A stretch of 64,000 bases of DNA from assembly GCA_021731285.1 (NCBI GenBank), contig JAKFXR010000024.1:1-64000 (forward strand), read 5' to 3'. The notes below the pieces were generated by a model. That model saw only the letters and a program-made list of their open reading frames with translations, was not told where the DNA came from and searched no databases. The position numbers and the translations under genes were made by a program. This DNA comes from Polaromonas sp. Lineage in GTDB: Bacteria > Pseudomonadota > Gammaproteobacteria > Burkholderiales > Burkholderiaceae_C. Shown here one piece after another: positions 1 through 64,000 of the stretch; the first letter of the stretch is position 1, and every line of letters starts with the position of its first letter.

Positions 1-1974
1 GTGTTGCCCGCTGCGCGTACACGCTACCTGGCCGAGATCAGCGACACCGTGCGAGGCTACAAAAAACGCGCCCGTGCCCAGGCCCAGCTGGCGCGCGAAG
101 TGCAGCAGCTCAAGGCCGCCGCCGCCATGCTCAAGGTTGACAAGCCCGAGCGCGCTCCGGCCGCCGAGGCCGTACTCGACCTGGCCGGCCACCGCAAAGC
201 ACGTATGGACGGCGATGCGCGCCAATTGCTGGCCCAATGGCCCGAGATGCAAAAGGCCTACGGGGGTGACGAATACGTGGTGAAAATCCGCGACAAGGAA
301 ATCCGCACCGCGCTGGTCACCAAATCGCTCTCAGGCACGCCCATCCGCAAGGTCGCACTGCCGGGGTACGAGGACAACGGCGAAATCCTCAAATGGCTGA
401 TGCTGGACAATGTGCCCGGCAGCTACCCCTACACCGCCGGCACCTTTGCCTTCAAGCGGGAAGGCGAAGACCCGACGCGCATGTTTGCCGGTGAAGGCGA
501 TGCGTTCCGCACCAACACACGTTTCAAGCTGCTCAGCCAGGGCATGGCTGCCAAGCGCCTGAGCACCGCTTTCGATTCAGTCACGCTGTACGGCAACGAC
601 CCCGACCTGCGGCCCGACATCTACGGCAAGGTGGGCAACTCGGGCGTATCGATTGCCACGCTCGACGACATGAAGGTGCTCTACGACGGCTTCGACCTGT
701 GCAGCCCGAGCACGTCTGTCAGCATGACCATCAACGGCCCGGCGCCCAGCATCCTGGCGATGTTCATGAACACAGCCATCGACCAGAACCTTGAGAAGTT
801 CAAAAAAGACAACGGACGCGACCCGACGCCGACAGAACTCGAGAAAATCCGCGAGTGGGTACAGGAGAACGTGCGCGGCACGGTGCAGGCCGATATCCTC
901 AAGGAAGACCAGGGACAAAACACCTGCATCTTCTCCACCGAGTTCAGCCTCAAGGTGATGGGCGACATCGCCCAGTACTTTGTGCACAACCGGGTGCGCA
1001 ATTTCTACAGCGTCTCCATCAGCGGCTACCACATTGCCGAAGCCGGGGCCAACCCCATCAGCCAGTTGGCCTTCACACTGTCCAACGGTTTCACCTTTGT
1101 GGAAGCCTACCTGGCGCGCGGCATGCACATTGACGACTTCGCGCCCAACCTGAGCTTTTTCTTCAGCAACGGCATGGACCCGGAGTACACGGTGATGGGC
1201 CGCGTCGCACGCCGCATCTGGGCCGTGGCCATGAAGGAAAAATACGGTGCCAACGAGCGCAGCCAGAAGCTCAAGTACCACATCCAGACCTCGGGCCGCA
1301 GCCTGCATGCGCAGGAAATCCAGTTCAACGACATCCGCACCACCCTGCAGGCCTTGATCGCCATTTACGACAACTGCAACAGCCTGCACACCAACGCGTT
1401 TGACGAAGCCATCACCACACCGACGGAAGAATCGGTGCGCCGCGCCATGGCCATCCAGCTCATCATCAACCGCGAATGGGGCCTGGCCAAAAACGAAAAC
1501 CCCTCACAGGGCGCCTTCATCATTGAAGAGCTGACGGAACTGCTGGAAGAAGCCGTGCTCAGCGAATTCGAGCGTATTGCCGAGCGCGGCGGCGTCTTGG
1601 GCGCCATGGAAACGGGCTACCAGCGTGGCCGCATCCAGGACGAGTCCATGCACTACGAGATGCTCAAGCACACGGGCGAACTGCCCATCATCGGCGTCAA
1701 CACTTTCCGCAACCCCAACGGTGACGCGGTGCAGGACAAGCTGGAGCTGGCCCGCTCCACCGACGAGGAAAAGCAGAGCCAGCTCAAGCGGCTGGAGGAC
1801 TTCCACCAGCGTCACGCCGCAGAGTCACCAGCCATGCTCAAACGGCTTCAGAAAGCGGTGATAGACAACGCCAATGTGTTCGAGGTGCTGATGGACGCGG
1901 TGCGTGTCTGCTCCCTGGGGCAGATCACCAATGCGCTGTTTGAAGTGGGTGGGCAGTACCGGCGAAACATGTAG
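1..1974 (+). CDS. icmF: Fused isobutyryl-CoA mutase (IcmF), C-terminal mutase part; 5' end truncated by the window
   Basis: Mutase domain motifs such as [69 protein letters not shown]-terminal [18 protein letters not shown] typical of IcmF. Confidence 0.9.
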
Positions 1975-2033
1975 CGGACTACCAGGCTGGCCTTAGAATG
2001 CCTGCCAAGGCATTGCGAAACAGCTGCTTTCGT

Positions 2034-2372
2034 TCAGTTCGCCCGGTCGAACACCCCAACCACAGGGCCATCCCAGCGATCCATGCGCAAATGATGCGCG
2101 AACGACTTGCGCTGTTCCGCAAATTTGGCCGCAAGCTGTTCGTCTGCTCTGTAGCGCCGGAAATGCGCTTCCGACTCAAGCGCATAAATCATGAGGTAAG
2201 CCTCACAGCCGTCCGCGTCTTTCTCACGCAAGTCGACTTGCCGGCACCACAAAAAGCCGGGCTGACTGACGACTTCCGCCACATGGCCCGTGTCCAGCCA
2301 CGCCATCAACGCAGCCTTGCCTGCGGGTGCGATCCAGAATTTGGAAACGTAAAAATAGCCGGCTTCCTGCAT
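2034..2372 (-). CDS. Small antibiotic-biosynthesis-monooxygenase/NIPSNAP-like dimeric alpha-beta barrel protein (putative)
   Basis: 112-aa protein MQEAGYFYVSKFWIAPAGKAALMAWLDTGHVAEV...; fold family by impression only. Confidence 0.55.
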   Translation of the reverse strand: MQEAGYFYVSKFWIAPAGKAALMAWLDTGHVAEVVSQPGFLWCRQVDLREKDADGCEAYLMIYALESEAHFRRYRADEQLAAKFAEQRKSFAHHLRMDRWDGPVVGVFDRAN

Positions 2373-2471
2373 GGTGATCCTTGGCTGGTGTGTCCTCAAG
2401 GATTATGCAGAAGCCCGATCGCTGTGCAACACGGGATTGCGACGCCAGTGCGGCGCAAACCCGATGGGCGG

Positions 2472-3611
2472 CTAGTACCTCAGCTTGCCCTGGTCATTGA
2501 TGATGGCGATGCCTACCCACTGCGAGCCTGCGTGATCGGCGCGAGCGTAGCGCAGAGGAAAGCCCCCCACATTCGTGACGCCCATTCCTTCCAGGGCGCC
2601 AATGAATTTCTGGCGCGTGAGATCGCGACCCGCCTTGCGGAGACCGTCGACAATGACGCGGGCAGAGATGTATCCTTCCAGGCCAAAACCGTTGACCGAT
2701 GCCGCCTCTGCTTTTTTAACGGCCTTGCGGTAGTCCTGCACCACGGGCATGGTGCTGCTGTCCACCGACGGCATCACCTGGGCGACGATGACGTTTTTGC
2801 TGTCCGGGCCCAGCACCTTGTAGATCTGCTGGACATTGCTCACCGACAGGCCGTAGAACTGGGTTTTTGCCCCGCTGTCCATGTAACGGCGCAGAAAATT
2901 TCCAACGCTGGGTCCGGCGTTGCCCACAATCACCGCTTGTGGTGTGACACGGCTTATGGTTTGCACTGCCTCGTCAACCGCGTCAGGGCGGTTGAAGGGA
3001 AGAATGCCGTAGGCCGACAGCGCCATCCCGTTTTTGGCAGCGGCCTGATCCGTCAGCTTGCGTATGCCCTGGCCAAAGGGCTCGTCTTCGTACACCAGTG
3101 CCACGCGGGTGATGCCAATCGTTCTGAGCTGACCCAGAATACGGTTGACCTCGGCGCCGTAGGTGGCGCGCAGATAAAAGGTGGCCTGCCCCTGATGCGG
3201 AGGCTGGCGCAGATGATCGGCCCCCGTGAGCGGGTGAATGTATGGGATGCCCTGCGCCTCCACATAGGGCAGCGTTGCCTCGGCAATGGCCGTGCCCACA
3301 CCGTGGATCAGACCGAACACCTTCTTCTCCTCGACCAGTTTTTTGGCGTTCTCCAGCGCCGTCGGTGTCTGGTATTTGTCATCCAGTTGTTCGATCCTGA
3401 TTTTTCTGCCGAAGACGCCGCCTGCTGCGTTGACCTCGTCAAAATGGAGTTTGGCCCCTTCCGCATAGGCCTTGCTGATGACGGCGCGGCTGGCGGAAAA
3501 ATCCGCCGACTGGCCGAACACAATTTCTTTTGCCGATAGGCCGTTGACCTGCGCGCTCGCCATGTTCATGGTTAAAACGGACAGGCCGATCAAGCGGGTG
3601 ATGGCATTCAT
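2472..3611 (-). CDS. ABC transporter substrate-binding protein, LivJ/HAAT type (orphan)
   Basis: Signal peptide MNAITRLIGLSVLTMNMASAQ, then GLSAKEIVFGQSADFSASRAVISKAYAEGAKLHFDEVNAAGGVFGRKIRIEQLDDKYQ. Confidence 0.88.
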   Translation of the reverse strand: MNAITRLIGLSVLTMNMASAQVNGLSAKEIVFGQSADFSASRAVISKAYAEGAKLHFDEVNAAGGVFGRKIRIEQLDDKYQTPTALENAKKLVEEKKVFGLIHGVGTAIAEATLPYVEAQGIPYIHPLTGADHLRQPPHQGQATFYLRATYGAEVNRILGQLRTIGITRVALVYEDEPFGQGIRKLTDQAAAKNGMALSAYGILPFNRPDAVDEAVQTISRVTPQAVIVGNAGPSVGNFLRRYMDSGAKTQFYGLSVSNVQQIYKVLGPDSKNVIVAQVMPSVDSSTMPVVQDYRKAVKKAEAASVNGFGLEGYISARVIVDGLRKAGRDLTRQKFIGALEGMGVTNVGGFPLRYARADHAGSQWVGIAIINDQGKLRY

Positions 3612-3724
3612 GCGATGGCTCCTTGCCTTGTCGGCTTTGTGACATAAAGGCGGCACCGCACCAGCCTGGATCAGGCTTCAGCTTGCCCGCCACGAATCCC
3701 TGCCGCGGCCCATTTCAGGGGTTG

Positions 3725-5152
3725 CTACAGGGGAACTACTTTTCCCGGATTGAGAATGTTCTTCGGGTCCAGCGCTTTCTTGAGGCGCCGCATGACTTCC
3801 ACGGTGGCGTCTCCGTGTTCGGCGGCCAGATAGCCGATCTTGTGCAAGCCCACGCCGTGCTCACCGGAGCAGGTGCCGGCGTAACGAATCGCCCGGTGGA
3901 TCAAGCGCTCGCTCAGGGCCTCGGCGTCCTGTACTTCCTGCGGGATGTTGGGGTCCACCAGAATGAGGCAATGAAAATTGCCGTCACCGACATGACCAAA
4001 AACCGGTGCCGGCAGTCCGACACGCTCCAGATCGGCCAGCGTCTCGGTGATGCATTCGGCCAGCGCCGACAACGGCACACAGGCGTCGGTGGTGAAAGAC
4101 CGGCAACCGGGTTTTAGCTGCAGCGCGGCAAAGTAGGCGTGGTGCCTGGGCGTCCACAAGCGGGTGCGGTCTTCCAGCAGGGTTGCCCACTGGAAGTCCC
4201 CGCCGTCCTGCTCGGTGGCAATCCCCCTGACCACTTCAGACTGCTCTTCGACCTGCCCGACAGAACCCGCAAACTCCAGGAACAGGGTGGGCGCCTCGCG
4301 CAGCTTGGTGTGGCTGTGGGCATTGATGGCGCGAATGGTCAGTGCGTCCAGCATTTCGGCCCTGGCCAGCGGCACGCCCAGTTGCAGGGCTTGAATCACG
4401 CAGTTGACGGCGTTGGCAAGCGTCGGAAAATTCACAACGGCGGCTGCCACTTTTTCCGGCTGGGGATGCAGCCGTACCGTGACCTCGGTGATGATGCCCA
4501 GCGTTCCTTCCGAACCGCAATAAAGCTGGGTCAGGTTGTAGCCTGCAGAGGACTTTCGTGCACGGGACGAGGTGCGGATGATCTCTCCCTCTGCAGTGAC
4601 AACGGTCAAGCCCAGTATGTTGTCGCGCATGGTGCCGTAGCGTACGGAGTTCGTGCCGGAAGCCGCGGTGGCGGCCATGCCGCCTATGCTGGCGTCAGCG
4701 CCAGGATCCACCGAAAAGAAGAAGCCGCTGTGCGACAGGGCCGCGTTGAGCTGGTTGCGCGTCACACCAGCTTGCACCGTGGCGGACAGGTCATCCAGGT
4801 GCAGCGCCACGACGGCATTCATTTGCGACAGGTCTACGCAGACGCCGCCCTCTACCGCGAGCAGGTGACCTTCCACCGAGGAACCCGCGCCAAACGCAAT
4901 GACCGGCACGGCTTCTGCCAGGCAGGCCTTGACCAGGAAAGCGACTTCTTCTGCGCTGTGGGCAAAAACGACCGCATCGGGTGCTTGCGGCGCATAGTGC
5001 GACTCGTCCGTTCCGTGCTGCAGCAAAACCGCAGCGGCGGTCGAACACCGGTCGGCAAATGCCCCCTTGAGCAAGGCCAGCAGGGCCGGCGACGGCTTGC
5101 GCCGCCGCGCTGCCACCGCAGTATCAGGGATTAACTCGGCAAGTCCGTGCAT
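3725..5152 (-). CDS. FAD-binding oxidoreductase, D-lactate dehydrogenase/GlcD family
   Basis: PCMH-type FAD motif VIAFGAGSSVEGHLLAVEGGVCVDLSQMN, GSEGTLGIITEVTVRLHP, C-terminal CSGEHGVGLHK and PKNILNPGKV. Confidence 0.92.
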   Translation of the reverse strand: MHGLAELIPDTAVAARRRKPSPALLALLKGAFADRCSTAAAVLLQHGTDESHYAPQAPDAVVFAHSAEEVAFLVKACLAEAVPVIAFGAGSSVEGHLLAVEGGVCVDLSQMNAVVALHLDDLSATVQAGVTRNQLNAALSHSGFFFSVDPGADASIGGMAATAASGTNSVRYGTMRDNILGLTVVTAEGEIIRTSSRARKSSAGYNLTQLYCGSEGTLGIITEVTVRLHPQPEKVAAAVVNFPTLANAVNCVIQALQLGVPLARAEMLDALTIRAINAHSHTKLREAPTLFLEFAGSVGQVEEQSEVVRGIATEQDGGDFQWATLLEDRTRLWTPRHHAYFAALQLKPGCRSFTTDACVPLSALAECITETLADLERVGLPAPVFGHVGDGNFHCLILVDPNIPQEVQDAEALSERLIHRAIRYAGTCSGEHGVGLHKIGYLAAEHGDATVEVMRRLKKALDPKNILNPGKVVPL

Positions 5153-5245
5153 TATTTTGTCTCCAGCAATGCGGCCGAATTTATAGAAGGCAGGCGTCCG
5201 CGTAAAACATGAAATACAGAAGCGGCCATCTCGCGCCGCGATGGA

Positions 5246-6199
5246 TCAGGAGCCCACCCATGCGGGCATCCAGCGCAGGATCGCGTATGCCGTCAGCACC
5301 GACAGCAGGGTGGTGACCAGCATGAGTGCGGAGGTCTGGGGCATGTGAATCTGGTAGCGCTGCGCAACGACAAAGACGGTGGTCGCAGGCGGCAGCGACG
5401 CCAGCAGCACCGTGATGACGGTCAGTTGCGGGTCCATGGGAAACACGGTCACAACCAGCAGGTAAGCGACGGCCGGATGAATGAGCAGCTTGATCACACC
5501 CAGGACAGAAACCTCTGCCCACTCCTGCATGAAAGGATGGGCCGCAAAAAACAGGCCCAGCGCCACCAGTGAGCAGGGAATGGCTGCCCCGCCCACCAGC
5601 TCGCAAAAGCGGACCACGGCTACCGGCAACTCACCCACCGTGAAAGCCACCACCAGCCCGGCCACCACCCCGATCATCAAAGGATTGCGGGCCAGAGAGG
5701 CGGCAATGTTTTTGACAATTAGCCAGCTTCTGGCGCGGGTGCCGGTGTTGCGGTCCAGCTCAAGCAGGACAATGGCGGCGCTCAGGTCGAACACCGCCAG
5801 CAAGGTGGTCGCCAGTGCGGCAGGCAGTGCCGCCTGGGCGCCAAACGCGGCGACACACAATGGAATGCCAATGAAGGCGGTGCTGGAGCAGGTGGTGTTC
5901 AGCGAGCGCATGGCCATCTGTGACAGGCTGCCACGCCACAGAAGGGTGCTGACCAGGGCGGTCAACGCAAACACAATGATCACCGATCCCAGCCAGGCAC
6001 CCAGAAAGGGCCAGTTCAGGATTTGCTCCCTGGGCGTCCTGGCGACGACGACAAACAGCAGCGCCGGAAACGCGACAAAGTACACCAAACCATTCATGGC
6101 TTCGGCAGCTTGCCCGGTGAGGATGTTTTTCCGCGCCAGCACATAGCCGCACAAAATCATCGCGAAAACGGGCAGGATGATATTGAACAGGATGCTCAT
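5246..6199 (-). CDS. AEC family (auxin efflux carrier-type) transporter
   Basis: Hydrophobic protein from MSILFNIILPVFAMILCGYVLARKNILTGQAAEAMNGLVYFVAFPALLF; the listed ORF extends upstream of the likely start. Confidence 0.85.
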   Translation of the reverse strand: MSILFNIILPVFAMILCGYVLARKNILTGQAAEAMNGLVYFVAFPALLFVVVARTPREQILNWPFLGAWLGSVIIVFALTALVSTLLWRGSLSQMAMRSLNTTCSSTAFIGIPLCVAAFGAQAALPAALATTLLAVFDLSAAIVLLELDRNTGTRARSWLIVKNIAASLARNPLMIGVVAGLVVAFTVGELPVAVVRFCELVGGAAIPCSLVALGLFFAAHPFMQEWAEVSVLGVIKLLIHPAVAYLLVVTVFPMDPQLTVITVLLASLPPATTVFVVAQRYQIHMPQTSALMLVTTLLSVLTAYAILRWMPAWVGS

Positions 6200-6416
6200 G
6201 TTTTGCAGGCGATGCTTGCCCGGTTGTGGTGAGGGACCCGAGTCTGTGCCGGCGCGACGGTCTGTGTAAATTCTGGAATACAGATCCCCCCATATGCCGA
6301 AGCGATGGCAAGTGACCGTGCTGAAGGGAAAACGCGCATTGCCGGTGCCGGCGGGCCGCGCACAATGCCTGAACCCCCGGCCGGCATCGCGGCCCGGACG
6401 GCCAACAAGGACCCGC

Positions 6417-7361
6417 GTGGAGATCAGGCAACTCAAATACTTCCTGGCGGTGGTTGACTCCGGCAGCCTGTCGCGCGCGGCGCAGCATGTCTTTATCGCC
6501 CAGTCCGCACTCAGCAAACAGATCGCAGAACTGGAAGACGAGTTGGGCGTGCAGTTGCTCACGCGCAGCCGCAATGGCGTCAGTGCGACCGAAGCCGGCA
6601 AAATATTTTATGAATACGCTCAGGCCATCCAGAAGCAGATTTGCGACGCCAAGGCCGCGGTTCATTTTTCATCCGACACCGTCGTCGGCGCGGTGGTGGT
6701 CGCCATGCCGCAAAGCGTCTCTGCCGCGCTGGCGCTGGCGCTGATACGCGAGGCACGGCAAGCCCTGCCCAAGGTTGCGCTTCACCTCAATGAGGAACTG
6801 ACAGGCAACCTGCTGGACCAGTTGCGTCAGGGCCGCGTAGACGTCGCGATCTTCACTCCCAACATTCCGCCAGCAGACTTCGTGTTCGAGCCTTTTGTTC
6901 AGGAAGACTTCTATCTGATGCACGGCGCCAACTACACCGCTGCGCCTGCGGCCGGAACGGTCTCGCTGAAAGAGGCCGCATCGCACCCCCTGGTCTTTCC
7001 GGGGCCACAGCACAGTCACTGCACACGGGTCCTGGTCGAAAAAATCATGCTGGACGGCGGTGCCGGCCTGCTGAACGTGGTCAGCGAGATCAATTCGGTC
7101 CCGATTCTAAAAAATTCCGTGGAGGCCGGCAACATCGCGACCATCATGCCCCAGGCACTGGCGGCCCATGAGCTGGCCTCGGGGCGGTTTGTGGCGCACC
7201 GGATCGATGACCCGGCGATGCATCGGGTGCTGGGGCTTTGCACGTCCAGCCACATCCCGGCCACCAGCGCGAAACGCGCCGTGTGCTCATTGATCGTGGA
7301 AGTCGCTCACCGGCTGTGTGCGGCAGGCGAATGGGCAGGCGCCCGGCCGTTCAAGGCTTAG
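6417..7361 (+). CDS. LysR family transcriptional regulator (GTG start)
   Basis: HTH: VEIRQLKYFLAVVDSGSLSRAAQHVFIAQSALSKQIAELEDELGVQLLTRSRNGVSATEAG; divergent from the AEC transporter. Confidence 0.9.
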   Translation: MEIRQLKYFLAVVDSGSLSRAAQHVFIAQSALSKQIAELEDELGVQLLTRSRNGVSATEAGKIFYEYAQAIQKQICDAKAAVHFSSDTVVGAVVVAMPQSVSAALALALIREARQALPKVALHLNEELTGNLLDQLRQGRVDVAIFTPNIPPADFVFEPFVQEDFYLMHGANYTAAPAAGTVSLKEAASHPLVFPGPQHSHCTRVLVEKIMLDGGAGLLNVVSEINSVPILKNSVEAGNIATIMPQALAAHELASGRFVAHRIDDPAMHRVLGLCTSSHIPATSAKRAVCSLIVEVAHRLCAAGEWAGARPFKA

Positions 7362-7420
7362 CTGGACGGGGGCACGGGCGCAGGGTGACCGGGGTTGGCC
7401 GCCGCAGGCCCTGAAAGGGC

Positions 7421-7585
7421 TTAACCGCCCTTGTGCGGGCGCTTGCCGGGGTTCTTTTTGCTGCGGGTCCAGCTGCCACGCTCCAGGCTGATTTTCTGGC
7501 CACGGCCAGCGGTGCGGGTCATGCCTGCTGCTGGCACAGGTTTAGGGGCGCAAATGTCGGCTTCGACTCGGATTTTTTTCGGCAT
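7421..7585 (-). CDS. Small highly basic hypothetical protein, 54 aa
   Basis: Not in the ORF track; I translated MPKKIRVEADICAPKPVPAAGMTRTAGRGQKISLERGSWTRSKKNPGKRPHKGG* from the minus strand; GGAG ribosome-binding site just upstream. Confidence 0.55.
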   Translation of the reverse strand: MPKKIRVEADICAPKPVPAAGMTRTAGRGQKISLERGSWTRSKKNPGKRPHKGG

Positions 7586-7667
7586 GGAGAACTCCGGGGA
7601 TTAAAAATGGCAGAACCCATGATTTTAAGCCAACCACGGGGCGATGGGACTTTGCTGCTGCCGGGAG

Positions 7668-8501
7668 CTAAATCATCTCCAGCGCCACAGGGCGCGAAGG
7701 TGGCAGAAAGACCGTGTCAAGCTCTGCTAGTTGCCCGGGACTGAGCGTGATTTCGGTCGCCGCGAGGTTTTCCCTCAGGCGTTCGGGGTGAACGGTTTTG
7801 GGGATGGCCATCACGCCCTCGCGCGCCAGCAACCAGGCCAGGGCCACCTGCGCGGGAAGCAGGCCATGACGCTGCGCGAAAGCCGCAAGCCTTGGCACTT
7901 TCAGCAGCCGACCCTGCTCAATCGGCGAATAGGCCATCACCGGCATGCCGCGCTGGCGCATCCAGGGCAGCAAATCCCACTCGATACCGCGGCGCGCCAG
8001 GTTGTAAAGCAGTTGGTTGGCCTGCACCTCGCGTCCGCCCGGCACCGCCCACAATTCCTCCATGCCGGCCAGGTCCAGATTGCTGACGCCGTAGTGGCGG
8101 ATCTTGCCAGCTTTCTGCAGCGCCGCAAACGCGGCCATGGTTTCGGCCAGCGGCACCGACCCACGCCAGTGCAGGAGGTACAGGTCAATGCGGTCGGTTT
8201 TCAGGCGGCGCAGGCTGCGCTCACATGCCGCCACCGCGCCTGCCCGCGAGGCGTTGTGCGGGTAGACCTTGGTGACCAGAAAAGTCTCATTGCGCCGTCC
8301 CTGGATGGCCTCACCCACCAGCGTCTCAGCCAGGCCTTCGCCATACATCTCTGCCGTGTCTATCAGGGTGCAGCCCAGGTCCAGGCCCAGGCGCAGTGTG
8401 GCGATTTCCTGCGCGCGTTGCGCCGGTATCTCACCCATGCGCCAGGTCCCCATGCCCAGGGCGCCCACAGTCTGACCGGAAGACAGCGTGACGTTTTTCA
8501 T
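7668..8501 (-). CDS. Aldo/keto reductase
   Basis: [59 protein letters not shown]. Confidence 0.93.
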
Positions 8502-8525
8502 GGCGGCATGGTGGCGCTGCGCGGG

Positions 8526-9623
8526 CTACATGGCCTGGCGCAAAGGCAGGTTGATCAGCAGGTTCTGTGGTTTCAGCCGGAGCGCCTTGTCCGCGTTCAT
8601 CATCAGCCCCAGGTACACCGGCTTGCCCGCCACATCGGCCCGCATCTCCTGCGGATTGGAAAAATCGAGCCGGAACAGGCTGACCAGGCGTTGCATGCGC
8701 TCGGGCGCGACTTCCCTGTCCTCGTACAGGTCGTTGAGCAGCGCCGTCGCCTCGGCGTCCAGCCCCACATGCCAGCGCCACCCGGCATCGTCAATCCGTT
8801 GCAACGGCTGGATCCTGACGGTCGTGCCCAGCAAATGCAGTACCCATTTTTCGAGCACCTTCGCCAGCGCTTTCAGGCCCGAGCGGGCGCGTGTCATGGT
8901 CAGCACCAACCCGTGACTCAGGTCGTTGCTGACCTCGTGGGTCAAATCCAGCAGAAAGCGGTGGCCATCGCTGGCCAGCCAGTAGTCCGGCGCGTTGTCG
9001 TCGGTGAGCACCTGCAGGTCTATGCTGCGCAGCGGGGCTTTGGCCTCGGCCAGAAACCGGCCGAAGTCACCCAGACCGCCGGTGTCCTGCAGCATGTCAA
9101 CCACGCCTTGATCAGCGCTGAGCACCTGGCCTTCCTGCGTTGAGATGCGCTGGCTGCGAAACAGCATTTCGGCCGCGCGCACCTCATAGGCGTCGGACCC
9201 TTGGTCGAGCAGGTTGCGTAAAATGGCCTGCACGAGCAAGTCGACAAACAGCGGGGGGATGTTGATGCAGCCGCTGCCGTCCCGCGGGAAAAGGCTGAGG
9301 TAATACCCTTCCAGCGTGCCCGCAGCCAGCAGGCCATCGCGAAAACGCAAAAACAGGCGGTAGCTGTCGCGCACATCGTCATCCTGCAGCGCCTGCAGTT
9401 CAGACTCAGCCACAGGCCGGTGCGGGGCAGACTGCAGTGAGGCATGCAGGACATGCTCAGTTGCGCAGGACTCAGGCACCAGGGCCAGCTCCGGCCGGCC
9501 GAGGAACAATCGCAGGTAGTCGTCGCCAGGCAGCAGCCAGCCCCTGTCGTTGCGCTGGAGTTGGCTGAAGCCGCAGGAAGGCCAGAAATTGAGCATGTGC
9601 CAATCGTCGCACATCAGCGGCAC
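8526..9623 (-). CDS. Hypothetical protein (DUF6352-like)
   Basis: 365-aa ORF MPLMCDDWHMLNFWPSCGFSQLQRNDRGWLLPGDDYLRLFLGRPEL...; family from recall. Confidence 0.65.
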   Translation of the reverse strand: MPLMCDDWHMLNFWPSCGFSQLQRNDRGWLLPGDDYLRLFLGRPELALVPESCATEHVLHASLQSAPHRPVAESELQALQDDDVRDSYRLFLRFRDGLLAAGTLEGYYLSLFPRDGSGCINIPPLFVDLLVQAILRNLLDQGSDAYEVRAAEMLFRSQRISTQEGQVLSADQGVVDMLQDTGGLGDFGRFLAEAKAPLRSIDLQVLTDDNAPDYWLASDGHRFLLDLTHEVSNDLSHGLVLTMTRARSGLKALAKVLEKWVLHLLGTTVRIQPLQRIDDAGWRWHVGLDAEATALLNDLYEDREVAPERMQRLVSLFRLDFSNPQEMRADVAGKPVYLGLMMNADKALRLKPQNLLINLPLRQAM

Positions 9624-9719
9624 CCCAAAGTCTGCAAGCCGGTCACCAGGGTTGACCGCGGGTTTTCAATTTTGCGTACAGTAGCGCATGGGCCACCGAC
9701 ATGGTCAAAGGAGACAGCA

Positions 9720-10235
9720 ATGAACGCAGCAGTCAACGCAAGCAACGCCCTGCTTGCCACCTGCCTGATCGCGCTGGCAGGTTTGCCCGCATGGGGTCAG
9801 TTGCCCACAGTGACCACCCGCACCGAGAGCTGGTCGGGTACCGGACAGCCGCCAAATTCCAGCGCGGGTGAGCGTGCGCAATGGGAGCAATGGCAGATGC
9901 AGCGCGAGCACGAGCGGCGTCAGCGCGAACTGACGCGCCTGCAGGACGCCCATATCCGCCAAAGCCAGGAGTCTCTTGGACAACGCGCCCTGCGTGAGCA
10001 GGCCCAGCGCGAGGGCACGTATGTTCCCGAGCGGCCCGGTCCCAGCGATCAGGAGCGAGCCTGGCGTGAACAGCAACTCCAGCAGCGAGAGGCATGGCGC
10101 CAACAACGCAGTACGACGCGCCAGGACGACCAGACATCGCGGCAGGGCGAAGAGTCGGCGGGTGCGCGCGCACTGCGCGAGCAGGCGCAAAACCGGCGCG
10201 AGCAAGGCCGGATGTCCAGCGGAGAAAGTCGCTAG
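9720..10235 (+). CDS. Exported Gln/Arg/Glu-rich low-complexity protein
   Basis: Signal peptide MNAAVNASNALLATCLIALAGLPAWGQ, then a charged QR-rich body with a duplicated ES-G-RALREQAQ motif. Confidence 0.6.
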   Translation: MNAAVNASNALLATCLIALAGLPAWGQLPTVTTRTESWSGTGQPPNSSAGERAQWEQWQMQREHERRQRELTRLQDAHIRQSQESLGQRALREQAQREGTYVPERPGPSDQERAWREQQLQQREAWRQQRSTTRQDDQTSRQGEESAGARALREQAQNRREQGRMSSGESR

Positions 10236-11140
10236 GCCGCGTGTGCGTCCCGGTAGCGCGTCGCCTCTCCATCCAGCCAGCCCCGAAACAGGGCCAATAC
10301 AGCATTGTCAGACTTCTGCTCGGGATAGATAAAGTAGTAACGCCGGTCACTGACAAAGCTGTGCTCAATCAGGGGAACCAGGCGCCCCTGCGCCAAATCG
10401 TCCTCAATCAGGAAGCGCGGCACCAGCGCCACGCCCTGTCCATGGATGGCCGCCTCAGTGCTCATGGAAAACAGCTCCATGCGCGCGCCAGCCAGATCAT
10501 TTTCGACACTCAAACCCAGGGACTCGAACCATTGCCGCCACGCGTAGGGACGGGTGCTCATTTGCAGCAAGGGCAGTTGAGCAATGTCGGACGCCTTGAG
10601 CGTTCGTCGCGTATTGACCAGGGCCGGGCTACCCACAGCGACCAAAGGTTCGTCCATCAAAAAACAGGATTCGGTGCCCGGCCAACCTGCGTCCCCCGCG
10701 CAAATGGCCGCATCAAGCGCGGTATCGGCAAACAGAAATGGTCTGGTACGCGCAGACAGGTGAACGGCAATGTCGGGATGCAGACGCTGAAACCCGCCGA
10801 GACGCGGCACCAGCCACTTCGCGGCAAAGGTGGGCACCACACCCAGTTCAAGAGCGCCGCCGGCGCCACCCTTGGCCATCAGGTCCAGGGTGTCGCGCTC
10901 GACATCGTCAAGGCGGGCGCGTACATTGCGGGAGTAGTGTGCACCCGCCTCCGTCAGCAACACGCCGCGTTTGGTACGCCTGAACAACTTGACCTTGAGG
11001 AAATCTTCGAGGCCGGCAATCTGGCGGCAGACCGCGCTTTGTGTGACCGAATGCTCCTGCGCCGCCTGTGTGAAACTCTGATGGCGCGCGGCCGACTCAA
11101 ACAGTGCAAGCGCGGTGGTGGATGGAATATTGCGTCGCAT
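10232..11140 (-). CDS. gcdR: LysR family transcriptional regulator, GcdR-like
   Basis: HTH MRRNIPSTTALALFESAARHQSFTQAAQEHSVTQSAVCRQIAGLEDFL; divergent from gcdH. Confidence 0.82.
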   Translation of the reverse strand: MRRNIPSTTALALFESAARHQSFTQAAQEHSVTQSAVCRQIAGLEDFLKVKLFRRTKRGVLLTEAGAHYSRNVRARLDDVERDTLDLMAKGGAGGALELGVVPTFAAKWLVPRLGGFQRLHPDIAVHLSARTRPFLFADTALDAAICAGDAGWPGTESCFLMDEPLVAVGSPALVNTRRTLKASDIAQLPLLQMSTRPYAWRQWFESLGLSVENDLAGARMELFSMSTEAAIHGQGVALVPRFLIEDDLAQGRLVPLIEHSFVSDRRYYFIYPEQKSDNAVLALFRGWLDGEATRYRDAHAA

Positions 11141-11309
11141 GAGGTGAGGCCTGGAGCTCTTGGAGTTCCATTTTTGCACAATCATGTGCCGAATTGTCGA
11201 TTGCCCGGGGGCATCCCTTCATCGTATGCTCTGGAAATCGTCAAAATCGCCAAGTGTCCGAATTGCGTTTTTTGCACACAGTCACTTCAATCATCCCGGA
11301 GACCTTCCC

Positions 11310-12500
11310 ATGAGCCCTTCCCCGAAAAAAGCCAGCTTCCACTGGGCCGACCCACTGCTGCTGGACCAGCAGCTCAGCGAGGACGAGCGCATGGTGCGCG
11401 AGTCGGCGCGCGCCTACTGCCAGGACAAGCTGGCGCCGCGCGTGCTGGAAGCCTTCCGGCACGAAAAAACCGACACGGCGATTTTTCGGGAAATGGGCGC
11501 CCTGGGTCTGCTCGGTGCCACCATTCCTGAAGCCTATGGCGGCGCGGGACTCAACTATGTCTGCTACGGTCTGGTCGCGCGTGAAGTCGAGCGGGTCGAC
11601 TCCGGCTACCGCTCCATGATGAGTGTGCAGTCCTCGCTGGTCATGGTGCCCATCAACGAGTTCGGCAACGAGGCGACCAAGCAGAAATACCTGCCCAAAC
11701 TCGCCAGCGGCGAATGGATAGGCTGCTTCGGCCTGACCGAACCGAACCACGGTTCCGACCCGGCCGGCATGCTGACGCGCGCGCGCAAGGTCTCCGGCGG
11801 CTATTCGCTGTCCGGCAGCAAGATGTGGATCACCAACAGCCCCATCGCCGATGTATTTGTGGTCTGGGCCAAGGACGACGAAGGCGCAATCCGCGGCTTT
11901 GTGCTCGACAAAGGCAGCAAGGGCCTGAGCACGCCGGCCATTCATAGCAAGGTCGGTCTGCGAGCTTCCATCACCGGAGAAATCGTCATGGACGGGGTGT
12001 TCTGCCCTGAAGAAAATGCCTTTCCCGAGGTGCGTGGCCTCAAAGGCCCGTTTACCTGCCTCAATTCAGCCCGCTACGGCATTGCCTGGGGCGCCATGGG
12101 CGCGGCAGAAGACTGTTTTGAAAAAGCGCGCCAGTACACCATGGACCGCAAGCAGTTTGGCCGCCCGCTGGCAGCCAACCAGCTGATCCAGAAAAAACTT
12201 GCTGACATGCAGACCGAAATTGCGCTGGCCCTGCAGGGCTGCCTGCGGCTGGGTCGCATGAAGGACGAAGGTACGGCCGCTGTGGAGGTGACGTCCATCA
12301 TGAAGCGCAACTCCTGCGGCAAGGCGCTCGACATTGCCCGCATGGCCCGCGACATGCTGGGTGGCAACGGTATCAGCGATGAATTCGGGGTGGCGCGTCA
12401 CCTGGTCAACCTGGAAGTGGTCAACACCTACGAAGGCACGCACGATGTGCATGCGCTGATCCTGGGGCGCGGCATCACCGGGATCTCTGCATTCTCCTGA
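11310..12500 (+). CDS. gcdH: Glutaryl-CoA dehydrogenase (acyl-CoA dehydrogenase family)
   Basis: [72 protein letters not shown]. Confidence 0.93.
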
Positions 12501-12510
12501 GACCGTGCAC

Positions 12511-13242
12511 CTAGACGCCCAGATAATCGCGCAGCAGCTCTTCATTGCCCGACAACCCGGCCATGGATCCCTGGTACCGGATCTGCCCCTTCTCAAGCAC
12601 ATAGGCGCGGTCGGACACCAGTTCTGCAAAATGCATGTTCTGCTCGGACAGCAAAATGCTCACGCCGCTGGCCTTGAGCTCCAGGATCATGTGGGCCATT
12701 TGTTCGACGATCAGCGGAGCTACCCCTTCTGAGGGCTCGTCGAGCAGCACCATGAAGGGGTTGCCCATCAGGGTGCGGGCCACGGTCAGCATCTTCTGCT
12801 CGCCACCACTCATGCGGCCACCAAGCCGGTCGGGCATTTCACCAAGATTGGGGAAAAGCCCGAACAGGCGCTCGGGCGTCCAGACTGGCGCTGCTGTCCC
12901 GTCGGGCCATTGCCGCGGCGGTTGCCGGCCAACCTCCAGGTTCTCCATCACCGTCAGATCGGTAAAGACCCGCCGGTCTTCGGGAACGAAACCCAGGCCC
13001 AGCCGGGCCGCCACATGCGGCTCGCTCCTGGAAATGTCCCGGTCCAGGAAAGTGATCTCACCGCTCCGTTTGGGCAACATGCCGATCAGGGCCTGAAAGG
13101 TGGTGGATTTACCGGCGCCGTTGCGTCCCATCAGCGCGACCACCTCGCCACGGCGCACCTGCAGGTCCATGCCATAGAGGATCTGAGCCCCGCCGTACCA
13201 GGCCGACAGACCCCTGGCGTCCAGCAGCAGGTCCGCGCTCAT
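12511..13242 (-). CDS. livF: LIV/HAAT-type ABC transporter ATP-binding protein (LivF-like)
   Basis: Walker A GRNGAGKST, LSGGEQ-type signature MSGGEQKMLTVARTL, Walker B VLLDEPSEG. Confidence 0.92.
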   Translation of the reverse strand: MSADLLLDARGLSAWYGGAQILYGMDLQVRRGEVVALMGRNGAGKSTTFQALIGMLPKRSGEITFLDRDISRSEPHVAARLGLGFVPEDRRVFTDLTVMENLEVGRQPPRQWPDGTAAPVWTPERLFGLFPNLGEMPDRLGGRMSGGEQKMLTVARTLMGNPFMVLLDEPSEGVAPLIVEQMAHMILELKASGVSILLSEQNMHFAELVSDRAYVLEKGQIRYQGSMAGLSGNEELLRDYLGV

Positions 13243-14039
13243 GGCCTGTCTCCAGCCACCGCCGCCACGTTCAGGGTGCCGGCTTCAAACGTCTTGCCGC
13301 TGCCGAAGTACACCTCCTGCACCTCCCGGTTCCCACGGATCTCCTGCGGTCTGCCCTGGGCAATCAGGCGCCCCCGCGCCAGCACGATGACCCGGTCGGC
13401 ATAGGCAAACACCACGTCCATGCTGTGTTCGGTGAAGAGGACGGCCATGCCGCGCTCCGCCACCAACCGCCGGGTCAGGGCCATAAGCGCATGGCGCTCC
13501 TGCGGCCCCATCCCCGCGGTGGGCTCATCCATCAGCAGCAGCCTCGGCTGATTGGCCATGGCCATGGCCAGCTCGACGCGTTTGACGTCGCCATAAGCGA
13601 GCTCACTGCAGGGACGGTCCGCCTGGGCTGCCATGTCCACCTGCATCAGCAGTGACAGCGCGTCGTCGCGACGGTGATCGGCGGCGCGGCGCCACATTGA
13701 AAAGAGTTGGCGGTCGTGCGACAGCAGGGCCATCTGCACATTTTCAACAACTGTCAGGGACGAAAAGGTTTCGGTGATCTGGAACGTCCGGCCCACCCCC
13801 AGGCGCCAGATGGCGCGTGGCTGGCGTCCTACCAGTTCCTGCCCACCCAGCAGGATGGAACCCCGGTCAGCAGGCAACTGCCCGTTGACCATGTTGAAGG
13901 TGGTCGATTTTCCTGCGCCGTTCGGGCCTATCAAGGCCAGCAACTCGCCAGCTGCCAGGTCGAAGCTGATGCCGTCCACAGCTTTCACCCCGCCAAAGGA
14001 TTTACCAAGCTGGCTAACCTGCAGCAGGGGCCCGCTCAT
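13239..14039 (-). CDS. livG: LIV/HAAT-type ABC transporter ATP-binding protein (LivG-like)
   Basis: GPNGAGKSTTFNMVNGQLPADRGSI, LLLMDEPTAGMGPQE; 4-bp overlap with the downstream gene. Confidence 0.92.
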   Translation of the reverse strand: MSGPLLQVSQLGKSFGGVKAVDGISFDLAAGELLALIGPNGAGKSTTFNMVNGQLPADRGSILLGGQELVGRQPRAIWRLGVGRTFQITETFSSLTVVENVQMALLSHDRQLFSMWRRAADHRRDDALSLLMQVDMAAQADRPCSELAYGDVKRVELAMAMANQPRLLLMDEPTAGMGPQERHALMALTRRLVAERGMAVLFTEHSMDVVFAYADRVIVLARGRLIAQGRPQEIRGNREVQEVYFGSGKTFEAGTLNVAAVAGDRP

Positions 14040-15952
14040 GACCGGGCCTCTGTGTTCTCCGCGCGAGGGACTTTGCGGCGCAGCTTGTCGCCCAGCTCTC
14101 TGGCAAATCCCGCAATCCCTTGAGGGAACAACAACACGAGCAGCAAAATGATGCCGCCCAGCATGGCGCGCCAGTAGTCGGTGTTGCGCGCAACGGTGTC
14201 ATGCAGCCAGGTGAATGTCACAGCGCCCACCACCGGGCCGGCCAGTGTCTGGATGCCGCCCAGAAGCACCATGACCAGCCCATCGACCGATTTGCTCACG
14301 TTCAGGCTTTCAGGCGAAATGCTGCCCTTGGAAAATGCGTACAGCGAGCCGGCCAGTCCGGCTGCCGCGCCGGCAATGACAAAGGCCGTCCACTGCATGC
14401 GCTTGACGTCAACGCCTATTGCGTCAGCGCGCAGCACCGAGTCACGCGCGGCGCGCAGTGCATAACCAAAAGGCGATAACAACACGCGGCGCAACCAGAC
14501 AACAGCCGCAAGCACCAGCACCAGCGTAAGCCAGTAGTACGTGCGTTTGTCCGCAAGCCACGCCGAGGGCCAGACCCCGGTCAGCCCGTTGCTTCCGCCG
14601 GTGAAGGAATCCCACTGATAGGTGACAGCCCAGGTGATCTGGGCAAAGGCCAGCGTCAGCATCGCCAGATACACCCCGGACAGCCGTACCGCAAACCAGC
14701 CAAAGACAAAAGCCCCCGCCGCAGCCACCACAGGCGCGACAAGCAATGCCAACTCCATCGGCATGCCGAGTGCGCGCACCAGCAAAGCCGCGCCATATGC
14801 GCCCAGGCCAAAGTAAGCCGCGTGTCCAAAGGAATGCATGCCGGCCGGTCCCATGATGAAGTGCAGGCTGGCCGCAAACAGTGCCGCAATCAGCAGGTCA
14901 ATCATCAGCACCGTGGTGTAGGGCGAGTTGGCCGTGAAAAAAGGCATGGCCGCCAGAGTCAAACCGAACACTGCGGCAGCGCCCACATACAGGCGGCTGC
15001 TTTTACGCAGCGGCTCCTCGTGCATGCCCGCTTGGCGGTTGGGCGGCTGGGTCCGGCCCAGCAGCCCCCACGGCCGCCAGACCAGCACGATGGCCATGAC
15101 CAGAAAGTCCGTCACCAGGGTGAGTTTGGAAAACGAGATCGTCACGCCAAAAACCTCGACCACGCCAAGCCAGATGCAGATGGCCCTGATTTCTGCAATC
15201 AGCAGTGCCGCTGCGAATGCGCCCGGAATCGACCCCAGGCCGCCCACCACCACCACCACGAAGGCCGAGCCGATGGTGTGAAGGTCCATCTCCAGAGTAG
15301 CCGGCTCGCGTGGCAATTGCAGAGCACCACCCAGGCCGGCCAGCGTGGCACCCAGCGCAAACACGGCCGTGAACAACCAGGCCTGGTTGACACCGAGCGC
15401 GCTGACCATCTCACGGTCCTGCGTGGCAGCGCGTACCAGCGTGCCCCAGCGCGTGCGGGTCAGCAGCAACCACAGCAGACCAAGCACTACCGGCCCCACC
15501 ACGATCAGGAACAGGTCGTAGCTGGGGAACTGACGCCCCAGTATTTCGACCGATCCCGCCAGCCCGGGCGCGCGCGGACCCAGCAGCTCATCCGGACCCC
15601 ACAGATACAAAACAATATCCTTGATAACCAGCACAAGGGCAAAGGTAGCCAGCAACTGAAACAGCTCAGGCGCCTTGTAGAGGCGGCGCAGCAGCACGAT
15701 CTCGACAAGCGCGCCAAACACACCTACAGCCAGCGCAGCCAGCAACACAGCGGGCCAAAACCCCAGACTGCCGCCCAGATGCTCCACCAGCGTGTAGGCC
15801 AGGTAGATACCGACCATGAAGAACGAGCCATGCGCAAAGTTGACGATACGGGTCACACCAAAGATCAGCGACAGGCCCGCAGCCACCAGAAACAGGGACG
15901 ACGCGCCAGCCAGCCCGTTGAGCAACTGGACGATGAAGCCTGAAAAGCTCAT
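14036..15952 (-). CDS. livHM: LIV/HAAT-type ABC permease, LivH-LivM fusion
   Basis: 638 aa: LivH-like N-half (FLVAAGLSLIFGVTRIVNFAHGSFFMVG) joined to LivM-like C-half (FIMGPAGMHSFGHAAYFGLGAYGAAL). Confidence 0.92.
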   Translation of the reverse strand: MSFSGFIVQLLNGLAGASSLFLVAAGLSLIFGVTRIVNFAHGSFFMVGIYLAYTLVEHLGGSLGFWPAVLLAALAVGVFGALVEIVLLRRLYKAPELFQLLATFALVLVIKDIVLYLWGPDELLGPRAPGLAGSVEILGRQFPSYDLFLIVVGPVVLGLLWLLLTRTRWGTLVRAATQDREMVSALGVNQAWLFTAVFALGATLAGLGGALQLPREPATLEMDLHTIGSAFVVVVVGGLGSIPGAFAAALLIAEIRAICIWLGVVEVFGVTISFSKLTLVTDFLVMAIVLVWRPWGLLGRTQPPNRQAGMHEEPLRKSSRLYVGAAAVFGLTLAAMPFFTANSPYTTVLMIDLLIAALFAASLHFIMGPAGMHSFGHAAYFGLGAYGAALLVRALGMPMELALLVAPVVAAAGAFVFGWFAVRLSGVYLAMLTLAFAQITWAVTYQWDSFTGGSNGLTGVWPSAWLADKRTYYWLTLVLVLAAVVWLRRVLLSPFGYALRAARDSVLRADAIGVDVKRMQWTAFVIAGAAAGLAGSLYAFSKGSISPESLNVSKSVDGLVMVLLGGIQTLAGPVVGAVTFTWLHDTVARNTDYWRAMLGGIILLLVLLFPQGIAGFARELGDKLRRKVPRAENTEARS

Positions 15953-15996
15953 TCAAAAGCCCTCAGCAGCCCGACGCTCACCGCAAGCCACATGGC

Positions 15997-17202
15997 TCAG
16001 TCTGCTGCGCGAGACTTCTTCACGTCTGCGGCCGGGGGCTGGAATTTCGCACCGTCGAAGTAGGTGTAGTCCACCATGACGCCCTTGCCGTTGTCGTTTT
16101 TTGTCTTTCCGACAAATGCGCCCATCGTGGACTGGTGGTCTTCGGCCCGGTAGGTGATGTTGCCAAACGGCGTCGAGACCTGCAGGCCCTTGAAAGCGGC
16201 CACCATCCTGGCCGATTCCGTGCTTTTGGCCTTGGCTGCACCTGCAGCAACCGATTTGATCATGGCGTAGCCGACCACCGATCCCAGGCGCGGGTAGTCC
16301 TTGTACCTGGCGTGGTAAGCCAGAAAGAAGGCCTTGTGCTCCGGCGTCTGAATCCCGTACCACGGGTAACCAGTGACGATCCAGCCATTCGGCGTTTCTT
16401 CCTTCAGGGGATCGAGGTACTCGGGCTCGCCCGTCAAAACGCTGACCACGGTGCGGTCCTTGAACAGGCCCCGTGTGTTGCCCTCACGCACAAACCGGGA
16501 CAGATCGGCACCGAAGAGCACATTGAAGATCGCGTCGGGTCTGGCATCTGCCAGCGCCTGCACGACGCTGCCGGCGTCTACCCGGCCCAGGGGCGTCGCC
16601 TGTTCCACCACAAACTCCACATCGGGTTGAGCCGCCTTGAGCAACTGCTTGAAGGCCGCCACGGCAGACTGGCCGTATTCGTAATTGGGATAGACGATGG
16701 CCCAGCGCTTCTTCTTGAGCTTCGCCGCCTCGGGCACCAGCATCGCAGCCTGCATATACGTGCCGGGTCGCAGCCGGAAGGTGTACTGGTTGCCGCCCTG
16801 CCAGGTCATCTTGTCAGTCAACGGTTCACCAGCCAGGAAGAAAAACTTTTTCTGCTTGGCCAGATCCGCCACAGCCAGTCCGGTGTTGGAAAGAAAAGTA
16901 CCGGTCAGCACGTCAATCTTTTCGCGCGAAATCAGCTCTTCAGCCACGCGAACTGCGTCGCCAGGGTTGGCATTGTCATCGCGCGTGATCAACACCAGCT
17001 TTTTACCGTTGACGCCACCGCCGGCGTTGATTTCTTCCACCGCCAGCTCCATTCCCTTCCTGTAGGGCTCCAGAAAAGCCGGTTGCGCCTTGTAGCTGTT
17101 GACCTCGCCGATCTTGATCACGCCCTGCGCCTGGACGGTCACCAGCGAGGCCATCAGACCCAGGCAGGCCATGGCACCCAGCGCTTTGTATTGCATCGTC
17201 AT
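15997..17202 (-). CDS. LIV/HAAT-type ABC substrate-binding protein
   Basis: MTMQYKALGAMACLGLMASLVTVQAQGVIKIGEVNSYKAQPAFLEPYRKGMELAVEEINAGGGVNGKKLVL. Confidence 0.92.
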   Translation of the reverse strand: MTMQYKALGAMACLGLMASLVTVQAQGVIKIGEVNSYKAQPAFLEPYRKGMELAVEEINAGGGVNGKKLVLITRDDNANPGDAVRVAEELISREKIDVLTGTFLSNTGLAVADLAKQKKFFFLAGEPLTDKMTWQGGNQYTFRLRPGTYMQAAMLVPEAAKLKKKRWAIVYPNYEYGQSAVAAFKQLLKAAQPDVEFVVEQATPLGRVDAGSVVQALADARPDAIFNVLFGADLSRFVREGNTRGLFKDRTVVSVLTGEPEYLDPLKEETPNGWIVTGYPWYGIQTPEHKAFFLAYHARYKDYPRLGSVVGYAMIKSVAAGAAKAKSTESARMVAAFKGLQVSTPFGNITYRAEDHQSTMGAFVGKTKNDNGKGVMVDYTYFDGAKFQPPAADVKKSRAAD

Positions 17203-17429
17203 AAAAACTCCTGTCTTGGATGAGATCACGCTGGCCGGAACCGGCGCTCTATCCCGTATTGTCACTGCGTGGGCAGGCCCTGCGGATTTGCAGGGCAAAG
17301 GCAAGGGCGCGTCCGCTAAAATTGCCGGTTGACCGTGGTGACTGCCTGATCCAGACAATGCGCTTGTTGGCGCGACCGGACAGGCTTGGCGCCCCGCCCC
17401 CTTTCCTATCCAAATTTCCTTTCCCATTC

Positions 17430-18203
17430 ATGAGTGCCTTCAACGAAGAAACCGTCCTGTCCGTGCATCACTGGACCGACCGCCTGTTTACCTTCACCAC
17501 CACCCGCGACACCTCGCTGCGCTTCAGCAACGGCCATTTCACGATGATAGGGCTGCGTGTCAATGACAAGCCGCTGCTGCGCGCCTACAGCATCGTCAGC
17601 CCCAACCATGAAGAGCACCTGGAGTTTCTGAGCATCAAGGTGGCAGACGGGCCGCTGACTTCCCGCCTGCAGCACATCAAGGTGGGCGACAAGATCATCG
17701 TCGGACGCAAGCCGACCGGGACCCTGGTCATTGACTACCTGCTCCCCGGCAAGCGGCTGTACCTGCTGTCGACGGGCACCGGCCTGGCGCCGTTCATGAG
17801 CATCATCCGGGACCCGGCCACCTATGAGCAGTTTGAGCAGATCGTGCTGGTGCACGGCGTGCGCCAGACCGACGAGCTGGCCTACCATGACCTGGTCGTC
17901 GACCACCTGCCCCAGCACGAGTTTCTTGGCGAAATGGTCGCCAAACAGCTTCTTTACTACCCCACCGTCACCCGCGAGAGTTACCGCAACATGGGTCGGG
18001 TGACCGATCTGATTGAAAACGGCAAGATGCTGGCCGACCTGAAACTTCCGTCACTGGACCCGGCCAACGACCGCGTGATGATTTGCGGCAGCCCGGGCAT
18101 GCTCAAGGATTTGAAGCATTTGCTGGAGACGCGGGGTTTCAAGGAAGGCAATACCTCCAAGCCCGGTGACTTCGTCATTGAGCGTGCATTCGCCGAGCAG
18201 TAG
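17430..18203 (+). CDS. fpr: Ferredoxin-NADP reductase
   Basis: RAYSIVSPNHEEHLEFLSIKV, LLSTGTGLAPFMSIIRDP, MICGSPGMLKDLKHLLETRGFKEG, C-terminal FVIERAFAEQ. Confidence 0.95.
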   Translation: MSAFNEETVLSVHHWTDRLFTFTTTRDTSLRFSNGHFTMIGLRVNDKPLLRAYSIVSPNHEEHLEFLSIKVADGPLTSRLQHIKVGDKIIVGRKPTGTLVIDYLLPGKRLYLLSTGTGLAPFMSIIRDPATYEQFEQIVLVHGVRQTDELAYHDLVVDHLPQHEFLGEMVAKQLLYYPTVTRESYRNMGRVTDLIENGKMLADLKLPSLDPANDRVMICGSPGMLKDLKHLLETRGFKEGNTSKPGDFVIERAFAEQ

Positions 18204-18207
18204 ATGG

Positions 18208-18303
18208 CCCCCACGCTTGTCACTGCGTGTACTGCGCTGCCCCCCGAGGGGGCCGCTGCGCCTGCGGGCTGGCAAAGCCAGACCCGCGGCCCCTGCTGGG
18301 CTG
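18208..18303 (+). repeat. Intergenic structured repeat, copy 1 (family A)
   Basis: CCCCCACGCTTGTCACTGCGTGTACTGCGCTGCCCCCCGAGGGGGCCGCTGCGCCTGCGGGCTGGCAAAGCCAGACCCGC; near-identical to 60945-61041. Confidence 0.85.
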
Positions 18304-18337
18304 GAGAGCCTTCGCCCACGCCTGTCATCCATTGACC

Positions 18338-18943
18338 ATGCCGTCGATTCTGTCGCCGACGAAAGAGGAACTGGCGGCGCTGGAGCCGCTGGACCGGCTA
18401 GGATTGGCCGACATCTTTCTTGTCACCACGCGCGAACAGGCCGACCAGGCTTACACAACACTGGCCCCCTGCTCGGCACTGGGCTTTGATACCGAATCCA
18501 AACCCACCTTTTTCAGGGATCAGGTGTCCGAAGGACCGCACGTTGTGCAGTTCGCCACACTGCACAAGGCCTATGTGTTCCAGTTGCACGATGCGGGGTG
18601 CCGGGAGGTGGTCTCTGCCCTGCTCGTTTCAGCCAACATTGCCAAAGTGGGCTTCGGGCTGGCAGGCGACCATCAGCAAATCCGACGCACCCTGGGTGTG
18701 GAGCCTCACAATGTGCTGGACCTCAATGTGATTTTCAGGAAACAGGGGTACGTCAAGGAGCTCGGCGTGCGCGGGGCGGTGGCGGTGCTGTTCAATCGCC
18801 GGTTTCTCAAGTCAAGGAAAGCCACCACCTCGAACTGGGCCAACCGGCAGCTTTCAGAGAGCCAGATTGTGTATGCCGCCAATGACGCCTGGGCGGCCAT
18901 GAAGGTTTTTCACGCGCTGGGCTCGCCCTCGGTCCCGGCCTGA
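18338..18943 (+). CDS. 3'-5' exonuclease domain protein (RNase D/DEDD-like)
   Basis: CSALGFDTESKPTFF, VVQFATLHKAYVFQLHD, LDLNVIFRK, YAANDAWAAMKVFHAL. Confidence 0.88.
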   Translation: MPSILSPTKEELAALEPLDRLGLADIFLVTTREQADQAYTTLAPCSALGFDTESKPTFFRDQVSEGPHVVQFATLHKAYVFQLHDAGCREVVSALLVSANIAKVGFGLAGDHQQIRRTLGVEPHNVLDLNVIFRKQGYVKELGVRGAVAVLFNRRFLKSRKATTSNWANRQLSESQIVYAANDAWAAMKVFHALGSPSVPA

Positions 18944-19242
18944 GGACCAGCCTCTGCTGGCCTGGCCTTGCGGTGGCCCGCCTTGGCAAGCAACTCAAGA
19001 TAAAACGAATCCGCGCCCTCCTTGGCCGCTGCATCCACCAGGGGAATGATGGTTGCGAAATGCACCACCGCGGCAGTTTCTTCAGTGCTGCCGAAGCGGC
19101 AATCAAAATCCCAGAAGTCGACGCCCTCTGGCAAGGCCACGCGCCGCTGCCTCTTCACATATTTTCGGATGTCGTGCTTGACCGCGTCCAGCAAGCGGTC
19201 ACGGTTTTTGCCTTCGATGTTGAGTTTGAATGTTTTTTTCAT
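18910..19242 (-). CDS. DUF6172-like hypothetical protein
   Basis: MKKTFKLNIEGKNRDRLLDAVKHDIRKYVKRQRRVALPEGVDFWDFDCRFG; family from recall; 34-bp convergent overlap with the exonuclease gene. Confidence 0.75.
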   Translation of the reverse strand: MKKTFKLNIEGKNRDRLLDAVKHDIRKYVKRQRRVALPEGVDFWDFDCRFGSTEETAAVVHFATIIPLVDAAAKEGADSFYLELLAKAGHRKARPAEAGPQAGTEGEPSA

Positions 19243-19381
19243 GGCTGCCTTTGCCGGGTCTGCATCTTCACAAGGTCAGAATCTCCCCAATGAAGTGATT
19301 CGCAAGCGTCTGATTATGCGGGTTGCGCTAACACGAAGCCTTAAACTGGATGCCCGCCCCTCAAACGCAAAGCCCCTGCTC

Positions 19382-20629
19382 ATGCCGTTTTCCTCATTGG
19401 GTTTGCACCCTGCCTTGCTGCGCGCCGTCAGCGACAAGGCCTATCTCGCGCCCACCGCCATCCAGGCCGCCGCCATACCTGCGGTGCTGCAGGGACGCGA
19501 TGTGCTGGGTTCGGCGCAAACCGGCTCGGGAAAGACAGCTGCCTTTGTCCTGCCTCTCCTGCAACAACTGCAGCAGGCACTGGGCGAAAAACCAAAACGC
19601 GCCCGGGTACTGGTTCTGGTGCCTACGCGCGAACTGGCAACGCAGGTCGGTGAAACCATGCGCGGCTTTTCGCAGCATTTGCCGCAAGCGGTGAAAGTGT
19701 CCACCGTGTTTGGCGGAGTGTCCATCAACCCGCAGATGATGCATCTTCGCGGTGGAACCGACATCGTGGTCGCCACACCTGGGCGTCTGCTGGATTTGCT
19801 GGGACACAACGCACTCGTGCTGTCCGGTGTTTCGGCGCTGGTGCTTGATGAAGCTGATCGCCTGCTGGACCTGGGTTTTGCAGAGGAACTGGGGCGCATC
19901 CTGGCCCTGCTGCCGGCGCAGCGGCAAAACCTGTTTTTCTCGGCAACATTTCCGGCCAGTGTCCAGGCGCTGGCCGACCAGATGCTGCGCAACCCGGTTC
20001 GCATTGAAGGCCTGCCCGAGGCGCAAGGCAAGCCGGACATTCTTCAACGCGCCATCGCCGTGGATGCAGGGCGGCGCACCCAGTTGCTGCGCCATCTCAT
20101 TGAGCAAAACGGCTGGAAACGGGTGCTTGTTTTTGTAGCCACCAAACACGCTGCCGAAACGGTGGCCGACAAATTGCGCAAGGTACGCATCAATGCCGAG
20201 CCTTTCCACGGCGAGTTGAGCCAGGGCAAACGCACGCAGGTGCTCGCGGACTTCAAGGCCTCACGATTAAAAGTGGTGATAGCCACCGATGTTGCCGCCC
20301 GCGGCGTGGACATCGCCGAGCTGCCCGTGGTGGTGAACTACGACCTCCCGCGCTCGCCGGTTGACTACATTCACCGCATAGGGCGCACGGGACGGGCCGG
20401 GCAAAGCGGCGTGGCGCTGAGCTTTGTCAGCGCCGGCACCGAATCGCATTTTCGCCTGATCGAAAAACGCCAGCGCCTGAACCTGCCACGCGAGCAGATC
20501 GAGGGGTTCGAGCCGGAGCAGACAGATGCGCTGGCAGCGCCATCAACCGGCGGCATCAAGGGTAAGCGTCCGAGCAAAAAGGACAAACTCCGGGCTGCCC
20601 AGAGCAGTGAGCCAGCAGACCCGGCGTGA
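19382..20629 (+). CDS. rhlE: DEAD/DEAH-box RNA helicase, RhlE-like
   Basis: AQTGSGKTAAFVLPLLQ, VLVPTRELATQV, LDEADRLLDLGF, SATFPASVQ, HRIGRTGRAGQSG. Confidence 0.92.
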   Translation: MPFSSLGLHPALLRAVSDKAYLAPTAIQAAAIPAVLQGRDVLGSAQTGSGKTAAFVLPLLQQLQQALGEKPKRARVLVLVPTRELATQVGETMRGFSQHLPQAVKVSTVFGGVSINPQMMHLRGGTDIVVATPGRLLDLLGHNALVLSGVSALVLDEADRLLDLGFAEELGRILALLPAQRQNLFFSATFPASVQALADQMLRNPVRIEGLPEAQGKPDILQRAIAVDAGRRTQLLRHLIEQNGWKRVLVFVATKHAAETVADKLRKVRINAEPFHGELSQGKRTQVLADFKASRLKVVIATDVAARGVDIAELPVVVNYDLPRSPVDYIHRIGRTGRAGQSGVALSFVSAGTESHFRLIEKRQRLNLPREQIEGFEPEQTDALAAPSTGGIKGKRPSKKDKLRAAQSSEPADPA

Positions 20630-20843
20630 GGCTTACCTTTTCTGACAAAAATCTGACGAAATACTTCCCCCGGGAAACGGCTGGAACTGCCGCCTCCCTC
20701 CTCAGGGTGGCGCCCCGCAGGTCGGCACGTAAAACTACCTAAGTCCTAACCCGCTCACGCAGCACCCCCCTGCTCGTTAGCATCCAGCTCTCAGTTGCGG
20801 GCCTGCGCGTCCGTTACTTCAACTTCTGTAGCCGGAGAGCAAT

Positions 20844-21617
20844 TTGTCAGCGGAGTTTATTCTTGAGACACGTGGCTTGACCAAGGAATTCAAGGGATTC
20901 GTGGCCGTCAACAAGGTGGACCTGAAGGTTCAACGCGGTCACATCCATGCCTTGATCGGTCCTAACGGTGCTGGCAAAACCACGTTCTTCAATCTGCTGA
21001 CCAAGTTTCTGCCTCCGACTTCGGGCACCATTGTTTTCAACGGCACGGATATCACGACAGAAAAGCCCGCGCAGACTGCGCGTCGCGGCATCGTGCGCTC
21101 CTTCCAGATCTCCGCCGTGTTCCCGCACATGACCGTGCTTGAGAATGTACGCGCCGCATTGCAGCGCAATCTGGGCACCTCATTTCATTTCTGGAAAGCA
21201 GAAGACACGCTGGTTCATCTCCACGAGCGTGCGCGACAGTTGCTGGCGGAGGTGGACCTGCAGGACTTTGCCGACGAGATGACGGTCAACCTGCCCTACG
21301 GCCGTAAACGCGCGCTGGAGCTCGCAACCACCATGGCGCTGGAGCCCGAGCTGATGCTGCTGGACGAACCAACACAGGGCATGGGCCATGAAGACGTGCA
21401 CCGCGTGACCGAGCTGATCAAGAAGGTTTCGGCAGGGCGCACCATTTTGATGGTGGAACACAACATGAGCGTGGTGGCGTCGATTGCCGACCGCATCACG
21501 GTGCTGCAGCGCGGCGCCATCATCGCCGATGGCCCCTATGCAGAAGTCTCTGCCAATCCGCTGGTCATCGAGGCCTACATGGGCACAACCGATACAGCTT
21601 TGCAGGGAGCGCACTAG
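20844..21617 (+). CDS. livG: LIV/HAAT-type ABC transporter ATP-binding protein (LivG-like), TTG start
   Basis: GPNGAGKTTFFNLLTKFLPPTSGTI, LMLLDEPTQGMGHED; GGAGA upstream of TTG. Confidence 0.92.
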   Translation: MSAEFILETRGLTKEFKGFVAVNKVDLKVQRGHIHALIGPNGAGKTTFFNLLTKFLPPTSGTIVFNGTDITTEKPAQTARRGIVRSFQISAVFPHMTVLENVRAALQRNLGTSFHFWKAEDTLVHLHERARQLLAEVDLQDFADEMTVNLPYGRKRALELATTMALEPELMLLDEPTQGMGHEDVHRVTELIKKVSAGRTILMVEHNMSVVASIADRITVLQRGAIIADGPYAEVSANPLVIEAYMGTTDTALQGAH

Positions 21618-22322
21618 ATGTCCAAGGAACTCCTGCGCATCGCCGACCTGCACGCCTGGTATGGCGAGTCCCACATCCTTCATGGGGTTGACCTCTCGGT
21701 CAACGAAGGCGAAGTGGTTTGCCTGCTGGGCCGCAATGGCGCCGGGCGCACCACCACCATGCGGGCGATTGTCGGGCTGACCGGAACGCGCAAAGGTTCA
21801 ATCAGGATCAACGGCGAGGAAGCGATCAAACTGGCGCCGCACAAGATTGCACGTCTGGGCGTGGGCTACTGCCCGGAAGAGCGCGGCATTTTTGCCAGCC
21901 TCACCGCCGAAGAAAACCTGATGCTGCCGCCCACCATTGCGACCGGCGGCATGAGCATCGAAGAGATTTACGCGATGTTTCCCAACCTGAAGGAGCGCGC
22001 CAGCAGCCCCGGCACCCGCCTGTCGGGTGGTGAGCAACAGATGCTGGCTGTGGCGCGCATCTTGCGCACCGGCGCGCGTCTGCTGCTGCTGGACGAAATT
22101 TCCGAGGGCCTGGCTCCGGTGATCGTGCAAAAGCTCGCAGAAATGATTCGCACCCTCAAGGCCAAGGGCTACACGGTTGTCCTGGTTGAGCAGAATTTCC
22201 GCTTTGCCGCGCCGCTGGCTGACCGCTTCTACATCATGGAGCATGGCCACATCGTCAAACAGTTTGCCCAGTCTGAGCTGACCCAGAACATGGGAATGCT
22301 GCAGGAGTACCTCGGGGTGTAG
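21618..22322 (+). CDS. livF: LIV/HAAT-type ABC transporter ATP-binding protein (LivF-like) with Walker A Lys to Arg
   Basis: LLGRNGAGRTTTMRAIVGL, LSGGEQQMLAVARIL, LLLLDEISEGLAP. Confidence 0.92.
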   Translation: MSKELLRIADLHAWYGESHILHGVDLSVNEGEVVCLLGRNGAGRTTTMRAIVGLTGTRKGSIRINGEEAIKLAPHKIARLGVGYCPEERGIFASLTAEENLMLPPTIATGGMSIEEIYAMFPNLKERASSPGTRLSGGEQQMLAVARILRTGARLLLLDEISEGLAPVIVQKLAEMIRTLKAKGYTVVLVEQNFRFAAPLADRFYIMEHGHIVKQFAQSELTQNMGMLQEYLGV

Positions 22323-22384
22323 GCCATCAGCCCCGCCTCTTGTTCCTTCTCTGTTTTTTTCTTTTTACACCCGGAGACTTCACC

Positions 22385-23572
22385 ATGAAACTTAAAACCC
22401 TTGTTGCTTCCCTGGCCATCGGCCTTGGCGCTGTGAGCGCGCTTGCGCAAAACACCGGCCCGGTCAAGATCGGCTTCATCACCGACATGTCCAGCCTGTA
22501 TGCCGACATCGACGGACCCGCCGGCGCTGAAATGGTCAAGTGGGCCGCTCAGGATTTCGGCGGCAAGGTCCTGGGCCGCCCGATCGAGGTGCTCAGCGCT
22601 GACCATCAAAACAAGGCCGACGTTGCCAGCTCCAAGGCTAGAGAGTGGATCGACAAGGACGGCCTGTCCATGCTGATGGGCGGCACCAACTCCGGCACCG
22701 CGATTGCGATGTCCAAGGTGGCGACTGAGAAAAAGCGTCCCTTCATCGTCATCGGCGCCGGCTCCGCCCGCCTGACCAACGAGGACTGCTCCAACTACAA
22801 CATCCACTACGCCTACGACACGGTGTCCCTGGCCAAGGTGGCCGGATCGGCGCTGGTCAAGGCCGGCAACAAGAACTGGTACTTTCTGACGGCTGACTAT
22901 GCTTTCGGCAAATCGCTGGAAGCTGACGCAACGACAGTGGTGAAGGCCAACGGCGGCACGGTCGCCGGCTCGGTGGTCCACCCGCTCAATGCCTCGGACT
23001 TCTCCTCTTTCCTGCTGCAGGCGCAGGGCTCCAAGGCCCAGATCCTCGGCCTGGCCAACGCCGGCGGTGACTTCACCAACGCCATGAAAGCCGCCAAGGA
23101 ATTCGGCATCAACAAGACCATGAAAATCGCCGGTCTGCTGGTGTTCATCAACGACGTGCACAGCCTGGGTCTGGCCAACACCGAAGGTCTTCAACTGGCC
23201 GACAGCTGGTACTGGAACCAGGACGACGCGTCACGCAAGTTTGCCAAGCGTTTCTTTGACAAGTACAAGCGCATGCCGTCGAGCCTGCAGGCTGCTGACT
23301 ACTCCGCAACCACCAGCTACCTGAAAGCCGTGCAAGCCGCGGGCACCACGGACGCCGACAAGGTGATGGCCACGCTCAAGGGCATGAAGATCGATGACTT
23401 CTATAACAAGGGCCAGATTCGCGCTGACGGCCGCATGATTCACGACATGTACCTCTACCAGGTCAAGTCAAGCAAGGAATCGACTACGCCATGGGACTAC
23501 TACAAACTGGTAGCCAAGGTGCCTGGCGATCAGGCTTTCACCACCGTGGCTGAGTCCAAGTGTAAAAAATAA
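22385..23572 (+). CDS. LIV/HAAT-type ABC substrate-binding protein
   Basis: MKLKTLVASLAIGLGAVSALAQNTGPVKIGFITDMSSLYADIDGPAGAEMVKWAAQDFGGKVLGRPIEVLSADHQNK. Confidence 0.93.
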   Translation: MKLKTLVASLAIGLGAVSALAQNTGPVKIGFITDMSSLYADIDGPAGAEMVKWAAQDFGGKVLGRPIEVLSADHQNKADVASSKAREWIDKDGLSMLMGGTNSGTAIAMSKVATEKKRPFIVIGAGSARLTNEDCSNYNIHYAYDTVSLAKVAGSALVKAGNKNWYFLTADYAFGKSLEADATTVVKANGGTVAGSVVHPLNASDFSSFLLQAQGSKAQILGLANAGGDFTNAMKAAKEFGINKTMKIAGLLVFINDVHSLGLANTEGLQLADSWYWNQDDASRKFAKRFFDKYKRMPSSLQAADYSATTSYLKAVQAAGTTDADKVMATLKGMKIDDFYNKGQIRADGRMIHDMYLYQVKSSKESTTPWDYYKLVAKVPGDQAFTTVAESKCKK

Positions 23573-23638
23573 GAAGTTGTTCAGGAAGCAGCCGGCCCCG
23601 CGCCGGCTGCGGCTTGTGAATTTGAATCATTGGTGGTT

Positions 23639-24523
23639 ATGGAAATATTCGGCATCCCGCATCAGGCATTTCTGGGTCAGTTGCTGCTCGGCCTGGTCAA
23701 CGGCGCGTTTTACGCCATGCTCAGCCTCGGCCTGGCGGTCATCTTCGGCCTGCTGGACATCGTCAACTTCGCGCACGGCGCTTTGTACATGCTGGGCGCG
23801 TTCGCGGCCTGGATCATGCTCGATCAATGGGGTGTGAACTACTGGTTCGCGCTCATCCTGGCGCCACTCGCGGTGGGCGCGCTGGGCGTGGTCATCGAGC
23901 GGCTTTTTCTCAAACACCTTTATGGGCTGGACCCGTTGTACGGGTTGCTTCTGACCTTTGGCCTGTCGCTGATTCTCGAAGGCGTGTTCCGCGAGTTGTA
24001 TGGCGCTTCAGGCCAGTCCTACCCCGTGCCCGAGCTGCTCTCAGGTGCGACCAACCTCGGCTTCATGGTACTTCCCAACTACCGGGCCTGGGTGGTGTTT
24101 GCTTCGCTCGTCGTGTGCCTGGGCACCTGGTTCCTGATCGAACGCACCCGTCTGGGCGCCTACCTGCGCGCCGGCACCGAAAACGCCAAGCTGGTGCAGG
24201 CCTTTGGCGTCAATGTGCCGCTGATGGTCATGCTGACCTACGGCGCTGGCGCTGCGCTTGCCGGGCTGGCCGGTGTACTGGCAGCTCCGATCATCCAGGT
24301 CTCGCCGCTCATGGGCTCCAACCTGATCATCGTCGTGTTCGCGGTCGTCGTGATTGGCGGCATGGGCTCCATCCTCGGCTCGGTCATCACCGGGCTTGCC
24401 CTTGGCGTGGTCGAAGGCCTGACCCGCGTGTTTTATCCCGAGGCCTCCAGCGTCGTGGTTTTCGTGGTCATGGTCATTGTGCTGATGCTGCGGCCTGCTG
24501 GCCTGTTCGGAAAAGAAGCTTGA
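23639..24523 (+). CDS. livH: LIV/HAAT-type ABC permease (LivH-like)
   Basis: MEIFGIPHQAFLGQLLLGLVNGAFYAMLSLGLAVIFGLLDIVNFAHGALYMLGAFAAW. Confidence 0.93.
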   Translation: MEIFGIPHQAFLGQLLLGLVNGAFYAMLSLGLAVIFGLLDIVNFAHGALYMLGAFAAWIMLDQWGVNYWFALILAPLAVGALGVVIERLFLKHLYGLDPLYGLLLTFGLSLILEGVFRELYGASGQSYPVPELLSGATNLGFMVLPNYRAWVVFASLVVCLGTWFLIERTRLGAYLRAGTENAKLVQAFGVNVPLMVMLTYGAGAALAGLAGVLAAPIIQVSPLMGSNLIIVVFAVVVIGGMGSILGSVITGLALGVVEGLTRVFYPEASSVVVFVVMVIVLMLRPAGLFGKEA

Positions 24524-24525
24524 GC

Positions 24526-25518
24526 ATGACCACTTCCTCTTCGACTCCCATGACATCGATCGCCAAATACACGCGCATCACCTATATCGCCCTGCTGGCT
24601 TTTGCGCTGCTGGCGCCCATGCTCGGCCTGTACCCGGTGTTTGTAATGAAGCTTCTGTGCTTCGCACTGTTTGCCTGCGCCTTCAACCTGCTGCTGGGTT
24701 TTACCGGCTTGCTGTCCTTCGGGCATGCGGCCTTCTTCGGTTTCGCGGCCTATGTCACCGGTTACTTCATCAAGTCGCAAGGGTTCACGCCTGAGCTTGG
24801 CATTCTTGCGGGCGTCATCGTCGCCGCCTTCATCGGACTTGTGTTCGGCCTGATTGCCATTCGCCGCCAGGGCATTTATTTCGCCATGATCACACTGGCG
24901 CTGGCGCAAATGGTGTTTTTCATCTGCCTGCAGGCGTCTTTCACGGGCGGCGAAGACGGTTTGCAGGGCGTGCCACGCGGCAAGTTGTTCGGGCTGCTTG
25001 CGCTCGATGGCGACCAAACCATGTACTACGTGGTGCTGGCCATCTTCGTCGCCTGCTTCCTTGCTATCGCCCGAATCATCAACTCGCCCTTTGGCCAGGT
25101 ACTCAAGATGATCCGGGAGAACGAACCCCGCGCCATCTCACTTGGTTACGAGGTAGACCGTTACAAGCTGCTTGCGTTTGTGCTTTCAGCGGCACTGGCT
25201 GGCCTGGCTGGATCGCTCAAAACACTGGTGATGGGTTTTGCCACGCTCTCCGACGTGCATTGGTCCATGTCGGGTGAGGTGATTCTGATGAGCCTGCTCG
25301 GCGGCGTCGGCACTTTCTTCGGGCCGGTCGTCGGAGCGGGCATCGTGATCGCTCTGCAAAACCTGCTGGCCGACAAGGTCGGCTCCTGGGTGACCGTGAT
25401 CATCGGCGTGATTTTCGTGCTGTGCGTGCTGGCTTTCCGCAAAGGTGTGGTTGGCGAGTTGCAGGCCTGGCTGGAGCGCAGGCGCCGCGCCGCCGCAGCG
25501 ACGCCGGACACCCCCTGA
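24526..25518 (+). CDS. livM: LIV/HAAT-type ABC permease (LivM-like)
   Basis: FALFACAFNLLLGFTGLLSFGHAAFFGFAAYVTGY, ENEPRAISLGYEVDRYKLLAFVLSAALAGLAGSL; the listed ORF begins upstream in an unlikely extension. Confidence 0.92.
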   Translation: MTTSSSTPMTSIAKYTRITYIALLAFALLAPMLGLYPVFVMKLLCFALFACAFNLLLGFTGLLSFGHAAFFGFAAYVTGYFIKSQGFTPELGILAGVIVAAFIGLVFGLIAIRRQGIYFAMITLALAQMVFFICLQASFTGGEDGLQGVPRGKLFGLLALDGDQTMYYVVLAIFVACFLAIARIINSPFGQVLKMIRENEPRAISLGYEVDRYKLLAFVLSAALAGLAGSLKTLVMGFATLSDVHWSMSGEVILMSLLGGVGTFFGPVVGAGIVIALQNLLADKVGSWVTVIIGVIFVLCVLAFRKGVVGELQAWLERRRRAAAATPDTP

Positions 25519-25520
25519 CG

Positions 25521-26417
25521 TCAGGGGCCTGACGCAGGCGCAACCGGTTCCAGACCGGCATCAGTAGACAAGGCCTCGGCCACATGCTGAGGCAGTACCA
25601 GGTTGCCAGCCTCATCGGGCAGGGCTTCGATGGCGATAACAGGCGCTGAAGACGTCACGCCCCCGAACATGGTCGCAAAAGCCGAGTCCGCCGCATCGCG
25701 GCCTGTGGCCAGGCGCACAAAACCCATGGGGATCGCCGTGCCTGACGGGTCAAACATGTACCAGCGGTGGCCCACGTACACCTCCACATAGGCATGAAAG
25801 TCGGTGGGTCCCAGGGCAGGGTCGGCGCCGTAGTCGATGCCGCTGACAAAGCGGGCTGGAATGTTGACGGCGCGGCACAGTGCAATCATCAAGTGCGCGA
25901 AATCCCGGCACACACCTGCCTCATCAATCAGGGTGTCCACCGCCGTGGTAGTGCCGGTGGAGCTGTTGGACATGAATGTCACGCGCTGGTTGACCCAGTC
26001 GCGAATCGCCTGAACCCGGCTGTAGCCCTGGCGCAGGTGGCCAAACTCCTTGACCGCCAGCCTGTGCAGGCGGTCTGACTGGCAATAGCGGCTGGGGTAG
26101 AGGTAGGTCAACACAGCGCCTGGCAACTGCAGTACGCCCACTTCCTGAATCTGCTCGGGCTGCGCGATGTGGTGCGTGATGTCCACGGTGGCGCCGTAGC
26201 TGACCGTCAGCGGGCCGGGCTCGGCCTTGAGCCTGAGGTAGCGGTTGCGGCTGACTGCATCGGTGTACATCTCGGGCTGCAGGAGTTGGCTGATGCCCAG
26301 CGTTTCGCTAAGCACGCGTTGCTCTGGCGTTTGCGCCGCGTGGATGTTGAAGATGAAATCGCAACCAGCGTCGGCGACCTGGTAACTCAGTTCAATCAAA
26401 AATTTAAGCTTGACCAT
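25521..26417 (-). CDS. Transglutaminase-like domain protein
   Basis: VDTLIDEAGVCRDFAHLMIALCRAVNIPARFVSGIDYGADPALGPTDFHAYVEVYVGHRWYMFDPSG (Cys-His-Asp triad context). Confidence 0.9.
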   Translation of the reverse strand: MVKLKFLIELSYQVADAGCDFIFNIHAAQTPEQRVLSETLGISQLLQPEMYTDAVSRNRYLRLKAEPGPLTVSYGATVDITHHIAQPEQIQEVGVLQLPGAVLTYLYPSRYCQSDRLHRLAVKEFGHLRQGYSRVQAIRDWVNQRVTFMSNSSTGTTTAVDTLIDEAGVCRDFAHLMIALCRAVNIPARFVSGIDYGADPALGPTDFHAYVEVYVGHRWYMFDPSGTAIPMGFVRLATGRDAADSAFATMFGGVTSSAPVIAIEALPDEAGNLVLPQHVAEALSTDAGLEPVAPASGP

Positions 26418-26649
26418 GGGGGTGACATTCCTGAAGTAGTGCGAGCGCGCGTAACGCCCGGTTGCGCGCAGGCAGCGCGCAGAAGTGCTTGCTGTGATTG
26501 TGGGCGGTGAAAACAGCCCACCAGTGAAGTCAGGGTGAACGGGCATGGCGCTTTGCGCCGCGTGCCGCGGTCAGATCCCACTTTGAGCTGACAAGGCGGA
26601 GAGGGCGTGTCCTACAGACGGGCACAAAGACGACTGAAAATGCAAAGAA

Positions 26650-26710
26650 TGCTATTAAATATATAGCAAACTATTCCCGTCATTAAAGGGCAGAACGGCA
26701 CTTCTTATGG
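26650..26710 (+). repeat. AT-rich dispersed intergenic repeat, copy 1 (family B)
   Basis: TGCTATTAAATATATAGCAAACTATTCCCGTCATTAAAGGGCAGAACGGCACTTCTTATGG; related to 36600-36650 (inverted) and 56171-56231. Confidence 0.7.
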
Positions 26711-26762
26711 GAATTTCCGGGAACAGGCCCAACACCGCGCAAGAAGGGGCCATGCGCCGCCC

Positions 26763-28169
26763 TCAGGCCTCGTCCATGAAGCGCACCTTGACGCTCTTGC
26801 CCTTGACTCTGCCGCTGCTGAGCTTTTGCTGTGCCTGACTGGCAATGGCCCGATCCACAGCCACATAGGTGGAAAACTCGTTGACATTGATCTTGCCCAC
26901 CTGCTCCCGTGTGAAGCCGGCCTCGCCGGTCAGTGCGCCCAGCACGTCGCCAGCGCGGATTTTTTCCTTGCGGCCACCAACAATCTGCAGGGTGACCATG
27001 GGCGGCAGCAGCGGTTCATTGCTGGCAGGCGTGAGCTCTGCCAGTTTGTGCCACTCGCTCTCGGCTTTTTGCAGCTGCTCGATTTTCCCGACCGAGCCCA
27101 TCTCGTCCATGCTGGCCAGGCTGATGGCCCAGCCTTCTTCATCGGCCCGGCCCGTGCGGCCTATGCGGTGAATGTGCACTTCGGCGTCGGGCGTCACATC
27201 GACATTGATGACCATTTCAAGCTGGGAGATATCCAGCCCGCGTGCGGCCACGTCGGTAGCCACCAGCACTGAGCAACTGCGGTTGGAAAACTGCACCAGC
27301 ACCTGGTCGCGCTCGCGCTGCTCCAGTTCGCCAAACAGCGCCAGCGCGCTGAAGCCCTGCGCCTTGAGGTAGGCCACCAGGGCGCGGCACTGCGACTTGG
27401 TGTTGCAAAAGGCCAGCGTGCTGGCCGGGCGAAAATGGCGAAGCACCTGCGCCACAGCGCCCAGACGGGCCTCGTCATGGTCGCTGTCGGGCACCTGGTA
27501 CCAGCGCTGGCGGATTTTGCTTTTTTCATGCTGCGCCTGGACGGTGATGGTCTGCGGCGTTTTCATGAACTGCTGGCTGATCTTTGCGATGCCTTCAGGG
27601 TAGGTGGCAGAAAACAGCAGGGTCTGCCGCTCCTTGGGACACTGTTTGGCTACCGTGGCAATGTCGTCAAAAAAGCCCATGTCCAGCATGCGGTCGGCCT
27701 CGTCCAGCACCAGCGTGTTCATGGCTTCCAGGTTCAGGTGGCCGCGCGCCAGATGGTCCATGATGCGGCCCGGCGTGCCCACCACAATGTGCGCACCGTT
27801 TTCCAGGCTGGCCGACTGGTTGCGCAGCGGCACACCGCCGCACAGCACCACCACCTTGATATTTTCTTCAGCCCGCGCCAACCGGCGAATTTCGGTGGCC
27901 ACCTGGTCGGCCAGTTCGCGCGTGGGGCACAGCACCATGGCCTGCACCGCAAAACGGCGTGCGTTGAGGTTGGCCAGCAGGGCAATGCCAAAAGCGGCTG
28001 TCTTGCCGCTGCCAGTTTTGGCCTGGGCAATCAGGTCTTTGCCCAGCAGGGCAACAGGCAGGCTGGCAGCCTGAATCGGGGTCATGCTCAGGTAACCGAG
28101 CTGCTCCAAGTTGGCCAGCACGTGGGCAGGCAGGGACAGGGTGCTGAAATCGGGAGAGGGAGAGGTCAT
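26763..28169 (-). CDS. dbpA: ATP-dependent RNA helicase DbpA
   Basis: AQAKTGSGKTAAFGIALL, VLDEADRMLDMGF, HRIGRTGRADEEG, C-terminal DbpA-type RNA-binding domain GRKEKIRAGDVLGALTGEAGFTREQVGKINV. Confidence 0.93.
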   Translation of the reverse strand: MTSPSPDFSTLSLPAHVLANLEQLGYLSMTPIQAASLPVALLGKDLIAQAKTGSGKTAAFGIALLANLNARRFAVQAMVLCPTRELADQVATEIRRLARAEENIKVVVLCGGVPLRNQSASLENGAHIVVGTPGRIMDHLARGHLNLEAMNTLVLDEADRMLDMGFFDDIATVAKQCPKERQTLLFSATYPEGIAKISQQFMKTPQTITVQAQHEKSKIRQRWYQVPDSDHDEARLGAVAQVLRHFRPASTLAFCNTKSQCRALVAYLKAQGFSALALFGELEQRERDQVLVQFSNRSCSVLVATDVAARGLDISQLEMVINVDVTPDAEVHIHRIGRTGRADEEGWAISLASMDEMGSVGKIEQLQKAESEWHKLAELTPASNEPLLPPMVTLQIVGGRKEKIRAGDVLGALTGEAGFTREQVGKINVNEFSTYVAVDRAIASQAQQKLSSGRVKGKSVKVRFMDEA

Positions 28170-28203
28170 CCCCCATTATCGGCTCGCAGCCGCTTGTCCT
28201 TGC

Positions 28204-29154
28204 TCAGGAATGCCAACTGCCTGTGGTTTCCAGCACGGGTGACAGCTGCGCAGCGCCCCAACGCAAGGGCAAGGCTCCAGCCGCGCGCCGCATGGCCAAC
28301 ACCTTGAAACGCAGCAAGCGCTGAGCCCCCTGAAAAGACGCAAGGTCTGCTCCGCCCCAGACAATATCGGCAGTGACGGCTAGATACAGCAAATCGCCGC
28401 TCTCGAAGTCAATGAAAAGCAGGCCGGCGCGTGGATTGACCGCAATATTGCCCAGCGTGTTGAAGAAAAAATTTCCCAAAAAATCCGGCATGGTGAGTGT
28501 GCCGTCGGCATCCACCCGGACAAAACCCGGTTTGCCGCCGCGATGTGAAACGTCCACGCCCGCCGCGCCGCCCGCTTGAGCGGCATCGCCGGTGTAGGCC
28601 GTGGCAATGAAAAGCGTGTCGGCACGCGCAATCATGCGGCGGGCCGCGTCGTCGAGCTCGTTGGCCTCAACCACTGCAGTGGCGGGCCCGGAATTTTCCA
28701 CGTACACCGGCTCACGCGTCTGAATGTATTTGGGGCAATTTCCAAAGCTCTGGGTGACCTGCACCCCAAATCCCGTCCCACTCAAACCATTGACCACGCC
28801 GTTCATGCGATTGCGCCGCCGGGTGTGCGGTTCTATGCCGAGCAAGCCAATAAACGCACCCTCGCCCAGGTTTTCCTGCAGCGGGTCGCCCGCCAGCGGA
28901 CGCGCCCGAAGCACCAGTTGCTGCGGACCGGGTGATTGCATGAAGCCGGGAGGCGCTGCCAGGACCGAGGCCCAGGGCTGACCGTTGCTGTCCATGGTGC
29001 CTGCGATCACAAAGGGAAGCTGCGCAAAAAATTCACGGTGTTGGTCGGGCATCGCGTCGCGGATCACGCGCGAGCCGAGCTGCTCCAGGCGCTCGCGCAC
29101 GCCCACTCGTTCCTGTACGGCGCGCTCGCCTTCGTGCCAGGTCGTGTTGCTCAT
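28204..29154 (-). CDS. Pyridoxamine 5'-phosphate oxidase family FMN-binding protein
   Basis: FFAQLPFVIAGTMDSNGQPWASVLAAPPGFM, LGNIAVNPRAGLLFIDFESGDLLYL. Confidence 0.83.
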   Translation of the reverse strand: MSNTTWHEGERAVQERVGVRERLEQLGSRVIRDAMPDQHREFFAQLPFVIAGTMDSNGQPWASVLAAPPGFMQSPGPQQLVLRARPLAGDPLQENLGEGAFIGLLGIEPHTRRRNRMNGVVNGLSGTGFGVQVTQSFGNCPKYIQTREPVYVENSGPATAVVEANELDDAARRMIARADTLFIATAYTGDAAQAGGAAGVDVSHRGGKPGFVRVDADGTLTMPDFLGNFFFNTLGNIAVNPRAGLLFIDFESGDLLYLAVTADIVWGGADLASFQGAQRLLRFKVLAMRRAAGALPLRWGAAQLSPVLETTGSWHS

Positions 29155-29801
29155 GCGGCCAAACCCACCGGCATCTGAACCATGGGCACGAATCCCGGCA
29201 GGGCTTCAACGCGGGCCAGCCAGGCGCGCAGCCTGGGGTAAGCCTGCAGCGAGACGTTGCCCTCCGGCGCGCGGGCAATGTAGCTGTAGTTGGCAACGTC
29301 GGCCAGCGTGGGCGCGTTGCCGGCCAGGAAGGTCGACTGACCCAACTGCTGCTCCATCACCTGGAACAAGCCATGAGCTCTTGCAATGGCGGCGTCGGGG
29401 CTGTCCGGCCTTTTGAAGAGCTGGATGACCCGCGCCGCGGCCGGACCAAAAGCCAGCGGCCCGGCGGCCACCGACAGCCAGCGCTGCACAGTGGCCGCAG
29501 CCAGCGCTTCGTTGGGCAGCCAGGATGCCGATGGCGCGTAACGCGTAGCCAAGTAGACAAGAATCGCATTGGAGTCAGCCAGGGTGACATCGCCATCCTG
29601 GATCACCGGCACCTGGCCAAAGGGATTGAGGGCCAGAAACTCCGGCTTCTTGTGCGCGCCTGTCGCCAGGTCGATGTCGATCAGCTCGTACGGCAAGCCC
29701 AGCATGGACAGAAACAGCTCCACCCGGTGACAGTGTCCGGATATTCCCATGCGGTAGAGCTTGATCGGTTGGGCAGGAAGGGAGGGAGTGGTGGTGGTCA
29801 T
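29151..29801 (-). CDS. Glutathione S-transferase
   Basis: KLYRMGISGHCHRVELFLSMLGLPYELIDIDLATGAHKKPEFLALNPFGQVPVIQDGDVTLADSNAILVYLA. Confidence 0.94.
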   Translation of the reverse strand: MTTTTPSLPAQPIKLYRMGISGHCHRVELFLSMLGLPYELIDIDLATGAHKKPEFLALNPFGQVPVIQDGDVTLADSNAILVYLATRYAPSASWLPNEALAAATVQRWLSVAAGPLAFGPAAARVIQLFKRPDSPDAAIARAHGLFQVMEQQLGQSTFLAGNAPTLADVANYSYIARAPEGNVSLQAYPRLRAWLARVEALPGFVPMVQMPVGLAA

Positions 29802-29885
29802 GACGGGCTTTCAAAAAAACGTTGAGAGTGAAGGCATGACCGGATTCTGTGGGATTTTTTTATTTCAATAAATAGACTTAGTCGA

Positions 29886-29904
29886 ATTTATCTAATCCAT
29901 AAAT
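29886..29904. promoter_or_regulatory. Candidate LysR-type operator between GST and LysR genes
   Basis: ATTTAT-CTAATCC-ATAAAT inverted repeat in the AT-rich divergent intergenic region. Confidence 0.45.
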
Positions 29905-29928
29905 CGGAAGAATGCTTTACCATGCCCC

Positions 29929-30816
29929 ATGGACAAACTCCGGGCCATGCAGGCCTTTATTCATATTGCAGAGCAAGGCAGCCTCACTTCCGCGGCGCGG
30001 GTCATGGAGTCGTCGCTGCCGGCCATGGTGCGAACCCTGGCGGCCTTGGAGGCGCAACTGGGTGTGCGCCTGTTCAACCGCAGCACCCGGCGCATCTCGC
30101 TGACAGAAGAAGGTCGGCGGCACCTCGAAAGCTGCCGCCAGGTGTTGGCGGCCCTGGACGACGCAGAGGCAGCATTAACCGCCGAGGCCTCGGAGCCGGC
30201 GGGCCGCCTGACCATCACCGCACCCATGATGTTCGGGCAGATGCATGTGGCGCCCGCCGTCGCCCGCTTTGTGCAGCGCTACGACAAGATGCGTTGCAGC
30301 GTGGTGCTGGCCGACCGCGTGGTCGACCTGCTGGAAGAAGGAATCGACGTCGGCATACGCATTGGCTCTCTGAAGGATTCCAGCCTGGTCGCCAGGCCAT
30401 TGGGCCACATCCAGCGCGTGGTGGTGGCCAGCCCCGCCTACCTCAAGCGCCATGGCATTCCCAAGCACCCCAAAGACCTGCTCAAGAAGAACTGTGTGCG
30501 AGTCACCGACCATACCCCCACATGGGGGCCGTTCAATGACAAGGGCCGGCAACTGCGGCTGACCGTCAGTGGTAACCTTGAATTCAACCAGAACGGGCCG
30601 GCCATTGCGGCTTGCGTCGCAGATGCAGGCTTTGGCATGTTTCTCTCCTACCAGGTGGCGCCATTTCTGCAAAGCGGGCAATTGCGCACCGTGCTGGCCA
30701 GTTTCCAGCCCGCCCCGCGCCCGGTTCATGTGGTTTACCCACACGCCCGTCTGCTGCCCATGCGCACGCGGGTGTTCATTGAGTGGATGAAAAATGAGCT
30801 CAAGGAGTTTCAGTGA
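29929..30816 (+). CDS. LysR family transcriptional regulator
   Basis: MDKLRAMQAFIHIAEQGSLTSAARVMESSLPAMVRTLAALEAQLGVRLFNRSTRRISLTEEG. Confidence 0.93.
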   Translation: MDKLRAMQAFIHIAEQGSLTSAARVMESSLPAMVRTLAALEAQLGVRLFNRSTRRISLTEEGRRHLESCRQVLAALDDAEAALTAEASEPAGRLTITAPMMFGQMHVAPAVARFVQRYDKMRCSVVLADRVVDLLEEGIDVGIRIGSLKDSSLVARPLGHIQRVVVASPAYLKRHGIPKHPKDLLKKNCVRVTDHTPTWGPFNDKGRQLRLTVSGNLEFNQNGPAIAACVADAGFGMFLSYQVAPFLQSGQLRTVLASFQPAPRPVHVVYPHARLLPMRTRVFIEWMKNELKEFQ

Positions 30817-30830
30817 AAGGAAATGAACGC

Positions 30831-32207
30831 ATGCCCGATTTTGACTTTGACCTGTTTGTCATAGGCGGCGGCAGCGGCGGTGTGCGCGCTGCACGCATGG
30901 CGGCGCAGCGCGGTGCGCGTGTGGCACTGGCCGAGGTGGCGGCCATGGGCGGCACCTGCGTGAATGTGGGCTGCATCCCCAAAAAACTCTACAGCTATGC
31001 CGCACATTACGCCGACGCCTTTGAAGAGTCGCACGGTTTTGGCTGGGTGGGAAATGCGCCCGTGCTGGACTGGGAGCTGCTCAAGACCAACCGGGCACGC
31101 GAGATAGCGCGGCTCAACGGCGTGTACAACCAGTTGCTCAATAGCTCGGGCGTGAAGATCATCACCGGCTGGGCCACGCTGCGCGATGGCCATACCGTGC
31201 AAATGGACCAGCAGACTTTCACCGTCAAAACCATACTGATTGCCACCGGCGGTACGCCGACCGTGCCCGCCGTGTCCGGACGCGAACATGTGGTGACCTC
31301 GGACCAGATGTTTGACCTCACGCCCTTCCCACAGCGCCTGCTGGTGGTGGGCGGCGGCTACATCGCCTGCGAGTTCGCGTCCATCTTCAACGGTCTGGGC
31401 GCCAGCGTCACCCAGGTGCACCGCGGAGAAAAAGTGCTGACCGGCTTTGACGACGACGTACGCCAATTCATCGCCGCGGAAATGGGCAAGACCGGCGTCA
31501 CCCTGCAGTTGAACAGCGAAGTCGCGGCGATCACCAAAACGGCGGAGGGTTTGCAGGTCGATGTGAAAGACCGCTCCGGCGGCACTTCACGCCTGCTGGC
31601 AGACACCGTGCTCTACGCCACCGGCCGCGTACCCAACACCAACGGCCTGGGGCTGGAAGCAGCCGGTGTGGCGCTCAATGCCAAAGGCGCGGTAGAGGTC
31701 AATGCGCACTACCAAACCTCGCTCCCTTCGGTCTACGCCATCGGAGACGTCACAGCCCGTCTGCAGTTGACACCGGTGGCGCTGGGTGAAGCCATGGTGG
31801 TGGTCGACCACCTGCTGGGCGCGCTCACCGGGAAAAAACCGCGCAGCATGAGTTATGAATTTGTTCCCACTGCGGTCTTCACGCACCCCAACATCGGCAC
31901 CGTGGGCTATTCAGAAGCTGACGCCCGTCAGAAGTTTGGCAAGGTCAGCGTCTACCGCAGCGAGTTCAAGGCACTCAAGCACACACTGAGCGGCAGCGCC
32001 GAACGCACCCTGATGAAGCTGCTGGTGGACGACGCTTCCGACCGCGTGGTCGGTCTGCACATGGTGGGGCCGGACGCGGGCGAAATTGTGCAGGGCTTCG
32101 CCGTCGCCATGAAGGCCGGCGCAACCAAGGCGGTGTTTGACAGCACCATAGGCATACACCCTACCGCGGCGGAAGAGTTTGTCACCATGCGCGAGCCGGT
32201 GGCATAG
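30831..32207 (+). CDS. gor: Glutathione-disulfide reductase
   Basis: DLFVIGGGSGGVRAARMAA, GGTCVNVGCIPKKLYSYAAHY, GIHPTAAEEFVTMREPVA. Confidence 0.95.
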   Translation: MPDFDFDLFVIGGGSGGVRAARMAAQRGARVALAEVAAMGGTCVNVGCIPKKLYSYAAHYADAFEESHGFGWVGNAPVLDWELLKTNRAREIARLNGVYNQLLNSSGVKIITGWATLRDGHTVQMDQQTFTVKTILIATGGTPTVPAVSGREHVVTSDQMFDLTPFPQRLLVVGGGYIACEFASIFNGLGASVTQVHRGEKVLTGFDDDVRQFIAAEMGKTGVTLQLNSEVAAITKTAEGLQVDVKDRSGGTSRLLADTVLYATGRVPNTNGLGLEAAGVALNAKGAVEVNAHYQTSLPSVYAIGDVTARLQLTPVALGEAMVVVDHLLGALTGKKPRSMSYEFVPTAVFTHPNIGTVGYSEADARQKFGKVSVYRSEFKALKHTLSGSAERTLMKLLVDDASDRVVGLHMVGPDAGEIVQGFAVAMKAGATKAVFDSTIGIHPTAAEEFVTMREPVA

Positions 32208-32327
32208 ACGGGCCCGGCGCGTCAAACTACCAGCGCGCCCCTCGCCTCAGCCTGCAATACCAGACCGGGGCGTTCAATGGCGGCGTAGAGTACGCCACCA
32301 CCCATCCTGACGCGGGCACAATAAGCC

Positions 32328-33827
32328 ATGCCTTACCTGCCCCCCTTCATCGCCCCCACCCGCTACACCGACCCGGCGGCCGCTCTGGCCCAGGTGCGGC
32401 TGATTTATGACCAGCAGATCGCCCACCTGCGCGACGCCATGCACCGTTATGTGGCGGGCGAAACACTGCCCGGCCACGTGCGGGCCTGTTATCCCTTTGT
32501 GCGGGTACATACAGAAACAGTAGCCCGGGCGATTCTGGAAACGCCCGATATCTCACAGCTCAGCTATGGCTTTGTCGCGGGCCCGGGCCGGTACGAGACG
32601 ACGCTGACCCGGCCCGACCTTTACGGCAACTACTATCTGGAGCAATTTCGCCTGCTGCTGCAAAACCACACGGTGGAGCTTGAAGTGGGCACCAGCACCC
32701 AGCCCATCCCCGTGCATTTTTCATTTGCCGAACACGACCACATTGAAGGCAATCTGAGCCAGGATCGCCGCATGCTGATGCGTGATGCGTTTGACCTGCC
32801 TGACCTGGCGGCCATGGACGACGGCATTGCCAACGGCACCTACGAAGCGCGTCCCGGAGAGCCGCAGCCGCTGTCGCTGTTTACCGCAGCGCGCGTGGAC
32901 TATTCACTGCAGCGCCTGCGTCACTACACCGGGACCTCGCCAGACTGGTTCCAGAACTTTGTCCTGTTCACCAACTACCAGTTCTATATAGACGAGTTTG
33001 TGCGGCTGGGCCATGAAACCATGGCCGACCCCGCCAGTGAATACATCGCCTTTGTCGAGCCCGGCAATGTCGTCACACGCCGCGCCGGCCTGCCGCCCAT
33101 CGCTGGCGATGAACTCGGCATGGCGCCGCCGCGCCTGCCGCAGATGCCGGCCTACCACTTGCTGCGCGCCGACCGCACCGGTATCACCATGGTCAACATC
33201 GGCGTGGGGCCGGCCAACGCCAAAAACATCACCGACCACATTGCCGTGCTGCGGCCGCACGCCTGGATCATGCTGGGCCACTGCGCCGGACTGCGCAACA
33301 GCCAGCAACTGGGCGACTACGTGCTGGCCCACGGTTATGTCCGGGAAGACCATGTGCTGGACGAAGAGCTGCCACTGTGGGTACCCATCCCGGCGCTCGC
33401 CGAAATACAAAAGGCCCTCGAGCAGGCGGTGGAGGATGTGACCGGCCTGCAAGGCCCGGACCTCAAGCGCATCATGCGCACCGGCACGGTGGCGTCTACC
33501 GACAACCGCAATTGGGAACTGCTGCCCGGCAACCAACCGCAGCGCCGCTTCAGCCAGAGCCGGGCGGTTGCCCTGGACATGGAAAGCGCCACGATTGCCG
33601 CCAACGGCTTCAGGTTCAGGGTGCCTTACGGAACGCTGCTATGTGTCAGCGACAAGCCGCTGCACGGCGAGATCAAGCTGCCCGGCATGGCCAACCATTT
33701 TTACCGCGAGCGCGTCGACCAGCACCTGCGCATCGGCATACGTGCGGTGGAACTGCTGCGCGCGCAGGGCACCGAGCAGTTGCACAGCCGCAAGCTGCGC
33801 AGCTTTGCCGAAGTGGCGTTTCAATAA
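32328..33827 (+). CDS. amn: AMP nucleosidase
   Basis: TRPDLYGNYYLEQFRLLLQNHTVELEVGTSTQPIPVHF, LRPHAWIMLGHCAGLRNSQQLGDYVLAHGYVREDHVLDEELPLWVPIPALAEIQKAL. Confidence 0.95.
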   Translation: MPYLPPFIAPTRYTDPAAALAQVRLIYDQQIAHLRDAMHRYVAGETLPGHVRACYPFVRVHTETVARAILETPDISQLSYGFVAGPGRYETTLTRPDLYGNYYLEQFRLLLQNHTVELEVGTSTQPIPVHFSFAEHDHIEGNLSQDRRMLMRDAFDLPDLAAMDDGIANGTYEARPGEPQPLSLFTAARVDYSLQRLRHYTGTSPDWFQNFVLFTNYQFYIDEFVRLGHETMADPASEYIAFVEPGNVVTRRAGLPPIAGDELGMAPPRLPQMPAYHLLRADRTGITMVNIGVGPANAKNITDHIAVLRPHAWIMLGHCAGLRNSQQLGDYVLAHGYVREDHVLDEELPLWVPIPALAEIQKALEQAVEDVTGLQGPDLKRIMRTGTVASTDNRNWELLPGNQPQRRFSQSRAVALDMESATIAANGFRFRVPYGTLLCVSDKPLHGEIKLPGMANHFYRERVDQHLRIGIRAVELLRAQGTEQLHSRKLRSFAEVAFQ

Positions 33828-33864
33828 AAAGCGCTTATCCCTACGACGCACCCGCCGGCGCTTT

Positions 33865-33883
33865 CTGGATAACAATCATTCTC
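33865..33883 (+). promoter_or_regulatory. Candidate Fur box upstream of the siderophore-interacting protein gene
   Basis: CTGGATAACAATCATTCTC; 12/19 by hand to GATAATGATAATCATTATC. Confidence 0.5.
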
Positions 33884-33907
33884 AACAATGATTTCCCGGA
33901 AAGCCAT

Positions 33908-34753
33908 GTGACCACCGCCTCTGCCGACTCCCAGCCCCTTGCTCCCCCCAATGACTCCACGCCCGCGCCGCGCAAACGCCGGCCACCGCGGCGAGTGGAG
34001 GTCAGCCGCGTCCAGATCCTGAGCCCGGCCATGCGCCGCATCACACTGACGGGGGCTGAACTCGAAGGCTTCCCGGCAACCGGCCCGGCCAGCTACATCA
34101 AACTGATCTTTCCGGAGCCCGGACAAACCGAGCCCATCCGACCTTTGCCGGATGGCCCGCGCGCCGTGTCCATGCGAACCTACACGCCACTGGCCGTCAG
34201 GCCAGAGGCGCTGGAAGTCGATGTCGATTTTGTGCTGCACGGTGAAGGCCCGGCCTCAAGCTGGGCGGCACAGGCCCGCGTGGGCCAGGTGCTGTTCCTG
34301 ATGGGCCCCGGACCGGGCTACCCGGTGGACACGCTGGCCACGCAGCATCTGCTGATTGCAGACGACAGTGCATTGCCAGCCGTGGAAACCATTCTGGCAG
34401 CGCTGCCGGCCAGCGCCAGCGTGCAGGTGCTGCTGGAGGTGATCGCCGACGCCGAGCAGCGCGAACTGCACAGCGCTGCGAAGCTCGATGTGCAGTGGCT
34501 GGCACGCGGCACAGACCACCGGCTGACGGGTGTGCCGCTTGAAAAGGCGTTGCGGGGGCTGCCACCCGTTCTGGCCGAGACGCTTGTCTATCTGGCTTGC
34601 GAAGCGGCGGCCATGCGCCGCCTGCGTCAACTGCTGGTCGATGAGCTGGGTATCTCCCGCGAGAAAATCGTGGGCAGGGGTTACTGGAAGCTCGATGTAA
34701 TCAATCATCCTGACCACGACTACGGGGATGATGAATCCAGCCGCGCCGCGTGA
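33908..34753 (+). CDS. Siderophore-interacting protein (ViuB-like NAD(P)H-dependent ferric-siderophore reductase), GTG start
   Basis: VEVSRVQILSPAMRRITLTGAELEGFPATGPASYIKLIFPEPG, MRTYTPLAVRPEALEVDVDFVLHGEGPASSWAAQARVGQVLFLMGPG. Confidence 0.92.
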   Translation: MTTASADSQPLAPPNDSTPAPRKRRPPRRVEVSRVQILSPAMRRITLTGAELEGFPATGPASYIKLIFPEPGQTEPIRPLPDGPRAVSMRTYTPLAVRPEALEVDVDFVLHGEGPASSWAAQARVGQVLFLMGPGPGYPVDTLATQHLLIADDSALPAVETILAALPASASVQVLLEVIADAEQRELHSAAKLDVQWLARGTDHRLTGVPLEKALRGLPPVLAETLVYLACEAAAMRRLRQLLVDELGISREKIVGRGYWKLDVINHPDHDYGDDESSRAA

Positions 34754-34790
34754 GCAGGCCCCAAGCACCCGGTTGGGCAACAATAAGCGC

Positions 34791-35744
34791 ATGAGCCAGC
34801 CTCTTGTTTCCATCCAGGGCCTGACCAAGCGATATGGCGGCGCCGTGGCGGTCAATGACCTGTCGTTTGAGATTGCCCCCGGCGAATGCCTGGGTGTCAT
34901 AGGCCCCAATGGCGCCGGGAAAACCACCACCATCCGCATGTGCCTGGGGCAGGTGGTACCCGATGAAGGAGAAGTGTCCTACTTCTTCCAGGGGGATGGG
35001 GCCCGCTTGCGCATGCCGCAGGACGCGCTGGCCATCAAGGCGAAACTGGGCGTGGTCAGCCAGTTCGACACCCTGGACCCCGACTTCAACTGCGCTGAGA
35101 ACCTGCAAGTCTATGGCCGCTATTTCGGCCTTGCCCCGGCACACATTCGTTCGCGCGTGCCGGGTCTGCTCGAGTTTGCATCCCTGTCGCACAAGGCGGC
35201 CAGCAAGCCGGCCGAACTGTCGGGCGGCATGCGGCGGCGTCTGAGTCTGGCGCGGGCGCTGGTCAATGACCCGCAGCTTTTGTTGCTTGACGAACCCACC
35301 ACCGGTCTGGATCCGCAGGCGAGGCACCTGATGTGGGAGCGCCTGCAACTGCTGCTGCAACAGGGCAAGTCCATCTTGCTGACCACACACTTCATGGACG
35401 AAGCCGAACGACTGTGCTCCCGTCTGCTGGTGCTGGACCACGGCAAAAAAATCGCCGAGGGGAAACCAAGGGAGCTGATTGCCCAACATCTGGACCCCGA
35501 CGTGGTGGAGGTGTATGGGACCGGCGCGCTGGCCCTGGCCGGGTCGGCCGAACACGCAGCGCTGCGCGCGCTGGCTGCGCGGGTCGAGGTCAGCGGCGAG
35601 ACGGTGTTTTTCTATACGCAGGACGCGCGGCCCTTGCTGGACAAGCTCACGGCGCATGGTCACCTGCGCACGCTGCACCGGCCCGCCAACCTGGAAGACC
35701 TGTTTCTCAAGCTCACCGGCCGTCAGATCAGGGAGGACGCTTGA
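34791..35744 (+). CDS. nodI: ABC transporter ATP-binding protein, NodI-like
   Basis: VSIQGLTKRYGGAVAVNDLSFEIAPGECLGVIGPNGAGKTTTIRMCLG, LSGGMRRRLSLARALVNDPQLLLLDEPTTGLDPQARHLMWERL. Confidence 0.88.
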   Translation: MSQPLVSIQGLTKRYGGAVAVNDLSFEIAPGECLGVIGPNGAGKTTTIRMCLGQVVPDEGEVSYFFQGDGARLRMPQDALAIKAKLGVVSQFDTLDPDFNCAENLQVYGRYFGLAPAHIRSRVPGLLEFASLSHKAASKPAELSGGMRRRLSLARALVNDPQLLLLDEPTTGLDPQARHLMWERLQLLLQQGKSILLTTHFMDEAERLCSRLLVLDHGKKIAEGKPRELIAQHLDPDVVEVYGTGALALAGSAEHAALRALAARVEVSGETVFFYTQDARPLLDKLTAHGHLRTLHRPANLEDLFLKLTGRQIREDA

Positions 35745-36544
35745 TGAATCAGTCCATTTGGCGCAGGCCTGATTTGTCTGGCCGCTGGTGGCCAGTCTTC
35801 CTGCGCAACCTGCTGGTCTGGCGCAAGCTCGCCATCCCCAGTCTGGTTGGCAACATCGCCGAGCCGCTGATGTGGCTGGTGGCATTTGGTTATGGCATGG
35901 GCGCACTGGTGGGGGAGGTCAGCGTTGGCGGCACAGACAAGGTGCCCTACATCCTGTTTCTGGCCAGCGGATCGATCTGTATGAGCGCGATGAACGCCGC
36001 TTCCTTTGAAGCGCTGTACTCCGCGTTTTCACGCATGCACGTGCAAAAGACCTGGGACGGCATCATGAACGCGCCGGTGAGCTTGGACAGCGTCCTGCTT
36101 GCCGAGATGCTCTGGGCGGCCTTCAAGGCACTGTTCACCGTTACCGCCATTCTGGGCGTGATGCTCGCTTTGGGCATCAGTCACAGCCCCAAGCTGCTGC
36201 TGGCCTGGCCCATCCTGCTGCTGGTGGGCATGATGTTTTCATGCATCGCATTGATCTTCAATGCGTTGGCCAGGGGCTACGACTTTTTCACCTATTACTT
36301 CACGCTGGTGCTGACGCCCATGATGTTTCTCAGCGGTATCTTCTTTCCACGCGAGCAGTTGCCCACGGTGGTGCGCATCATCTCTGACTGGTTGCCACTG
36401 ACCAATGCGGTGGAGATTGTTCGCCCGCTCTTCATGGACCAGTGGCCTGCTTCGCCGTGGCGGCACGGGATGGTGTTGGTCGCCTATACGGTGGTGGGGT
36501 TCTGGATTGCGCTGGCTTTGACGCGCAGGCGGTTCCGGGCTTGA
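35744..36544 (+). CDS. nodJ: ABC-2 type permease, NodJ-like
   Basis: FLRNLLVWRKLAIPSLVGNIAEPLMWLVAFGYGMGALVGEV, FFTYYFTLVLTPMMFLSGIFFPREQLP; start overlaps the nodI-like stop. Confidence 0.87.
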   Translation: MNQSIWRRPDLSGRWWPVFLRNLLVWRKLAIPSLVGNIAEPLMWLVAFGYGMGALVGEVSVGGTDKVPYILFLASGSICMSAMNAASFEALYSAFSRMHVQKTWDGIMNAPVSLDSVLLAEMLWAAFKALFTVTAILGVMLALGISHSPKLLLAWPILLLVGMMFSCIALIFNALARGYDFFTYYFTLVLTPMMFLSGIFFPREQLPTVVRIISDWLPLTNAVEIVRPLFMDQWPASPWRHGMVLVAYTVVGFWIALALTRRRFRA

Positions 36545-36599
36545 GCTTGCCTGACAGGGGTTCCTGGGTTGCGTCTGTCTGGGTTTGGCAGAGAAATCG

Positions 36600-36650
36600 A
36601 CAATCTGCCCTTTAGGAGCATGCATAGTATGCTATTAATACTGTAGCAGT
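36600..36650 (-). repeat. AT-rich dispersed repeat, copy 2, inverted (family B)
   Basis: Reverse complement TGCTACAGTATTAATAGCATACTATGCATGCTCCTAAAGGGCAGA matches the 26650 copy around ATAGCAxACTAT...TAAAGGGCAGA. Confidence 0.65.
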
Positions 36651-36674
36651 TGACCATCATCCTGTACCGGACTT

Positions 36675-36707
36675 TGTCATCCCGGGCTTGACCCCGGGTC
36701 CATGCCT
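36675..36707 (+). repeat. Half-unit of the TGTCATCCCGG repeat (family C)
   Basis: TGTCATCCCGGGCTTGACCCCGGGTCCATGCCT; resembles the left arm at 46722-46750. Confidence 0.7.
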
Positions 36708-36898
36708 GATTCCCCACTCCCACCCCTAGCCCCTCCCTCGCCCCGCTGGGCGATGGAGGGGGACTTCATTTGGTCGCGTGTGCTGCAAGCCCGTGCAAAC
36801 ATGACCGCCCCGTACTCTGACGATAACGCGCAAAGCGCGTCATCGTCTCCCCGAATCCGTTTTCGTTCCCACCCCTTCTGTATGCGCCGAGGAGCGCA

Positions 36899-37075
36899 GG
36901 TTCAGACGGATTAGGGCGGGCGATTGTCTGAGCGTAGCGAGTTCGAGCCCGACCCCGTCTGAACCGAGCACCGCAGGTTGCCCCCGTAGCGTTAGCGAAG
37001 GGGGACGCAGACAGCAGGGTCGCCTTTCTTTTGCTTACTTTTCTTTGGCGAGACAAAGAAAAGTGAGTCGCCCGC
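36899..37075. repeat. Structured non-coding repeat block with several inverted repeats
   Basis: GGTTCAGACGG...CCGTCTGAACC (11-bp arms), CCCCCGTAGCGTTAGCGAAGGGGG, ACTTTTCTTTG-GCGAGA-CAAAGAAAAGT (11-bp arms); no credible ORF. Confidence 0.7.
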
Positions 37076-37143
37076 CGGGGCGAGACCCGGCTTGCTGGCG
37101 GACCCCCAAACCACGAGGCAAAAATCACTCGAAACATCCCCAT

Positions 37144-37172
37144 TTGACATCCTTATTTGTACGGCATACATT
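37144..37172 (+). promoter_or_regulatory. Candidate sigma70 promoter of the tetR-like gene
   Basis: TTGACA (37144-37149), 17-nt spacer, TACATT (37167-37172); ATG at 37179. Confidence 0.6.
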
Positions 37173-37178
37173 CAACAA

Positions 37179-37877
37179 ATGCCACCCACCTTCCAGCCAG
37201 ACATCGACCCGGACACCCGCCCCACACGAGAGCCCGGCCGCCGCATGCGCTCGCATTTGCTCGACATTGCCGTTGAACTTTTCAAATCCCGCGGACTGGG
37301 CGGCGTCTCGGTGGCCGAGATCGCGCAGGCGGCAGATGCTTTCCCCAGCCAGGTGACTTACTACTTCCGCACCAAGGAAGCGCTGTTTGTCGAAGCCGCC
37401 TGCCGCGAGATTCTCTACACCGGCGAGCAGGCCGAGCGCGCTGCGGCCAAGGCGCGGACACTGCCGCTTTACACGCGGGCATTGGCCGAAAGCGTGGTGG
37501 CTTCGCCGGGGCTGGCGCTGTTTATTGAAGCGCTGACACTCGCACGGCGGCGGCAAGACCTGGCCCCGCTGATCGAGCGCACCTTTGAACGCCTGCACAG
37601 CGAAGGAGACCGGGCCTATGCTGCCATCCGGGACCTGCGCGGCTGGCCGCATGACGACGACCCGGCCCTGCGTGCCCGCCGCTTCTGGGCGTTGGCGTTG
37701 GGCTCGGTACTGCGCGGCGCCGCAACGGGCGTCAGCACCGAAGCCAGCGCGCGTGACATGCTGGAACTGCTGAGCGACGACAACACGCAGGAAACCCAAG
37801 CTGCCAACGCCCATCCGCAACTTCGGGTGGTCACACCAAAGGAAAACCATGCCCGCCGCAGCACGCGTTCAAGCTGA
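37179..37877 (+). CDS. TetR family transcriptional regulator
   Basis: RMRSHLLDIAVELFKSRGLGGVSVAEIAQAADAFPSQVTYYFRTKEALFVEAACRE. Confidence 0.9.
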   Translation: MPPTFQPDIDPDTRPTREPGRRMRSHLLDIAVELFKSRGLGGVSVAEIAQAADAFPSQVTYYFRTKEALFVEAACREILYTGEQAERAAAKARTLPLYTRALAESVVASPGLALFIEALTLARRRQDLAPLIERTFERLHSEGDRAYAAIRDLRGWPHDDDPALRARRFWALALGSVLRGAATGVSTEASARDMLELLSDDNTQETQAANAHPQLRVVTPKENHARRSTRSS

Positions 37878-38772
37878 CGCTTTCTTTAGCCCTGACGAAT
37901 GGAAGGGGCTGTCTGCGCGTTCGTCCTGGAAGGGCATTGCGGTGGTGGCGCACTGCTGGCTGGTGATAGGCGCGGCCATGGCGGTGGGTATCGTCTGGCC
38001 GCTGAGCATTCCGCTCATGGTGATGATCATTGGCAACCGGCAACTGGGCCTGTTTATCCTGATGCACGACGCGGCGCATGGCCTGCTGCACGCGAACCGG
38101 GCCGTCAACGACCGCCTGGCGCTGTGGTTTTGCGGCCATGAACTCAACATCTACCGCCCCTACCACTTGCAGCATCACCGCTTTGTGCAGCAAAGCGAAG
38201 ACCCGGACCTGGTGCTCTCCGCCCCTTTTCCGATCACGCCTGAGTCATTGCGGCGCAAGATCATCCGGGACCTGACGGGCCAGACTTTTTTCAAGCAGCG
38301 CTTTGGCGGGTTGATGAAGAAGCTCAAGAGCCGCGTACACAATGAAGCGGCCTGGCCCCTGATTGCTGCAGAAGTCAAACAGCAACGCGTCTTTCTGATC
38401 AGCAACGGTTTGGGCCTGGGACTGTTCAGCGTGGCCGGGCTCTGGTGGGCCTGGGCGCTGATGTGGCTGCTGCCCATGGCCACCTGGTTGCCGCTGGTCA
38501 GCCGCCTGCGCAATATTGCCGAACACGCGCTGATTGACCAGAACGGCACGGACCCGCTGCGCCATGCGCGCACCACGCGTGCCAACTGGCTGGAGCGCCT
38601 GTTCATTGCGCCCTACTGGGTCAACTACCACTGCGAGCATCACATGTTCACACAAATCCCCTGCTGGAATTTGCCGCGAGCCCATGAACTGCTGAAAGCC
38701 AAGGGGGTTGTGGACCGCATGGAAGTGCAGCCCGGCTACGTCACCGTGCTCAGGCTGGCCTCAGCCAGCTGA
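37849..38772 (+). CDS. Fatty acid desaturase
   Basis: Three His boxes: HDAAH, HLQHH, HCEHH; multiple TM segments. Confidence 0.92.
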   Translation: MPAAARVQADAFFSPDEWKGLSARSSWKGIAVVAHCWLVIGAAMAVGIVWPLSIPLMVMIIGNRQLGLFILMHDAAHGLLHANRAVNDRLALWFCGHELNIYRPYHLQHHRFVQQSEDPDLVLSAPFPITPESLRRKIIRDLTGQTFFKQRFGGLMKKLKSRVHNEAAWPLIAAEVKQQRVFLISNGLGLGLFSVAGLWWAWALMWLLPMATWLPLVSRLRNIAEHALIDQNGTDPLRHARTTRANWLERLFIAPYWVNYHCEHHMFTQIPCWNLPRAHELLKAKGVVDRMEVQPGYVTVLRLASAS

Positions 38773-39651
38773 GCCAAAGCGCGCAGTCAGCTCGCCCAGG
38801 TTCAGCTCAGCCAGCACTTGTTGCAAGCGCACTTGCGCGGATCGCATCTTGCTCTCGCTCACGGACTGCGGCAGGCTCGCCAAAATGAGTTCGTTTTTCA
38901 TGGAATGCTCCCAGCCCACCAGCTCGGTCACCGTCACCTGGTAGCCATGGGCCTCCAGTTGCAGGCAGCGCAGCACGTTGGTGATCTGGCTGCCAAACTC
39001 GCGCGTATGCAGCGGGTGTCGCCAGAGCTCGGCCAGTGGCGTTTTCGCCAGGGTCAGTGCCTTGTTCCTGCGCAGCACGCCGGCCACCTCGGCCTGGCAA
39101 CACGGCACCAGCACCATGTGGCGCGCCTGTTTGGCCAGGCCAAAAGCAATTGCATCATCCGTGGCGGTATCGCAGGCATGCAGGGCGGTGACGATATCCA
39201 CCTGCGCAGGCAGCTCCGCCGAGGTGGTGGCTTCGCTGACCCGCAGATTCAAAAAGACCATGCGTTCAAAGCCCAGCCGCTGGGCCAGCGCGCGCGATTT
39301 TTCCACCAGCTCGGCGCGCGATTCGATGCCGTAAATGCGTCCGGCGGTCTTGCGGCCCTGCTGCGCCACATTGAAAAACAGGTCGTAAAGAATAAAGCCG
39401 AGGTAGGACTTGCCGGCGCCATGGTCGGCGAGGCTGAAGTTGCGCCCGCCGGCTGACACCTCCTCGAGCAACGGCTCAATGAACTGATACAGGTGATACA
39501 CCTGCTTGAGCTTGCGCCGCGTGTCCTGATTCAGCTTGCCGTCCCGCGTGAGGATGTGCAGCTCCTTGAGCAGTTCCATCGACTGGCCGGGGCGGAGCTC
39601 TTCAATGACCTGGGCGGCCTTGGGGGCAGGGGAACTACGGGGTTTGTTCAT
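38761..39651 (-). CDS. SAM-dependent methyltransferase
   Basis: KLKQVYHLYQFIEPLLEEV..NFSLADHGAGKSYLGFILYDLFF, VDIVTALHACDTATDDAIAFG. Confidence 0.82.
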   Translation of the reverse strand: MNKPRSSPAPKAAQVIEELRPGQSMELLKELHILTRDGKLNQDTRRKLKQVYHLYQFIEPLLEEVSAGGRNFSLADHGAGKSYLGFILYDLFFNVAQQGRKTAGRIYGIESRAELVEKSRALAQRLGFERMVFLNLRVSEATTSAELPAQVDIVTALHACDTATDDAIAFGLAKQARHMVLVPCCQAEVAGVLRRNKALTLAKTPLAELWRHPLHTREFGSQITNVLRCLQLEAHGYQVTVTELVGWEHSMKNELILASLPQSVSESKMRSAQVRLQQVLAELNLGELTARFGSAG

Positions 39652-39716
39652 ACATGACTTGTTTTTGATCCCTCAAGTCTAGGGCTTAACCAAAAACACA
39701 CGATGTCACACTCCTG

Positions 39717-39738
39717 ATTAAATTGCACACAATTTAAT
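39717..39738. promoter_or_regulatory. Candidate OhrR operator
   Basis: Perfect inverted repeat ATTAAATTG-CACA-CAATTTAAT just upstream of ohrR. Confidence 0.8.
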
Positions 39739-39751
39739 TGAGTGCTATAAT
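39723..39751 (+). promoter_or_regulatory. ohrR promoter
   Basis: TTGCAC (39723-39728), 17-nt spacer, TATAAT (39746-39751); -35 lies inside the palindrome. Confidence 0.75.
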
Positions 39752-39757
39752 TCAGCC

Positions 39758-40198
39758 ATGACAACCAAAACCGACGCCATGCTGCAGCTGGACAACCAGC
39801 TGTGCTTTGCGCTGTACTCCACTTCGCTGGCCATGACCAAGTTGTACAAGCCACTGCTAGATGAGCTGGGCCTGACCTACCCGCAGTACCTGGCCATGCT
39901 GGCACTGTGGGAGCAGGACGGCCTGATGGTGTCCGAGCTCGGCGAGCGACTGTCCCTGGACTCCGGCACGCTCACGCCCCTGCTCAAGCGCCTGGAGGTC
40001 TCGGGCCTGGTGACCCGCATCCGTGATGTAGAGGATGAACGCCGCGTGCATATCACCTTGACCGCTGCAGGCCGCAAGCTCAAGACGCGGGCCGCCAAAA
40101 TTCCGGGCTGCATTCTGGCCGCCAGCCAGTGCTCTGTTTCTGAACTGATTTCCCTCACGCAGCAAGTGCAGGCCTTGCGCCGGCGCATCGCTACGTAG
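39758..40198 (+). CDS. ohrR: MarR family organic peroxide sensor OhrR
   Basis: LDNQLCFALYSTSLAMTKLYKPLLDELGLTYPQYLAMLALWEQDGLMVSELGERLSLDSGTLTPLLKRLE with conserved N-terminal Cys; adjacent to ohr. Confidence 0.95.
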   Translation: MTTKTDAMLQLDNQLCFALYSTSLAMTKLYKPLLDELGLTYPQYLAMLALWEQDGLMVSELGERLSLDSGTLTPLLKRLEVSGLVTRIRDVEDERRVHITLTAAGRKLKTRAAKIPGCILAASQCSVSELISLTQQVQALRRRIAT

Positions 40199-40248
40199 TT
40201 GTTTTTTCAATCCGCCCCAATCACGGGGCACATCCCAAAGGAAGCACC

Positions 40249-40668
40249 ATGACCACCAAACTCGAAAAAGTTCTGTACACCGCCAAAGCGCACACCACCG
40301 GCGGGCGTGATGGCAAGTCGCGCAGCGACGACGGCCGCCTGGACGTGACGCTGAGCTCACCAGGCACAGCAGGCACCGGCACCAACCCCGAGCAGCTGTT
40401 TGCTGCGGGCTACTCCGCCTGTTTCATCGGCGCCATGAAGGCTGTCGCTGGCATGAAAAAGGTCACCCTGCCAGAAGACCTGAGCATCGACGCCGCTGTG
40501 GACCTGGGCAAGATCCCCAACGCCTATGGCATCGCCGTACGTCTCGACGTGTCCCTGCCCGGCATGGACCGCGCCGCTGCGCAAGACCTGATTGATGCTG
40601 CGCACCAGGTTTGCCCTTACTCGAACGCCACCCGTGGCAACATCGAAGTCACCATTACCCTGAAGTAA
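40249..40668 (+). CDS. ohr: Organic hydroperoxide resistance protein Ohr
   Basis: GGRDGKSRSDDGRLDVTLSSPG, NPEQLFAAGYSACFIGAMK, CPYSNATRGNIEVTI. Confidence 0.96.
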   Translation: MTTKLEKVLYTAKAHTTGGRDGKSRSDDGRLDVTLSSPGTAGTGTNPEQLFAAGYSACFIGAMKAVAGMKKVTLPEDLSIDAAVDLGKIPNAYGIAVRLDVSLPGMDRAAAQDLIDAAHQVCPYSNATRGNIEVTITLK

Positions 40669-40692
40669 TCAGCTTCCGCTGTCGCCCATGCG

Positions 40693-40722
40693 GCCCGCCG
40701 GTGTTGAACTGGCGGGCTTTTT
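40693..40722 (+). terminator. Rho-independent terminator downstream of ohr
   Basis: GCCCGCC-GGTGTTGAACT-GGCGGGC followed by TTTTT. Confidence 0.8.
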
Positions 40723-40738
40723 CAATTAAGTTGCAGAC

Positions 40739-41827
40739 ATGAACAACACCCGCCTTCTGGTGCGCAAGAATTTGTTAACCGACACGCGCCTGTCAACCAG
40801 TCAAGACAAGCCACTGGCCGATGGACAGATTCGCATGCGCGTCGATTCTTTTGCGCTCACCTCCAACAACATCACTTACGCCGCCTTTGGCGACGCAATG
40901 AATTACTGGCAGTTTTTCCCTACGCAAGAGGAGGGCTGGGGCTGCATCCCTGTCTGGGGTTTTGCCAGCGTGGCCGAGTCGCTGTGCGAGGGCGTCAAGG
41001 TGGGCGAGCGGTTTTACGGCTACTACCCGATGGCCAGCGAAACTGTGCTGAACCCGACCCGGGTCAACAGCGCCGGTTTTTTTGACGGTGCCGGGCACCG
41101 GCGCGAATTGCACCCGGTCTACAACCAGTACCTGCACTGCAGCACCGACCCCCTGTACACGCCTGAGACGGAAGACGCGCAGGCTTTGTTGCGGCCACTG
41201 TTCATGACCTCCTGGCTGATCGACGATTTCCTTGCCGACAACAATTTTTTTGGTGCGCAAACCATGCTGCTGTCCAGCGCATCGAGCAAAACCGCGTATG
41301 GCACCGCATTCCAGCTGGCCCAGCGCCCCGGCATGGAGGTGATTGGACTCACATCAGCATCGAACGTCGCGTTCTGCGAGAGCCTGGGTTGTTACGGCCG
41401 TGTGCTCAGCTATGAGCAGCTTGACCAGGTCGCAGAAGACGCCGCCTGCATCTATGTGGATTTTGCGGGCAGTGCTCCCCTGCGCCGCAACATTCACAGC
41501 CGGTTTACCCATCTGAAATACAGCTGCTCCATTGGAGGAACGCATGTGGAGCAACTGGGCGGCGCGAAAGACCTGCCGGGCCCGCGAGTCACGCTGTTTT
41601 TTGCGCCTGCGCAGATCAAAAAGCGTCATGCCGACTGGGGCGCGGAGCAACTGGGTATGCGCCTGCAGCAGGGCTGGCAGTCGTTTATTGTTCAGGTCTT
41701 CAACGCCCAGTCGCCATGGCTTTGCGTTCAGCGTCACCAGGGACCGCAGCAAACGCAGCAGGCCTATGCGCAGGTGCTCGCAGGCCAGGGTGATCCACGT
41801 GTGGGCCATGTGCTGTCGATGGCATAG
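40739..41827 (+). CDS. DUF2855 family protein
   Basis: LLVRKNLLTDTRLSTSQDKPLADGQIRMRVDSFALTSNNITYAAFGDAMNYWQFFPTQEEGWGCIPVWGFA. Confidence 0.85.
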   Translation: MNNTRLLVRKNLLTDTRLSTSQDKPLADGQIRMRVDSFALTSNNITYAAFGDAMNYWQFFPTQEEGWGCIPVWGFASVAESLCEGVKVGERFYGYYPMASETVLNPTRVNSAGFFDGAGHRRELHPVYNQYLHCSTDPLYTPETEDAQALLRPLFMTSWLIDDFLADNNFFGAQTMLLSSASSKTAYGTAFQLAQRPGMEVIGLTSASNVAFCESLGCYGRVLSYEQLDQVAEDAACIYVDFAGSAPLRRNIHSRFTHLKYSCSIGGTHVEQLGGAKDLPGPRVTLFFAPAQIKKRHADWGAEQLGMRLQQGWQSFIVQVFNAQSPWLCVQRHQGPQQTQQAYAQVLAGQGDPRVGHVLSMA

Positions 41828-41884
41828 CCACTGACAAACTGGCGCGAAACCGCGCCCTCCTGGAGACGGGGGCGATAATCATGC

Positions 41885-42895
41885 ATGTCTTCCCACCCCT
41901 ATGACGCCCTCATGCCCGATGTGGTGCTGGACGCGCTGGCCAGTGTTGGCCTGTACGGCGATGGCCGCCTCATGGCCCTGTCGAGTTATGAAAACCGCGT
42001 CTACCAGATACACCTGGAGGCAGCGCCAGACGCAACAAGCGGCGACACCGTGGTGGCGAAGTTTTACCGGCCAGGGCGTTGGAGCGATGCGCAGATACTG
42101 GAAGAACATGCCTTTGCTGCAGAGCTGATGGCGGCAGAGACTCCTGTGGTGGGCGCGCTGACACTGCAGGGCAGCACCCTGCATCACTTTGAAGGTTTCA
42201 GTTTCAGTGTCTCGCCCAGTCGCGGCGGGCGCCGGCCCGAGCTGGACGACGCCAGCGTGCTTGAATGGATTGGCCGTTTTCTGGCACGCATCCACACCGT
42301 CGGCAGCACCCGGCCTTTTTCACACCGCCCGGCACTGAACCTGCAGACCTTTGGCTATGCTTCGCGCGACATTCTCGCCGCCGGTGACTACCTGCCGCTG
42401 GACATGAGCTCGCGCTGGCACAAAGCCTTTGAGGAAGCCATGCTGGTCGCCCAGAACGTGTTTGAAAGCGTGGGCGATGTCCGTCAGTTGCGCCTGCACG
42501 GCGACTGCCACCCGGGAAACATTCTCTGGACACCCGAAGGTGTCGAAGGCGCCGGCCCGCACTTCGTCGACCTCGACGACGCGCGCAGCGGCCCCGCGGT
42601 GCAGGACCTGTGGATGCTGCTCTCGGGCGATCGCGCGCAATGCACCCGTCAACTGGGCGCGCTGGTCGATGGCTACGAAGAGTTTCGCGAGTTTGACCGC
42701 CGCGAGCTGGCGCTGATCGAGCCGCTGCGCACGCTGCGTCTGGTGCATTACAGCGCCTGGCTGGCCCAGCGCTGGAAGGACCCGATTTTTCCGATCAATT
42801 TCCCGTGGTTCGGCAGCAGCGACTACTGGAAAAGCCAGGTCGACATGCTGGAGGAGCAATCGGAAGCGATGCAGGAGACGCCGCTTTCAGCTTGA
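41885..42895 (+). CDS. srkA: Stress response kinase SrkA (YihE/RdoA family)
   Basis: YENRVYQIHLE, VVAKFYRPGRWSDAQILEEHAFAAELMAAE, LHGDCHPGNILW, FVDLDDARSGPAVQDLWMLLSG. Confidence 0.95.
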   Translation: MSSHPYDALMPDVVLDALASVGLYGDGRLMALSSYENRVYQIHLEAAPDATSGDTVVAKFYRPGRWSDAQILEEHAFAAELMAAETPVVGALTLQGSTLHHFEGFSFSVSPSRGGRRPELDDASVLEWIGRFLARIHTVGSTRPFSHRPALNLQTFGYASRDILAAGDYLPLDMSSRWHKAFEEAMLVAQNVFESVGDVRQLRLHGDCHPGNILWTPEGVEGAGPHFVDLDDARSGPAVQDLWMLLSGDRAQCTRQLGALVDGYEEFREFDRRELALIEPLRTLRLVHYSAWLAQRWKDPIFPINFPWFGSSDYWKSQVDMLEEQSEAMQETPLSA

Positions 42896-42993
42896 GCACT
42901 CGCGCTTATTGGCGACCTGACAACACGACCTTTGCTGACACAGTGTTACATCTGGCGGCCCCAGCATGGACTCCATCCCACAACGGAGCCGAC

Positions 42994-44028
42994 ATGTCGA
43001 ACCATTGCCCCCTCGCCCGCCGTCACCTTCTTGTCTGGCTAAGCGCCAGCGCAGCCTTTCCCGCCCTGGCGTCCACGCAGAAAAAGCGCCCCGGCCAGGG
43101 CGCTGCAGCCAAGAGCGCCACCGCCACCACCCTGATGGAACGCGTCAACGCAGCGACCGACATGCCGGCCCTGGCGCAAGGCGCTCGTGGCGAGGCCGTA
43201 TTGCGCGCGCAGATTCTGCTGGACCGCGAATGGTTTTCGCCGGGTGAAATCGACGGGGGCTTCGGCACCAACATGGCCCGCATGGTGGCCGCTTTCCAGA
43301 CAGCCAACAACCTGAAGGCATCGGGCCGCATGGACGGCCAGACATGGAAGACGCTGATGGGCGAAATGCCGGCACCGGTTCTCAGCGAGTACACCATCAC
43401 CAAGGAAGATGCCGCAGGCCCCTTCACCAAAACGCCGGCCGACATGATGGATCGCGCCAGGCTCAAGTCACTGGACTACGAAACCATTGAAGAAGCACTG
43501 GGAGAAAAATTCCATTGCAACGTGAAGTGGCTGCGCGACGTCAATCGCGGCAGCCGCTTTGAGGCCGGCGACAAAATTGTGGTTCCAGCCACCGCGACCG
43601 ACAAGGCGCCCACCCGGGCGGCGTCGATTCGCATCGATAAATCGGCGCGGGTGCTGTATCTGCTGGACAAGGCCGAGCTGCCGGTGGCCGCATTCCCGCT
43701 GAGCATAGGCGGTGCGTCCGACCCTCTGCCGCTGGGCCGCATGGAGATCAAGAATGCCGCCAAGAACCCGGTGTTTACCTACAATCCCGCGCTGCTCAAG
43801 GACGCGAAAAAAACCTATGTCAAAACCGACATTCCGGCCGGTCCCAACAACCCCGTAGGCGTGTACTGGCTGGGATTGAGCAAGCCGCACTGGGGCATTC
43901 ACGGCACGCCTGATCCCTCGCGTGTTGGCACAGCGGCCACCAATGGCTGCCTGCATCTGACCAATTGGGACGTGCTGCGCCTGGCGCAACTGGTCAAACC
44001 CGGTTTTGCGGTAGACGTTCATGCCTGA
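42994..44028 (+). CDS. L,D-transpeptidase (YkuD domain) with N-terminal peptidoglycan-binding domain
   Basis: PG-binding AVLRAQILLDREWFSPGEIDGGFGTNMARMVAAFQTANNL; catalytic region HWGIHGTPDPSRVGTAATNGCLHLTNWD. Confidence 0.92.
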   Translation: MSNHCPLARRHLLVWLSASAAFPALASTQKKRPGQGAAAKSATATTLMERVNAATDMPALAQGARGEAVLRAQILLDREWFSPGEIDGGFGTNMARMVAAFQTANNLKASGRMDGQTWKTLMGEMPAPVLSEYTITKEDAAGPFTKTPADMMDRARLKSLDYETIEEALGEKFHCNVKWLRDVNRGSRFEAGDKIVVPATATDKAPTRAASIRIDKSARVLYLLDKAELPVAAFPLSIGGASDPLPLGRMEIKNAAKNPVFTYNPALLKDAKKTYVKTDIPAGPNNPVGVYWLGLSKPHWGIHGTPDPSRVGTAATNGCLHLTNWDVLRLAQLVKPGFAVDVHA

Positions 44029-44695
44029 ACGACTGGCCGGACGCCTGGGTTACCTGGCGATGGCTGCTGTTTTTCTGGGCGCGGCGGTCGCCGCTGCCCT
44101 GCTGCTGGAGCCCGCGAAAACTGTCAGGGAGACGGCGGACCCCGGCGATAGGGTGTCGCTCCAGATAGCCGCGAGCAAGCCTGAGTCGTTTGCCGCAGCG
44201 CCTCTTCCCGCACCCGTACCCGCATCCGAAGACATCTCCCGGCCAGCGATGGAAGTGCCGCAGCTGCAGTTGCCCGTTCACGGCGTGTCTCCCCGCCAAT
44301 TGCGGGACACCTTTGCGGACGGACGGGACGGTAACCAGCGCGGCCATGAGGCCATCGACATACACGCGCCGCGCGGCACACCCGTGCTTGCTGTCGCGGA
44401 CGGGCGTATCGTCAAACTGTTTTCCAGCAAACCCGGTGGCATCACCATTTACCAGTTCGATGTCACGGGGCAATTTGCCTACTACTACGCGCACCTGGAT
44501 CGCTATGCCGATGGACTGGCCGAAGGTCAGACCATCACGCGTGGCAGCGTGATCGGTTATGTGGGCTACACCGGCAACGCCAACCCTGACGCACCCCACC
44601 TGCACTTCGCCATCTTCCGGCTGGGGCCGGAGAAACAGTGGTGGAAGGGCGAGCCCCTCAACCCCTTTGAAGCGCTGGGCGGCAAGAAGCCCTGA
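44021..44695 (+). CDS. M23 family metallopeptidase (LytM-type)
   Basis: GHEAIDIHAPRGTPVLAVADGRIVKL, YYAHLDRYADGL, PHLHFAIF. Confidence 0.92.
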   Translation: MPERLAGRLGYLAMAAVFLGAAVAAALLLEPAKTVRETADPGDRVSLQIAASKPESFAAAPLPAPVPASEDISRPAMEVPQLQLPVHGVSPRQLRDTFADGRDGNQRGHEAIDIHAPRGTPVLAVADGRIVKLFSSKPGGITIYQFDVTGQFAYYYAHLDRYADGLAEGQTITRGSVIGYVGYTGNANPDAPHLHFAIFRLGPEKQWWKGEPLNPFEALGGKKP

Positions 44696-44719
44696 GGCCG
44701 GTTGCGCAGGCGCGCCGGG

Positions 44720-46600
44720 TCAAACCAGCAGCGCGTTAACCCGCTTCACATAGGCAGAAGGATCGTCCGGCAAGCCACCCTCTGCCAGCAAAGCCTGGTC
44801 AAACAGGATGTGGGCCAGATCATCGAAGTGCTCACTTGCTTCGAGTTTTTTGACCAAGGGGTGCTGCGCGTTGATTTCCAGAATCGGCTTGACTTCAGGG
44901 GCGGCCTGACCGGCCTGCTTGAGCATGCGCGCCAGCTGGGTGGACATGTCGCCGTCCTGCACCACGAGACACGCCGGTGAATCAACCAGCCGTGTCGTTG
45001 CCCGCACATCTTTGGCTTTGTCTTTCAGCGCCTCTTTCAGTCTGTCGAGAATGGGCTTGAACTGGGTCTGGGCTTCTTCCGCGGCTTTTTTCTCGTCCTC
45101 GTCCTGCAGCTTGCCCAGGTCCACCGCGCCTTTGGCGACCGACTGCAGCGGTGTGCCGTCGAATTCGTGCAGGTAGTTCAGCGCCCATTCGTCCACGCGA
45201 TCCGTCATCAGCAGCACCTCGATGCCCTTCTTGCGGAAGATCTCCAGCTGCGGGCTGTTCTTGGCGGCCGCTTGCGTGTCGGCCGTGATGTAGTAAATCG
45301 CGTCCTGGCCGTCCTTCATGCGGGCTTTGTAGTCGGCAAAACCCACGGTGGTGGTGTCGGTTGTTGAGCTGGCAAAGCGCAGCAGTTTGGCCAGGCGCTC
45401 ACGGTTGGCAAAGTCTTCGCCCAGGCCTTCCTTGAGCACGGCGCCAAACTCGGTGTAAAAACTCGCAAACTTCTCCGGCTCGTTGGTCGCCAGGTCTTCA
45501 ATCATGGACAACACGCGCTTGGTGCAGCCCTCACGGATGGCCTTGACGGCGCGGCTTTCCTGCAGCAGCTCACGCGAAACGTTGAGCGGCAAATCGGAAG
45601 AGTCCACCACGCCTTTGACAAAGCGCAAGTAGGTCGGCAGCAGGGCCTGTGCGTCGTCCATGATGAAGACTCGCTTGACGTACAGCTTGACGCCCGCGGC
45701 CTTGTCGCGATTGAACAGGTCCATGGGCGCCTTGCCCGGAATGAACAGCAACTGGGTGTATTCGGTTGAGCCTTCCACGCGGTTGTGCGTGCTGGCCAGC
45801 GGCGGCTGGCTGTCGTAGCTGATCTGCTTGTAAAACTCGTTGTACTGCTCTTCGGTGATGTCTTTTTTGGCGCGGGTCCACAAGGCCGCTGCCTGGTTGA
45901 CAGTTTCCCACTCGTCACTGGTGACCATTTCGCCGGGCTGGTCGTTCTCGCCTTCTTTCCACTCCTCCTTGCGCATCAGGATGGGCAGGGAAATATGGTC
46001 AGAGTATTTGCTGATGATGCTTTTGAGCTTCCAGGTATTGAGGTACTCGGCAGCATCGTCCTTCAGGTGCAGAATGACGCTGGAGCCGCGCTCTGCGCGC
46101 TCTATGGTGTCCACTTCAAAGTCCCCGGTACCGGCACTGGTCCAGCGAACGCCTTCGCTGGCGGGCAGGCCAGCACGCCGGCTTTCCACGGTGATCTTGT
46201 CGGCCACGATGAAGCCTGAGTAAAAGCCGACGCCGAACTGACCGATGAGTTGCGCATCGTTCTTCTGGTCGCCGGAAAGTTTGGCCACAAAATCGCGCGT
46301 ACCGCTTTTGGCGATGGTGCCCAGGTTGTCAATGGCTTCCTGCTGCGACAGGCCAATGCCGTTGTCGCTGATGGTCAGCGTTTTGGCGGCCTTGTCAAAA
46401 CTCACCCGGACTTCCAGGTTGGGCGTGTTTTCATAGAGCGCGGCGTTGTTCAGGCCTTCAAAACGCAGCTTGTCGCAGGCATCCGAGGCGTTGGAGATCA
46501 GCTCGCGCAGGAAAATATCGGGGTTGGAGTACAGCGAATGGGTGACCAGGTTCAACAGCTGGGCGACTTCAGCCTGGAAGGAAAGGGTTTGCTTGCTCAT
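44720..46600 (-). CDS. htpG: Molecular chaperone HtpG (Hsp90)
   Basis: [71 protein letters not shown]. Confidence 0.98.
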
Positions 46601-46680
46601 GTGGTTTTGGAAAAACAATCGGTTGAATAAATGTTTCCAGCGCGAGCCGCGGGTGCTCGCCGGAAACCTCTAACTATACG

Positions 46681-46708
46681 AAATGGGGCAGGCGTGCCGC
46701 TTTTCAAG
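46681..46708 (-). promoter_or_regulatory. Sigma32-type heat-shock promoter of htpG
   Basis: On the minus strand CTTGAAA-N13-CCCCATTT, matching consensus CTTGAAA-N11-16-CCCCATNT; about 80 bp upstream of the htpG ATG. Confidence 0.85.
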
Positions 46709-46721
46709 CATGCCCCCTGTT

Positions 46722-46811
46722 TGTCATCCCGGACCTGATCCGGGATCCATGCCTCCGGAGCCCGGACACTGGTTCATGTGAGATGGATCCCGGATCGAGT
46801 CCGGGATGACA
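46722..46811. repeat. Palindromic TGTCATCCCGG repeat pair (family C)
   Basis: TGTCATCCCGGACCTGATCCGGGATCCAT (46722-46750) and ATGGATCCCGGATCGAGTCCGGGATGACA (46783-46811), 27/29 complementary by hand. Confidence 0.85.
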
Positions 46812-46823
46812 GCCCAAAATGCT

Positions 46824-48098
46824 CTACTGGCTCAGCCAGCTTTTCACCTGCGCGTAGACCGCCGCGTCGTGCAGCAAGGCCATGTGACCGGTGCCGGCCG
46901 CCACCCACTGACGCTCGGGAGAAAAGTCCAGCGTACACGCGGCGTCCGCATGCTGACCCAGGGCGCTTGGCAGAGGCACAAGGCCGTCACCCCACAGCTT
47001 GTCCTGCCTGGCCTGGCCTCCCAGCGTTCCAGCCACGGCATAACAGGCCACACCCGCAGGCAGCGGCAAGGGCTGCCGCCTGTCTACAGCATCCGCAAAA
47101 CGGTCTGTGCCCTGCCAGTCCGCCTGAACCACATGGCCGTGGCGCAGGTCGGTGATGCCGGCGCTGCGGATCTGGCCGATTCTGGCAAAGGGCCGCGTCA
47201 CGACGTTGCTGCCCAGCGCGGTATCCACCCAGCTACCGACTTTCTCGAGCGGTGCGCCATGGTGGGGCGTGCCCAGAAACACGAGGTGTCTGAGTTTGCC
47301 AAGCCAGCCGTGCCCCTGGCTGGCCGCGCTGTGGCAGGCGCTGCGTGCCACCAGACCCCCCATGCTGTGGGCCAGCAAGCTCAACTCCTCCACCGGTTGC
47401 GGCCAGGCCCTGATCAGCTGCTCAAGCAAGGCAGCGAGCTGCCCGCCGTTGGTGGAAGTGTGAAGGCCGGTGTTGTAGTGCAGGTACACCGGCGTGTAGC
47501 CCAGATCATTGGCCAGACCCAGGCCAAAATCACACGCCTTGTCCGAAACGGTGCCCGGTAGCCATTGCAGGTCGTTCATGCACAGGCCGTGAATCAACAC
47601 CAGCACCTTGCCCGTGGCGCGAGGCAGGCTCTGCGCCAGCGCAGCTTTGTCCATCGGCAGCGCTTGCCCGCCATGGCGCAGGCTCATGGCGATGGCCAGC
47701 GGATTGCCAGTCTCCACCAGTTGATCCCCCAGCACGCCGTTGAGGCCGGCCAGCACAGCCTCCCGCTGCGGTGAGGACGCCTGCGGCTCCAGCCTTGGCG
47801 CCACACGCGACAACACGGCGTCCACGCCACCCGCCGCCAGCCGGGTCACGCCCTTGACACTGCCGTACACCAGGCCGGTGATGCCGCGCTTGTTGACGCC
47901 AGAGCTGCCCGTTGCGCGATCCACGAACTTCTGTCCGGCGGCGCCAAAAGGCGCAGCGACTGCCTTGTAGACATTGCCTTGTACTTTTTCGGCCAGGTCG
48001 GTCACGCCCAGCGTGGCCCGCGCAGCCAGTTGCGCCAGGCCCTGAATATCAGACAGGTGCAGGTAGCCCGGCAGCCGCGGCTTTTTAAAAGTGCTCAT
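46824..48098 (-). CDS. Alpha/beta hydrolase (lipase-like)
   Basis: VLVLIHGLCMNDLQW, ELSLLAHSMGGLVARSACH, HLVFLGTPHHGAPLEKVGSWVD; start set at MSTFKKPRLPGY. Confidence 0.85.
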   Translation of the reverse strand: MSTFKKPRLPGYLHLSDIQGLAQLAARATLGVTDLAEKVQGNVYKAVAAPFGAAGQKFVDRATGSSGVNKRGITGLVYGSVKGVTRLAAGGVDAVLSRVAPRLEPQASSPQREAVLAGLNGVLGDQLVETGNPLAIAMSLRHGGQALPMDKAALAQSLPRATGKVLVLIHGLCMNDLQWLPGTVSDKACDFGLGLANDLGYTPVYLHYNTGLHTSTNGGQLAALLEQLIRAWPQPVEELSLLAHSMGGLVARSACHSAASQGHGWLGKLRHLVFLGTPHHGAPLEKVGSWVDTALGSNVVTRPFARIGQIRSAGITDLRHGHVVQADWQGTDRFADAVDRRQPLPLPAGVACYAVAGTLGGQARQDKLWGDGLVPLPSALGQHADAACTLDFSPERQWVAAGTGHMALLHDAAVYAQVKSWLSQ

Positions 48099-48939
48099 GC
48101 GGGGCCAGATAGCGCCATTGCCCGACCGGCAAGTGACCGAGGTTGACCTGGCCGATACGCACGCGCTTGAGGCCGGTGACAAACAGGCCAACCTGCTCGC
48201 ACATCCGGCGAATCTGGCGTTTTTTGCCTTCCTTGAGCACAAAGCGCAGTTGCTCCGGGTTTTGCCAGCTCACCTGTGCAGGCTTCAAGGGCTCGCCGTC
48301 CAGACTCAGCCCGTGACACAGCAGCCTGAGCTTTTCAGGCGGAAAGGCAGCCTGCACATTGACAGTTTCTGCCCCGTAGCTGACCCGTACCAGGTACTCC
48401 TTTTCAACCTCCGAGTCCTCACCAATCAGGTGACGCGCCACGCGACCGTCCTGCGTCAATACCAGCAAACCAATCGAGTCAATGTCCAGGCGACCCGCAG
48501 GCGCCAGGCCGCGCAGTTGCTCGTGGCCCCAGCGCATGCGGCTGTTGCACTGGTTCCATCGATTGCCGGGCTGCACCAGCACCACGGCGGGCTCATGCCC
48601 GTCCTCGGCCTGCCCGCTCACGTAGCCCACCGGTTTGTTGATCAGGATGGTGACCTGCTGGCGCTGCTGCTGCTCGGCTTCGCGCGCCACTTCGATACGC
48701 GCATGGATGGACACCGGCTGGCCCATCACCGCAGGTGCACCGTCCACCCGCACCCAGCCCCGCGCAATCCAGTCGTCGGCCTCGCGGCGCGAGCACATGC
48801 CCAGCTCGGCCATGCGTTTGTTCAGTCGGATGGTGCTGCCGGTAGAGGCGCTTGGCGAAACTCCGGGCGTTACAGCGGCACGGATACGAACCGCGCCGGT
48901 TTTTGGGGCAGGGGGTCTAGGGGGGAAGGAATCAGCCAT
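48085..48939 (-). CDS. rRNA pseudouridine synthase (RluF/RluB-type, S4 domain)
   Basis: IRLNKRMAELGMCSRREADDWIARGWVRVDGAPAVMGQPV, LAPAGRLDIDSIGLLVLTQDGRVARHL, KEGKKRQIRRMCEQVGLFVTGLKRVRIG. Confidence 0.93.
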   Translation of the reverse strand: MADSFPPRPPAPKTGAVRIRAAVTPGVSPSASTGSTIRLNKRMAELGMCSRREADDWIARGWVRVDGAPAVMGQPVSIHARIEVAREAEQQQRQQVTILINKPVGYVSGQAEDGHEPAVVLVQPGNRWNQCNSRMRWGHEQLRGLAPAGRLDIDSIGLLVLTQDGRVARHLIGEDSEVEKEYLVRVSYGAETVNVQAAFPPEKLRLLCHGLSLDGEPLKPAQVSWQNPEQLRFVLKEGKKRQIRRMCEQVGLFVTGLKRVRIGQVNLGHLPVGQWRYLAPHEHF

Positions 48940-48987
48940 GAGCAACCGATTTTAAGTCGCGCCGCACCTCGCCGCGCCCGACCCACC

Positions 48988-49809
48988 TCAGACGGGAACG
49001 ACAGCCGCTTGCCGGCTCGCGCCTATGTAGCCACGCAGGTCATGCACGATGTCGCTGAATTCCTTGGTGTAGGTGATCTCAAGGTCACGCGGGCGTGGGA
49101 GGTCAATCTCGCGTTTGGCCACAAACCGGCCAGGGCTTTTGCTCATGACGTACACCGTGTCGGCCAGAAAGACCGACTCGCGCAGATCGTGCGTCACGAG
49201 GATGACGTTAAAGCGGTGCTCGGTCCAGAGGTCGCGCAGGATGCACCAGAGCTCTTCACGCGTGAAGGCGTCGAGTGCGCCAAAGGGCTCGTCGAGCAGC
49301 AGCAGCTTCGGCTCGTGAATCAATGCGCGGCAGATGCTGGCGCGCTGCTGCATGCCGCCAGAAAGCTGCCAGGGATGCTTGTCTTCATAACCACCCAGCC
49401 CGACCTTTTGCAGCAACTTGCGTGCGCGCTCTTCATACTCCGGGCGCTTGTCGCGAAAGCTGCTTCGAAAAGGCTCGACAATCTCCAGCGGCAGCAGCAC
49501 GTTTTCCATTGTCGTGCGCCATGGCAGCAGCGATGGCGCCTGGAAGGCCATGCCGGATACTTTGAGCGGGCCGATGACATGCTTGCCATCGATAACGATG
49601 TGGCCTTTCGAAGGCATGCGCAAGCCGGTGGCCAGCTTCATGAAAGTGGATTTGCCACAGCCTGATGGTCCGACGATGGCGATGAATTCGCCCTGCCGCA
49701 CCTTGAGATCAATCGCCTCCACCGCAAATGTCCGCTGCGCAAGCAACTCGTCGTTGTAGGCAAGCCAGACGTCCTGGAAGCCGATGAAAGTGTCAGTGTT
49801 TGCATTCAT
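48988..49809 (-). CDS. ABC transporter ATP-binding protein (nitrate/sulfonate/taurine type)
   Basis: GEFIAIVGPSGCGKSTFMKLATGL, LSGGMQQRASICRALIHEPKLLLLDEPFGALDAFTRE. Confidence 0.95.
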   Translation of the reverse strand: MNANTDTFIGFQDVWLAYNDELLAQRTFAVEAIDLKVRQGEFIAIVGPSGCGKSTFMKLATGLRMPSKGHIVIDGKHVIGPLKVSGMAFQAPSLLPWRTTMENVLLPLEIVEPFRSSFRDKRPEYEERARKLLQKVGLGGYEDKHPWQLSGGMQQRASICRALIHEPKLLLLDEPFGALDAFTREELWCILRDLWTEHRFNVILVTHDLRESVFLADTVYVMSKSPGRFVAKREIDLPRPRDLEITYTKEFSDIVHDLRGYIGASRQAAVVPV

Positions 49810-49826
49810 GTTCAGTCGAGGCCGGG

Positions 49827-50258
49827 TCAGTCAAATACAAAAGTCTGGGCGCCGACAAAAGCTGCCAACGCATGGTTAGCCACCTCGCGGTCCTGGTTGC
49901 CGGTACCCGAGCCCACGCCTATGCCGCCAACGACCTGACCGTTCAGGATAATCGGCAGGCCGCCTTTGAGATTGGTCACCACGCCGCCGGTCGCGGCAGC
50001 CAGCTTTGCCGCCAGCGCCTCTTCGGTGTTGCCCGTCGGCACACGGCTGGATGCAGCCGTCATGGCTTTATGGATCGCCGATTTTTCAGACAGCACCTTG
50101 GCGCCATCCATGCGCATAAAAGCCAGCAAGTTGCAGCCCTCATCGACGATCGCAATACATTGAGGTTGCTGCATGGTCATGGCTTTTTCAATCGCGGTGT
50201 TGAGCAACTGCAACGCGCCTGCGTGCGAGAGTTTGATCTGGCTGAAAGTAGGGTTCAT
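49827..50258 (-). CDS. GlcG/HbpS family (putative heme-binding) protein
   Basis: LLNTAIEKAMTMQQPQCIAIVDEGCNLLAFMRMDGAKVLSEKSAIHKAMTAAS, LPIILNGQVVGGIGVGSGTGNQDREVANHAL. Confidence 0.9.
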   Translation of the reverse strand: MNPTFSQIKLSHAGALQLLNTAIEKAMTMQQPQCIAIVDEGCNLLAFMRMDGAKVLSEKSAIHKAMTAASSRVPTGNTEEALAAKLAAATGGVVTNLKGGLPIILNGQVVGGIGVGSGTGNQDREVANHALAAFVGAQTFVFD

Positions 50259-51052
50259 GCGAATGTGCTTTCCGGTTCGGTTTCAAGTGAGGCGTTGAGG
50301 CAATCGGTGACCAGCATCCTGCCGGGCGCATGGGTGATGAAAAAATCAATGCCCGACTTCTGCAAGGCCACCGTTGCCGTCAGGCCGCAGCCCCAGTACA
50401 TGGGAACTTCATCGGCCTGCGGCAGCAGTACCTCTCCGAAATCAGGCGCTGCAATATCGGCGACGCCCAGCGCAGCCCCTTCACCTTCATGAATGGGCCC
50501 GCCATGCACTTTGGCAAACCGGCGCGTGACATTCCGCACGGTGGCGACCGACTTTTCGGCAAACGGCCGCATCGACACCACCAGGGGGCCGCCAAAAATG
50601 CCCTTGCCACGCGTCTCTACCCTGGTGATGAACAGCGGCCCCTGTATGCCCAGCTCTACATGGCGCAGACGAACGCCTGCTCGCGCCAAAGCGTCTTCCA
50701 TGGAGAACCAGCATCCAATTGCGACAGGCACCAGGTCGTCCTGCCACACAGACGTGACGGCTCTCGCCTCTTCAGGCTTTGACCCCGCCCTGTGGATCTG
50801 ATAGCCGGGAAGGTCGCTGCGCACATCCAGGTCTGCGCCCAGCGCGGGAATATGGGGGCTACCGGCTTCGCCGACGCCCAGCACCGGACAGGCAAAGGCA
50901 TTCAGATGGCAAAAGGCCAGGAAGTCCTCCACATGCCGCTGCGGCAACACCACCAGATTGGCCTGCACGTGGCCGGGTGCTCGCCCAGTCGTCAGCCCGG
51001 TGTACTCACCACGCCGTATGGCCAGTCGAAGATCTAGTGCAGTGGACGTCAT
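50255..51052 (-). CDS. DUF1445/YcsI family putative hydro-lyase (D-glutamate cyclase-like)
   Basis: RRGEYTGLTTGRAPGHVQANLVVLPQRHVEDFLAFCHLNAFACPVLGVGEAGSP, YWGCGLTATVALQKSGIDFFITHAPGRMLVTD. Confidence 0.9.
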   Translation of the reverse strand: MTSTALDLRLAIRRGEYTGLTTGRAPGHVQANLVVLPQRHVEDFLAFCHLNAFACPVLGVGEAGSPHIPALGADLDVRSDLPGYQIHRAGSKPEEARAVTSVWQDDLVPVAIGCWFSMEDALARAGVRLRHVELGIQGPLFITRVETRGKGIFGGPLVVSMRPFAEKSVATVRNVTRRFAKVHGGPIHEGEGAALGVADIAAPDFGEVLLPQADEVPMYWGCGLTATVALQKSGIDFFITHAPGRMLVTDCLNASLETEPESTFA

Positions 51053-51060
51053 CAGCAGTG

Positions 51061-51852
51061 TCAGACAGACCGGATGTTGCCGCCATCGCAGCGCAGCATG
51101 CTGCCTGTCATGTAACTGGCAGGCACACCTGCGACAAAAGCGGCCAGGGCACCAAACTCTTCCGGCGAGCCGTAGCGGCCCATGGGGATCATCGAGGTCG
51201 AGCGGCGTTTGGCCTCCTCAACGGTGACTCCATCCTTCCTTGCCACCGCTTCGTCCGTCATGCGCACGCGCTCCGTGTCTATACGGCCAGGCACCAGCAC
51301 ATTGACGGTCACGCCATCATTGGCCACTTCCATCGACAGGGTTTTGGACCAGGTCACCAACGCATTGCGCAGGGTGTTGGACACGCCGAGTATGGGAATC
51401 GGCTGAACAACTCCCGATGACACCACTGTCATGATGCGGCCCCACTGGCGTTTTCGCATGCCAGGCAGCAGCGCGTCGGTCAGCGTGATGACGGACAGCA
51501 CCATCTCGTTGAAGCTCGATGTCCATTCGGCAATACCGCGCTCACTGGCGCCCCCATAACCCGGCCCACCGGTGTTGTTGACCAGGATATCTATGGGGCC
51601 AAATCCACCGATAATTTTTGAAGCGAAGGCCGCAAGCCCGGCAGTGTCTGCCAGATCGAGTGGAAATGCCTCTACCTGTACAGAGGCATGACAGGCCTTC
51701 AACTGGACCACAGCAGCCTCCATGCGCACTGCATCACGGCCAGTGATGACGACATGAACGCCTTCGCGTACCAGTGCCTGCGCAATGCCATGGCCAATAC
51801 CCCGGTTGCCACCAAGTACAAGCGCGCGTTTTCCAGCGATGCCTAGGTCCAT
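51061..51852 (-). CDS. SDR family oxidoreductase lacking the canonical YxxxK motif
   Basis: GKRALVLGGNRGIGHGIAQALVREGVHVVITGRD, NNTGGPG; VSSGVVQPIPILGVSNTLRNALVTWSKTL where YxxxK is expected. Confidence 0.9.
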   Translation of the reverse strand: MDLGIAGKRALVLGGNRGIGHGIAQALVREGVHVVITGRDAVRMEAAVVQLKACHASVQVEAFPLDLADTAGLAAFASKIIGGFGPIDILVNNTGGPGYGGASERGIAEWTSSFNEMVLSVITLTDALLPGMRKRQWGRIMTVVSSGVVQPIPILGVSNTLRNALVTWSKTLSMEVANDGVTVNVLVPGRIDTERVRMTDEAVARKDGVTVEEAKRRSTSMIPMGRYGSPEEFGALAAFVAGVPASYMTGSMLRCDGGNIRSV

Positions 51853-53273
51853 GCTGTGCCTCCTTTTTTTGCCCTGAAACGCTTGAGGAATTTCCCCTGC
51901 CCCGGCTTGCCAAGCAACTCACCCTCATGACAAATCACTTGGCCACGCGAAAGTACCGTCACCGGCCAGCCCGTCAGTGTGCGGCCTTCATAAGGCGTGT
52001 AGTCCACGTTGTGGTGCAGCATGTCGTTGCTGATAGTGACTTTGCGCTGCGGATCCCAGATAGCGATGTCGGCATCTGCGCCAACGGCAATCGTGCCCTT
52101 TTGGGGGTGCAAGCCATAGAGCTTGGCGGCATTCGTCGAGTTAAGCGCCACAAAGCGGTTGAGGTCAAGCCGGCCCGTCATCACGCCCTCCGAAAACAGC
52201 AGCGCCGAGCGCGTTTCCAGCCCGGGTATGCCGTTGGCAACCTTGCTGAAGGACACTTTCGGACCGTACATCAGTTTGCCGCCTTCATCAAAACGGTAGG
52301 GGGCGTGGTCGGATGAAAAGATATCGAACAGTCCGTCCTCAATGCCCTGCCAGACATGGGCCTGGTTGGCCGGATCACGCGGTGGCGGGCTGCACATGCA
52401 TTTGGCCCCCAGGAAATCAGGCAAGGCCAGGTCCCGCGTGGAGAGGAAAAGATATTGCGGGCAGGTCTCTGCAAATATCTTCACGCCGCGTGCACGGGCG
52501 CGGCGAATTTCTTCCATCGCATCGCGGCCGGACACATGCACGATGAGCAGGTTGGCCTCTGCCACTTCGGACAGGGTGATGGCCCGGTGCGTGGCTTCAC
52601 GCTCGACCGCCATCGGCCGTGAATCCTCGTGGTAGCGTGGCTCCGTCTTGCCCTCGGCTTCGAGCTTTTCGGTCAACCACGCAATGCATTCGTAGTTCTC
52701 AGCATGAATCATGGTCAGCGCACCCGCGCGCTGGTTGACATCAAGCACATCAAGAATCTGCCGGTCAGACAGCTTCATGGCCTCATAGGTCATGTAAACC
52801 TTGACTGAGGCGTGACCTTCGGCAATCAGCGAGGGGAGCTCGTCCTTCAGCACGGACTGCGTCGGATCAGAGACAATCAGGTGAAAACCGTAATCGATGT
52901 AGGCCTTGCCGCCCGCGCGGCGGTGATAGTCCTCCACCGCGGCCCGCAACGACTGCCCACGGTGCTGCACTGCAAACGGGACAATTGTCGTGGTCCCGCC
53001 GAACACTGCCGACAGGCTGCCCGACTCAAAATCATCAGCCATGATGGCGCCGCCCGAGGCTAGGCCCTGGGCACGCGGCTGGTCAAGGTGGCAATGCGCA
53101 TCAATGCCCCCAGGCAGAACCAGCTTGCCCGATGCGTCAATCGTTTCCTTGGCGCTGCCGAGAGAGGCCCCCAGCGCAACGACCTTTCCCGCCGTAATGC
53201 CGACATCGCTGCGAAAAGTATCCGAGGCGGTGGCGACCGTACCGTGCCGGATGATAAGGTCAAATTCAGTCAT
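51843..53273 (-). CDS. Dihydropyrimidinase/hydantoinase-like amidohydrolase
   Basis: VLPGGIDAHCHLDQPRAQG, SVKVYMTYEAMKL, MIHAENYECI, IVHVSGRDAMEEI, FSSDHAPYRF. Confidence 0.92.
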   Translation of the reverse strand: MTEFDLIIRHGTVATASDTFRSDVGITAGKVVALGASLGSAKETIDASGKLVLPGGIDAHCHLDQPRAQGLASGGAIMADDFESGSLSAVFGGTTTIVPFAVQHRGQSLRAAVEDYHRRAGGKAYIDYGFHLIVSDPTQSVLKDELPSLIAEGHASVKVYMTYEAMKLSDRQILDVLDVNQRAGALTMIHAENYECIAWLTEKLEAEGKTEPRYHEDSRPMAVEREATHRAITLSEVAEANLLIVHVSGRDAMEEIRRARARGVKIFAETCPQYLFLSTRDLALPDFLGAKCMCSPPPRDPANQAHVWQGIEDGLFDIFSSDHAPYRFDEGGKLMYGPKVSFSKVANGIPGLETRSALLFSEGVMTGRLDLNRFVALNSTNAAKLYGLHPQKGTIAVGADADIAIWDPQRKVTISNDMLHHNVDYTPYEGRTLTGWPVTVLSRGQVICHEGELLGKPGQGKFLKRFRAKKGGTAWT

Positions 53274-53288
53274 TGAGCTTCGTGCCGT

Positions 53289-54065
53289 TCAAGACAACAT
53301 TCCGTCATCACGTTGCGACCAGAAGGTCGTGCGCTTTTCAATCACGGCAAAGATGGCATACATGGCCACGCCCATGACCGAGGTGACGATGAGGCCGGCA
53401 AACACCAGCGGCGTATCAAAGTTGGAGGTGGCCGCCATCATCAGATAGCCGATACCGCGCTTGGATGCCACCGTTTCCGAGATGATGGCGCCAACAAATG
53501 CCAACGTAATCGCCACCTTGAGAGAAGCAAAAAAGTAGGGCATGGCCCGCGGAAAACCCACCTTGACCAGAATGTCGCGGCGATTGGCGCCCAGCGCCCG
53601 CAACACATCCAGCAGTTCGGGCTCGACCGTCGCCAGACCAGTCGCGATATTCACGGCAATCGGAAAAAACGACACCATGAAGGCCGTTAGCACCGCAGGA
53701 ATGGTGCCGGCGCCAAACCAGATCACGAACACCGGCACCACCGCCACCTTGGGAATGCTGTTGAAGGCCACCAGCACCGGATACAGCCCACGGTAGATCA
53801 GGCGCGAGGAACCGATGCCTATGCCCAGCACCACACCCAGGACCACGGCAAGTATGAAACCCGCCAGAGTGGACAGCAGCGTGAAGCCGGCGTTCTGCAG
53901 GATGGGGGATGTCCACTGCACCATGGATTGAGCGATCGCATAGGGGCTGGGCAGCAGAAAGGGCTTGATATCAAACGCCACACAGGCAAGCTGCCAGACA
54001 AGGAGCAGGCCGATCACAAAAAACCAGGGCATCGCGTTTTCAAGCGTGCGTGTGCTCATGCTCAT
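53289..54065 (-). CDS. ABC transporter permease (SsuC/TauC type)
   Basis: VVLGVVLGIGIGSSRLIYRGLYPVLVAFNSIPKVAVVPVFVIWFGAGTIPAVL. Confidence 0.93.
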   Translation of the reverse strand: MSMSTRTLENAMPWFFVIGLLLVWQLACVAFDIKPFLLPSPYAIAQSMVQWTSPILQNAGFTLLSTLAGFILAVVLGVVLGIGIGSSRLIYRGLYPVLVAFNSIPKVAVVPVFVIWFGAGTIPAVLTAFMVSFFPIAVNIATGLATVEPELLDVLRALGANRRDILVKVGFPRAMPYFFASLKVAITLAFVGAIISETVASKRGIGYLMMAATSNFDTPLVFAGLIVTSVMGVAMYAIFAVIEKRTTFWSQRDDGMLS

Positions 54066-54105
54066 GATCAGCCTTCTTTCAGTTCAGGGCTTGGCGGCGC
54101 CAAAT

Positions 54106-55179
54106 TCAGGGGAGCTTGCGGCTGGCGAGTGGCGGCAGGAACTCGTTTGTAAATACGTCGGCCGATGTTGGCTTGCCCGGCAAATCAAACGCCTTGGACA
54201 GCACAGCAACGGATTTATCAAGGCGCGCCGCGCGCACGCCGCCCATGCCGTCAGCGGTTGACTCCAGGGTGGTGATCTGGTTCTTGATAAGCCACTGCAG
54301 CTTTTCCATCTCCAGCTTCTCGTCGACCAGCGGAGCCTGCTTTTTAAGTGCGGCAATCGCGGCAGCCGGGTTGGCCACAGCATCACGCCAGCCCTTCGCA
54401 GCAGCCGCGACAAAACCCTTGACAACAGCTGGTTTGGTTTCAAGTATCTTTTTGGAGGCGATGATGCCGTTGCCATAAAGGTCCATGCCAGCATCCGAGT
54501 AATAGAGGAACTTGATGTCCGCAGGCTTGATGCCCTGCCTGACCAGGCCGAAGTACATGGTCGAATCGAAGCCCAGAATGGCTTCGACATCCCCCTTGAG
54601 CAGCATGGCCTCGCGCAGGCGCAGGTCGCCATACTCCCACTTCACGCTGTCCGGCTTGACGCCCGTCATGCCTGCGTACACAGGGAAAAGCTTGTAGGCA
54701 CCATCGGTCAGTGAGCCGCCCATTTTTTTTCCGGCAAGATCTGCCGGCTTGTTGATGTTGGCCTTTGCAAAGCTGGCAATCGACAGCGGCGAACGGTAAT
54801 AGAGCATGTAAACCGCCTTGCCTGCACTGGCTGGATTCTTGGCGTTGAATTCCAGCAGCACGTTGATATCGCCGAAACCGAAGTCATAGGCGCCGCCGCC
54901 TATGCGCGTCGCTACCTCGCCCGAGCCACCGGATGGGTCCATGTTGACGGCAATCCCTTCAGCCGCGAAATAGCCTTTTTCCTGCGCCAGGAAGAATGCA
55001 GCATTGCTACCATCGAAGGGGGCATTAAGGGAAACCTTGACTTCGGTCACGGCAGGCTGGGCAAACACACTGCTCATGGCGCCCGTGAGGGTGACGGCCG
55101 CCATTGCGGTGAGAGCCATGAATGCGACAAGAGCCCTGCGCTCTAGTCCGTGCTGAACCGGATGAATTGTGTTGGCCAT
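54106..55179 (-). CDS. ABC transporter substrate-binding protein (NMT1/THI5-like)
   Basis: EVKVSLNAPFDGSNAAFFLAQEKGYFAAEGIAVNMDPSGGSGEVATRIGGGAYDFGFGDINVLLEF. Confidence 0.92.
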   Translation of the reverse strand: MANTIHPVQHGLERRALVAFMALTAMAAVTLTGAMSSVFAQPAVTEVKVSLNAPFDGSNAAFFLAQEKGYFAAEGIAVNMDPSGGSGEVATRIGGGAYDFGFGDINVLLEFNAKNPASAGKAVYMLYYRSPLSIASFAKANINKPADLAGKKMGGSLTDGAYKLFPVYAGMTGVKPDSVKWEYGDLRLREAMLLKGDVEAILGFDSTMYFGLVRQGIKPADIKFLYYSDAGMDLYGNGIIASKKILETKPAVVKGFVAAAAKGWRDAVANPAAAIAALKKQAPLVDEKLEMEKLQWLIKNQITTLESTADGMGGVRAARLDKSVAVLSKAFDLPGKPTSADVFTNEFLPPLASRKLP

Positions 55180-55263
55180 AAAAGCTCTCTTGTCGTTACT
55201 TGCAAAATTGCCTCCATGGCGATGCAAACCGCGTGCCAGTCTTGTTCGCTATTTTGTATTTTT

Positions 55264-55299
55264 ATTTTGTGCAAAATATTGGCATAATTGCGCGCAATT
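55264..55299. promoter_or_regulatory. Candidate GntR operator(s) in the divergent intergenic region
   Basis: ATTTTG-TG-CAAAAT (55264-55277) and perfect palindrome AATTGCGCGCAATT (55286-55299). Confidence 0.6.
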
Positions 55300-55325
55300 C
55301 TGACTATCAGGCAATTAACCCACCC

Positions 55326-56069
55326 ATGACCAAAGCATCAGAAGCCAAAGCGGCGAAATCCGTCGCCAGTGACCTCTCGGTTGAGGATGTTTACCGCAGC
55401 GTGATGGACGCCATCGTGGACCAGCGTCTGTTGCCGGGTACCCGGCTCAACGAGCTGGCGATGTGCGAGGCTTTCAAAATCTCCCGGCGCGAGATGGAGC
55501 GTGTGTTTGCACGGCTGGCTTTTGAGGCCATGGTGCGCCTGGTGCCGAATCGCGGTGCTTTTGTTGCGAGCCCAGACGCAAACGAAGCTCGGGCGATTTT
55601 TGCGGCGCGCAAGACCATAGAGGCTGGCGTTGTAGAGCTAGCCGCAGCGCGGGCTTCAGGCGCCGACTTCAAGGTGCTGGCCAAAAACATCGCCGAGGAA
55701 GAAACTCATCGCCGCGCCGGGCGCATGCGAGAAGCAATCAAACTGTCGGGGCAATTTCACCTGCTGCTCTCCGAGATAGCCGGCAATGCCATCCTGGGCG
55801 ACCAGGTCAGGCAACTGGTGGCAAGAACCTCGCTGGTGACCAGCCTTTATGAAAACGCCAGCGAAATGGGTTGCTGGCACGATGACCACCACAAACTCAT
55901 AGAACACCTGCGCGCGCACCAGCCGAAAAAGGCTGTAGATTTGATGCGCAGGCACTTGGACGGCCTGGAAGAGAGCCTGGATCTCGACCGAAAAATCAGC
56001 AGCAAGACGAATTTGCGCGCAATTTTTGGACTGGATACTCTCGAATTGGCCTCAAAAAACAAGGTTTGA
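55326..56069 (+). CDS. GntR family transcriptional regulator (FadR/FCD type)
   Basis: SVEDVYRSVMDAIVDQRLLPGTRLNELAMCEAFKISRREMERVFARLAFEAMVRLVPNRGAFVASPD. Confidence 0.93.
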   Translation: MTKASEAKAAKSVASDLSVEDVYRSVMDAIVDQRLLPGTRLNELAMCEAFKISRREMERVFARLAFEAMVRLVPNRGAFVASPDANEARAIFAARKTIEAGVVELAAARASGADFKVLAKNIAEEETHRRAGRMREAIKLSGQFHLLLSEIAGNAILGDQVRQLVARTSLVTSLYENASEMGCWHDDHHKLIEHLRAHQPKKAVDLMRRHLDGLEESLDLDRKISSKTNLRAIFGLDTLELASKNKV

Positions 56070-56170
56070 AATCGGTCGCCGTGCACCTAAAACGCACATT
56101 TCGCCTTTTTGGTGCAGGCTCGGCGGACTTCCTTGAGCCGGTTCAGTAGGCGAAATGGCTCAGACATAAC

Positions 56171-56231
56171 TTTACTATCTTTTTAATAGCAAACTATCTT
56201 TGCCGGTAAAGGGCAAAGCCGCATTTTTATG
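56171..56231 (+). repeat. AT-rich dispersed repeat, copy 3 (family B)
   Basis: TTTACTATCTTTTTAATAGCAAACTATCTTTGCCGGTAAAGGGCAAAGCCGCATTTTTATG; resembles 26650-26710. Confidence 0.65.
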
Positions 56232-56276
56232 CTCAAGTGTCTGTACATCCTGCGCCAGCGGACAAAACGGACGTAT

Positions 56277-56987
56277 TCATGAGAACACGCTCGAGCGCAA
56301 GGCTGCCAGGTTGAGCACACGCAAGCCGCCGTATTCCACGCGTATCGTGCCTTGCGCCTGCAAGGTGTTCAGCGCCTCGTTGACACGCTGGCGCGACAGC
56401 CCGACCAGGTAGGCCAGTTCCTGCTGGGTGATGCGCAGGATTTCACCCACACCGGGATAAAGCACCGGGTTGAACAGGGCCGCCAGGCTGCGCGCCACCC
56501 GGATGTCGGGATTGTTCATGCGGTCGATCTCACGCGCCGCGATGAACTGGCCCAACCGCTCATTAAGCTGGTTCATCACAAAGCGGTTAAAGCCGATCGA
56601 GTGGTCCAGCAGCCAGTGAAAGGTGTCCACCGGCAAGCCAGCCACCACGCTTTTACGCAGGGCCTGGATGTTGTAGCGGTAGGGTTCGCGTTTGAGCGCG
56701 GTTCCCTCACCGAACCATCCCCCGGGCGGCACACCGGTAAAGGTCATGGTCTGGCCCTGCGAGTTGTCGCTGCTCATTTTGAGCAGACCCTCCACCACGC
56801 CGAACCAGAAGGTGACCGGTTTGCCCACGCGGCACACAAAGTCCCCCGGCAGAGCGTCGCCAACGATCAATTCCGCCACCGCCTTCTCCTGCTCTGCCGG
56901 AAGCAGCAGGCCCAGCCAGGGAATGCCAGCCAGCTCTGATCCGTGGGGGGCGCGGCGGCGTTTGTAAAGGGGAAGATCGGTGGTCAT
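56277..56987 (-). CDS. Crp/Fnr family transcriptional regulator
   Basis: Cyclic-nucleotide-like domain and C-terminal HTH LRITQQELAYLVGLSRQRVNEALNTLQAQGTIRVEYGGLRVLN. Confidence 0.93.
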   Translation of the reverse strand: MTTDLPLYKRRRAPHGSELAGIPWLGLLLPAEQEKAVAELIVGDALPGDFVCRVGKPVTFWFGVVEGLLKMSSDNSQGQTMTFTGVPPGGWFGEGTALKREPYRYNIQALRKSVVAGLPVDTFHWLLDHSIGFNRFVMNQLNERLGQFIAAREIDRMNNPDIRVARSLAALFNPVLYPGVGEILRITQQELAYLVGLSRQRVNEALNTLQAQGTIRVEYGGLRVLNLAALRSSVFS

Positions 56988-57045
56988 GGGGTTGCAGGGA
57001 CGCTCAGGCAGGTTCGGGAAAGTCCGGGGAGGAGTGACCCCTAAA

Positions 57046-57063
57046 TTGTCGTTCAAACGACAA
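57046..57063. promoter_or_regulatory. Candidate operator of the Crp/Fnr regulator
   Basis: TTGTCGTT-CA-AACGACAA, perfect 8-bp arms, between divergent crp-like and AMP-ligase genes. Confidence 0.65.
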
Positions 57064-57144
57064 CATGACGTCAAACCCGGGCCTAGTATCCACCCATAAA
57101 CAAGCACTTCTTCACGGAAGTTGAACGCTGGAACAAGGCTCTGA

Positions 57145-59091
57145 ATGTTGACTACCTTTCCCCGATTGCTGCTCAAGCATGCCTCCGAGCGTCCCAATGC
57201 GCCAGCCATGCGCGAGAAGGAATACGGCATCTGGCAGGCCCACAGCTGGGCAGGCATGGCGACGCTGGTTGAGCAGATTGCCTGCGGCCTGCATCAGGCC
57301 GGGCTGGAGCGCGGCGAACACATGGTGGTGATAGGCGCCAACCGTCCACGCCTGTACGCCACCATGCTCGCAGCACAGTCATTGGGCGCGATTGCCGTGC
57401 CCCTGTACCAGGATGCGGTGGGTGCCGAATGTGTGTTTCCCCTCACCAATGCCGAAGTCCGTTTTGCGATGGTGGAGGACCAGGAGCAGGTCGACAAACT
57501 GCTGGAAATTCGCGGTCAGTGCCCCCAGCTGGCGCACATCATTTTTGACGAGCCCCGCGGGCTGCGCAATTACCAGGAGCCGGGACTCGTTGCTCTGGAC
57601 GAGCTGATTGCCACAGGACAAGCCTTTGCGGCCAAGCAGCCGGAGTTTTTCAAGACGGAAATTGCCAAGGTGCAGCCGGACGACGTGGCGGCGATGTTTT
57701 TTACGTCGGGTACCACCGGCAACCCCAAAGGCGTGGTCCACACCCACAACACCTTGCTGGATCGCGCTCAGGCTGGCGCAGAGTTTGACAAACTGACGAG
57801 CAGCGAGGAAGTGCTGGCCTATCTGCCCCCCGCCTGGGTTGGCCAGAACATCTTCAGCTATGCACAATGGCTGAGCTGCGGCTATGTGGTCAATTGCCCT
57901 GAAAATGCCAGCACGGTCACCATCGACCTCAAGGAGGTCGGCCCGACCTATTACTTTGCGCCACCGCGGGTGTTTGAGGGCTTGCTGACCAGCGTGATGA
58001 TCCGCATGGAAGATGCGGGCCTGCTCAAGCGCAAGATGTTTCATTTCTTCATGGCCGTGGCCAAATCCGTTGGTCCGGCCCTGATGGATGGCAAGCCGGC
58101 AGGCATGGCTAACCGTCTGCTGTACGCATTGGGCTCGGTGCTGGTGTACGGCCCGCTGCGCAACAACCTGGGCCTGAGTCGGGTGCGGGTGGCCTATACG
58201 GCCGGCGAGGCCATCGGCCCGGACCTGTTTACTTTTTACCGCTCCATCGGCGTCAATCTCAAGCAGCTCTACGGCTCAACAGAGACTGCCGTGTTTGTTT
58301 GCCTGCAACCGGACGACCAGGCTAGGGCCGACACCGTGGGCGTACCCATCAGGGGCGTGGAAATCAAAGTGGCTGACAACGGCGAAATCCTGGTGAAGTC
58401 GGCAGGACTGCTCAAGGGCTACTACAAAAACCCCGCCGCCACGGCGGAAGTGCTGACTGCCGACGGCTGGTACCACACCAGTGACGCCGGCTTTATCGAT
58501 GCCAGCGGTCATCTGAAAATCATCGACCGGGTGAAGGACGTTGGACGCATCCAGGGTGGAAGCAACGATGGCGCCATGTTTGCGCCCAAGTACGTTGAAA
58601 ACAAACTCAAATTCTTCCCGCACATCAAGGAAGTGGTGGCCTATGGCGATGGCCGCGAAAAAGTCTGCGTCATGATCAATATCGACTTCGACGCGGTGGG
58701 CAACTGGGCAGAGCGCCGCAACCTGCCCTACGCCGGCTACACCGACCTCGCCCAGAAACCCGAGGTCTACCAGTTGATCAAGGAATGCGTGGAGAAGGTC
58801 AATGCTGACCTGAGCGTTGATGCGCTGCTGGCAGGGTCGCAGATCAGCCGTTTCCTCGTGCTTCACAAGGAACTGGACGCCGACGACGGCGAGTTGACCC
58901 GTACCAACAAGGTACGCCGCGGCTTCATTGCCGACAAATACCAGCCACTGATTGACGCCCTGTATGGTGGCAAGACCGAGCAGTTTATTGAAACCGTGGT
59001 CAAGTTTGAGGATGGCCGCAGCGGCAGCGTGAGCGCCACGCTCAAGATCAGCGATACACAGACATTCGCCCCAGTGAAGGCTGCAGCATGA
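57145..59091 (+). CDS. AMP-dependent synthetase/ligase (long-chain acyl-CoA synthetase-like)
   Basis: AAMFFTSGTTGNPKGVVHTHNTLL, LKQLYGSTETAVFVCLQ, WYHTSDAGFIDASGHLKIIDRVKDV. Confidence 0.94.
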   Translation: MLTTFPRLLLKHASERPNAPAMREKEYGIWQAHSWAGMATLVEQIACGLHQAGLERGEHMVVIGANRPRLYATMLAAQSLGAIAVPLYQDAVGAECVFPLTNAEVRFAMVEDQEQVDKLLEIRGQCPQLAHIIFDEPRGLRNYQEPGLVALDELIATGQAFAAKQPEFFKTEIAKVQPDDVAAMFFTSGTTGNPKGVVHTHNTLLDRAQAGAEFDKLTSSEEVLAYLPPAWVGQNIFSYAQWLSCGYVVNCPENASTVTIDLKEVGPTYYFAPPRVFEGLLTSVMIRMEDAGLLKRKMFHFFMAVAKSVGPALMDGKPAGMANRLLYALGSVLVYGPLRNNLGLSRVRVAYTAGEAIGPDLFTFYRSIGVNLKQLYGSTETAVFVCLQPDDQARADTVGVPIRGVEIKVADNGEILVKSAGLLKGYYKNPAATAEVLTADGWYHTSDAGFIDASGHLKIIDRVKDVGRIQGGSNDGAMFAPKYVENKLKFFPHIKEVVAYGDGREKVCVMINIDFDAVGNWAERRNLPYAGYTDLAQKPEVYQLIKECVEKVNADLSVDALLAGSQISRFLVLHKELDADDGELTRTNKVRRGFIADKYQPLIDALYGGKTEQFIETVVKFEDGRSGSVSATLKISDTQTFAPVKAAA

Positions 59092-59867
59092 GAAAGATCG
59101 GCGACGTCATTCTTGACGTCAACAACATCTCCCTGAGTTTCGGTGGCGTCAAGGCGCTGGCCGATATCTCCTTCAATGTGAAAGAGCACGAGATCCGCGC
59201 CATCATCGGCCCCAACGGTGCCGGCAAGAGCTCCATGCTCAACTGCATCAACGGGGTCTACCAGCCGCAGCAGGGCAGCATCACCTTTCGCGGCCAGACC
59301 TTCAAGCACATGAACAGCCACCAGGTCGCGGTGATGGGCGTGGCACGCACCTTCCAGAATCTGGCGCTGTTCAAAGGCATGAGCGTGCTGGACAACATCA
59401 TGTCCGGCCGCAACCTGATGATCAAAAGCAACCTGCTGCTGCAGGCCCTGCGCATAGGACCCGCCCAGAAGGAAGAGTTTGCCCACCGGGAGGCCGTCGA
59501 GAAAATCATCGACTTCCTTGAAATCCAGGCTTACCGCAAGACGCCCGTCGGGCAACTGCCCTACGGCCTGCAAAAACGGGTGGACCTTGGCCGCGCGCTG
59601 GCGATGGAGCCGCAGGTCTTGCTGCTCGACGAACCCATGGCGGGCATGAACGTCGAGGAAAAACAGGACATGTGCCGCTTTGTGCTCGACGTCAACGACG
59701 AGTTCGGCACCACCGTGGTTTTGATCGAACACGACATGGGCGTGGTGATGGACATCTCCGACCGTGTCGTGGTGCTCGACTACGGCAAAAAAATCGGCGA
59801 CGGCACCCCCGACGAAGTCCGCAACAACCCCGACGTCATCAAGGCCTACCTAGGAACAAGTCACTGA
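59088..59867 (+). CDS. livG: LIV/HAAT-type ABC transporter ATP-binding protein (LivG-like)
   Basis: IIGPNGAGKSSMLNCINGVYQPQQGSI, QVLLLDEPMAGMNVEEKQD. Confidence 0.94.
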   Translation: MRKIGDVILDVNNISLSFGGVKALADISFNVKEHEIRAIIGPNGAGKSSMLNCINGVYQPQQGSITFRGQTFKHMNSHQVAVMGVARTFQNLALFKGMSVLDNIMSGRNLMIKSNLLLQALRIGPAQKEEFAHREAVEKIIDFLEIQAYRKTPVGQLPYGLQKRVDLGRALAMEPQVLLLDEPMAGMNVEEKQDMCRFVLDVNDEFGTTVVLIEHDMGVVMDISDRVVVLDYGKKIGDGTPDEVRNNPDVIKAYLGTSH

Positions 59868-59915
59868 ATATGTACAGCAACAACCACATCGACCTGTCCC
59901 AGACCAGCGGCCGCA

Positions 59916-59996
59916 GTGGAACCGGCTCCGCCGGGCCACATGCGGCGCCCCCTGCCAGGGGGGAAGGTGCTACACGAAGTGAGCATCCGACGGGGG
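59916..59996 (-). repeat. Intergenic structured repeat, copy 2, inverted and diverged (family A)
   Basis: Reverse complement CCCCCGTCGGATGCTCACTTCGTGTAGCACC...GGCGCCGCATGTGGCCCGGCGGAGCCGGTTCCAC aligns with the copy at 60945. Confidence 0.75.
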
Positions 59997-59997
59997 T

Positions 59998-60936
59998 ATG
60001 CCAATGCTAGGCCCGGTACTGGAAACCATCATCGGCGGCCTGATGTCGGGCATGCTGTATTCACTGGTGGCGCTGGGCTTTGTGCTGATCTACAAGGCGT
60101 CCGGCGTCTTCAATTTCGCGCAGGGAGCCATGGTGCTTTTTGCGGCGCTGGCGATGGCCAGGTTTTCAGAGTGGATTCCGCAATGGACAGGCCTGGAAAA
60201 CAAGTTCCTGAACAATGCCCTTGCATTCGTGATTGCGCTGGCGATCATGATCGTGGTGGCCTGGCTGATCGAAAAACTGGTGCTCAGCAAGCTGGTGAAC
60301 CAGGAAGGCGTTGCCCTGCTGATGGCCACGCTGGGCATTTCATACTTTCTCGACGGTTTTGGGCAAACGATTTTCGGATCGAACATCTACAAGATTGACG
60401 TGGGCATGCCCAAGGATCCGATGTTTCTGCTTGACAGCGTCTTCCCGGGGGGCTTGCTGGTCAACCAGGAAGACCTGGTCGCCGCATTGATTGCAACCGC
60501 GCTGGTGGGCGTGCTGGCCGCCTTCTTTCAATACACCAGCACAGGACGCGCCCTGCGTGCGGTGGCAGACGACCACCAGGCCGCGCAGTCCATCGGCATT
60601 CCCCTCAACCGCATCTGGGTCATTGTCTGGAGTGTCGCGGGTTTTGCTGCGCTGGTGGCCGGCATCATCTGGGGCAGCAAACTGGGCGTGCAGTTTTCAC
60701 TTTCGGTGCTGGCGCTCAAGGCATTGCCGCTGGTGATCCTGGGAGGCCTGACCTCCGTGCCCGGTGCGATCGTGGGCGGATTGATTCTGGGTGTGGGCGA
60801 AAAACTCGCCGAAGTTTTTCTGGGCCCACACGTCGGCGGCGGCATAGAAATCTGGTTTGCCTATGTGCTGGCCTTGTGCGTCCTGCTGGTGAGACCCCAG
60901 GGTCTGTTCGGCGAGAAGATCATCGATCGTGTCTAG
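59998..60936 (+). CDS. livH: LIV/HAAT-type ABC permease (LivH-like)
   Basis: LETIIGGLMSGMLYSLVALGFVLIYKASGVFNFAQGAMVLFAALAMARF. Confidence 0.94.
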   Translation: MPMLGPVLETIIGGLMSGMLYSLVALGFVLIYKASGVFNFAQGAMVLFAALAMARFSEWIPQWTGLENKFLNNALAFVIALAIMIVVAWLIEKLVLSKLVNQEGVALLMATLGISYFLDGFGQTIFGSNIYKIDVGMPKDPMFLLDSVFPGGLLVNQEDLVAALIATALVGVLAAFFQYTSTGRALRAVADDHQAAQSIGIPLNRIWVIVWSVAGFAALVAGIIWGSKLGVQFSLSVLALKALPLVILGGLTSVPGAIVGGLILGVGEKLAEVFLGPHVGGGIEIWFAYVLALCVLLVRPQGLFGEKIIDRV

Positions 60937-60944
60937 ATATGAAG

Positions 60945-61041
60945 CCCCCACGCTTGTCACTTCGTGTACTGCGCTGCCCCCCGAGGGGGCCGCTGCGCCT
61001 GCGGCCCGGCAAAGCCGGTTCCGCGGCCCCCGCTGAACCGG
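60945..61041 (+). repeat. Intergenic structured repeat, copy 3 (family A)
   Basis: CCCCCACGCTTGTCACTTCGTGTACTGCGCTGCCCCCCGAGGGGGCCGCTGCGCCTGCGGCCCGGCAAAGCCGGTTCCGC; near-identical to 18208-18303 over the first ~60 bp. Confidence 0.85.
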
Positions 61042-61094
61042 ATGCGAGTCCGCGCAGCAATATTCTTTCCATCGCGATTTAACTGCGCACCCAT

Positions 61095-62171
61095 ATGTTC
61101 TACAGAGAAAACGGTCAATTCAAAACCAGCTATCGGGCAGATCAGCAGATCTTCCCGATTTTGCAGGACCGCATTGCCATCGCGCTGTTGCTGGTTTTTG
61201 CCTTTGCCCTCGTCCCGTTGCTGGCGAGCGACTACCTGTTTCGGGCCATCCTGATCCCCTTCCTGATTTTTTCGCTGGCTGCCGTGGGCGTGAATATCCT
61301 GGTCGGCTATTGCGGTCAGATATCCCTGGGCTCGGGTGCATTCATGGCGGTGGGCGCCTATGGTGCCTACAACTTTTTTGTCCGCGTTCCCGGCATGCCG
61401 CTGATTCCTGCGCTGATCCTCGGGGGCCTGTGCGCCATGGTCTTCGGCATTTTGTTTGGCTTGCCCAGCTTGCGCGTCAAAGGTCTGTACCTGGCCGTGA
61501 CCACGCTGGCGGCGCAATTCTTCAGCGACTGGATGTTTTTGCGCATCAAGTGGTTCACGCTGGACACGCCCTCCGGCTCGGTGTCGGTGTCCAACCTGCA
61601 GGTGTTCGGACTGCCTCTTGAAAGCGCAGTCAGCAAATACCTGTTTTGCCTGGCCATTGTGGTGGTCATCACCCTGCTGGCAAAAAACCTGGTACGTGGC
61701 GCCATCGGCCGCGAATGGATGGCGATACGCGACATGGATGTGGCCGCCGCGGTGATCGGCATCCGGCCCATGTACGCCAAGCTCAGTGCTTTTGCGGTGA
61801 GCTCCTTCATCATCGGCATCGCCGGCGGCCTGTGGGCCTTTATCTATCTGGGTGCATGGGAGCCTGCCGCGTTTTCAGTGGATTACTCCTTCCGCCTGCT
61901 CTTCATGGTCATCATCGGCGGCATGGGCGCCATCATGGGCAGTTTCTTTGGCGCGGCTTTCATTGTGGTGCTGCCCATCATGCTGAGCCAGATGTTGCCG
62001 GTCCTCGCGGGCTGGTTTGGCCTGTCGATTTCCACGGCGGGGATATCACACGCCGAACTGATGATATTTGGCGGCCTGATTGTCTGGTTTTTGATCGTCG
62101 AGCCCCACGGACTGGCCAAGCTGTGGGCAGTGGGCAAACAGAAAATGCGTCTCTGGCCGTTTCCGCATTGA
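61095..62171 (+). CDS. livM: LIV/HAAT-type ABC permease (LivM-like)
   Basis: IFSLAAVGVNILVGYCGQISLGSGAFMAVGAYGAYNFFVRVPGMPL. Confidence 0.94.
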   Translation: MFYRENGQFKTSYRADQQIFPILQDRIAIALLLVFAFALVPLLASDYLFRAILIPFLIFSLAAVGVNILVGYCGQISLGSGAFMAVGAYGAYNFFVRVPGMPLIPALILGGLCAMVFGILFGLPSLRVKGLYLAVTTLAAQFFSDWMFLRIKWFTLDTPSGSVSVSNLQVFGLPLESAVSKYLFCLAIVVVITLLAKNLVRGAIGREWMAIRDMDVAAAVIGIRPMYAKLSAFAVSSFIIGIAGGLWAFIYLGAWEPAAFSVDYSFRLLFMVIIGGMGAIMGSFFGAAFIVVLPIMLSQMLPVLAGWFGLSISTAGISHAELMIFGGLIVWFLIVEPHGLAKLWAVGKQKMRLWPFPH

Positions 62172-62283
62172 GCATGCATAGGGTTAGGGATTACTCGAAA
62201 TCACCGATGTGGTTTATCTCGTGAAGCCGTTTACTGGGGTGTCAGTTTTTTTCAGGTGTTTTTATTTTTTCTAGGAGACAACA

Positions 62284-63618
62284 ATGAAGTATCGCAACTT
62301 GATGTTGGCAGTGGCAATTCTTGCCACTGGCGCTTCGTCCCTCGTGACGACCAGCGCATTCGCTCAGGCGAAAGAGCAGTTCTTTCCCGTGCTGTCCTAC
62401 CGCACCGGACCTTACGCGCCCAATGGCGTGCCATGGGCCAACGGTTATGTGGACTACCTCAAACTGGTCAACGCCAAGGGCGGCATCAATGGTGTCAAGC
62501 TCACCTGGGAAGAATGCGAGACCGGCTACGACACTGCACGCAGCGTCGAATGTTACGAACGCCTGAAGGGCAAAAATGGCGGCGCCACGCTGGTCCAGCC
62601 TTTGTCCACCGGAGCCACCTTTGCCATCACCGAAAAAGCGCCTGTCGACAAAATCCCGGTCGTCACTGTCGGATATGGCCGCAGCGAAAGCGCCGACGGC
62701 ACCATTTTCAAATGGAACTTCCCATTGGCCGGTACCTACTGGGTGGCAGCTGACGCCATTCTCCAGGCCATCGCCAAGAAAGAAGGCGGCTTTGACAAGC
62801 TCAAAGGCAAGCGCGTTGCCCTGGTTTATCACGACTCGCCGTTTGGCAAGGAGCCCATTCCCCTGATGCAGGAGCGCGCCGCCATGCATGGCTTCACACT
62901 GCAACTGCTGCCCGTGACAGCGCCCGGCGTCGAGCAGAAAGCCACCTGGCTGCAGGTGCGCCAGTCGCGCCCCGACTATGTGGCTTTGTGGGGCTGGGGC
63001 ATCATGAACACGACCGCCATCAAGGAAGCGCAAGCCACCGGCTACCCGCGCGAAAAAATGTATGGCGTCTGGTGGGCTGGCGCAGAGCCTGATGTCAAGG
63101 ACGTCGCCGATGGTGCCAAAGGCTACAACGCCGTGACCATGCAGCATGGCGCCGAGCCCAATTCCAAGCTGGCCAAAGACGTCATGACCATGGTGCACGC
63201 CAAAGGCCAGGGCACAGGTCCGAAAGAGGAAGTTGGACAGGTGCTGTACATGCGCGGCGCAATGAGCGCCATGCTGGGCATCGAAGGCCTGCGCTCCGCG
63301 CAGGAGCGCTTCGGAAAAGGAAAAATCATGACCGGCGAGCAAGTGCGCTGGGGCCTGGAGAACCTGAACCTGACGCAAGCCAAGCTGGACGCGCTGGGCT
63401 TTGCCGGTGTGATGCGGCCCATCAGCACCTCCTGCGTGGATCACATGGGCGCTTCCTGGGCACGTATCCACACCTGGGACGGCAAGGAGTGGAAGTTCAC
63501 CTCCGACTGGCTTCAGGCTGACGAGCAGGTCATCAAGCCGCTGGTGAAAAACACGGCAGCCAAATACGCTTCGGAGAAAAAGCTGACGGCCCGCACGCCC
63601 GCGGATTGCCAGTCCTGA
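62284..63618 (+). CDS. LIV/HAAT-type ABC substrate-binding protein
   Basis: MKYRNLMLAVAILATGASSLVTTSAFAQAKEQFFPVLSYRTGPYAPNGVPWANGYVDYLKLVNAKGGINGVKLTWEE. Confidence 0.92.
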   Translation: MKYRNLMLAVAILATGASSLVTTSAFAQAKEQFFPVLSYRTGPYAPNGVPWANGYVDYLKLVNAKGGINGVKLTWEECETGYDTARSVECYERLKGKNGGATLVQPLSTGATFAITEKAPVDKIPVVTVGYGRSESADGTIFKWNFPLAGTYWVAADAILQAIAKKEGGFDKLKGKRVALVYHDSPFGKEPIPLMQERAAMHGFTLQLLPVTAPGVEQKATWLQVRQSRPDYVALWGWGIMNTTAIKEAQATGYPREKMYGVWWAGAEPDVKDVADGAKGYNAVTMQHGAEPNSKLAKDVMTMVHAKGQGTGPKEEVGQVLYMRGAMSAMLGIEGLRSAQERFGKGKIMTGEQVRWGLENLNLTQAKLDALGFAGVMRPISTSCVDHMGASWARIHTWDGKEWKFTSDWLQADEQVIKPLVKNTAAKYASEKKLTARTPADCQS

Positions 63619-63623
63619 TGTAG

Positions 63624-63692
63624 CTGTCATGGCGGAGTAATGCCCGCCATGACAGTTCATTCTCAAGCGCTGGATCAGCGCTTGAGAATGAA
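63624..63692 (+). terminator. Two tandem perfect hairpins between the SBP and livF genes
   Basis: CTGTCATGGCGG-AGTAATGC-CCGCCATGACAG (12-bp arms) and TTCATTCTCAAGCGCTG-GAT-CAGCGCTTGAGAATGAA (17-bp arms); no U-tract, so attenuator/processing hairpin more likely than a canonical terminator. Confidence 0.75.
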
Positions 63693-63704
63693 TCAGAAAA
63701 AATT

Positions 63705-64000
63705 ATGAACACACCAAACATCGTTCTCAACGTCAACGGCATCGAGGTCATCTACAACCACGTGATCCTGGTGCTCAAGGGCGTCTCGCTGCAGGTTCCG
63801 CAGGGACGCATTGTTGCCCTGCTGGGAGGCAATGGCGCTGGTAAAACCACCACCCTGCGCGCTGTCTCCAACCTGCTCAAGGGCGAGCGCGGCGCTGTGA
63901 CCAAAGGCTCCATCGAGTTGCGCGGCGAACGCATTGAAAACCTCTCTCCTGCAGATCTGGTGCAGCGTGGCGTGGTGCAGGTGATGGAAGGCCGGCATTG
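63705..64000 (+). CDS. livF: LIV/HAAT-type ABC transporter ATP-binding protein (LivF-like), 3' end truncated by the window
   Basis: MNTPNIVLNVNGIEVIYNHVILVLKGVSLQVPQGRIVALLGGNGAGKTTTLRAVSNLLKGERG, open to the window end. Confidence 0.9.
   Translation, partial: MNTPNIVLNVNGIEVIYNHVILVLKGVSLQVPQGRIVALLGGNGAGKTTTLRAVSNLLKGERGAVTKGSIELRGERIENLSPADLVQRGVVQVMEGRH

Follow-up and report, generated by a model that had tools for sequence, protein, structure and literature searches.

The intergenic repeat found in three copies in the window, which is the whole 64,000-nucleotide stretch of Polaromonas sp. DNA that was analysed, is a structured mosaic element of about 95 bp. It occurs in at least 150 copies in this 4.0 Mb genome, as counted by profile search, and is usually set directly behind stop codons on the sense strand. 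What persists among its copies is the pairing, not the sequence. Judging from structure and placement, we put at about one half the probability that the repeat is an interspersed, non-coding, non-autonomous element with a REP-like action at mRNA 3' ends and intercistronic ends, and similarly for an RNA-level effect on the host.

Copies in the window and their flanking genes

A covariance model (R1) was trained on 41 of the genome's copies, including window copies 1 and 3 and excluding copy 2. With this model, all three copies claimed in the initial annotation were recovered as real (E values of 6e-18, 6e-18, and 3e-9 for copies 1, 3, and 2), and the scan of the window gave no fourth copy, the next-best R1 match (E 0.74) being noise. 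The features are as follows.

17220..18203, + strand: FAD/NAD-binding oxidoreductase gene upstream of copy 1, start uncertain (Pfam PF00175, PF00970)
18207..18302, + strand: copy 1, full repeat (R1, 108.3 bits, E 6.3e-18)
18215..18237, + strand: hairpin A of copy 1, loop around ACTGCGTGT (alignment column mapping)
18239..18253, + strand: hairpin B of copy 1, GCCCCC-CGA-GGGGGC
18260..18290, + strand: hairpin C of copy 1, GCC-T-GCGG-G-CTGGC-AAA-GCCAG-AC-CCGC-GGC
59901..59996, - strand: copy 2, diverged subtype (R1, 60 bits, E 3.4e-9)
59911..59945, - strand: hairpin C of copy 2, outer stem CCGCA/TGCGG plus GTGG/CCAC
59998..60936, + strand: permease gene for branched-chain amino acids, flanked by copies 2 and 3; stop TAG 60934-60936 (Pfam PF02653)
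60944..61039, + strand: copy 3, full repeat (R1, 108.6 bits, E 5.6e-18)
60952..60974, + strand: hairpin A of copy 3
60976..60990, + strand: hairpin B of copy 3
60997..61027, + strand: hairpin C of copy 3

Copy 1 starts 3 nt past the TAG (18201-18203) of the oxidoreductase gene, and copy 3 starts 7 nt past the TAG of the upstream permease gene, with the next permease gene about 55 nt further on; the closeness of both copies to a TAG had been pointed out initially. Copies 2 and 3 are contained in one branched-chain amino-acid ABC transporter operon, in which copy 2 is antisense to the downstream permease gene and 1 nt away from its predicted start codon. The stems read as the initial annotation had them: the inner stem is CTGGC-AAA-GCCAG in copy 1, CCGGC-GGA-GCCGG in copy 2, and CCGGC-AAA-GCCGG in copy 3, the outer stem changes from GCGG/CCGC to GTGG/CCAC in copy 2, and the separate GCCCCC-CGA-GGGGGC hairpin is present in copies 1 and 3.

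Architecture and modular composition

The repeat (about 80-100 bp across copies) consists of an unpaired C-tract followed by three hairpins, A, B, and C, with the consensus GCCCCCACGCTTGTCACTTCGTGTACTGCGCTGCCCCCCGAGGGGGCCGCTGCGCCTGCGGCCCGGCAAAGCCGGTTCCGCGGCCCCnGCTTGA, the ends of which are GCCCCCACG...GGCCCCnGCTTGA. The first G marks an abrupt onset of conservation, which tapers off past GCTTGA. Hairpin A, which had been missed initially, has its loop in ACTTCGTGT and shows the strongest covariation within the genome. The consensus of hairpin B is CCCCC-CGA-GGGGG and that of hairpin C is GCC-T-GCGG-N-CCGGC-AAA-GCCGG-NN-CCGC-GGC.

Lower-scoring copies are modular, in that the A+B half is fused to another 3' half (GGGGGCTGGCCTTGCTTGGGGCGGCCCGGCG) or the C half carries a different 5' half (CCAAACCTGC-TCAA-GCAGGTTTGG). 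Copy 2 is a member of a diverged subtype that starts with ACCCCCGTCC or CCCCCGTCGG. An alternative 5' half, CTGTCCAAACCTGC-TCAA-GCAGGTTTGGAGCCGCAGGCTCCAGCCCC, precedes the same 3' hairpin at C45:26003, C3:32026, C80:8547, C97:5234, C41:15101, C1:69981, and others, and an analogous one, GGAACAGTCCTCAAGGACTGTTCC, was seen in Bordetella-genus genomes (L186, L199, L200). Conversely, the same 5' half is continued by an alternative 3' half, with CCTTGGGGCGGCCCGGCGG enclosed by an outer stem that varies freely, at C129:7006, C131:1771, C62:18500, and C54:14730, and this 3' half was also observed at L131, L141, L143, L146, and L149.

At two loci only, both of one genus (L130 and L144), the first and second C-tracts are both CCTCCC and the G-tract is GGAGG, as if changed jointly, and from such a triple covariation two mutually exclusive pairings would follow. 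An alternative outer stem is conceivable in which the G-tract pairs with the 3' C-tract (GGGGCC/GGCCCC). A peptide-coding role was considered and rejected: the GC content keeps frames open, but single-base C insertions or deletions between copies disrupt every frame.

Covariation in the hairpins

Compensation could hardly be argued from three copies. Among the 41 aligned copies of this genome, 27 have C-G and 13 have G-C at pair 10/33, 26 have A-T and 11 have G-C at pair 19/25, and 33 have C-G and 7 have T-A at the inner-stem pair 69/79, with one break. In total, 37 cells with two-sided changes were found within the genome compared with 9.7 in shuffles, and partners slid out of register performed far more poorly. 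Across about 30 genera, double changes occur at 10 of the 15 pairs of hairpin C, for which the covariation score is 0.358, compared with 0.104 after shuffling (equalled in 0 of 500 shuffles) and at most 0.11 in slid controls; the same 3' hairpin shows 107 two-sided cells, compared with 29 in controls. The outermost three pairs of hairpin C are complementary as well (AACGCC/GGCGTT, ACATCC/GGATGT, TTTGGC/GCCAAA, AAAGTC/GACTTT), and because these three pairs are absent from the search model, their complementarity was not selected by the search. For hairpin A across genera, the halves of one copy pair at -6.1 kcal/mol, compared with -4.4 and at best -5.0 kcal/mol for swapped halves.

G-U pairs are nearly absent, with 4 one-sided cells against the 107 two-sided cells in hairpin C across genera. 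G-U is normally tolerated in RNA helices, and its scarcity here means that pairing at the DNA level, or correction of one arm by a template switch, fits at least as well as selection on RNA. Template switching between the arms of a palindrome yields double changes in a single step (PMC8794818). Double changes lie far above both shuffled and slid controls, within the genome and across genera; the initial proposal of selection on pairing and not only copying is partly supported, but template switching would explain these changes too. The scarcity of G-U provides a handle on whether RNA selection or DNA template switching keeps the palindromes.

Placement relative to stop codons

The position of the copies relative to stop codons, a mapping also proposed initially, was determined for 124 copies of this genome with genes called by a simple, rough codon-bias caller. 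Of these, 113 are intergenic with both neighbours known, and 69 of the 113 have their 5' end at -5 to +15 nt from a same-strand stop. Placing a random point with a random orientation in the same gaps gives an expectation of 19.4 and a maximum of 36 in 200,000 simulations. When only gaps of at least 100 nt are counted, 18 of 49 copies are anchored compared with 2.7 expected. Between co-directional genes, 68 copies are sense and 14 are antisense (p=1e-9), and convergent gene pairs hold 26 copies while divergent pairs hold 5. The distance from the end of the stop to the element ranges from -1 to +9 nt in the anchored copies. The same placement was found outside this genome, with 23 of 28 copies in other genera and 29 of 31 copies in Bordetella/Achromobacter lying behind the stop of a frame 100 or more codons long, compared with 4% of random positions in either case. 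The stop-codon rule is therefore general, far beyond the two copies in which it was first noticed. Since sense placement at 0-15 nt after the stop holds for more than 80% of the sampled copies in two distant groups, the rule offers a simple experiment on termination and mRNA 3' ends.

Stop trinucleotides are also enriched at non-anchored copies (22 of 38, against a background of 21%). Several of these copies probably mark gene ends overlooked by the rough caller, so that targeting of a motif and linkage to translation are not separated by this enrichment. The stop-codon rule could also stem from a preference for certain targets on the part of some unknown machinery for transposition. In seven anchored copies the TAG takes its final G from the first position of the element, and TAG accounts for 26 of 70 anchored stops and 21 of 92 other stops at the same loci (p=0.07).

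Copy number and distribution

With 13 candidates scored per genome, matches were found family-wide in at least 189 of 301 genomes and at least 96 of 135 genera. Among plasmid records, only three Variovorax replicons carry the element; phage records give no match, and a phage origin was rejected. Bordetella-genus genomes were reached by means of an insertion-sequence pattern from Bordetella. The R1 model matched three copies in Bordetella genomosp. 2 and 13 in Achromobacter veterisilvae. A second model (R2), made from Bordetella-genus copies, matched 2-39 copies per genome in seven of nine Bordetella-genus genomes and 35 in Achromobacter. The Bordetella-genus form is 81-86 bp long and has the same three hairpins (ACCCCCGAAGCGCTGCGCGCTTCCCCCTCAAGGGGGCGACGCTGGCGGACCGGCAAAGCCGGCTCCGCGGCGTCCCCG). 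An Rfam scan of the window gave 0 matches above the gathering threshold, with chance-level scores only for the element itself, and a literature search with the element's own letters returned nothing relevant. A Y1 (RAYT-like) transposase gene (L031/L032; G000:C3:8595-8921) was also observed, which is widespread in the family, usually with one gene per genome and a frame of about 230-300 codons.

Relation to known repeats

By size, distribution, tandem arrangement, and place, the repeat appears, very likely, to be a Burkholderiaceae-wide relative of BRE/Bor-1, a likeness drawn from description, architecture, and size and not from published BRE letters. In the available text of PMC3110155 (Hot et al. 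2011), BREs are GC-rich intergenic repeats of about 90 bp (75-91 bp), sometimes in tandem and variable in copy number, without an assigned function, which occur in Bordetella and in Comamonadaceae (Polaromonas, Delftia, Acidovorax, Rhodoferax). The present repeat is likewise intergenic, of comparable length (about 95 bp, or the shorter Bordetella-genus form), found in both groups, and present in tandem (two copies at L107 and L253, series in G001 and G037). It differs in abundance, as BREs reach at most 29 copies per genome in that text, compared with the at least 150 copies here. The stop and sense rule, the exchange of modules, and the covariation are described here and are absent from the available BRE account. 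In classical bordetellae a BRE lies beside lexA. No copy was found at lexA in the nine Bordetella-genus genomes, and according to the same text the positions of BREs show little conservation from one species to another.

The Bor repeats are stem-loop repeats of Bordetella near coding regions that were compared with E. coli REP (PMC1590033), and the Bor-1 models, of 93 and 117 bp, have 128-196 matches that are intergenic and predicted to be structured (PMC2267715). Bor and Bor-1 were reported from Bordetella only, and their identity with the present repeat is suggested by size, place, and abundance. Publications from 2006-2011 onward report repeats of the BRE/Bor type in Bordetella and Comamonadaceae and assign them no function. 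The initial description of the sequence as common in Comamonadaceae and without assigned function was roughly right, but very similar repeats had already been published as Bor/Bor-1 (PMC1590033, PMC2267715) and as BRE (PMC3110155).

E. coli REP/BIME sequences are alike in being extragenic, high-copy, transcribed palindromes that often lie within 15 nt of a stop, and roles in mRNA stability and ribosome stalling have been proposed for them (PMC12306157, PMC1590033). REPs are single hairpins of 20-40 bp with GTAG/CGTC tags (PMC3733652). They are linked to RAYTs, whereas the present repeat is a tagless three-hairpin unit with no RAYT link and a larger stop-anchored share. It would thus work like a REP and yet, by the tests of tag, length, and RAYT, not be one.

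ERIC and NEMIS (Correia) elements are MITE-like and carry long inverted repeats, whereas the consensus ends of the present repeat are non-complementary and provide none of the terminal inverted repeats by which MITEs are recognized. Insertion polymorphism between relatives was seen, at the oxidoreductase 3' end and in the gaps of the ABC operon. ERIC and NEMIS are intergenic, about 100 bp long, cotranscribed, and able to fold as RNA hairpins, according to the summary in PMC1590033.

Possible function and alternative explanations

Because the repeat is placed in the sense orientation directly after stops, its transcription together with the upstream gene is expected, and we infer that in Polaromonas sp. 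it forms the 3' end or an intercistronic part of the mRNA. By analogy with REP, a structure about 10-18 nt past the stop would stand at the edge of the terminating ribosome and would meet 3' exonucleases. The hairpins may block 3'-to-5' decay, slow the last ribosome, or both, which would set the relative output of the flanking genes; alternatively, a stable small RNA might be released. A reference cited in PMC12306157 reports that E. coli REPs lying no more than 15 nt from a stop stall ribosomes and lead to mRNA cleavage, and PMC1590033 proposes that Bor RNA stabilises the mRNA with which it is cotranscribed. BprJ of B. pertussis, an RNA of 70-80 nt detected by Northern blot, coincides with a BRE (PMC3110155). 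As there are several BRE copies, the probe may have detected any of them. The folding energy is only modestly better than that of shuffled sequences (z of -1.2 to -2.2), which we counted against an RNA-level explanation. More speculatively, and in our judgement doubtfully, the repeat would represent a family-wide class of structured 3' ends that tunes termination, recycling, or re-initiation together with mRNA decay at hundreds of genes per genome, with the two C-tracts competing for the one G-tract as a two-state switch.

The main rival to a REP-like action is a selfish miniature mobile DNA with ORF-edge targeting, inserted by a single-strand-specific transposase or similar at stop-like trinucleotides or ORF edges, whose hairpins would serve mobility with no gain for the host; we regard it as possible, if not favoured. 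It would account for the present, absent, tandem, and reversed copies in equivalent gaps of congeners, for the recombination of 5' and 3' halves as modules, for the scarce G-U, which suggests pairing at the DNA level, and for stop trinucleotides at non-anchored copies. The bias of 68:14 for the sense strand and the frame-true stops are nevertheless unexpected from blind insertion, terminal inverted repeats are absent from the consensus, no mobiliser was found, the sole Y1 transposase gene of this genome has no flanking copy, and 38 element-bearing genomes are without any Y1_Tnp. The paired changes could also result from template switching between palindrome arms combined with gene conversion between copies, and not from selection, an account that is compatible with either a REP-like or a selfish element and that we hold to be rather unlikely. 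The process is documented (PMC8794818, PMC7202029) and agrees with the predominance of two-sided over one-sided cells in the 3' hairpin. However, a conserved tip, a fixed one-base bulge, and rules of position and orientation that hold over about 30 genera imply that the unit is preserved, and mutation bias alone would fail to maintain three separate hairpins.

Mobilisation as a REP/REPIN by a RAYT transposase is very unlikely, and we rejected it for lack of a RAYT link. The palindromes are indeed extragenic and lie 3' of genes, this genome has a single Y1_Tnp gene, 226 of 301 family genomes carry Y1_Tnp, and its presence is weakly associated with that of the element (odds ratio 1.96, p=0.014, uncorrected for phylogeny). 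However, the consensus has no terminal GTAG/CGTC tag, the loci examined around the single Y1_Tnp, 7.3 kb in all, hold no copy, and genomes with 8-13 scored copies have zero Y1_Tnp. A known Rfam RNA was rejected as well, there being no Rfam match. Stable hairpins at gene 3' ends and the preference for convergent over divergent pairs (26 versus 5 copies) would fit a Rho-independent terminator, a reading that is highly improbable and was rejected on the missing T-run, which follows hairpin C in just 3 of 111 copies (antisense, 11 of 111). The site scan at copy 3 likewise gave nothing terminator-like, and 38 of the 68 co-directional copies have the next gene within 60 nt, including inside the ABC transporter operon.

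Gain and loss in relatives

At the oxidoreductase 3' end, which is the site of copy 1, L106 and L108 have one element and L107 has two in tandem, while L111 and L116-L118 have remnants of the 5' end and L109, L110, and L112-L115 have none. Gap 2 of the ABC operon, the site of copy 3, measures 10-30 nt when empty and about 130-160 nt with one element, and it is larger with tandem copies (L253) or mixed modules (L247, L256). In gap 1, the site of copy 2, the element is forward, reversed, or absent among congeners. Tandem series with copies about 104 bp apart were seen in G001 and G037. TRF reported nothing on the tandem locus L253, where the two copies were seen directly. The empty, filled, tandem, and reversed gaps indicate that the repeat moves or gets replaced at the species scale and is tolerated within operons.

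Unrelated hairpin repeats were observed in gap 2 of L234, L241, L255, and L275 and of L242, L244, L248, and L266, namely TTCGCCGGATACGGCGAAGGATTATTTTTCAG... and GAGACTTTGCGGGACAGACC...CTGTCC, in tandem, and gap 2 looks as if it were a slot for structured repeats. A GGGG or AGGGGTGAGG sequence, the end of a reversed copy, immediately precedes the permease start codon at 59990-60006 of the window and in gap 1 of L228-L248; such copies may provide the Shine-Dalgarno sequence of the permease gene.
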